This document shows positions 1-64,000 of a DNA stretch of 64,000 bases, piece by piece. Where the stretch lies: NCBI GenBank assembly GCA_031002005.1, contig CM061914.1, positions 190,606,685-190,670,684 of the forward strand. Direction: 5' to 3'. The stretch's first letter is position 1. Every line of letters starts with the position of its first letter. Position numbers and translations under genes: made by a program. The DNA comes from Vandiemenella viatica (lineage: Eukaryota; Arthropoda; Insecta; Orthoptera; Morabidae). The notes under the pieces are model-generated. The model made no database searches and was not told the origin of the DNA. It worked only from the letters and a program-made list of their open reading frames with translations.

Positions 1-1150
1 GAAATGTGTACTCAAAAATGAATACATAAAAATGTATCTATTTACTTACCAATGACGAAGATTGACAAAAATAAACATTTGTTCACACGCGTCAAATGCC
101 TACTGGAAGGGTACAGGCAAACAGTACAAAACATCCGATAGAGACCGAGTGGGACAGCGAGTCACGCAGACTGACACGAGGTTTTATCCTCATTTTGTGG
201 ATTGCGGATCCGCTTAATTTTGTGCGGAATCAGCCAGACTGTGTAATGATGCGGGATTGCGGGATCACGCTTTACTGGATTGCAATCTGTACAGACAACG
301 GACCGAGCAGCTGTGCATATCAGTACCACTCGTTTACCTAAAAACCCTGCGTTAAAAACATCCAACGGAGCATGGAATCAGTAGACACACTGGTGATACA
401 AAACTTTATGACCAGCTGTTTAATAGCGTTTTTGTCGGTGTTTGGAACGGAATAGTGAAGCGGTTTGTCGTGGGAAGAATTCGACAAGTCCTTAGTAGGT
501 CTGCAGTGGTATCTGGCACCAGATGTCTACGCAAGGATCACGCAATTCCCTTAAATTACTTGCCGGTGGTTTCTGAGCGTGGAATTAGCACGCGATAGCG
601 TTCCAGACATTGTTGAAACGAGGCGAATTTGGCGATCAAGACATCAACGTGAGTTCACTAACATTGTGATACGGACAGTTAACGTGCTGTAATATGCCAT
701 CGCTGTAGTTGAAGACATGAAACATGAAGGGCAGTAGTTGATCTCAGCTGCCATGGTGTCTTCGATCAGTATCTTCCCCAGTGTAACAGCCCTCAAACCT
801 AAAATTAAATGGAATTGTATTTTATGAAGCATTTGTAGTAGGCTTGAGTTTGGTTGAATATGATCTGGTAGGTTTGTTTTGCAATTTCCTGTATATCAAT
901 GTAAACAGACTTTGTTTTTTGAAAAGCAATTATTTAGAGGCCATTTTAATATGTTTAAGAACAGTACTATACAAGAGAATTGCTTAAATGTTTGTAATTC
1001 CAAGTATTAAGGCAAGTTACGATGTCTAAAAGACAATTTACTACAGTCTAAAATGATTTATGTGAATAATTTTGTGTTTAAGTATCTTTAATTTCCATTT
1101 CTGACCATTTTTTAATGATGGTAAATGATTATGTATTATTTCTGATTGTT
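1..1150. other. no recognisable gene
   Basis: I see no coding signature, RNA gene or clear repeat here. The open frames near the start (81 and 67 codons, on opposite strands) overlap each other and resemble no family I know. The stretch becomes AT-rich after about 840. Confidence 0.5.
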
Positions 1151-1175
1151 TTTAATATGTTTCAAGTATTGTTAA

Positions 1176-1467
1176 TGTTCGAGAATTATCTGTCGAAATC
1201 CTTTGAAGTGTTCTAGAAATGTCGATACAGTTTATATAAAGCGGTCATCCGAGATAGAGTAGTAGTTTTCACCGACTCAATATACTACGGCCAGGAACTG
1301 TATTGTCTGTGGAAGAAGTGTTGTATACGATCTCTGGATTATATGAATGTATGTAAACAGTATCGTTGACGTCGTGTTTTATGAAAATAAATGCAAGTTC
1401 AAGCTCAACTGTATCGTGGACTGATTATTTATCACATTAATTAAACCACGAACAATCTAATAACAGG
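1176..1467 (+). repeat. possible solo LTR-like segment
   Basis: The segment starts with TGT and ends with ACA. It holds a TATA-like TTTATATAAAG at about 1230 and an AATAAA at about 1386, in the order expected inside an LTR. I found no convincing target duplication and no primer-binding site after it. It could equally be a decayed promoter and 3' end of something else. Confidence 0.22.
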
Positions 1468-1469
1468 TC

Positions 1470-2670
1470 TCGTGAAAGCCCAGGTGAATGTCCTCCCCGC
1501 CATATTCCTGCCACCATAAGGTTGCGTCTGTGACCTGGTGTATGTCTAAAGGTACGTTCCCATGGTGAGTCCCCCGGCGCGTGTTAGGGTACGCCTCTTA
1601 TCTTTACCGCATATGCTAGCAGGTACGGCGCGCCTTGACCCACCGCCAGACGGTAAAAGATGAAAGGCGCATACTGCCACACCACGCGCAGTGGGAATGG
1701 CCTTCAAGCAGCTTGAAGTGTTCCCTATATTAGGAAAGTGACTGCTCGACCTCACTGTGGCCGTTTGCTAACTGTCATTAATTTCCGTATAGTATTAAAG
1801 ATAAAAAAAAAAAATCAGGTGGGAGCCAGAGATTGCTTTCGGAGTTTTCCCTATGATAGGAAAGCTACATCCGGATCTCAAAGTATTATTATTGAACAAT
1901 TAACCAAGCAAAATGACACATTACATCATAGGATGGGATCTATTGAAAACAAGGTTCACAATCTGACTTTACGATTTACTTATATATTTGAATTGTTTAC
2001 TTGACAAAATTTTACAAAGATTAATTTTCTTTTTACAACACAAGGGTACATAACATTCTCGGTGGAGCAAGAGAATCTGTCTCAGGGCTGACTAGGGTGA
2101 CTATGATGCAAAAGTTCCTTTTTCCGAATGGTGATTACCGTGTAGGGGAATCTAAGTTGTGCAGTCGGTGGATTGACCAGCTCTCTCTGACGGCCGGCTG
2201 TCTCCCTGCATGTCTCTCCCCGTGGTCAGCTGGGTGGTCGATCTGCCACCCTCGGCCGCCAACCAACCAATTTCTCATGTCTTCCCTGCTGCCGGACGAA
2301 GCGTCGCTTCCACCCCCTCTAGATGACGTCTGTCAATGTCTGTATATGGAGGGAAGCTCTTCTCGCTGGTTGGCTCGGGACATGCAACAAACCGCCGTTT
2401 GTTAATAATAATAATACAAATTTTTCCTATTGGCTGTTCTCCCTGGCCTCCCCTCACCCTTCATTCTTCGATACAGATTTACTTTTTATTTTTTATTTGT
2501 TTACTGAAACAGTCCAGGCTCTTCTTGAGCTGTGGTCCTGTCACGGGACTGTTTTCTGTCATCCGTCATATCAAATGGCAACGCTCAGGGGCTGGCGGAA
2601 CCTCCCCTGTGGCCAACACACAAACGACGAGAAAAGAAACACGCACACACATTCTCTGGCTCCCTGAACA
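1470..2670. other. no recognisable gene
   Basis: The sequence is unique-looking and mixed in composition. Several overlapping frames of 60-147 codons lie on both strands around 2.1-2.9 kb. None shows a known domain except the Tc1 remnant, which begins just to the right. Confidence 0.4.
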
Positions 2671-2674
2671 TTAG

Positions 2675-3325
2675 AAGCTGTTGGCTGGAAGACGGCGTAT
2701 CCGGACACGATCACCGACCTGATGCATCAAGACAGTCGATTCAATCGATCACGGGACACGTTTCCATTGATCCACGGTCCACTCTCGATGATCTCATGGC
2801 CACTGCAATCGTGATTGAGGATGTCGTTGGGTCATCGTTGGAACATCTGCTGAGGAGCCATATATGCGCTGAACGGTGTGCTCCGGAACACTTGTGCCTG
2901 CACCAGCATTGTACACAGATCACCCCCTATCCCGCTTTACAGAGCGGGCAAGCCTCCGACCTCCACGTTCTGTGATGAGGCGTGGACGTCCACCACCTTG
3001 TCGCCTACTCGTGGTTTCACTGTCCTTAAACCACTCTGCACAGGTGCCCACTAAAGTATCACGCGAACAGCCGACCAACCTCTCCGTTTCCGAGATGCTC
3101 GTTTCAAGGAGCCGGGCAGTAACATTCTGCTCTTCGTTAAGGTTTATTTTGTCAGTGTGTTCCCCCACTTGCACACATATCGTCGCCAGAATGACTCCCC
3201 AAACGTCGCTGCTCCGATAATGTAGTTATCTTACCGCATGACCTACCAACAACGTCACCAGGCGACATTCAATCTCGAAGTGGCAGAGGTCATGATGTTT
3301 TGCCTCATCAGTGCATATTGAGAAA
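2675..3325 (-). mobile_element. Tc1-like transposon, 5' half, degenerate
   Basis: Read on the minus strand from 3174, this encodes the N-terminal part of a Tc1-type transposase. It has a helix-turn-helix region (TERLVGCSRDTLVGTCAEWF), a GRPRL linker and the Trp-Thr-Val-Asp-Gln block that precedes the first catalytic Asp. Stops interrupt the frame, and the SDES-type first-Asp motif is disrupted (stop then IES). The terminus at about 3290-3322 resembles the Tc1 end at 45.2 kb (ggtcatgatgtttt... against ggtcataatgttct...). The copy stops near 2675 after the VRIRRLP block, so the other catalytic half is absent. It is a dead, truncated copy. Confidence 0.72.
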
Positions 3326-3442
3326 AGGACTAGTAAAAACTGAAATATATCTGTGAGTAACCTTCATCGCCATTATTCCTTATCCAGTTTACAATATTAA
3401 TTCGTTGCCCCAGATCTTCGACGAAAAAAACTATAATAACCA

Positions 3443-3824
3443 CTGAGAGTGGTGGTGTAACGGTTAGCGTTCTGGCCTCGCATTCGGGAGGACGGTGGTT
3501 CGAATCACCGTCCGGGCAATCAGATTTGGGTTTTTGACGGTTTCCCAAATCACTCCAGGCAAATGCCGGGATGCTTCCTTCAAAAGGCCATGGCCTAATT
3601 CCTTCCCATTCCTTGCCCCCATCCTTTCCCGTCTCTAAAGACCTCGCTGTTGGGAGACGTAAAGCAGTTAAAAAAAAACACTCCAGGCAAATGCCGGGAT
3701 GCTTCCTTCAAAAGGCCATGGCCGAATTCCTTCCCATTCCTTACCCCCCATCCTTTACCGTCTCTAAAGACCTCGCTGTTAAGAGACGTTAAGCAGTTAA
3801 AAAAAAAAAACGAAAAAAAAAAAA
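3443..3824 (+). mobile_element. tRNA-derived SINE (SINE-A) with duplicated 3' half
   Basis: A tRNA-like head carries pol III box A (tggtgtaacgg, 3453-3463) and box B (ggttcgaatca, 3497-3507). The body matches the other SINE-A copies here and ends in gttaagcagtt-type sequence plus an A tail. After the first A-run at about 3669 the 3' half of the body starts again (3680-3811) and ends in a second A tail. This copy is therefore a 1.5-mer. Confidence 0.88.
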
Positions 3825-4091
3825 CCTATGATAACGAGTTTATGCACTGGACAACATTCTGTCAAAGAATTGATTTTCTTGTAACCTGATTCTAGTAAAT
3901 GCTACAGAGAATACGGCATTAACGTCAAATGTTCTTCCCCTTATATGGATTTGTGCTTTTATTTGTCGCAAATAAACAAAAAACAACGGACGTTGTGACA
4001 TATGGCCACTTCCTGATGCACCACTTTTATAAGTAAAAGCCAAAAAATGATTGTTTTCCCTATGTGAATCAATTATTGTACAGAGAGAACC

Positions 4092-4330
4092 TTTTTTTTT
4101 TTAACTGCTTTACGTCTCTCAACAGCGAGGTCTTTAGAGACGGGAAGGGTGGGGGAAAGGAATGGGAAGAAATTCGACCATGGCCTTTTTAAGGAAGCAT
4201 CCCGGCATTTGCCTGGAGTGATTTGAGAAACCATGGAAAACCCAAATCTGGATGCTCGGAAGAGGATTCGAACCGCCGTCCTCCAGAATGCGAGGCCAGA
4301 ACGCTAACCGTTACACCACCACGCTCGGTC
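4092..4330 (-). mobile_element. tRNA-derived SINE-A, full length
   Basis: Poly-T at 4092 marks the 3' tail, and the head ends at the ...accacgctcggt boundary. The flanks give an 11-bp imperfect target duplication (acagagagaac on the left, acagagacaac on the right), as expected for LINE-mobilised insertion. Box B is on the minus strand near 4268. Confidence 0.9.
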
Positions 4331-4344
4331 ACAGAGACAACTAA

Positions 4345-5350
4345 TGAATTTTGTACATTTTGTTATAAAATTGAATGTATCGAGTTTCCACAGATGGTAT
4401 ATTGTACGTCATTGGGGTAATATTAATATCTTAGTTTCAATATTAGTTTATGATTTTTTTTTTTTTTAGTTTCTCGATGAGTTTTAGTAGAGGGAGTGAG
4501 AAGGTTGGTTGTTATATGAAATGTAAATGTGCATGTTGTAATAATTACTGTTGCAATGAACTTCATATGCGATTAAAAGTCGTTATATTGCACATTCGTG
4601 TCGTGTACTGATTTCTAAAAGTAAGAAATTATCACGTTATTGACTCTGTGATGATATTATGTATTCTCGCCAGCACGCAATGGCATCTACTTGTTACGAA
4701 GCTGTTTTTCAGGGCTAGGCCTCAAAGTACGCGCCTTTCCTCGTTGTAGTGTGTGTGGAATTCTGAGGAAATCACACTAAGCGAGGGCAGATATTTCACC
4801 GTTGGCGTTCAACCTACCAGTGCGAATAACCAGCGTACGAAAAAACGACCCAACCGACTCACAAGTAATAAATAAGTTACAAAACGATTTAAAGAAGGTG
4901 AGGAGGTTACAACGTCGCACTGTAATTTCTCTAATCTCTGGCACGTATTATAATTTTTTATCTCTGTCCACAGTATTTAGTTAATTCCACAACAGACGAT
5001 TCCCTTTCAGCTTACATCGCAGTTAAAATTCCTTTTCACGACGTAAGTGCAAATAAAATAAAATCCAATTATTTATTTGAAATTTACATTTTCTTTTAAC
5101 AGTATGATAGATAAAGGTAATAGCACTGGGTTTCCATAGCTTTCAGTGGAGGTAGAGCTCGGCATTCCTGTTTCCTGACCGTAGGCACTGGAATGGACGT
5201 GCCTTGGGCAGCGACACGGCCCGTCCCTTTTCCTTTAACTTCCCGCGGAGTTTCCTCCACCGTACTGATTGGATGGCAGGCTTAATGGGCCCCGGGGGGG
5301 GGGGGGGTGGGGGTGGCCGTTCCGGACGTTCAGCTTCAAGGAAAAACCCG
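4345..5350. other. no recognisable gene
   Basis: AT-rich unique sequence with a T-run at 4447-4467. It contains nothing I can assign. A G-run of about 14 nt lies near 5290-5306. Confidence 0.4.
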
Positions 5351-5356
5351 CGGCTT

Positions 5357-5424
5357 CGTAGGGGATCGAACCCAGTTCGTACGCGTCGTAGCTAGACGCT
5401 CTAGCGCTTCACCTACGCGGCCGC
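5357..5424 (-). repeat. tRNA-like head of a SINE or tRNA pseudogene
   Basis: On the minus strand the sequence has the spacing of an internal pol III promoter. A box A-like block (taggtgaagcg) lies close to the 5' end and a box B-like block (gggttcgatcccc) about 45 nt later. I do not see a convincing cloverleaf with intact acceptor pairing. A SINE head or tRNA relic is more likely than a working tRNA. Confidence 0.4.
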
Positions 5425-5604
5425 GCAGCAATATAGCAGAAAATAAAATCATTGCAGTTATTCATTTAAAACTTCCTGGTTATCTAAGCAGCGCTCTGGT
5501 GGCAAGCAGTGTAACCAACTGTTCGGGTATGATCGGACTCCCCGAAGTTTTCCGAGTTATTCCAGTGAGTCCAGTATTCATGCTCAACGCATGTGGGTAG
5601 GAAA

Positions 5605-6250
5605 ACGGCCGACACTTTCCGATTATGCCTCGTGTATGACACATGTTGATACCCTGAAGTATCTGGGGGTGATAATACAAACTAACATGAAATGGGACAT
5701 GCACATAACTTCCGTCGTAGGCAAGGCGAATTCTAAATTACGATTCATAGGTCGTATTTTGAGGAATTGCAATGCTCATACAAAGGAGATTGCGTATAAA
5801 ACACTAGTACGTCCGCATCTGGATTACTGTTGGGGGTTTGGGATCCATATCGCAAGGTTCTGATTGACTCAGTTGAGAGGGTGCAGAGGAGAGCCGCTAG
5901 ATTCGTGACTTGTTGTTACAGTCCTTATGAAAGCGTCACAGAATTGATACATAGATTGGGCTGGGATAGTTTGGAAGACAGACGACGTAGCTTGCGTTCG
6001 AATTTATTGGAGAATATGCGAAAAAATTTAAATTTCGAGTGCAATGAAATACTTCTTCCGCCAACCTATTTAGGTCGCAATGACAGGAGGGATAAGATTC
6101 GAGAAATAAGATGCCGTACTGATACATTATTTATTCCTTCCTTCCTCGTTCTGTTCGGGACTAAATTCGCAGAATTATGATTGGTGCTTAGCACCCTCTG
6201 CCACCCACAATGTTTGTGATTTGCAGAGTATGGATGTAGATGTAGATGTT
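5605..6250 (+). mobile_element. LINE 3' fragment (LINE-1fam), 5'-truncated
   Basis: Two overlapping frames encode the C-terminal region of a non-LTR reverse transcriptase. The first has VDTLKYLGVIIQTNMKWDMH and then YKTLVRPHLDYC. The second continues VWDPYRK, VQRRAARFVTCCYSPYESV and GWDSLEDRRRSL. One frameshift near 5830 separates them. The element ends in a short tandem tail of gtagat units (about 6231-6250) instead of poly-A, which is characteristic of CR1/L2/jockey-like groups with simple-repeat tails. The same 3' end (tttgtgatttgcagagt) recurs at 56.3 kb, where it seeds a satellite. Confidence 0.85.
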
Positions 6251-6265
6251 TTGATGGCGTTCAGT

Positions 6266-7300
6266 GAGACAAGATGTTCAAAACTTTAAAGAAGTCGGGT
6301 GTAAAATACCGAGATACAAGAATACTTTATAATCTTTATAAGAATCAAGTAGCTATAATAAAAGTAGAGAATCAGGAGAGACACGCATCAGTTAAAAATG
6401 GTGGGAGACAAGGTTGTAGTCTATCCCAATTAGTATTCAACTTGTATGTACAAGAAACAATAAATCAACTGAAAGAAGATTTGAATGTGGCATAAGTGTT
6501 CAAGGAGAAAAAAAATTGAGAATGCTACGATTTGCTGATAACATTATTTTGTTAGCAGAAGAGATTTAGGATATTGCGAAGTTATTGGATATCACAAATC
6601 AAATAATGAAGGAAGACTTTGGACTAAAAATAAACCAGAGCAAGACAAAAGTGATGAAATGTAGCAGAAATGAATGCAATAGTAGTAGATTAAATACAAA
6701 GTAGTGTCAGGTGTGATAGAAGAAGTTAGTTAACTTTGATAATTAGAAAGTAAAATTAAAACTGATGGCTGAAGCAGGAATGATGTTAAAAGCAGAATAG
6801 CAGTAGCAAAAAGAGCCCTCATGAAAAAGAGAAATCTTTTAGTTTCAAATAGGAATTAGAAAGAACTCTCTAAAATTCTGCTAAAATTTTATGGTAGCGA
6901 AGCATGGACTTTAGGAATACCAGAAATAAGGAAAACTGAAGCATTTGAAATGTGGTGCTACAGAAGAATGCTGAAAATTAAGTGGGCAGACAAAGTACGA
7001 AATGAACGAGTTTTGGAAATGATGGGTGAGGAAAGAAGTTTGTGAAACAAGTTTACAGATGTACTCGTAAGCAAACGGGGTCTTTTTATTACTTATTTGA
7101 ATTGCCTTGTACTTTTTGCAGTTAAGTGTAAGCTGCCATTTACGGCACCATTCCTAAATAACATCCAGATCGCGCTGAATTTCTAAGCAATCGTCAGAGC
7201 ACCTCACTTCCCTATAAAAGGCTAGCAGAGAGTAGGAATGTATGGAGGATTGCATCAAACCAGGCGAAAGAATGATGACAGGAAAGAAATGACGCAGGTC
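6266..7300 (+). mobile_element. LINE fragment (LINE-3fam), decayed
   Basis: It encodes reverse transcriptase fragments in several frames: GGRQGCSLSQLVFNLYVQE (palm), an RFADN block where the active-site FADD has lost its second Asp, and KINQSKTKVMKCSRNE. After these comes the C-terminal MLKIKWADKVRNERVLEMMGEE region shared with other copies. An antisense piece of another LINE interrupts it at 7073-7205. The shared end ggaggattgcatcaaacc follows at about 7241. Many stops make this a pseudogene. Confidence 0.82.
7073..7205 (-). mobile_element. LINE-1fam fragment nested in LINE-3fam
   Basis: This segment aligns with 57745-57880 over about 130 bp (shared attaagtgtaagct...ccatttgcggcaccattc and the gcgctgaattt block). 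It splits the sequence of the surrounding LINE-3fam copy, so it was inserted or recombined in afterwards. Confidence 0.7.
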
Positions 7301-8190
7301 GTAGAGTGCAGGAGTTAGTTTTAGTTTTTGCGTGGTGGCAGCCCTGAGGCGTGCTGTGCGGTCGAGTTACCTTATCGTGGTCATTAAGGAAATTAATTGA
7401 GCCAGCCCCATCTGTCAACAGAGCACTGTCGCGATAAGGCTCGGTGGGCGGCAGATTTTAACTCTTCCGAAAGCGACACTGACCGATGAAACACGCGTTA
7501 TCTGGCCATCTAGCGCGGCCCTTCGCGTGCGACAAGGGCCCCGCTGGAAGTACTAACAACCCTACACGGCACACACCTCACAGACAGATCGGCATCGCGG
7601 ACAGAGTAGACAAAAGTCGTAACCACGAACGGCAAATTAAAAGACAGGTCAAACCGCCGCTAAGAGAGATAACCTAGAAAACATGCAGACAACTAGGTCC
7701 TGGCCAAACACTGATGTATCAGACACAGGTTAAAAGCTGAAAACTCCTAGAAACTTCCCCGAATGCCGTAGTTTAATTCCTCGCCGCCATTAACTGCTAG
7801 CAACCCAGTGTTTTTTATATTGGTTTGCGAAGATTTGCAGATAATTTTCTAAGGTCAGCAGGCGATTTAAACTTTTCACTCACAGGTAGCAACTCAGATG
7901 GCAGCCACGTCGATAAACTTTTAGCTTATCCTTTAGCGCGTCCAAACGCACAGGGGAAAAAAAGCACTAAAAACGTCGAATTGATTTGAATTTAATTCTG
8001 ATGGACTCCATGCTCCTGTGGCAATTTCCTCACTCATAGAATTACCAGTTTCTTATTTTATTACGATCTTATGAACTTTTGGTGTTAAATGCTTCCACCC
8101 ATCTACTTCTGCCATTTGCGAACTAAATCTTTTAGTTTAGATACTGATATAGGACTCAGAAAAAACTTTATAAAACTGTTTTTATGATGC
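7300..8190. other. unique sequence, no gene recognised
   Basis: From 7300 to about 7700 the base composition is balanced and non-repetitive, with an aaattaatt homeodomain-type core. From 7700 to 8190 it is AT-rich. No frame resembles a known protein. Confidence 0.35.
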
Positions 8191-8194
8191 ACAG

Positions 8195-8600
8195 AACTTC
8201 GTGATAGCGAATCATGGACTTTAGGAATACTAGAAAGAAGGAAAATTTTAAAGTTTGAAATGTGGTATTATAAAAGGATGTTGAAAATTTGGTGGATAGA
8301 TAAATAACGGAACGAAATTGTTTTGGAAATTATGAGTGAGGAAAGAGTCTTACAGAAACAAGAGACAGGCTGGTAGATCTTATTTTCAGACATGTGGGAT
8401 TGGTTAATTTGTTAGTGGAGGGAACAGTCGAAGGTGAGAACTGTAGAGGTAGACAGAGATTAGAATATATGAAGCAGATAATTGAGGACGTGGGTTGTAA
8501 GGGGTATGTAGAAATGAAGAGGTTAGCACAGGATAGGAAGGGATGGAGGATTGCATCAAACCAGTCTAAAGACTGATGACAGCAAAAAAAATAAAAAAAA
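8195..8600 (+). mobile_element. LINE-3fam 3' end
   Basis: This is the C-terminal region and 3' end of the same family as 13.1-13.95 kb. It includes LVNLLVEGTVEGENCRGRQRL and MKRLAQDRKGWRIASNQ, followed by the standard end gactgatgacagcaaaaaa. It is frameshifted upstream and 5'-truncated. Confidence 0.85.
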
Positions 8601-8784
8601 ATCTACTCAAAGTTTCTTGAAGAGTTTGTTTTTAGTTGTAATAAGTACAAATAAAGGTGAATAAATAAATTAATCCTGTTGTATTTTGTCATCGAGTAGC
8701 TATAGTCAAAAATTCAAACGTGTTCTTACTGCATTGACGTGTTATGATACCACATGAAAGAGTCAATTGTCGTTTGACAACATG

Positions 8785-8995
8785 GACACTCTAGCCTCGC
8801 ATTCGTGAGGCCGCCTGTTCGAATCCCCGTCCGGGCATTCAGATTTGGGTTTTCCATGGTTTCCCCAAAATCACTCCAGGCGATTGCCGGGATGCTTCTT
8901 TCGAAAAGGCCATGGCCGAATTCCGTCCCGTTCCTTGTCCCCTGTCCCGTCTCGCCTCTAATGACCTCGACATCGACGAGGCGTAAAGCCCCAAG
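8785..8995 (+). mobile_element. tRNA-derived SINE-B, 5'-truncated
   Basis: It shares its central body with SINE-A (tcactccaggcga, ccgggatgctt, ccatggccgaattcc) but has a different tail (taatgacctcgacatcgacgaggcgtaaag). Box B (gttcgaatcccc) is present and box A is lost. A (TA)n run follows at 8996-9012. Confidence 0.85.
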
Positions 8996-9072
8996 TATAT
9001 ATATATATATATCTTCGAACACGTCCGGTAGTCAGTCTACGTATTACTAAGAAAAGTCATGAGTAGTCGTAA

Positions 9073-9255
9073 TGAACTGATGACAGGGTTTCTATCGGCT
9101 GTGCATTCCGCCCCTAAAGAAGCCGCATTAACCCAAGCCGGCAATCCTACCAGGTACAGGGGACCTACAGCTTAACGTGGAATCAGAACCACGGAAGCGT
9201 TGTGGCGTACTTCACATTACACAGCAAGCTGTGCCAGAGGTGAAGGTCGGGTTAA
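9073..9255 (-). mobile_element. tRNA-derived SINE-C, 5'-truncated
   Basis: On the minus strand this matches the copy at 11603-11848: tgtgtaatgtgaagtacgcc, then the tail block gattccacgttaa and ctgtaggtcccctgtacc. The tRNA head is missing. Confidence 0.75.
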
Positions 9256-9259
9256 GGGC

Positions 9260-10630
9260 CTTTTACAATCCACGTAGAGACAGCGATTCGCCCCCTATGA
9301 GACGGCTTAACGTGTGCGCCAGCGACAGTGAAAGTGCATCTTCTATTGCATACATTAATACTCTTACGTAATGTTTTTGTTGTAAACTGACTCTTTTACA
9401 GGTATGTACGAGTATACACGATAATTGTATGGTATTGTATTCACTCGACACCTAGTTCTTCACGCCATTATTTCTGCTGGCAATGTCACGTCACACTATT
9501 TCCTTTCCTGTCGTTTATCTTTCGTATTTTCTCCCCTCAGATCCCTCCTTCGGGTATAACCCTCAGTTCCTGTTTGGCTATGTTTCTTCCAGTAATTCCT
9601 CGTTATGTCGATATTGTCCTTCTATTACTCCTGCTTACGTTCCTTATTTGAACTTTGAATTCCCGGGGGTTGCTCCCCACAGTCACCGCCATTATCACCC
9701 TAAATTTCCCTCACCTCCCTACCCAGTCTTGCCAACCTCCTACTGTCAACACCCCACCCTCTCGCAAAAGCCACTGCTCTTCCCGACAACGACTCTTAAC
9801 TCTACGACGTATTTTAATATGAAAAGCAAAGATGAAATATACCCACCACTCATCAAAGTTGAAAGAACTTGGGCAAAAATGACAAAAAAAAAAGCTTGAC
9901 ATGCACAGAAAACACAATACTACGAGCTATGCCTTTACTCGTGACAAAAGAAACATATGACTGAGATCGCGCAGCGCCAAGTGAATAGTGGTTTTAACCG
10001 TTGGACATGGTGGGGGGAACAAAAGTAAATCGTAGGAAACGTTAATCGTGCCAGAGAAATTGAAAAGAGTTAAGAAAAGGCAAACTTAAAACACGCAACA
10101 ATTTACTAAAAGCTGTAAAATGTGTTTATTCCAAGCTATTCACCAACTATCCAGTAACCATGGCTGCGTTTTCTATGAGAAAATATGCGATTGAACATGA
10201 TCGGCGGTTTTGACCACTGTAAGTGGTGGGGGAACCGAAATAATATCAGAGGATATGTTAATCGCGGGATATAAATTGATCAAAATAAAATAAAAAGCGG
10301 AACAAGAAAAGTCATAAAAATGTAATAGAAAGTGTAAAGTGCATATTCTTTTTCTCCAGTGGCCGAACATAATCCATTATGATTATTGGTTATTTCTAGA
10401 TTTGACGGTCTTTGAAATAGTTCTTAACGTTGTTCATCCCCGCAGCGCATAGTAAGATCAGTTCTGGCAATACTACATTCCATTATAGTAAAATAGTTTT
10501 CTTGGCGTTTTCTATGAATAGCGACAGAGAATTTGGTCGCTTCAAACTGAACAAAAATTTTCAAATTTTTGAGGTCCAACTTAGAGGATCAAATTTTGCT
10601 TAAAATGGAATCTGAACCGCTTCAGGACTC
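9260..10630. other. no recognisable gene
   Basis: A 138-codon frame at 9483-9899 (+) is rich in Pro, Ser and Tyr and shows no domain. A frame of half that size lies antisense to it. Its codon use looks like chance in a C/T-rich stretch. The rest is AT-rich. Confidence 0.4.
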
Positions 10631-10635
10631 ACAAT

Positions 10636-11422
10636 CAGTGTTGCCACCTTACGATAGCAAAAAGTCGCTAGACTTGGACTCAAAACTCACTAGATTGGGG
10701 GATATTCAGAACTAAAAGATTCGCTAGAAATCGTTAAATAAAATAACTGCAAGTGGTAAAGTAAGTAATATAAAAATATTTGAATAATTAGTATTTTCAT
10801 TAAATTAAACATAACATTGTATTAAAAATCAACATCAAATTTCTTCAATCGGTATTTCTTCATCGTCTTGGTCTATCGTTGGAGTTGCAGAACTTGCAGA
10901 TGAGGAAGGATGAGACTAATCGTCAGTCTTAGATTAATAATAATATTTAGCATCTTTACCAATCACATAAGTCGGAAGTTCGTAACTATAGCAGTTTTTT
11001 TCGTAATTTTTAACCGATTCCGTACAAAAAGAATTAGCTATTTACAGCTTTCTTGTTTGTCAAATTGTTTTTAAGAACGTTCATTGTACTGAAAATCCTT
11101 TCCACTGCGGTATTGGAGTGAGAAAGTGATAGGATATGGCTAAATGAGGAAACACCAGAAAGGTATTTATTCCAGCAGCATTCTTGTATGGGTAAGCCAT
11201 ATTCCGATTTCAATTTATTATGTACGCCATTATTTATCCGAGTCATGGCAGAGGCATTAACTTCACAAATTCCAATCAAGTTTTTCGAAACTCTGCAAGG
11301 TTGAACGTGACTAAAACTCACCAATTTTTTTTTTTTTTTTAGCCATAACGTATTTAAAAAATCACTTTCGAGCTTCGAAACTCACTAAATCTAGCGACAA
11401 AATCGCTAAGGTGGCAACATTA
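10636..11422 (-). mobile_element. hAT transposon, internally deleted, with target duplication
   Basis: The ends are cagtgttgccacctt at 10636 and its near inverse ending at 11422. They continue into a longer inverted repeat (cgctagac/tt...ctcactaga). The flanks are ctcacaat (10628-10635) and ctcacact (11423-11430), a 7/8 match and the 8-bp duplication expected of hAT elements. Inside, the minus-strand frame at 11034-11324 encodes the C-terminal hAT dimerisation region (NTAVERIFSTMNVLKNNLTN). The rest of the transposase is missing, so this copy could only move with help in trans. Confidence 0.9.
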
Positions 11423-11602
11423 CTCACACTCGAGGATTTGTCATAAAAAATTATTTTTTTGCCTAAAATTTTTTTTTTGTCGTTTTTAGTCTGTGCATAG
11501 TATTTTTTGCTTAAATCTGCGATAAGACGTCCAAAAATCATAAAACTCAAGAAATAAATCACATAAAGGAAGGCAATCACGAGCTTTTACCATAAAAACT
11601 GT

Positions 11603-11848
11603 AGCGGTCTAGTGACCCAGTGGTTAACCCGTCTGACCTGATATCGAAAAGTCACCGATTTGAATCCCTATCTCGCCTCTGGTACAGCCCACTGTGTAAT
11701 GTGAAGTACGCCAGGGCGCCTCAGTGGTTCGGATTCCACGTTAAACTGTAGGTCCCCTGTACCCGGTAGGACTACCGGGTTAGAGTAGGCGGCTATGATA
11801 GAAGTGGATTGCGCAGTCGATAAGAAACCCCGCCACCAGATCATTGCG
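11603..11848 (+). mobile_element. tRNA-derived SINE-C
   Basis: A tRNA-like head (box A-like cagtggttaaccc, box B-like gatttgaatccc) is followed by the family tail (gattccacgttaaactgtaggtcccc, then ggtaggactaccgggtt). The tail is shared with 9073-9255 and with 46945-47165, whose head is different. Confidence 0.75.
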
Positions 11849-12119
11849 ACCGCACTTATTTACTTTTCGACATCAAAAACTAATTTTTAGTCCACAAAAT
11901 ACAGAAGTTCCTCAGAGAGTATTTCCGTAGGTCTCAGTTATAATAGAAACAGGAAAAAAAGCTCGGTAACGATCCTTTAGAAAAATTAACTATCTTGCCT
12001 TGGTTATTCATAAAATTAATACTGTAAATACACAAGGCAGGAAACATATATTTCCGCTTAAAATAACGTATTGGATTGTAGCCACAGGTCTTTAATTTTT
12101 TTTTTTTTTTTTTTTTTAC

Positions 12120-12640
12120 TGCCATGAGTCTTTCAACTGTTTTGATGCAATCCTCCATCCCTTCCTATCTTGCGCTAACCTTTTTATCTCAACAGTCCCT
12201 TTACAACCCATCTCCTGTCTGCTCCATATATTCTAATCTCTGTCGTCGTCTACAGTTCTTACCACCGACTGTCACATCTACTATTATTATTAATTATTTC
12301 TTCATGTGCTTGTTCAGTGAACGGTTAACGCTCTGGCCTCGCATATCGGAGGACGCCGGTTCGAATCCCCGTCCGAGCCTCCGGATTTGGGCCTTCCATG
12401 GTTTCTCCAAAACACTCCAGGCGAATGCAGCGATGCTTCCTACAAAATTGCATGGCCGAATTCCTTCCTGTTCTTTGTCTCTCATCCTTTTTCGCCTTAA
12501 TGACGTCGACGTCGACGACGCGTAAAGACATAATAAAAAAAAATATGACCTACCATCCTGCCTCTTCTTTCTGTAAGCCTATTCCACAAACTTCTTTCCT
12601 CACCCTTCATTTCCAACACTCGTTCATTTTAGAGACGAAA
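12120..12640 (-). mobile_element. LINE-3fam 3' region, interrupted by a SINE
   Basis: Minus-strand LINE-3fam sequence runs from the end block (ttgatgcaatcctccatccc in plus orientation) through ctgtcgtcgtctacagttc. After the SINE at 12315-12543 it resumes at atatgacctaccatcctgc. Part of the LINE between the two pieces is lost. A run of about 23 T precedes it at 12097-12118. Confidence 0.8.
12315..12543 (+). mobile_element. tRNA-derived SINE-B inside LINE-3fam
   Basis: The head starts near gtgaacggttaacgctctgg, box B is gttcgaatccccg, and the tail is gacgtcgacgtcgacgacgcgtaaag with an A-rich end. The surrounding LINE matches on both sides, which shows the SINE arrived later. Confidence 0.85.
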
Positions 12641-12644
12641 ATAA

Positions 12645-13125
12645 TAGTCCTCGAATCAAATTTTAAAGATCTTATTTCGGCAGTATGGTGGACGGAGAAG
12701 ACACTAACGGAGATAGGGGGGGAGGGTGCTCTATGTAACCCAACTGGACGATCAGATAGGCTATTCCAGCGCTAGGGGCATGTGCGATGGGAAAAGCGAT
12801 TTGCCCGCCAGCACCTGGTGTCTGCCACTAGAGGCGCTGCCATCGACTTCCACAACGAGATGTTCTCAGGGATGTCCTTCTTACTCCGTATGTATCGTCG
12901 ACCTATCGACCACACTTGCGGAAGGTTACTACATTCTATGTACCATAGCGTAGAGGTCCACTGTTATCTATACATAACATCGGTACTAGTACAGATATAA
13001 ATCTTTAGCCGGTCGTTTCCTTTGTATTCGTTTGTACGCGTAATTGTATTAAAAAAAACTATTGCTCCGATCTTCATGGCGTTTAAATAGTTTCAAAGCC
13101 TACAATCAATCTTGAAATCTGCCTT
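12645..13125. other. unique sequence, no gene recognised
   Basis: Overlapping frames of 72-125 codons lie around 12.4-13.0 kb, but none has a domain. The segment at 12720-12960 is moderately GC-rich (cactagaggcgctgcc). Confidence 0.35.
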
Positions 13126-13129
13126 ATGT

Positions 13130-13918
13130 CTTAATACTGTAAATAAAGTAGCGTTCCTACCTATGCTACGATTTTCTGATGATATTGTCTTCACAGCAGA
13201 GAAGACTGAGGATATTGAGAAGTTACGGAATGGCAAAATACTGAAGAAAGAATTTGGATTAAATGTAAATCAAAGAAAGACAAAAGTGGTGAAGAGTAGC
13301 AAAAATGATACCAATACTAGTAGATTAAATATAAAAATTGGATCGGATGTGATACGAGAAGTGATTTCTGATACTTGGGAAGTAAAATCACTACTGATGG
13401 TCGAAGCAGGAATGATGTTAAAAGCAGAATAGCACTAGCAAAGAAAACCTATATGAAAAACAGAAATCTTTTAGTTTCGAATATTGATCTAGAATTTAGA
13501 AATAACTTTTTAAACTCTATGTGTGGAGCACAACACTTTATGGTAGCGAAACATGGACTTTAGGATTTCCAGAAAGAAGGAAAATTGAAGCATTTGAAAT
13601 GTAGTGCTATTGAAGGATACTGACAATTTGGATGGACAAATAAAGTACGAAATGAACGAGTTTTGGAAATGATGGGAGAGGAAAGAAGTTTGTGGAAGCG
13701 GCCCACAGAAAGAAAAGACAGGATGGTAATTCATATTTTGAGACATGCTGGATTTTTTAATTTGTTAGTGAAGGGTAAGAACAACAGAGGAAGGCAGATG
13801 CAGAATATATCAAGCAGATACCTGAGGACGTGGGTTGTAAAGGGTATGTAGACATAAAGAGGTTAGCACAAGATAGGAAGGGATAGGGGATTCCATCAAA
13901 CCAGTCGATAGATTGATG

Positions 13919-13950
<32 letters not shown>
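13130..13950 (+). mobile_element. LINE-3fam, 5'-truncated, A-tailed
   Basis: The frame at 13112-13432 contains the reverse transcriptase active-site block (RFSDDIVFTAEKTEDIEKL, with both Asp) and VNQRKTKVVKSS. After a frameshift come the region GSKITTDGRSRNDVKSRIALAKKTYMKNRNL and the VRNERVLEMMGEERSLWKR region. It ends in gattgatgacagc plus about 29 A. Several frameshifts and stops are present. Confidence 0.87.
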
Positions 13951-13951
<1 letters not shown>

Positions 13952-14090
13952 TAGGTTGTTGCCGGAGAATGACTGTCTGCTTAAATCTCGAGAAAGTCTC
14001 CACGAAATTGGGAGCAGTTTTTTCTGTTATGCAGAGCATTTCTCATTTTTTCCTGATTGCTTTATACCTCGTTAACATCTAGTTTATTGG

Positions 14091-14260
14091 AGGCGGGGAA
14101 CGGGAAGGAATTCGGCCACGGACTTTTTAATGAACGATCCCGGCATACGCATGGAGCGATTTCGGGAAACCCTGGAAAACACAAATCGGTATGACCGGAC
14201 GGGGATTCGAACCCGTGTTCTTGATCGAGAGGCTAGAGCGTTACCAAGCTGTGACTCAAG
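14091..14260 (-). mobile_element. SINE-B-like copy, old
   Basis: It matches the SINE body antisense: ggaaggaattcggccacgg, then a block like cccggcat, then gacggggattcgaacccg (box B). It is more diverged than the other copies and lacks a clear tail. Confidence 0.7.
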
Positions 14261-14261
14261 G

Positions 14262-15065
14262 TGGAAAAAATATGAGTGCCAGTGTATACTTCTAGAATAG
14301 ATAGATATATAATAATCTAATTAGTGAAAGAATTGTAGCATAGAACGTTCTACGAAATAACTCTGTGGTAGCATATATTTACTTAATTTTTACTAATTAA
14401 TTGGCTAACTAGCAAAAATTAGTAATTATATTTACTGAATATTGTATTTTTGCCTGAAACATCGACAGCAAGATTTCCAACGTACAACCGGCACGTGAAA
14501 CCAATACAAGCATGGTATATATTATTTATTATTAATCATTATTGCCCTTGAGGACAGTGTTTAAACTCAAATTATTCAGTTTTTATTTAAGCTTCTCTTT
14601 GTAGGGAACTGTGCACTTAAAAATGCCTAGGAAGCCTTAAAAAAAAAAAAAAAAACCTGTAACTTTAATCGAACTTTACTCAAAATCTTTCATATTGAAC
14701 AGAAATCGAAAGATGCCGAGTGAAGATCGGTTGCCCAGGTATTAAGCTTAATATTGCGGGGCGTTGCTGCTTGTGTGTCGTACTATTTTCTCTACATCCT
14801 TCCTTTCGAAGTACTGTACGTAACAGTATGTACGGTATGTACGCAGCCTCGTGTATCTATTTTTATGCTTTTACTTTCCTTCTATATACTTACCAGATAT
14901 TTACCGTTATTCGAATTCCTTCTGGCTGGCTTCAAATACCTTTTGCAATTCGAACATCTGAAAAATCTTTAATGACATCGAAATTTTCATTCATTTATTT
15001 ACTTTCTGGAATAATTCGTTCAGTTCCCTTACATTACTAAGCATAAAGTTTATTGTTGTAATTCA
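14262..15065. other. no recognisable gene
   Basis: AT-rich sequence with an A-run at 14640-14655. A 106-codon hydrophobic frame at 14720-15040 overlaps a 72-codon frame. Neither looks like a known protein. Confidence 0.4.
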
Positions 15066-15069
15066 TATT

Positions 15070-15740
15070 TTTTATTTTGTTTGCTGTCTTTCGACTGGTT
15101 TTGGTGCAATCCTCCATCCCTTCCTATCCTGTGCTAACCTCTTCATCACTACATACCCCTTATAACCCACGTCGTCAATTATCAGCTTCATTTATTCTAA
15201 TCTCTGTCTTCCTCTACAGTTCTTACCTTCGACTGTTCCCTCCACAAGCAAATTAACCAGTCCAGCATGTCTCAAAATATGACCTACCAGCCTGTCTCTT
15301 CTTTTTGTAAGCTTCTTCCACAAACATCTTTCCTCACCCATCATTTCCAAAATTCGTTCATTTCTTACTTTTTCTGTCCACTTAATTTTTAGCATTCTTC
15401 TGTAGCACCACATTTCAAATGCTTCAATTTTCTTTCTTTCAGGTATTCCTAAAGTCTATGTTTCGCTACCATAAAGTGTTGTGCTCCATACATAGAGTTT
15501 TAAAAAAGTTCTTTCAAATTCTTAGATCAATATTTAAAACTAAAAGATTTCTCTTTTTCATGAAGGCTCTTTCTGATAGTGCTATTCTGCTTTTGACATC
15601 ATTCCTGCTTCGGCCATCGGTGTAATTTTACTTCCCAAGTAACAGAATTCATTTACTTCTCCTATTGTATCCGATCCTATTTTGATATTTAATTTACTGT
15701 AATTGGTATCATTTCTGCTACATTTCATTACAATTAATAC
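15070..15740 (-). mobile_element. LINE-3fam 3' region
   Basis: Minus-strand copy with the family end (gcaatcctccatcccttcc antisense) and the frame EMWCYRRMLKIKWTEKVRNE, then MMGEERCLWKK and the HILRHAGLVNLLVEGTVEG region. It is 5'-truncated, with stops further upstream. Confidence 0.87.
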
Positions 15741-15961
15741 TTATCTTAGGTTATTTTAATGATTCATTCTTTCCTATTATCACACAGTGTCTTACAAACC
15801 ATACATTAATTCTCTTTCATTAATCCTGCGTGCTGTATACTTAACATTTACACACTACTGGTCATAATACAACTTCCTCTTGTATTTAATTCATTGTCCG
15901 TTCATACTTTCGGAAAAAACTTTTTTTTTTTGTCTCTTCATCTGTTTTACAAGGGTGCTCC

Positions 15962-16138
15962 CCGTCCGGGCATCCAGATTTGGGTTTTCCATGGTTTCCC
16001 AAATCACTCCAGGCAAATGCCGGGATGCTTCCTTCAAAAGGCCATGGCCGAATTCCTCCCTATTCCTTGCCCCCCATCCTATCCCGTCTCTAAATATCTC
16101 GCTGTTAAGAGACGTTAAGCAGTTAAAAAAAAAAAAAG
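15962..16138 (+). mobile_element. SINE-A, 5'-truncated, perfect target duplication
   Basis: The copy begins inside box B (ccgtccgggcat) and ends in gttaagcagtt plus A. It is flanked by a perfect 14-bp duplication, tacaagggtgctcc, at 15948-15961 and 16139-16152. The 5' truncation with a target duplication indicates target-primed reverse transcription. Confidence 0.93.
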
Positions 16139-16139
16139 T

Positions 16140-17155
16140 ACAAGGGTGCTCCGCAATATCTTTATTGGCGTCCTTGACCATTAAACTAAATTATCAAGGT
16201 CAAAAATACTTACTCTGTGACATCACATCACATCACATTTCAAATATATTTACGACACAAACCAAAATTTGCGGCAATGACTTTGTACCTTACAATAGCA
16301 AAACAAATGCACGCACGGGAGATGGTCTCATAACATAAGTAGCCCCCAACACTTTCGTGTGTCAGGCCAACCACTCCCTTCCTCCCCCACCCCTCATTAA
16401 AAAAAAAAGAGAGATCGAAGAAATGGTGTCTGATAGGTTTCGAACCGAGGGGTACCGATTGATCTTTAACAAATCTTCAAACATCACTAACACATGTAGA
16501 GATCACCCCTTTAAAAAAAAAAAATAGTAATAATAATAAAAAATAAAAATATTTGTCTACCGCCATCTAGCCAACTTGAGTTTATTATGCTCACTACTAT
16601 GCTTAGGTAACTACGTCACAATATAGTGAGGAAAACACGAGACCTATGCAGTAGTTATTTACAATCCTCGTTGCCCGAGGACGGAAACAAACCAGCGACC
16701 CTTAAAACGCAGTGCAGTGAGGTGGCGCGGTCAGCCATACTGACGGGTCTCTGTGCACGGTTCCACATTTCTCTTGGTCCAGGATACTGTGCAAACGGAG
16801 TTGGCCATCCTGCTATCCGTCCATCAGGGTGCAGTGGTTCACGGAAGAATCTTTAATGTTTTAATAATCTTAATAGTAAAAGAAATATAAACACGGACCA
16901 TGGCGTTACTACATCCTCAAACAAAATGATGTCAACAATATTCTGAATATAATTTAAATTTAATTTAAACGGTCTTTTCACGGGAATAGCCTAAGTCTTG
17001 TCAGAACATTCATTTAAACTCAGCTAAATCAAACAGTCCTGATCTCGTTAGACTTGTTAGAATATTATGTGAATTTTTACTAAATTTAAATATTCTTATA
17101 GGCAGCAGTTCTGTAAATGAAGCCATGTTGAAATTTAAAGACCACATATTTAGAG
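16140..17155. other. no recognisable gene
   Basis: Mostly AT-rich. A box B-like ggtttcgaaccgagg at about 16437 (readable on either strand) may be the relic of another tRNA-derived element. Frame 16626-16856 is unassigned. Confidence 0.35.
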
Positions 17156-17159
17156 GGTT

Positions 17160-17660
17160 TTTTTTTTTTTCCTTTTATTATTGGCACTGGGGCTTGCACC
17201 CGTACAACCACTTTCAACTACAGATTAACATCTCTGGAATAACAATACTAATATCACGCAATGAGCTATTTGATTTTGCAGAATAACATTAATAATATAC
17301 CGATAGTAATATCATGGAATTACATACATGTTATTTACAATTAATTTGGATCGTAGCGCCAATATTTTCCATGTGCTGGTACAAAATCTTATAACTAGCA
17401 TAATCTTCAGATGCAAGGAGTGACGCAGTGTAAGTGGGCAACGGAATGATTTCTTTCATGATCGTATCAATCTCCATCGTCTTCCGTCGGCAGACAAATA
17501 GCAGATAGTTTATGTATTCAATTTCTACGCAAGGACAGTTGGGAGATTCTATAACGTGTAGTTTATGGAGGTGTTGCTTGAATCAACCGTGGTTGAATTT
17601 TATTCTAGCAATCCATGTGCTGAGTCTCCGAGAACATTTGTGCACCTGATACCATTGATG
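17160..17660 (-). mobile_element. LINE 3' fragment (LINE-6fam) with C-terminal Cys motif
   Basis: Translated on the minus strand it reads WIARIKFNHG, FKQHLHKLHVIESPNCPC, then EYINYLLFVCRR. This fits the region after the reverse transcriptase or RNase H in I/R1/jockey-like elements (a GHG-like turn and a CxC...H/C knuckle). A T-run at 17160 would be its poly-A tail. At least one stop is present, and the copy is 5'-truncated. Confidence 0.62.
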
Positions 17661-17664
17661 TGAG

Positions 17665-18108
17665 AGTACCTCTGTTATCTAGTCTTCTTACTACTGCCTT
17701 CTATCCCCATGTAAAAGAGAACACGGTCGTCTCAGTCTAGTGGTTACAGAAAAGTTTTATTCACATCTATTAGTAAGTCGAAAACAAAACATAGTCCAAC
17801 CAACAACTGATATTTATAGTAACTTCTAGTACATCACAAATATTTATAGGTATCCGAAGACTGTACATTCTTTAACCAAATTAGCCACGTTTACTTCAGA
17901 TCTGCAAATTCATCAGTTTGTAACAGATCTACACAGTCATGACAGAGTAGTTCTTCACACGTGATGATAATCACATCTTCACATCACTCAGTTTGTGTTT
18001 CACCGATACGACGCGGATGACCGACACAAACTTACAGTTGCGCATTCAGGAGTCCACACAACGCGCTGCACAATACTTTATCACAACACAATTTCGTAGA
18101 AAACAGTT
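17665..18108. other. no recognisable gene
   Basis: Unique-looking sequence between a LINE fragment and a hAT element. It contains no long frame and no recognisable RNA or repeat. Confidence 0.35.
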
Positions 18109-18116
18109 CCCACTAC

Positions 18117-18493
18117 CAGGCCCGCCGCTAGCTGTTTGAGCGCCCGCGTGCAATACCAATTATGCCTCCCCCTGTCTAACTACAGCGAGTGGTGAATCTA
18201 GGAAATTTCCGAACCGGGTCAAAAAACTGTGAGATTGCCGCCCCCTCGAACAATATACGCCGCCCCCATTGTTACCATCCTGAGTGTCGGCGGTCGCCCA
18301 AAGCAGCTGTTGCTGTTGAGCTAAAAAAAAAAAAATGATTGCCCGCTACATAATACGCTGCAAATTTCGTGGCTGCGACAATGGAGTGGCAACTATCGCG
18401 GGGCGGCGACTATCGATCGCTCGTTTTGCCGCCCCCCTAGACGTGCCGCCCGCGTGCGGTGAACGCCTTGCACGCCCGCTTACGGCGGCCCTG
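18117..18493. mobile_element. hAT-type MITE, 377 bp, with 8-bp target duplication
   Basis: The ends are caggcccgccgctagc on the left and the inverse of cagggccgccgtaagc on the right. The cagggccg type of terminus is common in hAT MITEs. The flanks are cccactac (18109-18116) and cccaatac (18494-18501), 7/8 identical. The interior is non-coding and C/G-rich near both ends. Confidence 0.82.
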
Positions 18494-18615
18494 CCCAATA
18501 CACACGTCTACTTTTCGCGGCACTGTACGGCAAAGACTCCACTCTCGCGATCCAAGTCAGTATACGCGTACATCCATCTACTACTATCGATATCGGTTTC
18601 ATACATCTTAAAGAC

Positions 18616-18850
18616 CGAGCGTGGTGGTGTAACATATAGCGTTCTGGCCTCGCATTCGGGAGGACGGCGGTTCGAATCCCCGTCCGGGCATCTAGATTTG
18701 GGTTTTCCATGGTTTCTCAAATCACTCCAGGCAAATGCCGGGATGCTTTCTTAAAAAGGCCATGGCTGAATTCTTTCCCATTCCTTGCCCCCCATCCTTT
18801 CCCGTCTCTAAAGACCTCGATGTTGAGAGAGATAAAGCAGATAAAAAAAA
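18616..18850 (+). mobile_element. SINE-A, full length
   Basis: The cgagcgtggtggtgtaac start, box B ggttcgaatcccc, the complete body and an A-rich end are all present. I could not define a target duplication. Confidence 0.9.
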
Positions 18851-20330
18851 GCGATAAGTAATGTTAGTTAAGTAAATAATAATAATAAAAAAAATGGTGG
18901 GCCTTGATATTGTAATGTGACAAGCCGTATACTGTAACGTTACATAGCCCCTAACCTGATACATGTTCCTACAGCAAATTAGATGTCACATTAGGTTATG
19001 CTGGCAACAACAGGTAAGGCACTATGGCTGTAAATTATATGGCTTACGTATCGTAATAGTTACTAATTAATAACATGCAAATTAGATTTCAAAATTTTAT
19101 TTTCACACATTCAGTTGCAGGTTAAAGTTGAAAATCGTGTACAATATTTTTAGTACGTAGTCGGAGTGAGGCCCGCTGTTTGTCTTGAGGGAGTGTGGAG
19201 AGCCGTCCAGGCTGTAGCGAGACGCACAGTGGTCTTCAGGAGTCCGCCATCTGTCTTCAGTGAGTGTGGAGCCTCTTCCAGGCTGGAGGGCGTGCTGTGG
19301 CCGCTGTCCCTGCAACAGAGTGACGTCAGTTTGCTGTAGTGTTGGGGTCCGCCCCGCCCACCCCCTCCGCGGACCCCGGGTGGTGCTGCCTCGGCGTCTG
19401 CAGCGGCCGGGGCGGCCGGGGCCCCTGAGGCGGCAGCCGCGGCAGCCGCGCAGGCGGCGAGCGAACACCCCCGTGCACTCCAGACAGGAGCGAGGCAGGC
19501 GGCGGGCAGACGGAACCCCGACCCGCAGGTGGGACCCACGTGAGGCGACGCGTTCTACAGTATGAGGCCGGCAGCAGATGGAAAAGGGGGGGGGAAGCTG
19601 ATGTGCCGTGCCGTCCACTTGCTAGACTATTCCCGATTCGTCGCTACAGAAGCAGGGGTTGCATCAGTGGAGAGGGTGGGAGCGGAGGACCAGACGCCGG
19701 CCGGCCGCGGGCGGCTGGAGCGGTGGCGTACAGAATGTCTCAGGTGAAGGCGTCGGGTCGAGGCGGCCACGTCAGCGGGACTGTGGTGGTAAAGCGCGTT
19801 ATTAGGCCCCTGTTACCATCACAGCCTCGCCATAGACGAGACCGTCTCGGGCCAGACCCCACCACCATCAACAAACCAACCACCACCGCCCAGACCTCGA
19901 CAACCCCCGACGCCCGCCCCTCCGATCACCCCCTCCACCTCTGCCGTGCGCGGAGCCAGCCGTCAGGAGAGTGGAGGATCGCGGGTTCGACGCCGGTCGC
20001 GGCGTGTCGTGACGGCTGGGACTGCACCAGGGACCGGTGGGCATTAACAGCTGCCGCGGCGCTCTACAGCCACAGACGCCACCGCCGAGGCCGCCGCCGT
20101 CCCCGATCACCTCCACCCGACTGCCGCCTGACCCCGCACAGGTCACCCCCGCCGCGGCCGCGACGAACCGGAAGCAGTCTGGAGGGTGGACGGCCCGGCC
20201 CAGCACACCGCCGACCTCACGCTGCGGGACGCGGCGCCTCGCGGGAGACTCGCCGGCTGGCCGAGGTCCAGCCCGCCTGCTCGCTGCCCCGCCCGAGTCT
20301 GCAGTGCGCTCAACCCTCTGAGACGCCGCC

Positions 20331-20338
20331 TTTTATAG
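20331..20338 (-). promoter_or_regulatory. TATA box on the minus strand
   Basis: The minus strand reads ctataaaaggcggc here, a close match to the TATA consensus, at the edge of the GC-rich island. Transcription would run into the island, towards lower coordinates. Confidence 0.4.
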
Positions 20339-20401
20339 CCTGCCAACAATGGCGCGGACCATTTCCTAGGAAACGCGCTGCGAGCCACGGGATATTCAAT
20401 C

Positions 20402-20415
20402 GTTACCATAGAAAC
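20402..20415. promoter_or_regulatory. RFX X-box
   Basis: gttaccatagaaac fits the RFX factor consensus GTNRCC-N-RGYAAC type (two inverted half-sites). RFX proteins control ciliary and neuronal genes in animals. A second related palindrome, tttcctaggaaac, lies at 20362-20374. Both are 30-70 bp upstream of the minus-strand TATA box. Confidence 0.5.
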
Positions 20416-20719
20416 ATTGTTACGACGGGCTCTGAATTTCGTGTGGTGGTACGGAATACCACTACATGCTGTCAAGGTTGAGCCGACGTGTGTGTGGGTG
20501 AGTGAATTAGACAGTTTCTGCCATCTATCGGCAGAAACGCTAAATCAGGATGTTTGTTTCACGTCCGCAACACAACCACGGCCAGTGAAGCACGCCTATT
20601 GGTCGAGCTGTTTTGCGCGCCAGTACTGCGTCGGAGCAAGACAAAGAGGACTAGCCGCAGAGAGGCGACAACGCGAAGACGTTTTGAAATCCGTAGCAGC
20701 TCCAAGTGATAAGTTCCTT

Positions 20720-21030
20720 TGTATTATGCCAAATATGTGTAGGAAAGTGTTTTGTGTCAGACGTGAGCCCATCTCAGTGTCAAACAGGGAGAGGCTGATA
20801 TTTTTATACAGTGTTTTCTTCGACTGAACAGCTTCTTTACAATACTACCCAGCTCGCAGACACCAACACGGTAATGTCTTTAACAATTCTGCCACACTAC
20901 TGACATTCCAACGCGACTGTACCTCCTTAAACGACCTGGGAAGAGTTTCTCGTGAGCTAGTTCGGTTTTGCATTATCAGGACACTGTCTTAATTTCTTTT
21001 CTTTTTTTTTCCTTCTTCTTATTCAGAATT
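20720..21030. other. no recognisable gene
   Basis: Tail of the island passing into a C/T-rich stretch (ttttctttttttttccttc, 20996-21014). Nothing is assignable. Confidence 0.35.
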
Positions 21031-21034
21031 GTGT

Positions 21035-21905
21035 TTAATTTGGTGACTGGACCACTTTCGGAACCGACACGAAGTTTGTACAAACCTGTTGAAATTGGGT
21101 TTATTTTCTTCGTCAACATGTCCCCTTCACGTTTTGCGTTCTTGCTTTACGGGAAACTTGCCAGGAATTAAATTAAAAATGGCGAAATATGAGAGGCTGT
21201 GCAACTGCTAAATGCTACCAGCACTGCAAAAATAACAAACATTATCGGTACATGGACCATATCAACCTAAACAGTTCGTGCTTGGGTTGAAATTCTGCCT
21301 GGACCAAGAGAAAAAAAATTCCGAACTTTTCGATCTGCGGCATCCATCACGGAAATGACGTATTTGTTTACAACGGAAGCAATCGATTATCTCTGGTTGC
21401 TCGTTTCTATGTAAGATTGTGGGCATCACAAAATTACAACTCGGATAAATATTGTCTATGTGTCAATTTTATGCGACTTTTTACAACGGAGAAGAGCTGA
21501 AACGGCAATAAAACATTACAACAAAGGATTAAATCAACGTTTTAAGTGACTGTCACTGATTTTTCAAAGCTGGCGGCATCTAACGGCTGTGCGTCGCTGT
21601 CATATTTCGGCATTTTTAATTAAATTTCTGGCAAGTTTTCCGCAAAGCAAGATCACAAAACGTGAAGAGGAACATATTGAAGAAGCAATTCAACCCAATT
21701 TCAACAGGTCAGTACCAATTTCGCATGGGTTCCAAAAGTGATGCAGTGGCTAGAAAGGGGAGCAAAACAAGAGCGCAAAACATGAAGAGGACATGTTGAC
21801 GAAGCAAATAAACCAAATTTCAATAGGTTTGTACCAATTTCGCGTAGGGGAGGGATATTCCAAAGAGGACAAAATGGAATCGCGTGGTTTATGGACGCTC
21901 CCTTA
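21035..21905. repeat. inverted-repeat element with a third arm copy
   Basis: The left arm (about 21035-21200) contains acctgttgaaattggg, cttcacgttttgcg and ggaattaaattaaaaatggc. It returns inverted at about 21570-21745. A third copy in the same orientation as the right arm lies at about 21760-21845. Near 21880-21905 the sequence tttatggacgctccctta matches the terminus of the MITE at 31588-31972. This looks like a foldback or MITE remnant with no coding sequence. Confidence 0.55.
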
Positions 21906-22361
21906 CGTACCTCGCTGGGCGCTGTAATAAAATCTCTGGATCAGCGATGCAGCAGGCGCGACGGTGCTGCGCTCTGCCCGCCTTTGTCTAGACGCATTTT
22001 ACGCCTGGACCCGCAACGCAGAAAGAGAAAATTGCGTTAAGAAGTGTATAAAATTTTTTACTGCTTCTCCCTTGTAGCTAATATTTTACCCTTCCATCCA
22101 GCTTATTTCCTTTGTTCCGAAATGAACGCAATAAACTCTTTCCCGATCCCGCCAACACCATAAATTTCCCTGTACAGGTTCTGTGTATTATTCATTCATC
22201 TCAGATATCGCATTCATCACTTCTAACCTAGGACCTACGCGCTGTTTGCTTCTTCATTACCTTCCAATGGCAGATAATGTCTGAACATCTTTTAGTGTAT
22301 ACAAAAGACCTAAATGCGGTTCGTTTATTTTAAATCATCACATTATAGCGTGGTGTTTAAA

Positions 22362-22445
22362 CGAAGGCATCGCATTCGGGAGAACGCTGGTTCGAATCTC
22401 CGTCCAGCCATCAATAACCTGAACGTCGACGACGCGTATAGCAAG
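22362..22445 (+). mobile_element. SINE-B, internally deleted
   Basis: Box B region (gcattcgggagaacgctggttcg) is joined directly to the SINE-B tail (aacgtcgacgacgcgta). About 120 bp of body is missing. Confidence 0.65.
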
Positions 22446-22667
22446 GGAGAAACAACGCATAATGACTTAACCTCATACAGTACTAGCTTCCTCTTGCTTG
22501 CAGATACACATCTTATATATAAAAATCAATGTTTCTGGGTTTGTTCGTCTTCTATGCATTCCTATACCATTTATCAGATTGCAATGAAACTTTGGAGAGT
22601 TTTGGAGTGTGCGTCTGCGAAGGTTCCTGTGAAAAAAAATTGCAAAAAGTCACCCCCTATTCCCCAT

Positions 22668-22930
22668 AACACCCCATAATTTAGGCAAACCACATTTTTT
22701 ATCCGATTTAGATAACAATTTGTACACTTATAATTTAAAACAAACAGAAAAGTATTGCCTACGTATGGTTTCCGAATATTCATCCCCTCTCCCCCTTTCC
22801 AACCCCATTACGTTTTCACCCCATAATTTAGGCAAAGCACATTTTTTATCCGATTTAGATAAGAATTTGTACGCTCATACTTTAAAACAAACAGAAAAAT
22901 ACTGCCTCCATATGTTTTCCAAAGCGCATC
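22668..22930. repeat. tandem repeat, about 147 bp, 1.8 copies
   Basis: The block ttaggcaaaccacattttttatccgatttagata at 22681 recurs at 22828, 147 bp later, followed by matching acaaacagaaaa and tattgcct segments. It lies in a dispersed repeat that resembles 63.35-63.7 kb. Confidence 0.7.
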
Positions 22931-23266
22931 CTCTCTCACCCTTTCCAATTTAAAATGAATGAAACAGCAGTTTAAAATTTATATGTAAATATTTTTTCAT
23001 TTAATCTATGTGCCTACTCAAGTCCAGCAATAGTGAAGCTAGTTTTAATATAGTTGATACCTAAAATATCGTGGTGATAGTAACTATGGTTAAAGATCAT
23101 ATGGAAAAGCAAATGTGGAGTTCCTCTGTTTCTTCCTGGTGAAATTATTCACAACACAAAATTTTTAGGTGACGAAATAAGCTGTGAGAATCATCGTTCG
23201 TACTAATAACAGGCAATCTTGGTCACGATGCCACCTCGTCAGTCACATGTATGTATTTGATCAATA

Positions 23267-24459
23267 TAAACTGTAAGGCCAAAGAAACTGGTACACCGGC
23301 CTAATATCGTGTAGGGCCCCCGCGAGCACGCAGAAGTGCCGCAACACGACGTGGCATGGACTCGACTAATGTCTGAAGTAGTGCTGGAGGAAATTGAAAC
23401 CAGGCATCCTTCAGGGCTGTCCATGGGTGGATATCTCTTCTGAATGGCACGTTGCGAGGCATCCCAGATATGCTCAACAATGTTCATGTCTGGGGAGTTT
23501 GGTGGCCAGCGGAGGTGTTTAAACTCAGTAGAGTGTTCCTCGAGCCACTCTGCAGCAATTCTGGAGATGTGGAGTGTCGCATTGTCCTGCTGGAATTGCC
23601 AGGGTCCATCAGAATGCACAATGGACATAAATTGATGCAAGTGAACAGCCAGGATGCGTACGTACGTGTCACCTGTCAGAGTCGTATCTAGACGTATCAG
23701 GGGTCCCATGTCACTCCAACTACACACGCCCCACACCATTACAGAGCCTCCACCAGCTTAAATAGTCCCCAGCTGACATGCAGGGTCCACGAATTCATGA
23801 AGTTGTCTCCATACCCGCACACGTCCATTCTCTCGATACAATTGGAAAGGAGACTCGTCCGACCTGGCAACATGTTTCCAATCATCAACAGTCCAATGTC
23901 GTCGTTGACGGGCTCAGGCGAGGCGTAAAGCTTTGTTTCGTGCACTCAGTAAGGGTACACGAGTGGACCTTCGGCTCCGAAAGCCCAAACTGCTGATGTT
24001 TCGTTAAATGGTTCCCACGCTGCCACTTGTTGATGGCCCAGCATTGAAATCCGCAGCAATTTGGGGAAGGGTTGCACTTCTGTCGCGTTGAACGATTCTC
24101 TTGGTCCCGTTCTTGCAGGATCTTTTTCCGCCCGCAGCGATGTCGGAGATTTGATGTTTTATCTGATTCCCGATATTCACGGTGCACTCGTGAAATGGTT
24201 AAACGGGAAAATCCCCACCTCATCGCTACCTCGGAGATGCTGTGTCCCATCTATCGTGCGCCGACTACAACACCACGTTCAAACTCACTTAAATCGTGAT
24301 AACCTGCCATTGTAGCAGCAGTGACCGATCTAACGCCTGCACCAGACACCTGTTGTCTTGTATAGGTGCAACCGACAGCAGCGCCGTACTGTGAGTGTTT
24401 ACATATCTCTGTGTTGCCATGCGCATGCCTGTACCAGTTTCTTTGGCTCATCAGTGTTT
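23267..24459 (-). mobile_element. Tc1-like transposon, full length, transposase dead
   Basis: The inverted termini share ccaaagaaactggtac (left about 23279, right inverse ending about 24447) next to TA-containing flanks. The element is about 1.2 kb, the usual Tc1 size. The minus-strand coding region is broken into several frames. It starts with MAGYHDLSEFERGVVVGAR and a HTH (GHSISEVAMRWGFSRLTISRV). A GRKK segment follows, then an RSDESPFQLYRENGRVRVW block with the first Asp. MVWGVCSWSDMGPL leads into QFQQDNATLH (second Asp), and NSPDMNIVEHIW supplies the Glu 34 residues on (DD34E). It ends near CCGTSACSRGPYTILG. Frameshifts and stops rule out function. Confidence 0.9.
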
Positions 24460-24663
24460 ATAGCTTATGATGGCATGCCCGATTCGGGGCAAAGGGGTTG
24501 ACAACGGAAGATGTACTCCTCATTGGGCATTCTCTTAGAAAGATGAAGTGGGGTTGTTTTCCGTTGGCATTTCCAGTGTGTATTCGTATATGTTATTATA
24601 AGTGCCGATATTTTATTTATTTATTTTCTTAGTTAGCATACATTCTATAGTGCCTAGTATCTG

Positions 24664-25440
24664 TTGATGGGTTACGGTCAGAATCTAGGTATTTTGCAGA
24701 TGATATAATGGTATACAATACAATCAAATCAGGTAAAGACTGTGAACAGCTGCAGGGTGACCTGGATAGAATATCTAAATGGGTTGGTCAGCATGGAATG
24801 AAGATAAATGCCAAGAAGAGTCAGCTTATTAGGTACACAGGTAAAAGACAAAAGTTTAATTACGATTACAAGGTAAGTTCAGAATTGTTTGTTGAAATCT
24901 TGAAGTGTAAATATCTTGACATAACCTTTGATAACAAACTCAATTGGGCAGAGCACATTGCGCAGGTGGTAGGAAATGGTTACGAAACCCTTCATTTACT
25001 GGAGAGGGTGATGAGAAAAGGTACCAGAGAAGTTGGGGAGTTGAGTTACAAAACTTTGGTCAGACCAATGGTTGAATATGGTGGTGTAGTTTGGGACCCA
25101 AATTCTGGTTATCAAATACGGAAGTTGGAAGGTGTGCAAAGAAGAGCAGCTAGATTAGTTTGTAGAAATTATCGCAGGACCCAGTCAGTAACTGATATGA
25201 TGAAGGAACTGGACTGAAGTGAAAAGATGGCCATCACAACAAGCTGACACTCGATTTCAGACACAAGGGGGTGGGAAAATTTTCTTTTATCGGTACGGGA
25301 GTCACGGATTGGAATAAATTACCAAGATAAATGATTAATAATTTACCGAGAACACTGAAAAAATTTAAAACTAAAATCTGTAGAGGGAAAAAGTAAGCGG
25401 TTGTAAGAAAGGAAGGAAAGTGCCACCGGTGTGTGCGCTT
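24664..25440 (+). mobile_element. LINE fragment (LINE-2fam), 5'-truncated at the active site
   Basis: The sequence starts in YFADDIMVYN (intact catalytic FADD) and reads through QGDLDRISKWVGQHGMKINAKKS in frame 24708-25217. It continues with LVRPMVEYGGVVWDPNSGYQIRKLE and VQRRAARLVCRNYRRTQSVTD, the usual thumb and C-terminal region of CR1/jockey-like LINEs. After a stop comes HSISDTRGWENFLL-like sequence. The same family is at 34.3, 37.2-38.7 and 41.1 kb. Confidence 0.88.
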
Positions 25441-25444
25441 TATT

Positions 25445-26640
25445 GTAGTTAAATTAAATCTAGTGTCTTCCAGTATCCTAGCTCTAACGTTTCAGCAATT
25501 CTACCATCTGGTGATTGGTTGCTGTTTCTGCCACAACGTCGCCAGCAACAATGATCATCAAACGCACGCTATCTCTCTCTCTCTTCGGATGTGCTGTTGT
25601 ACTCATGTTTGAAGGACGCGTCTCCTCCAAACTACCGTCTTCTTAAGCCTGTAGCAGTTTGATGGGGAAAAGCGAATGCGTTCCCATCTACCTGCGAAAA
25701 GTGTAACTATGCTCTGCGTATGCTAAGTGTATTTTTTGTTTATGAAATGTGTAGATTCTCGACTCTGGCGTGTTTGATACCGAGAACTCACTGTTGGCGA
25801 CACTGCTGAACTTCCACGTTGAGCGGATCAGGGTTCCCGGAAATTTAATAAGGCGCGAGCACTCGAGAGTTTAATATTTCTCTCTCATCCGTTGCCACGA
25901 TTGGTTCTGGTACGATCTCTGCCCACGGCTCAATACCAGCGACGCTCTATTCACAAGCAGCTTCCAGGAAGCGGACTGACTCCGTTATTAATTCCGGAAC
26001 CGTGAAACACATGGCGGAAAGAGAAGCGAATCGTGGACTGCTCGACTAAATGGCTTAGCATTCAAATGTCGGCATCAGCTGGACGTTGGCAAAGAACCAA
26101 GGATTAATATCACTGCTAGATGTTACCCGCGAGTTCGTACGCGTGGGATAGAATTTCATTGCTAGAATTGGATACAGAGAGCTGAAAGATACGTAAAGTT
26201 TGTCCCAAACAACACGGAGTAGGCATAATACGACGGGAAAGCCATCCCTATACTATTCTACCGTTGAACCAGTCTCATGAAGAGAATCTATTCCCACCAT
26301 GTTTAAAAACAGAAAAAACGAAGGTGTGAGTAAGTGGGGGAGGGGGGGGGGAGGGTTAACTGAGGACAGCTTCAGTTTCAGCTTGGTCTTCTCTTCTTTC
26401 TTCAGCATGAGCATCAGATTCTTGGGTTCTAATAACTTTAGCTGCTCGTGCTCTGCTAGAGCTAAACCTTAGGTAAGGTTTACTCCTGCGAGCCATGTCA
26501 AAAAAGAAGACAAACTAAAGTGATGCCAGAAACTTGTAAGCAGACACTAAGCAATAGTAACTGTTTGCTGTGCCACGTGGCTTATCCATTGAACCAGTTC
26601 TCCTTGTGAGTGAGTGATGGCTTCTTTCTATTGGTCAGAT
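25445..26640. other. no gene; includes one copy of dispersed repeat R
   Basis: From 25.45 to 26.1 kb the sequence is unique and GC-balanced, with no known protein. At about 26119-26300 a dispersed repeat (acccgcgagttcgtacgcgtgg ... gtcccaaacaac ... catgaagagaatc) matches 63770-64000 closely and 32148-32590 in part. A G-run lies at 26336-26352. Confidence 0.5.
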
Positions 26641-26657
26641 CGATGATTTCAATAGCC

Positions 26658-26658
<1 letters not shown>

Positions 26659-26705
<47 letters not shown>

Positions 26706-26798
26706 AACTCATAAATCGGTCAAGTAATTTTTTTTAAGTCTATTGCGGACACATATAGGAACATTGCCTCTTATATATATATATATATATATATATAC
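26659..26798. repeat. poly-A (about 45) and (TA)n
   Basis: An unbroken run of about 45 A spans 26659-26704. A (TA)n tract spans about 26773-26798. Nothing retrotransposon-like could be tied to the A-run. Confidence 0.9.
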
Positions 26799-26803
26799 GG
26801 TAA

Positions 26804-26905
26804 ATTGTTCGTGGTTTGGAGAAACTATGGAACAACCTAAATCTGGATATCTGGATATCTGGACATGGATTCGAACCGTGTCCTCCCGAATGCGTATCAC
26901 TTCAC
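26804..26905 (-). mobile_element. SINE fragment
   Basis: Antisense SINE body: a match to gagaaactatgg...cctaaatctggat and cggattcgaaccgtgtcctcccgaatgcg (box B). The ggatatct unit is duplicated internally. Confidence 0.55.
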
Positions 26906-27311
26906 AATTATCTCTGTGTAATTTAGATAGCGAAGTAGTATAGTCAAAGAAGATAGGCCCGAGGAGACAAGGGATACTATCTAGAATCAATCAAGCTAAA
27001 CATGCTTTCAATAAACGAAATAAACTTTTCACTCCTGGCATTATCAGCGTGTCAACGCGTAAAAATCTCCTAAAAACATATGGAAGTGAATCATGATTAT
27101 TCCTTATTCTGTCTCCAGGTAACGTACAGTGACAAGATATGCCGCAGATTTTAAGTTGGACTATAAGCTTTAAAACTGTGAAGACCACATCCAAATTGGT
27201 GCGGTAGGTTTTGTGCAAATGCTTCCCCAAACCCTCAAACAGACACAGCTAGACGCATCCATTTTAATAGGTGGCCTACATACTAACGCAAACAGAAAAT
27301 TTTTAAATAAT

Positions 27312-27498
27312 TAGAGGACTTGGGCAAAGAAATGGAAGGCATTCGGTAATGGCCTTTTGAAGAAACTATCCAGGTATTCGCATGAAACGATCTTGGGAAC
27401 CATGGAGAACAGAAATCTGGATGGGTGGACGAGGATTCGAACCCACGACCTTCGGAATACCAGGCCAGAGCGTTACTGCTCACCCAACACGCTCGGTT
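27312..27498 (-). mobile_element. SINE-B-like copy
   Basis: Antisense body (ggaaggcattcggtaatggcc, gaggattcgaacccacgacc) ending in cccaacacgctcggt, the head boundary shared by all copies. It is diverged. Confidence 0.75.
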
Positions 27499-27595
27499 CC
27501 TGTGTTCCAACGTTCTTGTGAAAAATGTAGATGTTAGCTGTGTATCGTTCGTCAACTCTCAATATCTCTTTTGTGCATATATTGCCCTCCTCAGT

Positions 27596-28800
27596 AGAGG
27601 ATCATCGTCTGAGCTAAAAATAAAAAATTGGAGACCTAGCATACATCCCTGTGGAAATGTAAACATTATTTTCTTTTGTGTTCTCTGTCACTTTATAAAC
27701 TCTCGACGTGCTTCAGTCAGAGGAAACTCGTCTGAACAAAAAGTAAAAACTTAGAGACCCAACACACATCCCTGTGGAACTTCAGACTTGATACAGTTTT
27801 GAGCTTTCTATCGCTTTTTAAACTGTCGTTATCTCGTTTACCTGTGTTCCGTTCCTCACTTTACCTTCTTCAAAAAGAGGGTCATCGTCTGAACAAAAAA
27901 AAATCAAAACTTAGAGATTGGTATAGACCCCTGTCGAAGTGTAAACTTGAAATGGTTTTGAGCTCCCTATCACTCTTTAAACTATCGCTGACTCGTATAT
28001 CTCTGTATTGTACCCCCCCGTACCGTAACTTCTTCAGGCACAAGGCCTGAACAAAAAGTAAAAACTTGGTGACCTAGTATTCATCCCTGTGGAAATGTAA
28101 ACTTAAAATGGACATGCGCTCTCTATTGCTGTTTGAACTGTCGCTGTTTCGTTTATCTGTATTTCGTACCCCAGTCAAACTTCTTCAACCACAGTGTCCT
28201 GCAAAAGATAAATACTTGGAGACCTGGTATTGATCCCTGTGGAAATATAAACTTGAAATGGTTTTTAGCTCCCTATCGCTCTTTAAAATATCGTTGCCTC
28301 GTTTATCTGTGTATCATACCCCACTCTAAATTCACAGGCACAGGGTCTGAACGAAAAGTGAAAACGTGGAGACATAGTATACATCCCTGGGGAAATATAA
28401 ACTTGAAATGGTTTTTAGCTCTCTATCGCTCTTTAAACTATCGTTTCCTCATTTTTCTATGGTTTTTACCCCCCTCTAACTTCTTCAAACACAGGGTCGT
28501 GACAAAAAGCAAAAACTTGGAGATTTAGTATTCATTCCTGTGGAAATGTAAACTTGAAATGGCTTTCAGCTCTCTATCGCTCTTTAAACTATCGTTTCCT
28601 CGTTTATCTGTGCTTCGTACCCCACTCCAACTTCTTCAAGCACAGGGTCCTGACAAAAAGTAAAAACTTGGAGACCTAGTATACATCCCTGAGGAAATGG
28701 AAACTTTATCTGGGTCTGCGCTCTCTATCGCTCTTTAAACTGTGGCTGTCTCGTTTATCCCTGTATCGTCCTCCACTCCACCTGCTTCGGACAAAAGGTC
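27596..28800 (+). repeat. tandem array, about 150-bp unit, 8 copies
   Basis: The marker catccctgtggaaatgtaaac recurs at about 27646, 27768, 27930 (diverged), 28083, 28230, 28382, 28536 and 28685, so spacing runs 122-162 bp. Each unit also has a gacaaaaagtaaaaacttgg block and a ctctatcgctctttaaact block. Units are well diverged, so the array is old. Chance frames through it (28133-28528) are not genes. Confidence 0.85.
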
Positions 28801-28804
28801 ATCA

Positions 28805-29250
28805 TGTGAACACTTGTTCGCGGGACGGGATTACCGGCAGCCATATCCGAGGCCGGCATTATCGGCGATACAATGAGCCGGACCGCTGGATTTCCGAGCG
28901 CGCCGTTGACCATTTTTCATCCGGCCCTGCCTGCGCGCCGTATTCACCGTCACATAATGGCCCCCGCCCCTTCTCCCCCCCTCCCCCGGCGCCGTATTTT
29001 CCGAGTTTATCTGCCGGACGCAGGAGTCCTCTAAGGCCCTCCACCGCTACGCACAGTACCGATTACGGGGGACTCCACACAGGCTGCCCGCAAAGTCACG
29101 ACCACGGCACAGTGTCACAACAACATACCTAACTACACTCAACAAAGTGCCATGCCAACATCAGAGAAACTGGCACTGCGGCAGACCAACATCCGCAAGT
29201 TCATACAGCAAATAACATTCTCCCGCGAATTCGTTCGCGCCGACTTAAAA
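28805..29250. promoter_or_regulatory. GC-rich non-repetitive island, possible regulatory DNA
   Basis: About 350 bp of GC-rich unique sequence (ggccggcattatcggcg, ccggcgccgtattttcc) directly follows the tandem array. It has no splice-framed coding signature. A 108-codon frame on + is low-complexity. Regulatory or conserved DNA is an inference from composition only. Confidence 0.25.
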
Positions 29251-29259
29251 TGTTATTTC

Positions 29260-29290
29260 TACGAGGGCAAATCAAAAAGTAAGCTGCACT
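29260..29290 (+). mobile_element. single mariner-like terminus
   Basis: TA followed by cgagggcaaatcaaaaagta resembles the terminus of the mariner at 61189 (cgagggtgagtcaaatgaaaa). I find no partner end nearby, so this is an orphan end or chance similarity. Confidence 0.35.
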
Positions 29291-29841
29291 TCCAAGTTAC
29301 GGCAATGTAAACAAAACATCCACTATATATCCGCTTTGAAAATTGCGGATGTGGACGTGAAAGCGGATATAGGATTTCACGCGGAAGTTCCGAACTTCCG
29401 AATGCGGAGTTCCGTTAAATCCCTAGTTGAGACGCGCCTGTCTGCTGTCGCAACAGGACATTTCTTTACCTGTTTCACAGCTACATAATATTTTTATTTA
29501 TTTTATTTATTTTCCATATACATATTGACCCAGCATCTAAAGGCTAAACTGGGCCGCTAAATCTTCTTTACTAAAGACAATATTACACAGAAATTAATTA
29601 ATATAATGATAAAATACAAGTAGAAACCCATGAATGGAACTAACAACTAAATTAGGATGCAGGTTACAGTATTAACAACAGAATCTTATATCTAACTACA
29701 AGTATATATATGCATTTGAAAAATTCTTTATATCGTACAGTCTGAACAGCTATCTGCAATATATATTAAATGAGTATTATGACTGTACAATTTATACTAT
29801 TAGACCTCGTCAGATGTCTTTGATGTCAAGATGGCCAGAAC

Positions 29842-29851
29842 GGTATGTATG

Positions 29852-29885
<34 letters not shown>

Positions 29886-29941
29886 TGTATGTATGTATGT
29901 ATGTATGTGTATATGTATATGTGTGTGTGTAATTGTATGTA

Positions 29942-30025
<84 letters not shown>

Positions 30026-30078
30026 TATGTACGTATGTATGTATGTATGTATGTATGTATGTATGTATGTATGTATCT
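29842..30078. repeat. compound microsatellite (GTAT)n-(GT)n-(GTAT)n
   Basis: GTAT repeats span about 29842-29915, a nearly pure GT tract about 29947-30022, then GTAT again to about 30078. Open frames on both strands through it (60-103 codons of Tyr/Val/Cys or His/Thr) are artefacts. Confidence 0.97.
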
Positions 30079-30139
30079 ATGCATGTATGCTACAAAATAT
30101 AGTTCCCTTCCTTGTTATGAAATGACTTTTCACTCATTT

Positions 30140-30775
30140 CAAGCCATGCTGTCAATTTTTTCTTAATCACCGAGTGAAGAGCCGATCGCTGCCTCCACAA
30201 GCTGACTCGATCCGAACGCTTCTCCGAGTGAAGCCCATCGCAGCACTTCTTTCGGCGAACTTGCGTAATTAACTCGAGCTGGAGTCGGTGATTAATCGAG
30301 AGTATGTCTGCCCGCCTTTGAGTCGCGGTGCCCTCACAAATTTAATCCCCGGTGCGCCCCGTTATTACTGGCAACAAAGTCTCGTCAAGGTTTTCATAAA
30401 TATTTCCCGACTGAGTGCGAGCTATTGCGAATACTTCGCCAAGTGGTGTGCCGGGGGGATTAAGAACTTGTTCCCCGAGTCTGCCGCCGGAGGGCAGCAC
30501 GAGCGCGGAGAGGTTTTCATTTAAGTTGGACCATCTCGAGATAAACGGCGCGATGAATGAGCTTAGGCTTGTCTGTCGGACGGAGAAAGAAATTATACCA
30601 AGACAGCGGCTTAACTCGTTCACTAGCGCCTTTTCCACAACGCTTCATCTTCCGTCAGAAATTTACATCCAATTAAGGGTCGAGAGTAGAAAATTCACTG
30701 AAATATTCAATAAGCCGCTGGAAAGAGAATCTTCTCGACTAACCTTCAAGTTTTACGTATTCTTTCCCTTATGAA
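30140..30775. promoter_or_regulatory. non-repetitive island with homeodomain-type cores
   Basis: Balanced composition, with no relation to the transposon families here. It contains taattaa (about 30268), gattaatc (about 30289), aatccc (about 30343) and ggattaag (about 30457). Short frames exist on both strands. It may be an enhancer, but the evidence is composition and motif density only. Confidence 0.25.
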
Positions 30776-30850
30776 TGAAGCACAGGGCTCTTCAGGATTT
30801 ACCCGTTTGTCCTGTCCATCAGAACTTTATAACTTCTCAGCGCTTAAATC

Positions 30851-31146
30851 CAGCGTGGTGGGTGAACGGTGACGCTCTGGCCTCACGTTCGAGAGAACAA
30901 TCCTTCAAATCCCCTTACGGTTATCCAGATTTCGGTTTTACGTGGTGTCTTGAAATTCCGAGATGATTCTTTCAGATGGAAGTATCTGAATTTCCTCCCG
31001 CTCTTTTCCATGGATTCCCCAAATCACCCCAGACGAATGCCGGGATGCTTCCTTCAAAAGGTCATGGCCAAATTCCTTCCCGTTCCTTGTCCCTAGTTCC
31101 ACCCCGCCTCTAATGACCTTAGCCGTCGACGAAGCGTAAAAGCATA

Positions 31147-31182
<36 letters not shown>
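30851..31182 (+). mobile_element. SINE-B with an 80-bp insertion
   Basis: The head cagcgtggtgggtgaacggtgac is present. The body resumes at tccatggattccccaaatcaccccag (about 31008), and the tail is cgtcgacgaagcgtaaaag followed by about 34 A. The stretch at about 30930-31007 is foreign to the family. Confidence 0.8.
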
Positions 31183-31184
<2 letters not shown>

Positions 31185-31587
31185 TCTTCTTGGACTCCAG
31201 ACTATGGTAAACCTCTTTCCTGTAAGTCCAGTTTTTCCAGGTCGAGCCATCCCCTCCTGAGCGAGCCTCTACATCTTTTACCCTCCACTTCTTTTTTCCA
31301 TCCATATCCTCTTTATCCTCGTTGTATACGTCCATTTCTTGGCCAGCGATGACAATCTTGCTTTGCAATTTTATCTCATAGCGTTTCATTGACTAGGATC
31401 TCTTTATGGATCAGTTCTTTCTAGTCTTATTTCTTCTGGTTTCCTGCCGCCTGGAATCTCCTATCACCTGTGTTGGTAGTAGTTTGTACCTCCAGACAGT
31501 ATGCTGTGATGGGTAGAAAGCACGTATTATAAGGCACAATTTTTTGTCTAACTGTATGTGCTAGTCTTACAGAAGCTGCCTAACTTG

Positions 31588-31972
31588 GTGAGCGTCCATA
31601 AACTACGTGGCTCGGTCTGTGGGGGGGGGGGTTACCTGGAAACCTGCGTTGGGCTTCGTGGGGGAGGGGGAGGTTTGTTTCCGAGCCAGGGCACGTAGTT
31701 TTTTATTCATATTGTTTGTCAAGTTAAAATGAGATACAGAACACAACAGCATTAAAAATATTTATTTCCGTCATTTAATTATATCCCTATGTAATTTTAC
31801 GATTGTCTGATAAGAGAAAGTAGTAAAAAATGTCTTTTAGAATCAATAAGGGAAAAGGCTACGTGCTACGAGGGGGGAGGGGGTTAGAGAGAAAAGCCAC
31901 GTCAGGTTACTTGCAGTTGAGGGGGTTGACAGGAGACCAAAATTGAGCTACGTAGTTTATGGACGATCCCTT
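31588..31972. mobile_element. MITE with cgtccataaactacgt termini
   Basis: The left end gcgtccataaactacgtggctc pairs with the right end gagctacgtagtttatggacg. Between them are about 330 bp of AT-rich non-coding DNA with G-runs just inside both ends. The size and inverted ends fit a non-autonomous DNA transposon. The superfamily is uncertain. A related end is at about 21885-21905. Confidence 0.75.
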
Positions 31973-32147
31973 GTTGAAAGATCTGGGATCCTCTGTTAGT
32001 AATTTCGTCCTGAGATCGACTTTCAGAACTCACTTTATTGAGCAGGTACAGAAAATTATGAACGAGGTTCGGTTTAATTGAAATTAATGTTGTTTACGTA
32101 TGTCGAAACGAGTGACATGAATGTCAGACACCCAGTTACGTGTAGAT

Positions 32148-32590
32148 TAACTGTCACCCGCGACTTCATACACATGGACTAAGAATTTTATTGCTAGAAT
32201 TGTACATAAAAATAGTTATGTAAAAGGTCTGACAAAATGTACTGATCCCAAAAACTTTTAGGTAAACGCAATAGTCAGGTGCAGCGCAAATACACATCTA
32301 TGCTATATAGTAAGTTGTATCTGTGCATAAAATTTATCAACAGGTCAAACACAACCTGACTGCGAGAGAAACAAAGCCTGAGTGACCGATGTAACATTAC
32401 AGAGACTCACACACGATATCCATCTGTCTGACACCGTTCTGTTAGTTTTCAATATTTCGTGATACATAATATTTACTTCTTAAATTTCATCAAGATTGGT
32501 TGGCCCGTTTTATGTTCAAAACGTAACAAACAGACAGAGAGACAAAGTTACTTTCGTACTTGTAGTATTAGAGTAGATGACAGGCTATAC
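32148..32590 (+). repeat. dispersed repeat R
   Basis: It starts with cacccgcgacttcatacacatgg and contains gcgagagaaacaaagcctgagtgaccgatgtaac and ccatctgtctg. It ends with ttcatcaagattggttggcc and an aacagacagagagac block. The same blocks occur antisense at 45.6-46.0 kb and 49.1-49.45 kb. It looks like the 3' region of a widespread insect retroelement and has no coding potential. Confidence 0.6.
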
Positions 32591-32594
32591 GCAC

Positions 32595-33584
32595 ATTCGC
32601 GAGCAGATTCTGATTGGAGCTGGCAGGTTCCTCGACAATGTGAAAAAGTATACTGTACTTGTGTGGTATTGGTTTTTTGATCAGGCCTGTCCCAAGCCAT
32701 GTAGTGTTGGTCAGACATCGGTCAGTCGACGGCGTCAAGCAGATGGTGTGGCGTTCCCCGCCTCAAACAGCCGCTGCGAAATTAAAGTAGCCTCGTTACA
32801 GGGACGGCACAAAGGGCGCACCGCCCCAGTGGCTGCGAGGGGAGAGCAAGTGGGGCCCTCAGACAAACAACCCTCCACAACCGAAGTAAAGTACTTGCAC
32901 GCTCACTCTAAAATCACTGAAGATACTCCATCAGAGCGCGAGGAGATATATCGTACCACAAGACTCAATGTCGGGACCTATTCTGATTTTATCTTCCGTC
33001 AACGACTGTCCTCGAAACTTAACCACCAACGGTAATGAAGCGTTATTTGCTGACCTCGTTGTCCTGACCAAAACAGTCACGTCAAGCAATAATACTGAAA
33101 TAAATGCAAGTAATGTATTCAGCGAAGCAGCAATTTGGTTTAACGCATTCGGATTCAAATGTTGGTATACCACGTAATATTAGTTTTAAAATGTGCAGCA
33201 AATTTTCATATAAATTACAAAAGTCATTTTCTATTTAAAGTGTAGCCTACGCATTTTCTTGCTTTTTTAAAAAGGTGAACATATCTCATTAATACTGAAG
33301 AAGTAACCCCTGTACAATCTGTAATCTTTCTCTAACAGCAGATCTAGGATTAATGAAATCGATGTACACCTCTTATTTCATTCAGTCAAGTCTTAGGTCA
33401 TAATTTTTACTTCTCATAAAGTAAAAACGTTACCATGGCTCAGATAAGCGTTATTGGGATGTTGTGTAGGGTAGAACCAAGAACTTCTTCCAGACAGTTC
33501 TGTAAAAGCTCAACACTCACAATTACTTCTCAGTATATATTTTCTCATGGTCGATGTAATAGAGTATTCAAAATCAATTACCCC
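32595..33584. other. no recognisable gene
   Basis: The first part (32.6-33.0 kb) is GC-balanced with a 152-codon unassigned frame. The rest is AT-rich. Confidence 0.35.
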
Positions 33585-33617
33585 GTCTACAAACAAATGT
33601 TTTGGTGAATTTTATTT

Positions 33618-33668
33618 TATTCCCCTGACGCGTTTCGCCCTCGCGGTGTAAAGCATCACCAGTGGCTG
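33618..33668 (-). ncRNA. hammerhead-ribozyme-like motif
   Basis: On the minus strand the order is CTGGTGA (33662-33656), GAAAC (33636-33632), acgcgt, then GTC (33629-33627). This is the type I hammerhead order. The core has G in place of A (CTGGTGA), and stem I pairing is weak (agggg against gcca), so this copy is probably weakened. Confidence 0.45.
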
Positions 33669-33817
33669 TAAATGTATTTTATATCTATAACATCAAGTGC
33701 GGCGTGCAAACAACTAGTGATAGAATATTCAACGAACTTCTATGAACTGTATTGGGAAAGTGTATGAGGTGCTGTTCCATACTGGCATGTGAGGATTACA
33801 CCATATCTATGAGTACA

Positions 33818-33821
<4 letters not shown>

Positions 33822-33884
<63 letters not shown>
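33822..33884. repeat. (TA)n then (GA)n microsatellite
   Basis: Pure TA to about 33850, then GA to about 33884, lying inside the upstream arm of the right-hand hammerhead repeat. Confidence 0.95.
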
Positions 33885-33886
<2 letters not shown>

Positions 33887-33932
33887 TGTACTGTAGATAG
33901 AAACTGTAATAACACAAATATAAAACATACGT

Positions 33933-33985
33933 TTACAGCTACTGATGATGCCCTACACCACAAGGACGAAACGTGTATGGTGAAT
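33933..33985 (+). ncRNA. hammerhead-ribozyme-like motif
   Basis: Plus-strand CTGATGA (33942-33948), stem II region, GAAAC (33968-33972), acgtgt, then GTA (33975-33977). Stem I can form 4 pairs, including wobbles (tggt after the cleavage site against gcta before the core). Stem II (tgcc/ggac) is imperfect. Confidence 0.5.
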
Positions 33986-34309
33986 AAAATATAATTCACC
34001 AAAACATTTGTTTGTAGACGGAGTTATTTGTAAAATTATTGGTCATCAACTGTACAAATATGGCCTATTACCACATTAATGTTAATTCGTGTTTACACCG
34101 AATGCCAGGTTAATTATTTCATTAGAACGAATAAATATATCTTCCACTAAACTGAAAAGAAAAGTTAATAGTTTTGAAGCACATCTAATTAATTTAATAT
34201 CATTTCTTTTCATTGGGGCACAAACTTCGGTGGTAATTTCGCTAAACATCCGATTTCATCCTTTCGTGTACCCAAACTTCCTGCACGAATTTTAATTATT
34301 TATTCTTTC

Positions 34310-34560
34310 AGCGGTTACAATAAATTATTTATGACCTCTCTTGGTAATTTATTGCAATCCCTGACACCCTTCCCTAAGAACGAAAATTTTCTCACACCCT
34401 TATGCCTGGAATCGAGTGCTAGCTTATCGTCATGATTATTTTTTCCATTTCTTACATCACTCTTAATTGTCCCACCAATAACTTTCTACGCCACGTCACC
34501 AACATACCCCCTTAACATACCCAGCACTCTCTTCACCCTCCTTCCAGATTCCAACAAATT
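34310..34560 (-). mobile_element. LINE-2fam 3' fragment
   Basis: The minus-strand translation contains KRVLGMLRGYVGDV and KLALDSRHKGVRKFSFLGKGVRD, then LPREVINNL. It aligns with the same region of the copy at 38.4-38.65 kb. Confidence 0.75.
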
Positions 34561-34879
34561 TTCTTTTTTACAAGCTTTAAGCATAAAAATATGAAGAAAA
34601 AACATTTCTCCTTTTATTTCCCAAAACCTACTGATCCGAAAATTCGATCAAAATTTACGATGGTTTCTTAAGCTGCTAAACTTAAAAGGAAAACTACAGC
34701 GACTTTCGCAAAATAACCAAATGAGTGACTTCAACAAATTTCATACTTCAGGAGACATTTTTTTCCACAAAAAATCGTGTTTGTGGTTCATTGAATAATT
34801 TCAGAAGTCGGAAAATAGATACGTTGTGAAGGCACATAAACCCACAGTAATTATTTTACAAAAGAATCTTTTTTTTCAG

Positions 34880-35155
34880 CTAAATATTTTTTTCAGTCTT
34901 TCGACCTCTTCCTATTTTGAGCTAGCCTCTTCATGTCTACATGACCCTTACAACCCACGTCCTCAATTATCTGCTTCATATATTCTAATCTCTGTCTTCC
35001 TCTACAGTTCTTACTTTCGACTGTTCCCTCCACCAAAAAATTAACCAATTCAGCATGTCACAAAATATGACCAACCAGCCTGTCTCTTCTTTCGGTAAGC
35101 TTCTTCCTCAAACTTCTTTCCTCGCCCATCATTTCCAAAACTCGTTCAATTCGTA
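34880..35155 (-). mobile_element. LINE-3fam 3' fragment
   Basis: Antisense blocks cagtctttcgacctcttcc, ccacgtcctcaattatctgc, cttcctctacagttctta and gcatgtcacaaaatatgacc match 15070-15300 closely. Confidence 0.82.
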
Positions 35156-35171
35156 TGATTTATATATATAT

Positions 35172-35585
35172 GGGGTGTAAGGGTTTGGGAGAGGCTATAC
35201 TAGTCTCTTCCAACCAAATGTCAACCTCTCCTTCACGTGGTGCACCCTGATTGCACGGACGAGGCTCTGGCGACTGAAAGATTCCCGGTATAAGGAGTCA
35301 CCCACTGCTTGCCAACGGCCTCCGAAAGGAGGGCGGAAGAGTGGGGAGTGGTTCAGGGCACCCTTTTGCCCCTGTGGTTGGAAACGGCCCCTAAATGCGG
35401 ATGAATCAGAAATGATCAACGGCATGGGGATGCAGAAGGCAACGGGAAACCACTGCATTAAAGACCCAAAGGGTATCCCGATTACATGTAGTCCTCCCAA
35501 ATTACATATATCATGATGGCTTCTTCCTCTAATAGGAAGGGATGGAGGATTGCATCAAACCAGTCGAAAGACTGACGACAGCAAA
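35172..35585 (+). mobile_element. LINE-3fam copy with 5' region fused to 3' end
   Basis: The first 350 bp contain gatgaatcagaaatgatcaac, ggcatggggatgcagaaggc and aaaccactgcattaaagacc, which I recognise as a common 5' region of this type of insect LINE. It jumps directly to the last 50 bp of the family (ggaagggatggaggattgc, cagtcgaaagactgacgacagc). All coding sequence is deleted. A (TA)n tract follows. Confidence 0.65.
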
Positions 35586-35602
35586 TATATATATATATAT
35601 AT

Positions 35603-35650
<48 letters not shown>
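35586..35650. repeat. (TA)n microsatellite
   Basis: A long TA tract, interrupted once by cataca, between a LINE 3' end and a DNA transposon end. Confidence 0.95.
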
Positions 35651-35651
<1 letters not shown>

Positions 35652-35654
<3 letters not shown>

Positions 35655-36241
35655 GGTGTAACAAAAATGTACGGCAGAACTTGCAGGACACATTCCTCAC
35701 ACGTAGACGAAGAAATTATCTTATATGAACATGGGTCCGGAAACGCTTCGTTTCCATGTAAACACCGCATTTTACCCAACGCATGAAGAACAAAACGCTC
35801 GAAGCATGGGGAACATGCACCGTTGGTTACGTCTGGTTACGTTGGCATGGACTTTCATTTATGGGGGCATTTGAAAGCTCTTGTGTATCGACCCCCTGTA
35901 CAAGATGTTCACAGTCTGCATGTCAGGATTATGGACGGCTGCGAAACCATATGCAGTACTCCAGGGATACATCAGCGCATTCGAGAATCACTACGACGGC
36001 GGGTTGATGCATGCATCAATGCGCACGGAGGGCATATTGAACATCTCCTGTGAGAAAGAGCTGCATGTATTAAGCTGGTACGTTCCATTCTTGTGTGTCT
36101 CCCACTATTCATGCCACGAAGAAAATGCGGTGTTACATGGAAACGAAGCGTTTCCGGACCCATGTTCATTTAAGATAATTTCTTCGTCTACGTGTGAGGA
36201 ATGTGTCCTGCAAGTTCTGCCGTACATTTTTGTTACACCCT
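35652..36241 (+). mobile_element. Tc1/mariner-superfamily element, deleted, with about 118-bp inverted ends
   Basis: The left end cagggtgtaacaaaaatgtacgg and the right end are inverse copies over about 118 bp with only about two differences. TA-rich flanks lie on both sides. The plus-strand frame 35823-36053 reads FHLWGHLKALVYRPPVQDV and later RRRVDACINAHGGHIEHLL before a stop. This is the C-terminal end of a DDE transposase of this superfamily (compare DFFLWG...HIEHL). The catalytic region is deleted. Near-identical arms suggest recent insertion or repair. Confidence 0.8.
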
Positions 36242-36249
36242 TTATATAT

Positions 36250-37160
36250 GTATATAATCCATTAAAAACAAATTGTTATTGCTTTAATTAGAAATTGTTT
36301 TAAATTTTATTGTATTCAATTTAACACAATCTATGTATGGAAATCTGCATAATTGTAACTATGAAGAAATAGACTTTCATCAGCAATGATGGAGATCGTG
36401 TTCCCAAATTCTGGAAATGTTGCTTTTTATGTTGCGAAGTATTCGCCGCAAGGCTTGGCCTGTCGCAACAGGAGTCATATTGATCTTCAGGTAACGCGAA
36501 TAAAGCAGAACTTGGGAATATTCCAGACGAAACGCTGACGTGTCCTGTTTCTGGTTATTGCGCTAGCAGTTTTCCTGCTCGTCTTGCATGTTCGCTGCCC
36601 GCAGGCTGCCCCTGCAGTTTATACAGCACCGCCTCGCCCCGCAGCGGGGAAAAGAAATCCCCACAACTCAAAGCGAATTGGAAATATTTCATCAGCGACA
36701 AAAGGGCATCGGAGAAATACTCAAATCGCCCGAGTAAGAATACATAAACAAGGAGGATTTATGAGCGCGAGAAATTCTGTGAATATTCAAAAGATGAAAG
36801 AAACCAATACAGCGCCGTGTAGACGAAAATAAAACGCGATAAATAAGAAAGGAGGAGGACCGCAGTTTAGAAGAGATTCGTTCGCGGTCTCAGTGCGTAT
36901 TTCTTGTCAGCCGACCCGTGAAATACCGCCGGGGGATGTCGAAGAGGGGTGGGAACTGAGGAGACATCCCGTAGCGTCTTCACGGCTCTAGACGGCCTCC
37001 GTCTAAACGAAATATAGTATTTGATACATCATACATATTATTTCTAAACGCTGTTTGTTTGAGGATTTTTTTCTGTTTTTTTTTTTTAGTTTTTTTTTAG
37101 TTTTTTTTTTAGTTTTTTTTTTTTTATTTGCAAAAGCCATTTATCACTCATAATACGCAA
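36250..37160. other. no gene; includes a non-repetitive island (36530-36970)
   Basis: The island is GC-balanced, lacks any transposon signature and has a forkhead-type ataaaca (36745). A T-rich low-complexity tract follows (37070-37125). Frame 36584-36832 (82 codons) is unassigned. Confidence 0.35.
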
Positions 37161-37164
37161 ACTG

Positions 37165-38720
37165 AAATCGATAAATGAACTACTATGATAAAGACACCAG
37201 TGAAAGGCAAATTATTGGAGAGATTGATTTGCAACCACATCATAAATATGCTGTATATGAGGTGCTTAAGTGGTATTCAAGTAGGCAAGATATTCATCCG
37301 AATCTCATTTTCTTTTTCTTTTTTTTACTTATGGCTTTACGCCTCGTCGACATCGAGGTCATTAGAGGCGGGATGGGATATGGGACCAGGAACGGGAAGG
37401 AATTCGGCCATGCCTTTTTGAAGGAAGCATCCCGGCATTCGCCTGGAGTGATTTGGGGAAACCATTGAAAACCCAAACGAACCGGCGTCCTCCCGAATAC
37501 GAGGCCAGAACGTTAACTGTTCACCCACCACGCTCGGTCATCCGAATCTCAGTTGGTGGGATATGTGCAAGATATTTCGGATGAAATGGAGAAGGGAGAC
37601 CAAACTGATAGTGTAGCACTAGATCTGTGTAAGGCTTTTTATAGAGTAAGCCATAAAATGGTAGTAAATAAGGTAAAAACTATTGGAGTGGATGAGAAAG
37701 TGATTTGCTGGGTAGAAGAATTTTTAAAAGGTAGACAACAGAAAGTTAGGGTAGGAAATGCAGCGTCCAAAGAAGTGGAAGTAAAAATTAGAGTGCCACA
37801 GGGTAGCGTATTGGGACCATTGCTATTCATTATTCTACGTAATGAATAATTGTGCTGATTGTTTACTATCAGAAATTGAATTGTTTGCAGATGACATAAT
37901 GCTATATAAAAGGATCAGAACGGTAGAGGACTGTAAACTGCTGCAGGGTGATCTGGACAGGATATCTAGTTGGGTTGGTAAACAAGGGATGAAGATAAAT
38001 ATCAACAAGAGTAAACTTATTAGATACACAGATAAATAACTGAATGATAATTATGATTATAAGGTGGGAAAAAATTGCTTGTTGATGACTTGAAACGTAG
38101 ATATCTTGGCATTACATTTGATAACAAGCTTAACAGGGCGGGACACATTGGACAGGTAGTAGGAAAAGGTTTCAAAGTTCTGGACTTGTTGGAGAGAGTG
38201 ATGAGGGGTGTACGAGAGAAGTAAAGAAATTGGGTTCCAAAACTTTGGTCAGGCCTTTGCTCGAATATGGTAGTGTAGTATGGGGCCCGCATTTTGAGTA
38301 TCAAATACGGGAGTTGGAAAAGGTACAAAAAAGGTCTGTTAGATATGTTTCTGGAAATTACTGCAGAACACAGTCAATAACAGATATAATGAAAAAACTG
38401 AAATGGGATTCATTGGAAGACAGGTGAAGAGGGTCATGGGTGTGTACAAGGTGTGTATCGGTGATGAGGCATGGGAATATACTGGTGTAAGAATTAAAAG
38501 TAATCCATGGAAATTAAAAGATGACAATCACCACAAGTTCGCATTCGATTTCAGGCACAAGGGTGTGGGAAGATTCTCCTTTTTAGGTAAGGGGTTCAGG
38601 GAGAGTAATAATTCATCAAGAGAAATGATTAATAATTTACCAAAAACTTTAAAAGAATTTGAAATTGAAATTTGTAGAGGGCAATTATTATTATTATTGT
38701 ATGCCAAGTACAACAAAAGA
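37165..38720 (+). mobile_element. LINE-2fam reverse transcriptase region, longest copy
   Basis: Before the nested SINE the frame reads KGKLLERLICNHIINMLYM (an early reverse transcriptase domain). After it comes LDLCKAFYRVSHKMV, where the usual Asp is Tyr, so a catalytic residue is lost. PQGSVLGPLLF, LFADDIMLYKR (FADD intact), then LVRPLLEYGSVVWGP and DFRHKGVGRFSFLGKG follow. It ends in a (TTA)n-like tail near 38690-38700. Frameshifts lie at about 37840, 38040 and 38230. A full SINE-B interrupts it at 37308-37537. Confidence 0.9.
37308..37537 (-). mobile_element. SINE-B nested in LINE-2fam, 14-bp target duplication
   Basis: Poly-T at the left, the ggctttacgcctcgtcgacatcgag tail antisense, the body, and the head ending in ccaccacgctcgg. 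Perfect flanking duplication tcatccgaatctca at 37294-37307 and 37538-37551. Removing the SINE restores continuity of the LINE coding sequence. Confidence 0.95.
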
Positions 38721-38764
38721 CATGTACAACAAAAGTCATGTACAATAAAATAACCATATCTATA

Positions 38765-39060
38765 GATTCAAGCCATCTTTTGGCGGCTGGTCCAGCTTGA
38801 TGCAGTGTGTTCAGGCCTCCAGATAGTCTTCTTGCTGGACAGTCCATCACAATGTCGTCAGCAGTTTGTACACCACCACTGTCACACAACGCATCTTCAC
38901 GGAGACCCCAGTTATGCGTTGTTTCAATGCACACTCCGTGACCTGTGCAAAATCTATTCAGTTGGCACCAAAGACGCCTAGGCAATTCAAACCCTGGAAG
39001 ACAGGTTGTCGGATCTTTTATAAGCGTAGAGGGCAATAGTAGGTGGGTACAGAAAGTTGG
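38765..39060 (-). mobile_element. LINE C-terminal fragment (LINE-5fam)
   Basis: The minus-strand frame reads PGFELPRRLWCQLNRFCTGH, then HNWGLREDALCDSGGVQTAD, DIVMDCPARRLSGG and AAKRWLESIDMV. This is the familiar post-reverse-transcriptase region with a Cys/His knuckle (C-x-CGG-QT-x-HI-CP). Here CDCGG has become CDSGG and H has become D, so the knuckle is broken. Confidence 0.75.
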
Positions 39061-39169
39061 GAAAGATGGGTGCGTAGAGAGGTTGCTCTCCATCGCAATT
39101 AAATTAAATTACATACCATACCACACAGTAATGATGCTATCCAAGTTTCTTAACACGTTGCGTAATTCA

Positions 39170-39620
39170 TGGAAGGATCATTGCACGCCATCACCAAATC
39201 TTCAAACTCGCAACGCAGAAGTGAAGGAGAGTGGTATTGGCGACCGTGGTCCAGGACGCCTCTATCCGAGTAATCGGCTGAGTTTCGCTCGTCCTGTTCA
39301 GTGGCTGCGCAGAATGTTTGCTCGGAATTCTCTCGCTGTTCCAGGCGCACTCGAAGTGCGCTCGTTTTCCCGACTTGGCGTTTTATTCCTGGCTGCGGTT
39401 GGCTGTTCTGTTCGCGGCTGCGCTTGCTGTTTACCTTCAATTAGCGTAAACAGCGGACGGCGGTGAATTGAGTAATTACGAAGCCTCCGCCGCCGCCCGT
39501 CTACTTGTTAATTACAGCTGTTAGTGGGGGAGGGAGGAGGGGGAGAGGCTGTGATAAAACCCGCCCCCGCGGCCCCTACAGGAGCCGATGTTTCCCCCGT
39601 AAAATACCCCAACACCACAA
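39170..39620. promoter_or_regulatory. non-repetitive island with TAATTA cores and an E-box
   Basis: GC-balanced unique DNA with gagtaattac (39471), gttaattacagctgtta (39508; homeodomain core plus CAGCTG E-box) and a purine-rich stretch. Frames on both strands overlap and have no domain. It is a candidate enhancer by composition and motifs only. Confidence 0.28.
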
Positions 39621-39724
39621 AATAATGGAGACCTTATACGACTCGCAACGTTCACTGGAAGATGTATCACATTATTCAGAAAGAAGGAGCAGACTGTGTT
39701 TTTATTTCTGAATCTACACAATGT

Positions 39725-40668
39725 ACCTACTTTGCAATCCACAAATGTGTGGGTGGCAGGGGCAGGGGCTCAGCACCAAAATTAATCTCTTCGCTGTGCA
39801 TTCCAATGCCGAATGGTACGAGGGGAGAAAGAATTCATATAAACATCAGGGCGGCATCTTATTTCTCTAATCTTATGAGTTATCACTCCTCTCATTGCAT
39901 CCCAAATAGGTTGGTGGACGAAGTATTTCATCGCACTCGTAAGTGAAAGTGGGTGGACGCATGTTTATTAATAAGTTTAAACGAAACCTACGTCGTCTGT
40001 CTATCACTGTATCCCAGCTAAAAGGAAAAAAGTTTTCCCTACATATATGTATTTTTATAATTCTTTCTTTTCTTAATCCAATGTTCTTTTTTAATTTTAA
40101 TGCGTTAGAAGTATGAAGCAAGCAGTGTACGTATTTAAGAGAGTATTTTAGCATCTCTGACTATGGATGTTGGTGAAATAGAGTATCTTTTTTGTGTTGT
40201 TGTTGTTTTCAAGAAGAATATATGGGGAAGAAATCAAAGAGAAGTATCTCGTTGTATTCGCCAGCAGTAAACTGTGAATTATTGTAACAAGTTTAATGTA
40301 CAATAACTGTGTGAGAAAAGTGAGCGATCTAAAATTGTGAATTGGCAAATGTTTGTGCTGATAAAAGAAAGAAAAAAGAGAAGTATTTTCAGTGGAAGAT
40401 CGGTAGTAAATTATCTAGTGAATCAGAAGTTTGAAAGTGATTTTTCCTTTGGTTACAACTTCTCTAGCTAAATTTACCTCGAATTAGATGAAGTGTGGCA
40501 AATAATACCACAATTAAGAAGAGGTTAAAGTTACGTATATTCTCAACTAGGTACAAAAAGAATGAAATTAAGAAAGGGGTAAAATAAAATAAAAAAAGCA
40601 GCCCAATCTACGAATCAGGTCTCCGACGCTTTCGTAAGGACTGTAGCAAGCGATCACGAATCGAGCGA
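39725..40668 (-). mobile_element. LINE-1fam 3' end, split by a 580-bp insertion
   Basis: Minus-strand pieces at 39725-40018 (ccaaataggttggtggacgaag antisense) and 40597-40668 (acgctttcgtaaggactgtagc) are contiguous in the copy at 56.3-56.7 kb. Between them is about 580 bp of AT-rich DNA ending in an A-rich tail (aaaataaaataaaaaaag) and flanked by a short cagc on both sides, probably another retroelement. Confidence 0.75.
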
Positions 40669-40684
40669 CTCTTCACAGTACTTT

Positions 40685-41405
40685 CTTCATTTTTCCTCAA
40701 TATTTATAAACGATCTTGGCAACAAAGGGAATAGCAGTTTTAGATTGTTTGATGACGATACGGTCGTATGTAGGGAAGCAGGGAATTCGGCCGATTGCTT
40801 AGAAATTCAGCGCGATATGGATGTTATTTCGGCATGGTCCGACGAATGGGTGCTTACAATAAATTGTAAAAAGTGCAAGACAATGAGCATAACTAACAAA
40901 AAGAATCCGTTTGATCTGAAGTGTAAAGTAAACAATTCAGTTATTGATATGGTCTATTCTGTGAAATATTTGGGCGTAACAGTACAAAGGAACACGAAAT
41001 GGGACTTACACAATAATTCGGTCGAAGGTAGAGCTAATTGTAGGCTGCTATTCATTGGTCGAATTTTGAAAAATTGTAATGAACAAACAAAGAGCGTACA
41101 AATGTCTTGTGCATCCAGAATTACGAAACTTTGATGAGACCATTGCTTGAATATGTGAATTGGACCCACATTTCGGGTATCAAATACAGGAATTTGATTT
41201 AGTGCAAAAGAAAACGGCAGCTAGTTTTGGAGTTGTAAATTGCTACAGAACGCAATCAGTAACTGATATGACAAAGAATGGAGTACATAGCGAATGTTGG
41301 TGTCCAGGCGAAGAATGATGTTAGTGAAAGAATTAAGAGAGGAGAATGGAAGCTGGCACTCGATTTCAGGCATATGAGTGTGTAGAATTGTAATATTTTT
41401 CCAAT
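40685..41405 (+). mobile_element. LINE fragment with LINE-1fam front and LINE-2fam back
   Basis: The frame at 40745-41134 starts FDDDTVVCREAG (the active-site FADD changed to FDDD) and includes VKYLGVTVQRNTKWDLH and NCRLLFIGRILKNCNEQTK, the LINE-1fam pattern. From about 41125 the sequence follows LINE-2fam (LMRPLLEYV, a tagttttggagttgtaaattgc block, and tggaagctggcactcgatttc). Either an intermediate family or a recombinant. Confidence 0.7.
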
Positions 41406-41459
41406 CACACCGAAATGTTTAGAATTGAAATTATGGAATATTTCTACCAGAGCATGCTC

Positions 41460-43560
41460 TCTATCACTTCTTTGTTTTTGTTTCCTCTAAATCTTTTATC
41501 CCTGCCCATCATTTCCAAAATACGTTTACTTCCGTACCTTATCTGTCGACTTAATTTCCAGCATTCTTCAATAGCAACACATTTCAAAAGCTTCAATTAT
41601 CCTTCTTCCTGGTGTTCCATCCATGCTTTACTACCAAAAAGTGTTGCGTTATACATATAGAGTTTTAAAAAGTTATTTATAAATACTAGCTCGATACTTA
41701 AAAGTGGAAGATGTATAGCTTTAAAAAGAAGGCTCTTCTCACTAATGTTATTTTGCTTTTAACATCATTCCTGCTAGGGTCAGTTGTAATTTTACTTTCT
41801 AATTAACAGAATTCATTTACTTCTCCTATTACAACCGAACCTCTTTTTTTTTCTTTTCTTTTTACTGTTGTCGATATCATACTAACTTTGATTTATATAT
41901 ACTACAAAACCTTCCTTCAGTATTTTTTTCACGACAGTCAATAACTTCTAAGTATCCTGAACCTGTTCTGCTGACAAGACAATGTCATCAGCAAATAGTA
42001 ACATACTGATTTTTTTTTTTCTTGAACACTTATGCCACATGAAAATTTCTCTTTTTCTTTCTTTATTGCTTCTTCCACATACAACGTGAATATTAATTCG
42101 TACAGACTAAAACATTGTGTCACACAATTTCAATAAATTAATATTTAATTAAATAGCAATGTGGCGCATGTTCCGGTGGCAGTTCCCCTACACACCCTCC
42201 CACCCCTTTTAACTGATGCAGGTCTCTCATGATTATCTATTTATTACAGCGACTTCATTCTCATATAGGTTGTAAAGTATACTACCATCTCTATATTTTA
42301 GTCCTAATGTCTTTAAAATTTTGAGTATTTCTATATTTAATGTACTATTGTAACTATCATTTCTACCACATTTCATGACTTTCACCTCTTTTTGGTTTAT
42401 AGTTAGTCCAAAATCTTTTTTTCGTTATTATGTTCATGCCAGTCACTAATTTCTTAACACCTTCAGTCTGTTCCGCTAACAAGACAATGTCATCAGCAAC
42501 AGAGAAGCCAGAAGGAAGTAGAACATCAACTGGAGGGGGCAACAACTACTACACTGCGATACTCCAAAATATCTGGGAGTAAAGCTTGATCGATCTCTTA
42601 CATTCAGAGCTCATTGTGAGGGTGTGAAACTCAAAGTATCCGCCAGGAACAACATCGTCCGGAAACTTACAAGTACCTCCTGGGGAACACAGCCGAATGT
42701 GCTTCGTGTATCTGCCCTGGCACTCAGTTCCTCTGCAGCAGAATACTCAGCACCAGTTTGGCAAAACTCTGCACATGCTCAGGTTGCCCGAAACCAACTC
42801 CTGTCAGCAAAATATACCAAATCACGGGTATTACACCACCAGACATTCGTAGGAAAACAGTTGCAGAGATGGAGAAGAGGAAACAGGGAACAGACCCCAG
42901 ACACCCTTTGTTTGGACACGAACCTCAACCCGCAAGGCTAAAGTCAGGAAAGAGCTTCATACAGTCAACTACAGCCATAACATCTTCTACTGGAGCACGC
43001 CTTATAGAACTATGGCGAAATTCGTTGCCTGAAGGGCACTGGAGGAATATCAAAGAGGCACCGGCTGCGGGGTGTAATCAGCCATATGCTATATGGAAGG
43101 CACTAAATAGATTAAGAACTGAAGTGTCCCGATGCAGATCTAATAAAAAAAAAATATGGTTACGCTACTGAAAACGATCTATGTGAATGTGGTGAGCTGC
43201 AGGACCCACAACATCTTCTGGTATGCAGGAATCTACCTGAAATCTACACTATCGACGACCTTTTTAGGGCAAACGAGAAGGCCATCAAGATTGCGGAATT
43301 CTGGTCACATTCCATTTAATTGTGTTCTATAATTTGATATCAATTAATTAAAGTTATTTTTTTTTTCAACTTGTCCTGGACACGAGAAATAAACGAATAA
43401 CCAAATCGTACCATACTGATTTTTTTCTCCTTGAACACTTATGCCACATTCAGATTTTTCTTTTATTACCTTCATTGCTTTCTGTATATACAACTTGAAT
43501 ATTAATCAGGATAGATTACAACTTTATCTCACACTCCTTTTAAATGATGCGTGTCTCTCA
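41460..43560 (-). mobile_element. LINE-3fam, decayed, split by another LINE
   Basis: Antisense LINE-3fam blocks run from 41460 to 42500 (cccatcatttccaaaatacg, tttaacatcattcctgc, acaagacaatgtcatcagc). They contain a local duplication of the active-site region (41930-42130 and 42330-42500). The family sequence resumes at 43413 (catactgatttttttctcc). Heavy frameshifting. Confidence 0.75.
42501..43412 (+). mobile_element. LINE 3' half (LINE-4fam) nested in LINE-3fam
   Basis: It starts in sequence reading TPKYLGVKLDRSLTFRAHCE, then KVSARNNIVRKLTSTSWGTQ and LALSSSAAEYSAPVWQNSAH. Further on come CECGELQDPQHLLVC and FRANEKAIKIAEFW before the stop at about 43318. This is a jockey/CR1-like LINE family with an intact-looking C-terminal CxCGE...HxxxC knuckle. 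A frameshift sits at the A-run near 43145. I see no clear target duplication; about 6 bp of the host LINE seems lost. Confidence 0.83.
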
Positions 43561-43564
43561 TGAT

Positions 43565-44479
43565 TCTCTATTTCTGTTATAGCCACTTATTTCTTTATCC
43601 TGAAATGAGCAATTCTTGTATATATTTGCTATCTGGGAAACGTTTTTAACGATTTTGATGAAATTTCATATTTAGATATAAAGTTTTGCCTTTCAGCATT
43701 AACTAAATAGGTGTCTTGCATGCAACAACGCGATATTACCAAAAAAATGGCAATTCTTGTAATTTGTATATTGGAAATGTCGCTAACGCCATCTCGTAGT
43801 CGTTTCAGGTACCAGAAAGCTGGACTGATGTCAGTTCTCTTTGATTACAGCAAGGAACTCTTATAACTTTAAACAAATAATTTTTGTGCACTAGCTGACC
43901 CGTGCGAGTAGCATCGTTGTCAGTCACCGAATGGTAATATAACAATGTGGAAATAAGTAACTGTAAGTATTTATAAATGAAAGGTATTCTATTTTGAAGA
44001 GTAGTAATAAATATCACTTTTACTCTAAAAAGTCGTTATCATTAAATACTACAAGTTTAATTCTAAAACAAGTAAAAAGTCGATGTTTAAAAAATATTGG
44101 CTTTCTCAGATGTCCTTTTTTTTAATTTTCTTTACATTACAAAATTTCTTTAAAAATAATATTAGCAGTTATAATGTGATCGTTGACGTTTTGACCCTAA
44201 GTGTCTTTAATATAAAAATAAATATTAATGAATCTACAAAACTTCTCAAAAAGCCGCGTAAATAGAAAAAACAGGTTTGCTAAATACAAGCATTCATTTT
44301 GCTTTATTAATGTTTATAATGAAGGTTACTTTTTTTTTAAATTGTTTTCTTATCATTTGGAAAGGCACGGTTGATGAGGAGATATAAGGTTACTGCGAGG
44401 TATGAGTATAGTTTTATCGGAGTGAATTAATTTAGCACTGGTGGTGTTCTCGTCTAAGTTAATTACCACAAATCTTGCA

Positions 44480-44480
<1 letters not shown>
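43565..44480. other. no recognisable gene
   Basis: AT-rich. A weak dispersed-repeat signature (ctagctgacccgtgcgagtagc) lies at about 43893. Nothing is coding. Confidence 0.35.

Positions 44481-44483
<3 letters not shown>

Positions 44484-44525
<42 letters not shown>
44484..44525. repeat. poly-A, about 41 nt
   Basis: A long A-run followed by G-rich sequence. I could not assign it to a particular retroelement. Confidence 0.9.
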
Positions 44526-44528
<3 letters not shown>

Positions 44529-44684
44529 GGAGGAAATTTATGAGATGGTAAATTAGAAGATCTCGATTTGCTTTTCAAGTTTATAACAAGATTTTGAAGA
44601 AAAAAAAAGAGCAATTTTTGAATCTGGTTTCTCTACCATTACCGCCAACATTTCTGCTAAATTTCATAACTTTTGTCTTTGGGA

Positions 44685-45262
44685 GGGTGGGAGTCCGTCG
44701 TTTTCCAGAGGAATAGCTTCTTGACACCTGTACTGCGGGACGGAGACAAACTGGCGGCGGCTCAATTATGCTCTGGGGAACAGTCATGTAGGTATCCATG
44801 GGTCCAGTGAAGCTCGTGCAAGGCACCATGATGGCCAATGAGTATCGTCCACTGGTTGCAGACAACGTACATCCCTTTATGGCGACCAAGTTTCCCAACG
44901 ACAGTGGCATTTTTCAACAAGACAATGCGCCATGTCACAAGGCCAGGAGTGTGATGGAGTGGTTCGAGGAACACAGTGGCGAGTTGCAATTGATGTGCTG
45001 GCCCCCCAACTCGCCAGATCTGAACCTGATCGAACACGTCTGGGATGTGATTGAACGTGACGTCAGAGCTCATCATCTGTCTCCCCTAAATTAACGGGAA
45101 TTAGGTGACTTGTGTGTGCAGATGTGGTGCCAACTCCCTCCAGCGACCTACCAAGGCCTCATTGCTTCCACGCCAAGACGCGTCGTCACTGTTATCCGTG
45201 CCAAAGGCGGACATACTGGCTATTAGGTGAGTGGTCATAATGTTCTGGCTGGTCAGTGTATA
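44685..45262 (+). mobile_element. Tc1-like transposon, 3' half
   Basis: After an initial block like VRRFPEE and CTAGRRQTGGGSIMLWG, the frame 44798-45094 carries IFQQDNAPCHKAR (second catalytic Asp) and NSPDLNLIEHVWDVIERD (Glu, 34 residues on). After a stop it continues to the C-terminus (PRRVVTVIRAKGGHTGY) and the terminus gtggtcataatgttctgg...cagtgta. The 5' half, including the first Asp, is absent. It has the same element type as the remnant at 2675-3325 and interrupts LINE-3fam-like sequence. Confidence 0.87.
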
Positions 45263-45299
45263 TTTCATAAAGTTTTGTCTTGCTTTGATTTGTATTTAG

Positions 45300-45499
45300 C
45301 TATCGTAGTAAAATTAAACTGGATTAACGGGAACTTCAGGACCAAATAAGAATGTTAGGTTTGTGCTGATATTTCATATCTTCATTCCGTCATAACTTTA
45401 TTATATCATTCCTCACTTACAGTTCGCTCGAGCGGCGGGTTTTGAACGTTCCCCATATGTGAGCTCGTTCTGTGTGGTTGATGGCGCGGCTGTTGACGT
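45300..45499 (-). pseudogene. diverged duplicate of the protease homologue's terminal exon end
   Basis: About 200 bp aligns with 46185-46388. At 45417-45499 the minus strand reads VNSRAINHTERAHIW and so on to SSEL and a stop, against VNSRAIYDTDRSQIE and so on to SGEL and a stop in the real exon. The frame and stop position are kept but about half the residues differ. The similarity also covers the 3' flank (atatttcatatcttcattccgtcat). Upstream of VNSRAI the copy leaves the exon and enters unrelated repeat. I find no matching upstream exon, so it reads as an old partial tandem duplication. Confidence 0.6.
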
Positions 45500-45559
45500 T
45501 TTACAATTTTGTTTTCCTCGTGAGACAGAAACAATGGCAGAATGGATCATTAGCAGAGA

Positions 45560-46185
45560 CACAGGATACAGGATACAGGATACAGGATACTATTTTGGGA
45601 TAAATATCGGAAGTTGTAACGAAATTTTAGAAACTACCTGAATGGTGACAGACAGATGGGTAGCGTGTACTAGTCCCCGTAATGCTGCATCGGTCACACA
45701 GGCTTTATTTCTCTCGCAGTCACTTTGTGTCTGATTTGTTTAAAAATTTCATGTATAGGCGCAACTTACAGATGTTGATTTGCGTTGCACCAGACTACTA
45801 TTTTATGTTTACCTAAAAGTTTTACAATTTGGATCTCTTCGTGAGACAGGCACAGTGCTAGAATGACATGGTGATGCCCTACCCGTCGTATTGTCCAATT
45901 CCGTGCCTTTTGGGAAAACTTTTACGTAATTTACAGCATTCTATATCCAGTTCTAGCAATAAAATTAACCGGGATAGAACACAACGTTATCCCTCACTCT
46001 TTTAAAATGATGTGTGTCTCTAATGTTTCTGTACTTCTGTTATAGCCACTTGTATACATTACAAAGTATTCTTGTATAGCGATATATTAGACCTCATTTC
46101 CTGAAAATCTTAAATATTTGATCTACTAGTACTGCCAACATTTCTGCTATATTTCACAACTTTTGTCTTGCTTTGATTTATATTC
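45560..46185 (-). repeat. dispersed repeat R (antisense) and LINE-3fam scraps
   Basis: gacagacagatgggtagcgtg, cggtcacacaggctttatttctctcgcagtcac and cctaaaagttttac match 32148-32590 in reverse. A gatacag heptamer repeated four times opens the stretch (about 45561-45590). At 46000-46185 short antisense LINE-3fam blocks follow (ttctgctatatttcacaac, cttgctttgatttatattcag). Confidence 0.55.
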
Positions 46186-46304
46186 AGCCATCGCAATTAA
46201 ATTAAACTGAATTTAGGGGAACTTTAGTACTAAATAATAATGTTGGGTCTGTGCAGATATTTCATATCTTTATTCCGTCATGTCTTTATTACGTCATCCC
46301 TTCC

Positions 46305-46688
46305 TTACAATTCACCCGAGCGGCTGGCTTTGTACGCTCCCTCTATCTGAGATCGGTCTGTGTCGTAGATGGCGCGGCTGTTGACGTAGATTGTCGGTCT
46401 GCCGTCGCCCGCCTCGCAGCCGGCTGACGAAGACACGATGCCGATGATTTTCCCTGTCTGGAGGTCCGTGAGAGGAGCCCCGTCGTCCTCTATGCACGGG
46501 CCTTCCAGTCTCACCCCGCAGAACTGAGAGTCCGTGAGGTTGGTTGCGAGGCCGAGCTTAATCCGACACTCCTCGGAGTCGATGATCTTCACCACGGCCG
46601 TCTTGAGCACGTCCGCCGTGGGTCGGCCCCAGCCAGACACTGTCGCCAGGGAGCCGGGAGACGGCAAGTCTTTCGACAGGAATGCGGG
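46305..46688 (-). CDS. serine protease homologue, terminal exon
   Basis: 127 codons plus TAA, read leftward from 46688. The 3' splice site is ttgacacag immediately above 46688, after a T-rich tract; phase 0. It begins PAFLSKDLPSPGSLATVSGWG, the conserved block before trypsin Cys/Gly loops. Cys pairs lie at EEC, FCG, PC and GC. Where active proteases have CxGDSGGPL, this has CIEDDGAPL: the Ser195 position is Asp and Gly193 is Glu. Residue 189, six before, is Gly instead of the trypsin Asp. The SWG segment is SSS. The fold should be kept but catalysis lost; such homologues act as regulators in insect immune and clotting cascades. Start and signal peptide lie outside the exons seen. Confidence 0.88.
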   Translation of the reverse strand, partial: PAFLSKDLPSPGSLATVSGWGRPTADVLKTAVVKIIDSEECRIKLGLATNLTDSQFCGVRLEGPCIEDDGAPLTDLQTGKIIGIVSSSAGCEAGDGRPTIYVNSRAIYDTDRSQIEGAYKASRSGEL

Positions 46689-46944
46689 CTGTGTCAAAGA
46701 ACAACACAAAGTATCACTATCCTTTGAAGCTCACAACCAGCTACCTAATACTGTACAGTGACTAATAATGTAAAAAAAACGGTTTTGTTCTGATTTAAAA
46801 AAAAAAAAAAAAAAAACATGAAAAAACTGAAAAAAAAAAACAGATTTTTTTCCTGGGACATTTTTTTTCATAATTACTAAATTTCAAATTTTTAAGGCAT
46901 TTATCGTTTAATATGACTGTTTTAGAGTTTATACTATTTACTTG

Positions 46945-47165
46945 AGCGTTCTGGTAGCTCAGTGGCTAAGGCGCTTGCTTTCAAAACGTTCGCTGCTCCT
47001 GTCCCGGACACGAATCCCGGCAGGCGTAGGAATTTCGAGACTTGTGTTTAATCATATGAGCTATGCCAGGACGCTCCGTGGTTCGGATTCCACGTTAAAC
47101 TGTAGGTCCCAGAGGAAAGGAACTGGCCGTCCTACCTCTTACACAATGGCTTAGTATGCATCCTT
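46945..47165 (+). mobile_element. tRNA-derived SINE-C with a different head
   Basis: The tRNA-like head (ggtagctcagtggctaaggcg, box B cacgaatcccggc) differs from the SINE-C copy at 11603. The tail (gtggttcggattccacg, ttaaactgtaggtccc) is shared. It lies in the long intron of the minus-strand protease homologue. Confidence 0.7.
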
Positions 47166-47317
47166 CGGGAGGATCCAAGCAACGTTCGGATTGTGGAGTA
47201 AGTTAAGTTTTACTAATTACTTATCTTAATGCAATGTTGTTGTAGGCCATTTTTCCGCAGTTGCTCAGTAAATTAATTCATAAAATAACGCCAATGCAAC
47301 TGTATTATTGAATAGGT

Positions 47318-47366
47318 TTATTGCCGTACGCGTTTCGCCTCTCCTCGAGGCATCATCAGCGACGAA
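47318..47366 (-). ncRNA. hammerhead-ribozyme-like motif
   Basis: Minus strand: CTGATGA (47359-47353), a perfect 5-bp stem II gcctc/gaggc with loop gagga and one extra T before it, GAAAC (47336-47332), acgcgt, then GTA (47329-47327). Stem I can form 4 pairs (cggc after the site, gtcg before the core, one wobble). This has the best stem II of the set. Confidence 0.55.
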
Positions 47367-47369
47367 TTA

Positions 47370-48460
47370 TTTACATTAGTGGATTTGAGGATAGTAACCC
47401 CTCATCTTTGCTTTCTCTCCAAAGCATATTTCCATTACAGCCATTTGTCTTTGCTGTTGTGTACACTATCTTAATTTTTAAATCTACTATATTTTTCTGG
47501 TTCAGTAGGAAAAAAAATACAAAAATATTGGCAACATTGACTGAAGTTATCTTTTACGAACAGGGACTTCCCGAAAAGGATACGTTGCGTAGGTTGCGTC
47601 AGAAGGAGTCCCCGTTCCCCGTTGTTTGGATTGATACTTGCTATTTGAACCAGTGCTGCCAGCCCTACAAATTTATCTGCAGACCTACGGATCTTTTCAA
47701 AAAAATTAGGAATTTTAAATTTATCTACGGTTTTTTTACTCTTCTTATTACTTATTTTGCTTTCCTTATATTCATATACTTGTTAAACTCGCAGCGTATA
47801 GTGATACTGAGTCATTAAATTGTCAGTAATCATGAATCATTTCGTTGCAACCGCTTGCGTAAACCAACGATTGAAAAGAAATAAAGCTTCTATTTTGTAT
47901 GATAATAGATTTAAATTCAATCTTAAAAGACCTTAATACAGAACTATCGGCGCAGTCTTTATGCACAATGTATACTTTTTTCACAATTTAAAATCGCAAT
48001 CTCAAAAGCTTTAGCGTTCAATACAACCAGTAAATGAAAATGTAACTATTTCTGAAGTTAAGGATCTGGAGGAGACAGAATAAGAAACAGAAAATTCCGA
48101 CACCGACTGAACTAGTGTTGGTAGTACTGATACTAGTGAATGTGGTACTGACATAGAGGATGAATAAAAATTATGTTCCTATATAGATATATTTATGAAT
48201 CATTATGTAAGACATTATATGATTTAATAAGATTTAAAACACACATGTAAAATGTAAGTTCCGTAAATAAAATTATAATTTATAAAATATATTGTTTTCT
48301 GATAAAAAAAAAAAAAAAATTTAGAAAAAAAAACAAGGGTGCTAGGTTTTTTTTCACAAATCTGAAAAGAACAGTGAAACCATAAACTACTCACTTACAT
48401 GACGTATTCCTCATCTACAATGTACCAACAAATAGACTATCCTAATCTAAAATAAGAACA
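47370..48460. other. no recognisable gene (intron)
   Basis: AT-rich intron of the protease homologue. A 165-codon frame (47321-47818) starts inside the hammerhead-like repeat and runs through AT-rich sequence. It has no domain, and I do not accept it. A/T runs at 48305-48335. Confidence 0.45.
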
Positions 48461-48464
48461 GCAC

Positions 48465-49055
48465 TTTATGGTGGCAACGCATGGACTTTAGGAATACCAG
48501 AAAGAAAGAAAATTGAAGCATTTGAAATTTGGTGCCACAGAAGAATGCTGAAAATTAAGTGGACTGATAAGGTACGAAATGAACGAGTTCTGGAAATGAT
48601 GGGTGAGATTTTTTTTTTAACTGTTTTACGTCTCTTAACAGCGAGATCTTTATAGACGGGAAAGGATGGGGGGAAGGAATTCGGCCATGGCCTTTTTGAA
48701 GGAAGCATCCCGGCATATGCCTGGAGTGATTTGGGAAACTATGGAAAACCCAAGTCTGGATGCTCGGATGGGGTGATGGGCGAGGAAAGAAGTTTGTGGA
48801 AGAAGTTTACGGGAAGAAGAGACAGGCTGGTAGGTCATATTTTGAGACATGCTGGATTGGTTAATTTGTTGGTGGAGGGAACAGTCGAAGATAAGAACTG
48901 TAGAGAAAGACAGAGATTAAATTATATGAAGCAGAGAATTGAGGACGTGGCTTGTATGGGATATGTAGAGATGAAGAGGTTAGCATAAGATAGGAAGGGA
49001 TGGAGGATTGCATCAAACCTGTAGAAAGAGTGATTACAACAACAACAAAAAAATC
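48465..49055 (+). mobile_element. LINE-3fam 3' end, split by a SINE
   Basis: Reads from tatggtggcaacgcatggac through VRNERVLEMMGE, is interrupted at 48608-48773, then resumes GEERSLWKKFTGRRDRLVGH and HAGLVNLLVEGTVEDKNC. It ends in ggaggattgcatcaaacc and tgattacaacaac. It lies in the intron of the minus-strand protease homologue. Confidence 0.87.
48608..48773 (-). mobile_element. SINE-A, 5'-truncated, nested in LINE-3fam
   Basis: T-run, the antisense tail (ctgttttacgtctcttaacagcgag) and body up to ggatgctcgg. The flanking duplication is tgatgggtgag on the left and tgatgggcgag on the right. The LINE frame is restored if it is removed. Confidence 0.9.
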
Positions 49056-49079
49056 TACAATAAAGCTATATCAAGACTT

Positions 49080-49450
49080 TAAACTGATGAAAGACTGTGT
49101 ATCTATACTAATATCATAAATGGGAAAGTAATTTTGTGTTTTTTTCTGTCTATTACGTTTTGACGATTAAATTGCTAAGCCGATTATGATGCAATTTGAC
49201 AAGTATATTCTGTGTATCATTACAAAGTACATAGGATATTTTTTCTGGATAAATAAATTGTAACGATATTTTAAAAACTAACTTGAGGATGACAGACAGA
49301 TGGATAGCGTGTGTGAGTCTCTGTAATGTTATATCGGTCACTCAGGCTTTGTTTCTCTCGCAGTCAGTTTGTGTATGATCTGTTTATAAATTTCGTGTAC
49401 AGCCGCACTTTAGGTAGATTTGCCTTGGACCTGCCCACTCCTGTCCGCAA
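49080..49450 (-). repeat. dispersed repeat R (antisense)
   Basis: tatactaatatcataaatggg, ttttgacgattaaattgctaagccg, gatgacagacagatggatagcgtg and tcactcaggctttgtttctctcgc correspond to the inverse of 32148-32590. The layout resembles the 3' tail of a widespread insect retroelement. Confidence 0.6.
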
Positions 49451-49673
49451 TCGATTCAGGAATTTCCAGATATTACAGTATTCTCTATGAACAAGTGCCA
49501 AGCGCTCCCAAGATATTGGGGACCTAAATTTTCTGCAACTTTGCTTTTGCCGTTACATGTGACCCAATTAGTTCCCGTGATGTTCGCAGGAAGCTTTTTG
49601 TGGATTCGAATCTCTGGACCGGTGGTGTATGGCCGTGCGGTGGGTGAACGCTTTCCCGTTCTACTTTGGTCGT

Positions 49674-49929
49674 TTTTTTTATTTATTTTTTTATTTTTAA
49701 CTGCTTTACGTCTCTTTTTAACACCGAGGTCTTTAGAGACGGGAAAGGATGGGGAGCAAGGAGTGGGAAGGAATTCGGCCATGGCCTTTTGAAGGAAGCA
49801 TTCCGGCATTTGCCTGGAGTGATTTGGGGAAACCATGGAAAACCCAAATCTGGATGCCCGGACGGGGATTCGAACCGCCGTCCTCCCGAATGCGAGGCGA
49901 GAACGCTAACCGTTACACGCCCCGCTCGG
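49674..49929 (-). mobile_element. SINE-A, full length, perfect 12-bp target duplication
   Basis: T-run, body, box B and head end at gccccgctcgg. Flanks are tactttggtcgt at 49662-49673 and 49930-49941. It lies in the protease homologue's intron. Confidence 0.95.
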
Positions 49930-49989
49930 TACTTTGGTCGTCTCATTGTTCGCAGTCACTTCTCTTCGGATACTGGGTGGCGTAATCCC

Positions 49990-50620
49990 TGACAGCTGAT
50001 AAGGCATGTCGAATGGGAAAGCCCGGTAGCGCGGGTTTATCGAACTGTCTTTATCTTGCAGGGGTCTTCGGTTCGAGTCCGGTGCAGGGGATGGGTTTTA
50101 ATAAAGTGGTGAGTCCGTCCTGTTTTGTCCTTTCACTCGTCAAAATAAGTAATACTAGAAGAGCCTAATACAAATGAGGAAAAATGAAAAAAGAAACACA
50201 GATGCTCGCTTAATGGCTATTAAAAAAAAATTTGCTAGGCTTTAGGTAACTTGTCACCAACATACAGGTGTTACTGAGGGCTACAACCACTTGTTTCGTG
50301 TGAGATAATGAGAGCCAAATAGAACGGTTTTTAAGCGGTTTTCCGCAGCCATCAAGACGAATGCTGGGGTGGTCTCCAATCTTCACCTTATAAGTTACAC
50401 ATTACACCAACTAAAAACATTACACCTGTCACACGCCGAACATAGTTATACATTTCGCAGACACATGTAAACACTTGTGCCGTTAGTACTTACAAGGAAC
50501 ACCTTTCACCTCGAACTCTCGGAACGGCACGAAAACATGTTTAGAATAACAAGCGATCATAAACAAAACAGTGGTGTGTGTCATTTCCATGCAGAACGTT
50601 GCATTCTACCTCAAGTAACA
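49990..50620. other. no gene; weak repeat signatures (intron)
   Basis: A box B-like ggttcgagtccgg lies at about 50070. The block ttttccgcagccatcaagacgaatgctgggg at about 50338 looks like a known type of dispersed insect repeat that I cannot name. The rest is AT-rich. Confidence 0.35.
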
Positions 50621-50621
50621 T

Positions 50622-51414
50622 TTTAATAGAGAGAAACAAAGTAACAAGATATCAATACCATATGAAAGAAATTATATAATTTGATGACGTCAGTGTACCA
50701 TTACATTCTCAATCAACTTTGTGTGATTTACTATCAATTTGCTACACCTACGTATAAGCCTATGTTGTAATATGCTTGCCGAAAGCCAGGTTACGACATT
50801 AACATACCAAAATAATCATTTGAAAATGTAATTAGCGTTACTCTTGATATTGGACTGCATGAATGCGAAAATGATTTGGGAATGTGATAACGTGGCTTTA
50901 CTGAGGTGTGCACATTCTTCTCTTCCACTTTGTTTTAACCAATTCATCGAAATCCCGCATCTGTACTTTGAGGACTAATATAAGCACTATCAGGTGTGTG
51001 GTTCTGCTGTATATGGGCATTTTGCGCTATTTTTGTTTTTAACTGCATAACGTCTCTTAACAGCGAGGACTTTAATAGAGACAGGATAGGATGGGGTGCA
51101 AGGAATGGGAAGGAATTCGGCCATGGCCTCTTGAAGGAAGCATCGCGGCATTTGCCTGGAGTGATTTGGGGAAACCATGGAAAACCCAAATCTGGATGCC
51201 CGGACGGGGATTCGAACCGGCGACCTCCCGAATGCGAGCCGAGAACGCTAACCGTTACACCACCACTCTCGGTTTTTGCGCTATGTTAAGTAGTTTAAAC
51301 AGAGAGTTTTTTCCACTGTTGATTGAAAATGTGAAGATGTACTGACGTCATTGAATTATGTATAATTTCCTTCATATCGTATTAACATCTTGTTACTTTG
51401 TTTCTCTCTATTAA
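50622..51414. mobile_element. foldback/MITE with about 110-bp inverted arms
   Basis: tttaatagagagaaacaaagtaacaagat at 50622 returns inverted, ending at 51414. The arms continue with matching gaaattata and tgacgtcagt blocks to about 50735 and back to about 51300. The middle holds unique DNA and a nested SINE (51031-51273). No coding sequence. It lies in the intron. Confidence 0.72.
51031..51273 (-). mobile_element. SINE-A nested in the foldback element
   Basis: Antisense full-length SINE-A with perfect flanking ttttgcgctat at 51020-51030 and 51274-51284 (11 bp). Confidence 0.93.
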
Positions 51415-51668
51415 ACTGAGCGTGGTGGTGTAACGGTTAGCGTTCTGGCCTCGCATTCGGGAGGACGGTGGTTCGAATCCCCGTCCGGGCATCCAGATTT
51501 GGGTTTTCCATGGTTTCCCAAATCACTCCAGGCAAATTCCGGGATGCTTCATTCAAAAGTCCATGGCCGATTTCCTTCCCATTCCTTGCCCCCCCCCCCA
51601 CCCATCCTTTCCCGTCTCTAAATACCTTGCTGTTAAGAGACGTTAAGCAGTTAAAACAAAACAAAAAT
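51414..51668 (+). mobile_element. SINE-A, full length
   Basis: ctgagcgtggtggtgtaacgg head, complete box A and box B, full body with a C-run, end gttaagcagttaaaacaaaac. It starts exactly at the right end of the foldback element. Confidence 0.93.
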
Positions 51669-51714
51669 ACATATTTCAAATGAAGCGCTATGTCGATTTT
51701 GAATTTTAATTATA

Positions 51715-52374
51715 CAAGGGGTGATCAAATGAAAAGGTACGAAACGACACGGTGGGTGCAAAAGTAGAGTTTATTCAAAATATAGACCATAGGCCTGAGC
51801 ACAACGATCCCACTGATGAACAAGCCGCAGGATTCCTTGTTCCCAGAATTCCTGTGGCCGTGACGAGACCCAGTCCTTCACAGCGTCCTAGAGTTCGTCG
51901 TCCGAGTTGAAGCGCTTCCCTTTCAGGTGTTTCTTCAGTGGACCAAACACATGGAAATCGCAGGGCGACGTGTCCGGACTGTAGGGCGGATGGTCCAACG
52001 TCTCCCACATGAACTTGGCCAGTTCCATGTGTGTGACTCTGGAGACGTGTGGACGCGCGTTATCGTGGAGCAGAACCACACCCTCCGTGAGCAGCCCCGG
52101 TCTTTTGTTCTCGATGGACCTGCGTAGGCGTCGGAGTGTCTCACAGTACACATCCCACACCTGTACGCCATCCTGTCCTCATACGGACTGCCGCATCATT
52201 TGGACGCCGCTTTTGATGATAGCCTCTGCTCTCTACTGCGCATGCTCCGATCCCAGTCAGAGACTCCAATAGCATCCCGAGATGTCTTACTACGTTCTCC
52301 CATGGCGGAATATGCAAATATTTAACTGTTACGTTTTAACGTCGTTTCGTACCTTTTCATTTGATCACCCCTTG
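51715..52374 (-). mobile_element. mariner, internally deleted, 660 bp
   Basis: The ends are caaggggtgatcaaatgaaaa... and its exact inverse, identical over about 34 bp, with TA on both sides (51713-51714 and 52375-52376). Minus-strand coding starts MGERSKTSRDAIGVSD near 52303, then jumps to VWDVYCETLRRLRR. VVLLHDNARPHVS (second Asp) and YSPDTSPCDFH (third Asp, 34 residues on; DD34D) follow. After one in-frame stop (DDEL-stop-DAVKDW) it reaches the normal C-terminal end at about 51775. The DNA-binding domain and first Asp are deleted. Inserted in the protease homologue's long intron. Confidence 0.93.
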
Positions 52375-52606
52375 TAATTTAATGTTACATTTTATTAGTG
52401 TGAAACAGTGCTATATAACTGAATTATTGATTATGTGCTATGGCGATAAGATAAATAAATAAATTAACATCTAGTAATAAAGATATGGTTTTCTTTTATA
52501 AAAAATCATAAAAAATATATATATATATTTTTTTTTTTACGAACAAACGGTTCTTACTTTGAGGTCGAATCTCCAATTTTTACTTTCGATAAAAATAAAT
52601 AATTAC

Positions 52607-52858
52607 CTCCATCGACAGACTATATGCGAAGAAATCCTTGATGGCGATGACTGCTACGTCGTAGTCGAGGTGAGTGGGGTGAGTCCAGATCTCCTCCCCC
52701 GCGTAGGCGGTGCCGTCTGCCAGCTGTTTGATGGACCCGGCTCGCACGGTTATGGCCGTCGCTGTTTTGTTCTTCACGCAGTGTGCCGCCGTCACAGCGT
52801 ACTTTGAGAGCAGGATGAACCCCGAGCAGAGGAAGGCTTTCCCCTCCTCCACCGACAC
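52607..52858 (-). CDS. serine protease homologue, internal exon with His and Asp of the triad
   Basis: 84 codons, phase 0 at both ends. The 3' splice site is tttcgcag directly above 52858. The 5' splice site is atggag|gtaatt, with the GT at 52606-52605. It begins VSVEEGKAFLCSGFILLSKY, then AVTAAHC (catalytic His57 in the standard TAAHC motif and the Cys42-Cys58 pair). It ends with HPTHLDYDVAVIAIKDF (catalytic Asp102 in DVAV). Its last residues, AYSLSME, join in frame with PAFLSKDLP of 46305-46688, as in trypsins. The activation-site exon (IVGG type) should lie further upstream. I did not find it between the array and 64000, so it may be outside the window. Confidence 0.9.
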
Positions 52859-52865
52859 CTGCGAA

Positions 52866-55800
52866 ACGTTTAGGCTCAACATTGTTTAACAATAAAAGTG
52901 TTAAATGAAAGCTTCACGGGTGTCCATTTACATAATAAAAGTGTTGTCTACATCTACATCCACACTCTGCAAATCACAGTTTTGGTTCAACTTTGTTTAA
53001 CAATAAAAGTGTTCAATGAAAGCTTCACGGGTGTCCATTTACATAATAAAAGTGTTGTCTACATCCACATCCACACTCTGCAAATCACAGTTTGTGTTCA
53101 ACGAAAGCTTCACGGGTGTCCATGTACATAATAAAAGTGTTGTCTACATCTACATCCACACTCTGCAAATCACAGTTTTGGTTCAACTTTGTTTAACAAT
53201 AAAAGTGTTCAATGAAAGCTTCACGGGTGTCCATTTACATAATAAAAGTGTTGTCTACATCTACATCCACACTCTGCAAATCACAGTTTTGGTTCAACTT
53301 TGTTTAACAATAAAAGTGTTCAATGAAAACTTCACGGGTGTCCATTTACATAATAAAAGTGTTGTCTACATCTACATCCACACTCTGCAAATCACAGTTT
53401 TGGTTCAACTTTGTTTAACAATAAAAGTCTTCAATGAAAACTTCACGGGTGTCCATTTACATAATAAAAGTGTTGTCTACATCCACATCCACACTCTGCA
53501 AATCACAGTTTTGGTTCAACTTTGTTTAACAATAAAAGTGTTCAATGAAAGCTTCACGGGTGTCCATTTACATAATAAAAGTGTTGTCTACATCCACATC
53601 CACACTCTGCAAATCACAGTTTGTGTTCAACGAAAGCTTCACGGGTGTCCATGTACATAATAAAAGTGTTGTCTACATCTACATCCACACTCTGCAAATC
53701 ACAGTTTTGGTTCAACTTTGTTTAACAATAAAAGTGTTCAATGAAAACTTCACGGGTGTCCATTTACATAATAAAAGTGTTGTCTACATCCACATCCACA
53801 CTCTGCAAATCACAGTTTGTGTTCAACGAAAGCTTCACGGGTGTCCATTTACATAATAAAAGTGTTGTCTACATCCACATCCACACTCTGCAAATCACAG
53901 TTTGTGTTCAACGAAAGCTTCACGGGTGTCCATGTACATAATAAAAGTGTTGTCTACATCTACATCCACACTCTGCAAATCACAGTTTTGGTTCAACTTT
54001 GTTTAACAATAAAAGTGTTCAATGAAAACTTCACGGGTGTCCATTTACATAATAAAAGTGTTGTCTACATCTACATCCACACTCTGCAAATCACAGTTTT
54101 GGTTCAACTTTGTTTAACAATAAAAGTGTTCAATGAAAACTTCACGGGTGTCCATTTACATAATAAAAGTGTTGTCTACATCCACATCCACACTCTGCAA
54201 ATCACAGTTTTGGTTCAACTTTGTTTAACAATAAAAGTGTTCAATGAAAGCTTCACGGGTGTCCATTTACATAATAAAAGTGTTGTCTACATCTACATCC
54301 ACACTCTGCAAATCACAGTTTTGGTTCAACTTTGTTTAACAATAAAAGTGTTCAATGAAAACTTCACGGGTGTCCATTTACATAATAAAAGTGTTGTCTA
54401 CATCTACATCCACACTCTGCAAATCACAGTTTTGGTTCAACTTTGTTTAACAATAAAAGTGTTCAATGAAAGCTTCACGGGTGTCCATTTACATAATAAA
54501 AGTGTTGTCTACATCTACATCCACACTCTGCAAATCACAGTTTTGGTTCAACTTTGTTTAACAATAAAAGTGTTCAATGAAAACTTCACGGGTGTCCATT
54601 TACATAATAAAAGTGTTGTCTACATCTACATCCACACTCTGCAAATCACAGTTTTGGTTCAACTTTGTTTAACAATAAAAGTGTTCAATGAAAGCTTCAC
54701 GGGTGTCCATTTACATATTAAAAGTGTTGATTACATCCACATCCACACTCTGCAAATCACAGTTTGTGTTCAACGAAAGCTTCACGGGTGTCCATGTACA
54801 TAATAAAAGTGTTGTCTACATCTACATCCACACTCTGCAAATCACAGTTTTGGTTCAACTTTGTTTAACAATAAAAGTGTTCAATGAAAGCTTCACGGGT
54901 GTCCATTTACATAATAAAATTGTCTACATCTACATCCACACTCTGCAAATCACAGTTTTGGTTCAACTTTGTTTAACAATAAAAGTGTTCAATGAAAACT
55001 TCACGGGTGTCCATTTACATAATAAAAGTGTTGTCTACATCTACATCCACACTCTGCAAATCACAGTTTTGGTTCAACTTTGTTTAACAATAAAAGTGTT
55101 CAATGAAAACTTCACGGGTGTCCATTTACATAATAAAAGTGTTGTCTACATCCACATCCACACTCTGCAAATCACAGTTTTGGTTCAACTTTGTTTAACA
55201 ATAAAAGTGTTCAATGAAAGCTTCACGGGTGTCCATTTACATAATAAAAGTGTTGTCTACATCCACATCCACACTCTGCAAATCACAGTTTGTGTTCAAC
55301 GAAAGCTTCACGGGTGTCCATGTACATAATAAAAGTGTTGTCTACATCTACATCCACACTCTGCAAATCACAGTTTTGGTTCAACTTTGTTTAACAATAA
55401 AAGTGTTCAATGAAAACTTCACGGGTGTCCATTTACATAATAAAAGTGTTGTCTACATCCACATCCACACTCTGCAAATCACAGTTTGTGTTCAACGAAA
55501 GCTTCACGGGTGTCCATGTACATAATAAAAGTGTTGTCTACATCTACATCCACACTCTGCAAATCACAGTTTTGGTTCAACTTTGTTTAACAATAAAAGT
55601 GTTCAATGAAAGCTTCACGGGTGTCCATTTACATAATAAAAGTGTTGTCTACATCTACATCCACACTCTGCAAATCACAGTTTTGGTTCAACTTTGTTTA
55701 ACAATAAAAGTGTTCAATGAAAGCTTCACGGGTGTCCATTTACATAATAAAAGTGTTGCCTACATCCACATCCACACTCTGCAAATCACAGTTTCGGTTC

Positions 55801-56311
55801 AACTTTGTTTAACAATAAAAGTGTTCAATGAAAGCTTCACGGGTGTCCATTTACATAATAAAAGTGTTGCCTACATCCACATCCACACTCTGCAAATCAC
55901 AGTTTTGGTTCAACTTTGTTTAACAATAAAAGTGTTCAATGAAAGCTTCACGGGTGTCCATTTACATAATAAAAGTGTTGTCTACATCCACATCCACACT
56001 CTGCAAATCACAGTTTGTGTTCAACGAAAGCTTCACGGGTGTCCATGTACATAATAAAAGTGTTGTCTACATCTACATCCACACTCTGCAAATCACAGTT
56101 TTGGTTCAACTTTGTTTAACAATAAAAGTTTTCAATGAAAGCTTCACGGGTGTCCATTTACATAATAAAAGTGTTGTCTACATCTACATCCACACTCTGC
56201 AAATCACAGTTTCGGTTCAACTTTGTTTAACAATAAAAGTGTTCAACGAAAGCTTCACGGGTGTCCATGTACATAATAAAAGTGTTGTCTACATCTACAC
56301 CCACACTCTGC
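52866..56311. repeat. tandem array, about 33 units of 111 or 85 bp, seeded at a LINE 3' end
   Basis: The marker gcttcacggg recurs at 52911, 53022 (+111), 53107 (+85) and so on. Long units are 111 bp. About eight units lack the same 26-bp segment (tggttcaactttgtttaaca plus ataaaa) and are 85 bp. Each unit contains tctacatctacatcc...ctctgcaaatcac, identical to the inverse 3' tail of LINE-1fam. The rest (caataaaagtgtt...aaagcttcacgggtgtcc) matches the intron just above the exon at 52607-52858. The array ends by running into the LINE body at 56311. As 111 is a multiple of 3, chance frames of up to 328 codons cross it. Confidence 0.95.
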
Positions 56312-58222
56312 AAATCACAAACATTGTGGGTGGCAGAGGGTGCTAAGCACCAATCCTAAACCCGCCCATTCCAATCCCGAATAGTGCGAGGAAAGAAGGA
56401 ATACATATAATTATCAGTACGGCATCTTATTCCTCTAATCTTATCCCTCCGGTCACTGCGACCCAAATAGGTTGGCGGAAGAAGTACTTCATTGCACTCG
56501 TAATTTAAAGATTTTCGCATATTCTCCAATAAATTCAGACGCAAACTACGCCGTCTGTCTTCCAAACTATCCCAGCCCAATCTATGTATCAATTCTGTGA
56601 CGCTTTCATAAGGGCTGTAGCAACCAGTCACGAATCGAGCGGCTCTCCTCTGCACCTTCTCCACTGAGTCGATCAGGCCCTTGCGATACGGATCCCAAAC
56701 TGCACAACAGTAATCGAGATGCGGACGCACTAGTGTTTTTGAATGAATGGCAACAGCAGTGGAACAATTCGGAAACAGGAAGGAGAGTATTTGAAATTCT
56801 TCCTGACATCAGAGAGAGGATGCGTATGAAGCACTTCAATCCATCCCGAGGGTTGATACATTTCCTCACCGGTCATGGACAGTATGAAACATTTCCCCAT
56901 AGGATCAATTGGGCATAGAATGATCTATGCACTTGAGGATCTCCAGGAACATCTGAACATAAACTGTTTGAATGTGCTTTAGCTGATGATGAAATCAAAC
57001 GGTACAGAGTGAAAAGCTCATGGGGAAAAGTATCACGGAAATTCTAAAAGACAACCTCCTCTTAAATGAACTTGTTAAGCTTGCAGATGCTGTGTCAGAT
57101 GCAGCAAGTGAGCGGTATCGGCTTCAGCATAGCCAGCAACCTGCCAGAACACAGCAGGCCATTTAAGGAATGAGACAAGACGAGACGAGATACAAACAAC
57201 TAAGTGGAACGCTGATACCGGAAGTGTGGCTTCTGGAATTTACCGAAGCTTATTCTTCAACGGATGCCAGCGTTAACCGAACTTTTGAAAACTCAAGATG
57301 TTTAGTTATATAGTATTAGTGGGTAAAAGTCTTTACTAACAGGTTGATAATTTATAATGTGTAGTAATAATAGTTAATTATTTGCACCATTTTCGTTGTA
57401 TATAGGATTAGTGTTTATTTTACAAAATTATGTTAAGAATAAATTTTATTACAGTATTAAGGAATAACGGTCCGTTGTAGATCCTAGAGAACGAACCATC
57501 TGAATGTACAGACAAATAAATAAAACTAGTGTTTTATACGCTATCTCATTTGTACGAACAATACAGTTGCTCAAAATACAACCTATGCATCGGAATTTAG
57601 AATTATCCTTGCCTACGACAGAAGTTATGTGCAAGTCCCATTTCATGTTGCTTTGTACTATCACCCCCAGGTACTTCAGGGAATCAACCGTGTCAACAGC
57701 TGAATTGTTTATTTTGTACTCGTGAGCAATCTGATTCTTTTTTTTTTTTTTTTTTACTTATTCGCATTGCCTTGCACTTTTTTCAATTAAGTGTAAGCTT
57801 CCATTTGCGGCACCATTCGGAAATAGCATCCAAATCGCGCTGAATTTGTAAGCAATCGTCGGAGCACCTTATTTCCTCCATCATCGGCAAACAATCGCAA
57901 CCAGCATCTGGCGTGTTCAGCGAGATCATTTATAAATATTAAGAAAAGAAGTGGTCCTGATATACTTCCTTGAGGAAACCCCGCAATAACATCTATCTTC
58001 GAAGAGGCTTCCCCGTCAACAACGACATACTGAGATCGACCAGTTAGAAAATCACGTATCCATTCGCAAATCTGATCCGGTATACCATATGCTCGAATCT
58101 TCGCTAAAAGACGGTTGTGTGGTACAGAATCAAAAGCTTTCTGAAAATACAAGAAAATTGCATCAACTTGTGAACCTGAATCGATAACTTTCATTACGTC
58201 ATGTGAAAATAGGGCCAACTAA
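56311..58222 (-). mobile_element. LINE-1fam, largest copy, split by a nested LINE
   Basis: Minus strand, from 58218: VDAIFLYFQKAFDSVPHNRL, where the usual Asp is Tyr. FPQGSISGPLLFLIFINDLA and LRLFADD follow, then a frameshift. Near 57.66 kb it reads YLGVIVQSNMKWDLHITSVV, and at 57.54 kb EIAYKTLV. After the nested element it resumes RPHLDYCCAVWDPYRKGLID, VQRRAARFVTGCYSPYESVT, GWDSLEDRRRSL and LLPPTYLGRSDRRDKIRG. The 3' end (ttgcagagtgtgggtgtagatg antisense) touches the satellite array. Reverse transcriptase of the CR1/jockey-like type; inactive. Confidence 0.9.
56740..57524 (+). mobile_element. 5'-truncated LINE (LINE-7fam) nested in LINE-1fam
   Basis: 785 bp bounded by a perfect 11-bp duplication, actagtgtttt, at 56729-56739 and 57525-57535. 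The first frame reads EWQQQWNNSETGRRVFEILP and later RGLIHFLTGHGQYETF. This is the end of an RNase H-type domain and the following GHG region of I/R1/LOA-like LINEs. After a frameshift KLFECALADDEIKRY gives the knuckle end. The tail is aaataaataaa. The host LINE reads YKTLV on one side and RPHLDYC on the other, so the insertion point is exact. Confidence 0.92.
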
Positions 58223-58224
58223 TA

Positions 58225-58540
58225 TTAATTTGGTAATAGGCCACAGTCCCGCAGTTGTTGAACTGTAGTGCCCCCTCCTGGACACAGGTGAACCTGTGGG
58301 GACCTGTGACGAACCTGGCAACAGGTCGAGCGGAGAGTTCGATGACAGGACTGAGCGAATGGGTAAGGATCGACCATAGAAGTCGATCTGGGATCGGAGT
58401 GAGATATTCGTGGTAGGATCATCAGGGTGAATGATTTCGCAAATACGTCATATGTACACTATTTACTATCACGGCACGGTACTGTACAAAATATACAAGT
58501 GGTATACATCAGGATTACTGCTGAAGACGGATCACAATGG
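58225..58540. other. no recognisable gene
   Basis: GC-balanced unique DNA containing several gacctgtg/gaacctgtgggg-like blocks. No domain in the 65-codon frame. Confidence 0.35.
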
Positions 58541-58599
58541 AAGGTGATTATTTTTTTGAATAAAAATCCTTCTTCTAACAACTGTTCTTACTATTAACT

Positions 58600-58655
58600 T
58601 TCATCTACCAGACGCGTTTCGCCGTTCTGAAGTGGGGCATCGTCAGTGGTAAAAA
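58600..58655 (-). ncRNA. hammerhead-ribozyme-like motif (best stem I)
   Basis: Minus strand: tacca, CTGACGA (58646-58640), stem II region tgcccc...cggc, GAAAC (58620-58616), acgcgt, GTC (58613-58611), then tggta. Stem I is a perfect 5-bp pair (tacca with tggta) directly flanking the core and the cleavage triplet. Stem III acgcgt is self-complementary, so it would work best as a dimer. One extra T separates the core from stem II. Confidence 0.6.
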
Positions 58656-58689
58656 TTTTGGCGGACTCACATGTGCTAGCCGCCAAATT

Positions 58690-58740
58690 TTTACCACTGA
58701 CGATGCCCCACTCCAGAAGGGCGAAACGGGTCCGGTAGAT
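58690..58740 (+). ncRNA. hammerhead-ribozyme-like motif, palindrome partner
   Basis: Plus strand: tacca, CTGACGA (58697-58703), stem II gccc/gggc, GAAAC (58723-58727), acgggt, GTC (58730-58732), then cggta. Stem III has lost its palindrome (acgggt), and stem I has a mismatch at its first pair. Confidence 0.5.
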
Positions 58741-58967
58741 GAAAGTTAATCATAAAAACAGTTGTTAGAAGACGTATTTTTATTCAAAAATATTCATGCA
58801 ACAAGTGCGGAACATGGCCTACAACAAGGATACTGTAATGTAAGGTGATGTTGCGCTATGTTCCTTCATCCTGACATAGTTGAATATTGAAAATAGATTG
58901 AATATATTACGACCGCATGTGTATGACATTTACTTTGAGAACGGCAAGTGCGTCTGCGACTGCAGGT

Positions 58968-59213
58968 TTTTTTTATTTATGGCTTTACACCTTGTCGACG
59001 TCGAGGTTATTAGAGGCGGGACGGGACTAGGAGCCAAGGAACGGGAAGGAATTCGGCCATGGCATTTTTGAAGGAAGCATCCCGGTATTCGCCTGGAGTG
59101 ATTTTTGGGAAACCATGGAAGACCCGAACCTGGATGCCCGGACGGGGATTCGAACCCGCGTCCTAACGAATGCGAAGCCAGAACGTTAACCGTTCACCCA
59201 CCACGCTCGGTGA
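58968..59213 (-). mobile_element. SINE-B, full length, 10-bp target duplication
   Basis: T-run, tail antisense (ggctttacaccttgtcgacgtcgag), body, box B (ggattcgaacccg) and head end at ccaccacgctcgg. Flanks are gactgcaggt and gactgcgggt. Confidence 0.92.
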
Positions 59214-59214
59214 G

Positions 59215-59738
59215 ACTGCGGGTGATTATCCAGCCAGATATCCCCAGCTGTAGGCAATGTGGGAGACCCTAGCTTCTTATCTATAACACAACGATGGCTC
59301 TGCACGTCCAGCCTACCATACAGTAGAGCCAACCTGTTAGGAGCTACCCCTCCTCTTCGTGTGTGGCCCCACGGCCCCTGGAGGGCGGCACGACATCTGC
59401 GTTTCCTCTGCTCCGACTGTCGCTTGCCCGGACTCAGTGATGAAGATAAGATACTACCAGACAAGACAAGACACCCTTTGATTCCCGTGCAGACGTTTTT
59501 AACCCAACCTGCCACTACGGTCCTAAAGACGAATGATGAGGTCTATCAATGCGGTCATCTGCCCTACTTCACCCGGCCATTACGCACGTTTTGCTAACTG
59601 TCAGCGCTCCAAATCCCCAGTCGATGCCTCTGTCAAGTTTCTTAACATCCAGCTTCCCGTCCTCATTTCATACTTAAGAAATACGTAGCTCTTAGCCAAC
59701 AGAACAACTCGGTTCACTACAGTTTAACAATAATTTTA
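59215..59738. other. unique sequence, no gene recognised
   Basis: GC-balanced stretch with overlapping 109- and 112-codon frames on opposite strands. Neither has a recognisable domain. Confidence 0.35.
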
Positions 59739-59739
59739 T

Positions 59740-59915
59740 AAACAACTCCGTCTGCAAACGACTGTTTGGTGAATTTTACTTTATTCCCGAGACGCGTTTC
59801 GCCTTTGTGGTGTAGAGAATCATCAGTGGAGATATAGTGGTAATCCTCACATGCCGGTCTCGAACCGCACCTCACACACTTTCCAGCACTGCTCATTGGA
59901 ATTCCAGTTGAACAC
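59740..59915 (-). mobile_element. single Penelope-like terminal repeat with hammerhead motif
   Basis: The segment from ccgtctgcaaacgactgtttggtgaatttt through the hammerhead core to cacatgccgg and cctcacacactttccagcac matches the repeat arms at 33585-34022. Confidence 0.5.
59782..59836 (-). ncRNA. hammerhead-ribozyme-like motif
   Basis: Minus strand: ctcca, CTGATGA (59826-59820), GAAAC (59800-59796), acgcgt, GTC (59793-59791), then tcggg. Core, stem III and triplet are ideal. Stem I has a mismatch, and stem II (ttc...ggc) is weak. Confidence 0.5.
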
Positions 59916-59919
59916 TATT

Positions 59920-60845
59920 TAACCACTTTTTTGCATGCCCCACTCATTGCTATAGCGAAATATGTGTAAATCAACGCATATTTGGCCTAAGAACTCGAAT
60001 ATTCATTCTAGCATGTCAAAGCAGAGATACAAATTAAAGCCATCTTCACTTTGTCTTACAACGAATTTTATAATTACATTACAGAAAAAAAGCAAAACAA
60101 TGATAAAAGCAATACAATCTAACAGTACATATAATTTTAAAAAATAATTACGTTATACTTACTAACAGAATAAATAAATACTTAAAAGTCAATTTAAAAA
60201 TTCATTATTTCCAAAATATTTTGTTACCAGTAGTATTCAACAGGTCTAACTGTTATTACAATATTTAGTAAAATGATTTGTAAGCTCCTATCATATGATA
60301 GACAGATGCCTAGTGAAATAAATAGACATTACTTCTGTCCTCCATAAATTATAAAAATGAACGTGAATTATATAAAATTCTATTTTTCTGGAACTGTCCT
60401 GATTTGTAACTCCAAATCCCGATTATTATTATTATTACGGTCCTTCCCGACTTTTAACAACCTGGGCCTGGCAAAACTAGTCACGGACCTCTCCAGAATA
60501 CAACAATGGAGGAAAGTCCATGAATACAACCAAGCTGAACAAAACACACACGGTATATCCATATCTGTGAGATAAGTGGTGTTGACATCTGGCGGTAACG
60601 CGATCAATCGTTATTCATGCCAGATAGCCTAGCGGCTTGGCTATGAACTGTCTCAAAACCCGCGCCTTGATAGCTAATACTTTTGCCTTTTAAGATCGAA
60701 TTTCGAAAAGTTCGTTTCATGACATATAAAGTTTTGAAAGCGGAGAGCTTATTCTTTAAAATGATACCTCATTTATCGGTTTCGGTTGTGTATGAAGTGA
60801 GATCACTGGCTTATGACCCAAAAAAAAATCTTTCAGAATTAATAT
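59920..60845. other. no recognisable gene
   Basis: AT-rich, with a short (ATT)n at 60421-60437. No coding or RNA signature. Confidence 0.4.
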
Positions 60846-60989
60846 GTATATGATACATGGAACTAAGTTAAAATCACTTGGTGACTTGACGAAATTACCT
60901 GTAAATCTTTATAAAGCAGTTTAGAAGCATTACGTTCGTAGCGACTTAACAATGGCTTCGATTGAACATCAACAAAACTCACTTGAACG

Positions 60990-61165
60990 CCTAACTGAAG
61001 GAAGAAGGTTCGAAATTTAAGCTGCGAATACCACCATAATTCGTGAATGAAAGATCTGCCATAGGTCAGATTAGGAACACTCAAAAATTGTGACCCGTTC
61101 CGGGGTACGAACCGTAGTCCTACGGTAGACAGTGAGGCGATCTTACACCAGTGAACCGTCACTGT
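60990..61165 (-). mobile_element. tRNA-derived element (SINE-D), putative
   Basis: The minus strand from about 61165 reads gacggttcactggtgtaagatcg (box A-like), then ctacggttcgtaccccgg (box B). This has tRNA-like spacing and is followed by cacaatttttgag and unrelated body. No other copy lies in this window, so family status is inferred. It is just left of the mariner insertion. Confidence 0.45.
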
Positions 61166-61188
61166 TTAAGCAGTTAAGCCGGAACCTA

Positions 61189-62499
61189 CGAGGGTGAGTC
61201 AAATGAAAAAAACTTAAATATTTTTTAAATATTATTTACTGTGCAGAAGTGGTACAAAGCTGTATCACTTTTCAACATAATCTCCCCCACGCTCAATGCA
61301 AGTCCTCCAGCGCTTACAAAGTGCATAAATTCCTTTAGAAAAAAAATCTTTTGGTAGTCCGCGCAACCACTCATGCACCGCGTGGCGTACCTCTTCATCA
61401 GAACGGAACTTCTTTCCTCCCATTGCTTCTTTGAGTAGTCCAAACATATGGAAATCACTTGGGGCAAGGTCTGGTGAGTATGGTTGATGAGGAAGACACT
61501 CAAAATGCAGGTCTATGATTGTTGCAACTGTCGTACGGGCAGTGTGGGGCCTTGCATTATCATGTTGCAAAAGGACACCTGATGACAGCAATCCACGTCA
61601 CTTTGATTTGATTGCAGGCCAAAGATGATTTTTTAGGAGATCTGTGTATGATGCACTGGTGACAGTGGTCCATCTAGGCATGTAATGCTCCAAAATGACG
61701 CCTTTTTCGTCCCAAAAGAGAGTTAGAATAACCTTCCCTGCTGATGGTTCTGTTCGAAACTTCTTTGGTTTTGGTGATGAGTAATGGCGCCATTCCTTGC
61801 TCGCTCTCTTCGTTTCCGGTTGGCGGAAGTGAACCCAGGTTTCGTCTCCAGTAACGATTCTTGCAAGGAAGCCATCACCTTCTCGTTCAAAGCGCCGAAG
61901 AAGTTCTTCACAAGCATCATCACGTCGTTTTCTCATTTCAGGAGTCAGCTGCCGTGGCACCCATCTTGCAGACACTTTGTGAAACTGGAGCACATCATGC
62001 ACAATGTGGTGTGCTGAACCATGACTAATCTTTAAACATGCTGCAATGCTATTCAGTGTCACTCGGCGGTTTTCCATCACTATGGCTTCAACTGCTGCAA
62101 TGTTCTGTTGAGTCACAACTCGTTGTGCCTGACCTGGACGAGGAGCATCTTCCACTGAAGTCACACCATTTGCGAACTTCCCACTCCATTCGTAGACTTG
62201 CTGCTGTGACAAACATGCATCACCGTACTGAACCTTCATTCTTCGATGAATTTATATAAGTTTCTCACCTTCACTACTCAAAAACCGAATAACAGAACGC
62301 TGTTCTTCCCTGGTGCAAGTCTCAAGTGGGGCAGCCATCTTTATACTGATACTGCGACGGTATTTGTGCACCTGCACTATGCTGCCACCTACAGGCCATT
62401 CTGCACGCTGCTTGTAGCACGCTTACCAACTTACAGGATAACGGCGCGAAATTTCGATTTTTTATATCAAATTTAAGGTTTTCATTTGACTCACCCTCG
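61189..62499 (-). mobile_element. mariner element, full length (1311 bp)
   Basis: Termini cgagggtgagtcaaatgaaaa and the exact inverse, with TA at 61187-61188 and 62500-62501. The length, TA target and single DD34D transposase are standard for mariner. The terminal repeats remain identical over at least 21 bp, and only two stops interrupt the gene, so this is the youngest DNA transposon in the window. Confidence 0.96.
61265..62338 (-). pseudogene. mariner transposase with two in-frame stops
   Basis: One continuous frame of 358 codons from ATG at 62338 to a stop at 61265. N-terminal part: EEQRSVIRFLSSEGEKLI, then a stop (codon 27), then RRMKVQYGDACLSQQQVYEW (helix-turn-helix). The APRPGQ linker and a second HTH (TLNSIAACLKISHGSAHHIV) follow. 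Catalytic residues are intact: TGDETWVH (Asp1), LLQHDNARPH (Asp2), PDLAPSDFHMF (Asp3 after 34 residues). It ends at GGDYVEK. The second stop, AIKSK-TGA-RGLL, is probably a decayed CGA Arg codon. Otherwise no frameshift. Normal mariner transposases are about 345 residues. Confidence 0.92.
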
Positions 62500-62504
62500 T
62501 AATT

Positions 62505-63335
62505 TCTTAAGAACCGCGTTCGTCCGAGTAACGCCCTATTTGACGGCCGACCAGTTAGCCCGATTAACCTCGTCCACTGCAGGCAAATAACGTCCTACAC
62601 ACATTGCCGATCCGTCAGTGTTGCTTCAACACCAAGCTAACGGAGTGTTTTTTTTATAAAATGTATAGTGACTTACATTTCGTAAAAACAGACTTTACCT
62701 TGCTCTCGCGAAATATTACGGTAGTCAGGGCTGTATTTAGGATGTGTAGACCCTGTGATGCGCGCCCTGCCCCGCAAATATTTTGAAATTCAACCTCGCA
62801 TTTTACAGTTACTTTCTAGCAAAAATTCTAAATTAAACATCTGAAAATTATTATTTAACTGTAGAATATTTTAATATATCGTATCTGGAAGAATATACAA
62901 TTGCTGACATAAAATGGAAACAATTGAAAATCATTAAAGTATTTCACACGATTCATTAACATGGCTATGAACAATTATAGAAGAAAAAGATTGCGAAGTT
63001 TAGAGTCACGTGCATTTTGCCAATTTCGCAAAAGTCAATATTTCAATTTTAAAAATCAAATAAACATACAAGAAAAAAGCAAGATACAAAAAGAAGAATT
63101 ATATGAAACAAGCAAATTTTGTTTTTGTGATGCAGGTTAGTAGGCGGCAGCCTAGATGGCCTATGCCAAATGCTGTCCCGTCTGAGATTATTCCAGTGCG
63201 AAATTCAAATAATTGTCATTACTGTACAAATTTTTAATAAAGTACTTAATATTACTGTGTAGAGGCACTTAAAATAATTGCGCTTTCTGTAAAGGCAAAA
63301 AAACCAACAAAAAAAACACGTTTTTACGTGTCCTA
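62505..63335. other. no recognisable gene
   Basis: Flank of the mariner target, then AT-rich sequence. The 60-codon frame at 62604 is unassigned. Confidence 0.4.
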
Positions 63336-63339
63336 CACA

Positions 63340-64000
63340 CCTCTAAAATTTTTCAAACATTCTTTGTATAAATCCACAATGTTTGTCCGATTTCGATGGG
63401 GTTTTTCACATGCATGATATAAATCAAAGAGAAAAATACTACTTACATGAGGTTTAAAATTCAACCCCTCTTCCCCTTTACCTCCCCCCCCCTTAATTTT
63501 TGCCAATGTTCATTACAGACAGACAGTTTTGTCAGAATTTGACGGAACTTTGCATTAGTACACATTAGAACAAATAGAAAAATACTGTTTAAGTTTGATT
63601 TACAAAAATTGAATCTCTTCTCCGTTCCTCCCCTGTCCTTAATTTAGATAATATTGTTCATACAAACCCATAGTTAATATCCGGTATCACATTTAATAAA
63701 GGAAATTTTATAAAACAAATGTTTTATAAAATATGTCCCGTTAAATTGTAAAATATTTTATAAAATACTAGCTCGTACCCGCGACTTCGTACGCGTGGAT
63801 TAAGAATTTTTTTGGCAGAATTAAATATAGAAAGTTGTTGGTGACGAAGGATTGGTCCCAAACAATATCGAGTCGGAATAATATGAGAGGAAAGCTAACA
63901 CTATATCATTGTACCGTCGAACCTGTCTCTTGAAGAGAATCAATTTCCAACATATTTCTGTCACCTTTCGATAAGGTCTCAAAATTTCGTGACTACAAGT
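63340..64000 (+). repeat. dispersed repeats, including repeat R at the window edge
   Basis: The stretch at 63340-63700 resembles the repeat at 22.6-22.9 kb (attttgccaatg, agaaaaatactg, aaccccttccc-type blocks). From 63770 it is repeat R: ctcgtacccgcgacttcgtacgcgtgg, then gtcccaaacaatatcgagtcg and cttgaagagaatcaatttcc, matching 26119-26300. It runs off the window. Confidence 0.6.

Follow-up and report, generated by a model that had tools for sequence, protein, structure and literature searches.

The results indicate that an intronic minisatellite in a protease gene of Vandiemenella viatica was born through tandem duplication across a host-transposon junction, a reading to which we give a probability of roughly 0.87. 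The array lies in a stretch of 64,000 nucleotides (the window), and each of its full-length units combines host intron sequence, a remnant of an older transposon and the 3' end of a LINE that is still attached. The first-pass annotation had proposed a LINE insertion, a tandem duplication spanning the junction and a later expansion, and this course of events was supported: the unit was found only at two loci, both attached to the LINE, and stages of 9 and about 4 units coexist in the same genome.

To characterize the array, we combined repeat detection with unit alignment. The results showed that 33 head-to-tail units fill positions 52868-56319 (TRF score well over the TRF threshold), in agreement with the earlier estimate of about 33. 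The units comprise 24 of 111 bp, eight of 85 bp and one of 108 bp, and they differ pairwise by 2.6% on average with the 26-bp deletion gapped. Unit 1 starts at 52868, 9 intron bases away from the exon, while unit 33 (56209-56319) adjoins the LINE, whose body runs on without a gap from 56320; this last unit carries derived variants in common with the last unit of a paralogous array. The 85-bp units represent a 26-bp-deletion variant confined to the window array as against the paralogous one, and the unit directly before each of them has the CCACATCC variant (8/8). The order of unit types in u2-u9 was repeated at u18-u25, a run of 8 that arose in 2 of 5,000 shuffles, and this recurrence points to growth of the window array in part through block duplication. 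Elsewhere in the window, we observed a tandem array with a period of about 151 bp (27736-28788; 6.9 copies, 75% matches), a (GTAT)n microsatellite of 62 copies (29843-30089), and a 642-bp segment (51028-51669) that is 78% identical to its own reverse complement and contains copies of a short repeat family abundant in the window.

We then resolved the make-up of the unit. Positions 80-111 of the 111-bp unit form a 32-bp stretch of LINE 3' end (TCTACATCTACATCCACACTCTGCAAATCACA as read on the plus strand; 52947-52978 in unit 1, minus strand), and the other 79 bp continue without a break from the splice acceptor. The first-pass annotation had described a chimera of about 30 bp of LINE tail and a remainder equal to the intron next to the exon; the tail was recovered as 32 bp that recur at other copies, whereas the remainder had to be revised, as 31 of its 79 bp are the remnant of a second transposon. 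The host part of unit 1 covers 35 bp (52868-52902) and includes the first copy of a 12-bp direct repeat. Unit positions 1-35 had no other full match in the 3.72-Gb genome in a search that skips very common words. One dispersed copy elsewhere (L032) matched 37 bp of the unit with one mismatch, reaching about 11 bases into the left 12-bp repeat; these supposed host bases may not be purely host, or else chance or target preference may account for the match. The same 32-bp LINE end was present in a second copy of the family in the window (5637-6246, plus strand), which lacks an array and passes into different DNA. It was likewise followed by unrelated DNA at 10 of 11 other LINE 3'-end loci inspected (L033, L034 and L088-L096; L091 was missed by the search pattern, and L088-L096 were viewed with only about 84 bp of flank). 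At L088-L096, the genome-wide pattern search detected no further exact tail core at a distance of 73-133 bp. The exact LINE-tail 15-mer occurred 7,503 times genome-wide, compared with 5 for the reversed control. Transposon-derived minisatellites consist of near-identical units, arranged head to tail and at least tens of bp long, part of which is homologous to a dispersed transposon; here, 33 such units differ by 2.6%, and dispersed copies exist of the LINE tail as well as of the older element's end.

The LINE beside the array spans 56288-58218 on the minus strand, with its 3' tail at the array. It shows the remnant of a reverse transcriptase domain (RVT_1, PF00078, E 1.2e-13), 5' truncation and, across the family, short-repeat hexamer 3' tails, all of which are expected of a LINE; its second protein piece gave no Pfam match. 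The truncation point at 58218 was placed by comparison with other copies, two of which extend past it. From the look of its protein, the LINE may belong to the CR1 group. No target-site duplication of the LINE was seen. The element is broken by a nested retro-insert of about 790 bp, which is dispersed in the genome and occupies 56729-57535, a span that includes the two copies of its 11-bp target-site duplication (ACTAGTGTTTT). The donor LINE had previously been placed at 56311-58222, still attached at the far end; the attachment held with the borders given here, and the nested insert had gone unmentioned. To the right of the LINE, a near-palindrome of 244 bp (58550-58793) shares 89% identity with its own reverse complement.

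The second transposon is represented by a 31-bp remnant at unit positions 36-66 (52903-52933 in unit 1), which matches both ends of a short dispersed element, the two ends being fused at TCCA. In the unit, the 12-bp sequence AATAAAAGTGTT flanks the remnant on both sides (second copy at 52934-52945 in unit 1). This sequence occurred 54 times in the array and nowhere else in the window; the repeat-remnant-repeat arrangement was intact in 21 of 33 units, and the first repeat was absent from the 8 short units. Fused ends between two copies of AATAAAAGTGTT suggest that the unit contains an internally deleted element with an apparent target-site duplication, and the 12-bp direct repeat fits such an origin.

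To describe the source element, we searched for its 24-bp end, which gave 1,333 genome matches at up to 2 mismatches (both arrays' own copies included; control 0), often as inverted pairs among the matches listed. Twenty element loci were examined (L065-L084), 18 of them chosen for looking like inverted pairs, and both ends were located in 18 of the 20. Border repeats of at least 8 bp were found in 13 of these 18 two-ended copies, compared with 1 of 306 mismatched pairs, and 11 of the 13 repeats were 10-13 bp long; one of the 13 copies, L083, sits inside an ATT repeat and is uninformative. One end of the element begins CAATGAAAG and the opposite end finishes CATTTACAT. The element thus shows inverted arms, a one-sided extension of about 32 bp and border repeats mostly of 10-13 bp. 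Penelope-like elements are recognized by a short target-site duplication, inverted arms and a one-sided tail, and by this likeness the source element fits the Penelope-like group. A hammerhead ribozyme is frequent in Penelope-like elements. Rfam gave no match at gathering score in 10 element copies, and 3 copies yielded 17 matches at E ≤ 1, none of them a hammerhead; a hammerhead-like CTGATGA...CGAAAC core was present in 6 of the 20 loci. Rfam miRNA matches in the short element were rejected, being below the gathering score and reflecting its long hairpin.

The first-pass annotation had also called for a search for the unit elsewhere in the genome. We searched the 3.72-Gb genome with a 222-bp dimer query, very common words being skipped, and obtained 24 matches: 16 in the window array, 5 in a paralogous array and 3 pieces of 31-42 bp that were LINE tail or older element. 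In this search, the unit was found at two paralogous loci alone, both attached to the LINE. The refuting condition named in the first-pass annotation, a widespread satellite with arrays away from this LINE family, thus did not hold, and the finding differs from the many arrays per genome of a classical satellite. The paralogous array lies about 83 kb away on the opposite strand (C1:190746240-190747238) and consists of 9 units, each of 111 bp, in the same intron and at the same LINE; the outer borders of the two arrays are identical, falling on the same host base and the same LINE base. This second locus is an inverted copy of the gene region that matches window positions 47467-64000 with interruptions, and it contains the LINE and the nested insert, with the equivalent of 57517-58140 missing. 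Divergence between the loci reached 4.2% over a flank of 2.2 kb and 9.35% over one of 460 bp; the right flank differed by 4.9%, the exon by 3.2%, the downstream intron by 1.5%, the 3' part of the LINE by 4.7% and the nested insert by 5.8%. Along the flanks, divergence was patchy (0.5-10% per 200 bp).

Comparison of the two arrays, paralogues within one genome, provided the basis for reading their history. Unit 33 of the window and the last unit of the paralogue (p9) differed at 1 of 111 sites and have variants in common, including one at site 92 that is found in no other unit, so that the array already contained distinct units when the loci last shared sequence. Unit p8 was identical to u4, u14, u16 and u27, and unit differences were similar within the window array (2.6%), within the paralogue (2.8%) and between them (3.0%); together with the patchy flanks, this suggests that the array may have passed between the loci by conversion once the gene had been duplicated. 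In a timing variant of the junction-duplication reading, the array would have arisen in one copy after the gene duplication and reached the other by gene conversion. The identity of p8 to four window units speaks for this variant, as does the single difference between u33 and p9 beside an adjoining LINE and nested insert that differ by 4.7% and 5.8%; however, the exon and the downstream intron are also little diverged, so that low local divergence needs no transfer of the array, and we consider the variant possible but on the whole unlikely. It is very improbable that the second locus is an assembly artefact, either the other haplotype or a place where array lengths were mis-assembled: although both loci rest on a single assembly, the two copies lie on one contig in opposite orientation, about 83 kb from each other and with another protease exon between them, they differ by 4-9% across much of the flank, and only the window copy has 85-bp units.

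We next considered how the first duplication might have started. The first-pass annotation had suggested slippage in a (gtagat)n hexamer tail of the LINE. This was not borne out: the duplication breakpoints lie 32 bp from the LINE terminus in the window array and 71 bp from it in a second array described below, outside the hexamer tail, and hexamer slippage at the breakpoint was rejected. The fused breakpoint showed no microhomology. Just before the breakpoint, the exon end CTCCACCGACACCTGCGAAA can be aligned to the LINE tail in unit 33, CTACACCCACACTCTGCAAA, at the cost of 2 mismatches and 2 single gaps; of 2,000 random window 30-mers, 36 equal or better this alignment. Within this repeat, unit 33 has a private C where most units have T, a variant absent from the LINE tails inspected. 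A strand ending in the LINE copy and slipping back to the exon copy would yield the observed junction; slippage between exon end and LINE tail is suggestive only.

To look for other arrays at junctions of the same LINE family, we searched the genome for two exact LINE-tail cores 73-133 bp apart, a pattern that passes over diverged cores and other periods. It returned 43 places (control 0): the window array accounted for 32, the paralogue for 8 and C6:43032370-43032622 for 3. At the last locus (within L097, C6:43031800-43033500), TRF detected 3.9 units of 80 bp that were 100% alike. The unit joins 9 bp, which likewise make up the host flank (AATAATCGA), to 71 bp of LINE end; two extra hexamers are present in the outermost unit, and the LINE goes on to the right. 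This is an independent array at another LINE-host junction, with the same LINE family and the same architecture. Exact cores spaced 23-73 bp were found at 0 places genome-wide, and those spaced 134-194 bp at 6: the window array and the C6 array each accounted for 2, and the other 2 were double-tailed LINEs without host DNA (C1:192446368, within L098, C1:192445900-192447200; C7730:82901803, within L099, C7730:82901300-82902600). The double tails have two units of 169 and 175 bp, are made of LINE sequence only and have a common fusion point. We rejected these pairs as two-unit intermediates, as they are LINE-only duplications with a common fusion point; they are perhaps copies of one double-tailed LINE.

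The double-tailed copies bear on whether the repeats could be part of the LINE's own 3' end, having arrived with it as 3'-UTR repeats or through template jumping during reverse transcription. Two LINE copies with a duplicated 3' end do exist, but they contain LINE sequence only, whereas the 111-bp unit includes intron and the remnant of a second transposon and was found by the genome search at the two loci alone despite the 7,503 LINE-tail 15-mers; this origin has a very slight chance of being correct. Slighter still is the chance that a satellite already occupied the intron when the LINE inserted next to it or within it: the array reaches up to the exon and exceeds the LINE in length, but each unit contains the 32-bp 3' end of a LINE family that has thousands of tails, and the genome search found the unit nowhere without the LINE.

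The array also borders a splice site. The neighbouring exon (52607-52858, minus strand; VSVEEGKAFLCSGFILLSKYAVTAAHC...) encodes part of a trypsin-like serine protease (Pfam PF00089, E 3.5e-9), with its acceptor AG at 52860-52859 and a donor GT, read by eye, at 52606-52605. On the sense strand, an acceptor-like TGATTTGCAG occurs in 33 of 33 units, and upstream of the true exon the reading frame meets a stop after 30 nt. A third protease gene lies between the two loci (C1:190711901), its exon being 48% identical and its intron phase the same; six motif searches allowing 3 mismatches detected no unit, remnant or LINE-tail motif in 2.4 kb of its intron. Tentatively, LINE 3' junctions might act as recurrent satellite nurseries, with at least two independent starts by one family, coexisting stages of 1, 4, 9 and 33 units, and a ladder of TGATTTGCAG before the real acceptor that might affect protease splicing, an idea that we regard as doubtful.

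Under the preferred reading, tandem duplication across the host-transposon junction, the history would run as follows. A short inverted-repeat Penelope-like element would have entered the intron with a 12-bp target-site duplication, and an internal deletion would have left 31 bp of it. A 5'-truncated LINE would have ended up one base behind the second copy of the 12-bp repeat; either order of the Penelope-like insertion and the arrival of the LINE is possible. A segment of 111 bp, beginning 9 bp upstream of the exon and reaching 32 bp into the LINE, would then have duplicated in tandem, perhaps started by slippage at the imperfect 20-bp direct repeat shared by the exon end and the LINE tail. 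At least 2 distinct units would have been present when sequence was last shared between this locus and the inverted copy about 83 kb away, after which the window copy would have reached 33 units, with the 26-bp-deletion variant and a block duplication, and the other copy 9 units. The Penelope-like insertion, its deletion, the presence of distinct units, the later growth and the fact of a tandem duplication are read from the sequence, and slippage is an inferred mechanism.

Satellite origins are usually inferred from old, homogenised arrays without surviving donors. This one genome keeps the donor LINE, the host breakpoint, the older insertion, a smaller array at the paralogue and an independent array of 4 units, and the presence of all these pieces together makes the first duplication separable from later growth. 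With relatives or population data, both could be dated.

In published work, transposon-derived mini- and satellites are described, LINE 3' ends and CR1 included, and slippage at short direct repeats is one published starter of minisatellites (PMC9659126, PMC3389668, PMC6947457, PMC12628747). The array belongs to these known transposon-derived minisatellites, and what distinguishes it is an unusually readable history; in the portions of the open-licence literature consulted, we saw no unit that combines host DNA with two transposons and for which several stages coexist. In the source element of the remnant, the inverted arms, the one-sided stretch of about 32 bp and the border repeats mostly of 10-13 bp resemble the Penelope elements of Adineta vaga, which are described with inverted pLTRs, an optional 31-bp tail and target-site duplications of 8-10 bp (PMC3846280), although the source element is known here from short copies alone. 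The human Alu-derived minisatellites (PMC9659126, PMC3389668) likewise have tandem units from a transposable element; unlike them, the unit here spans host DNA, an older remnant and a LINE tail, and the LINE that donated this tail remains in place beside the array. The CR1-related HinfI satellite of chicken and the L1 3'-end-related cetacean common satellite, both named in PMC9659126, are alike in that a LINE region contributes to the monomer, but they occupy many loci, compared with one array and its paralogue here.
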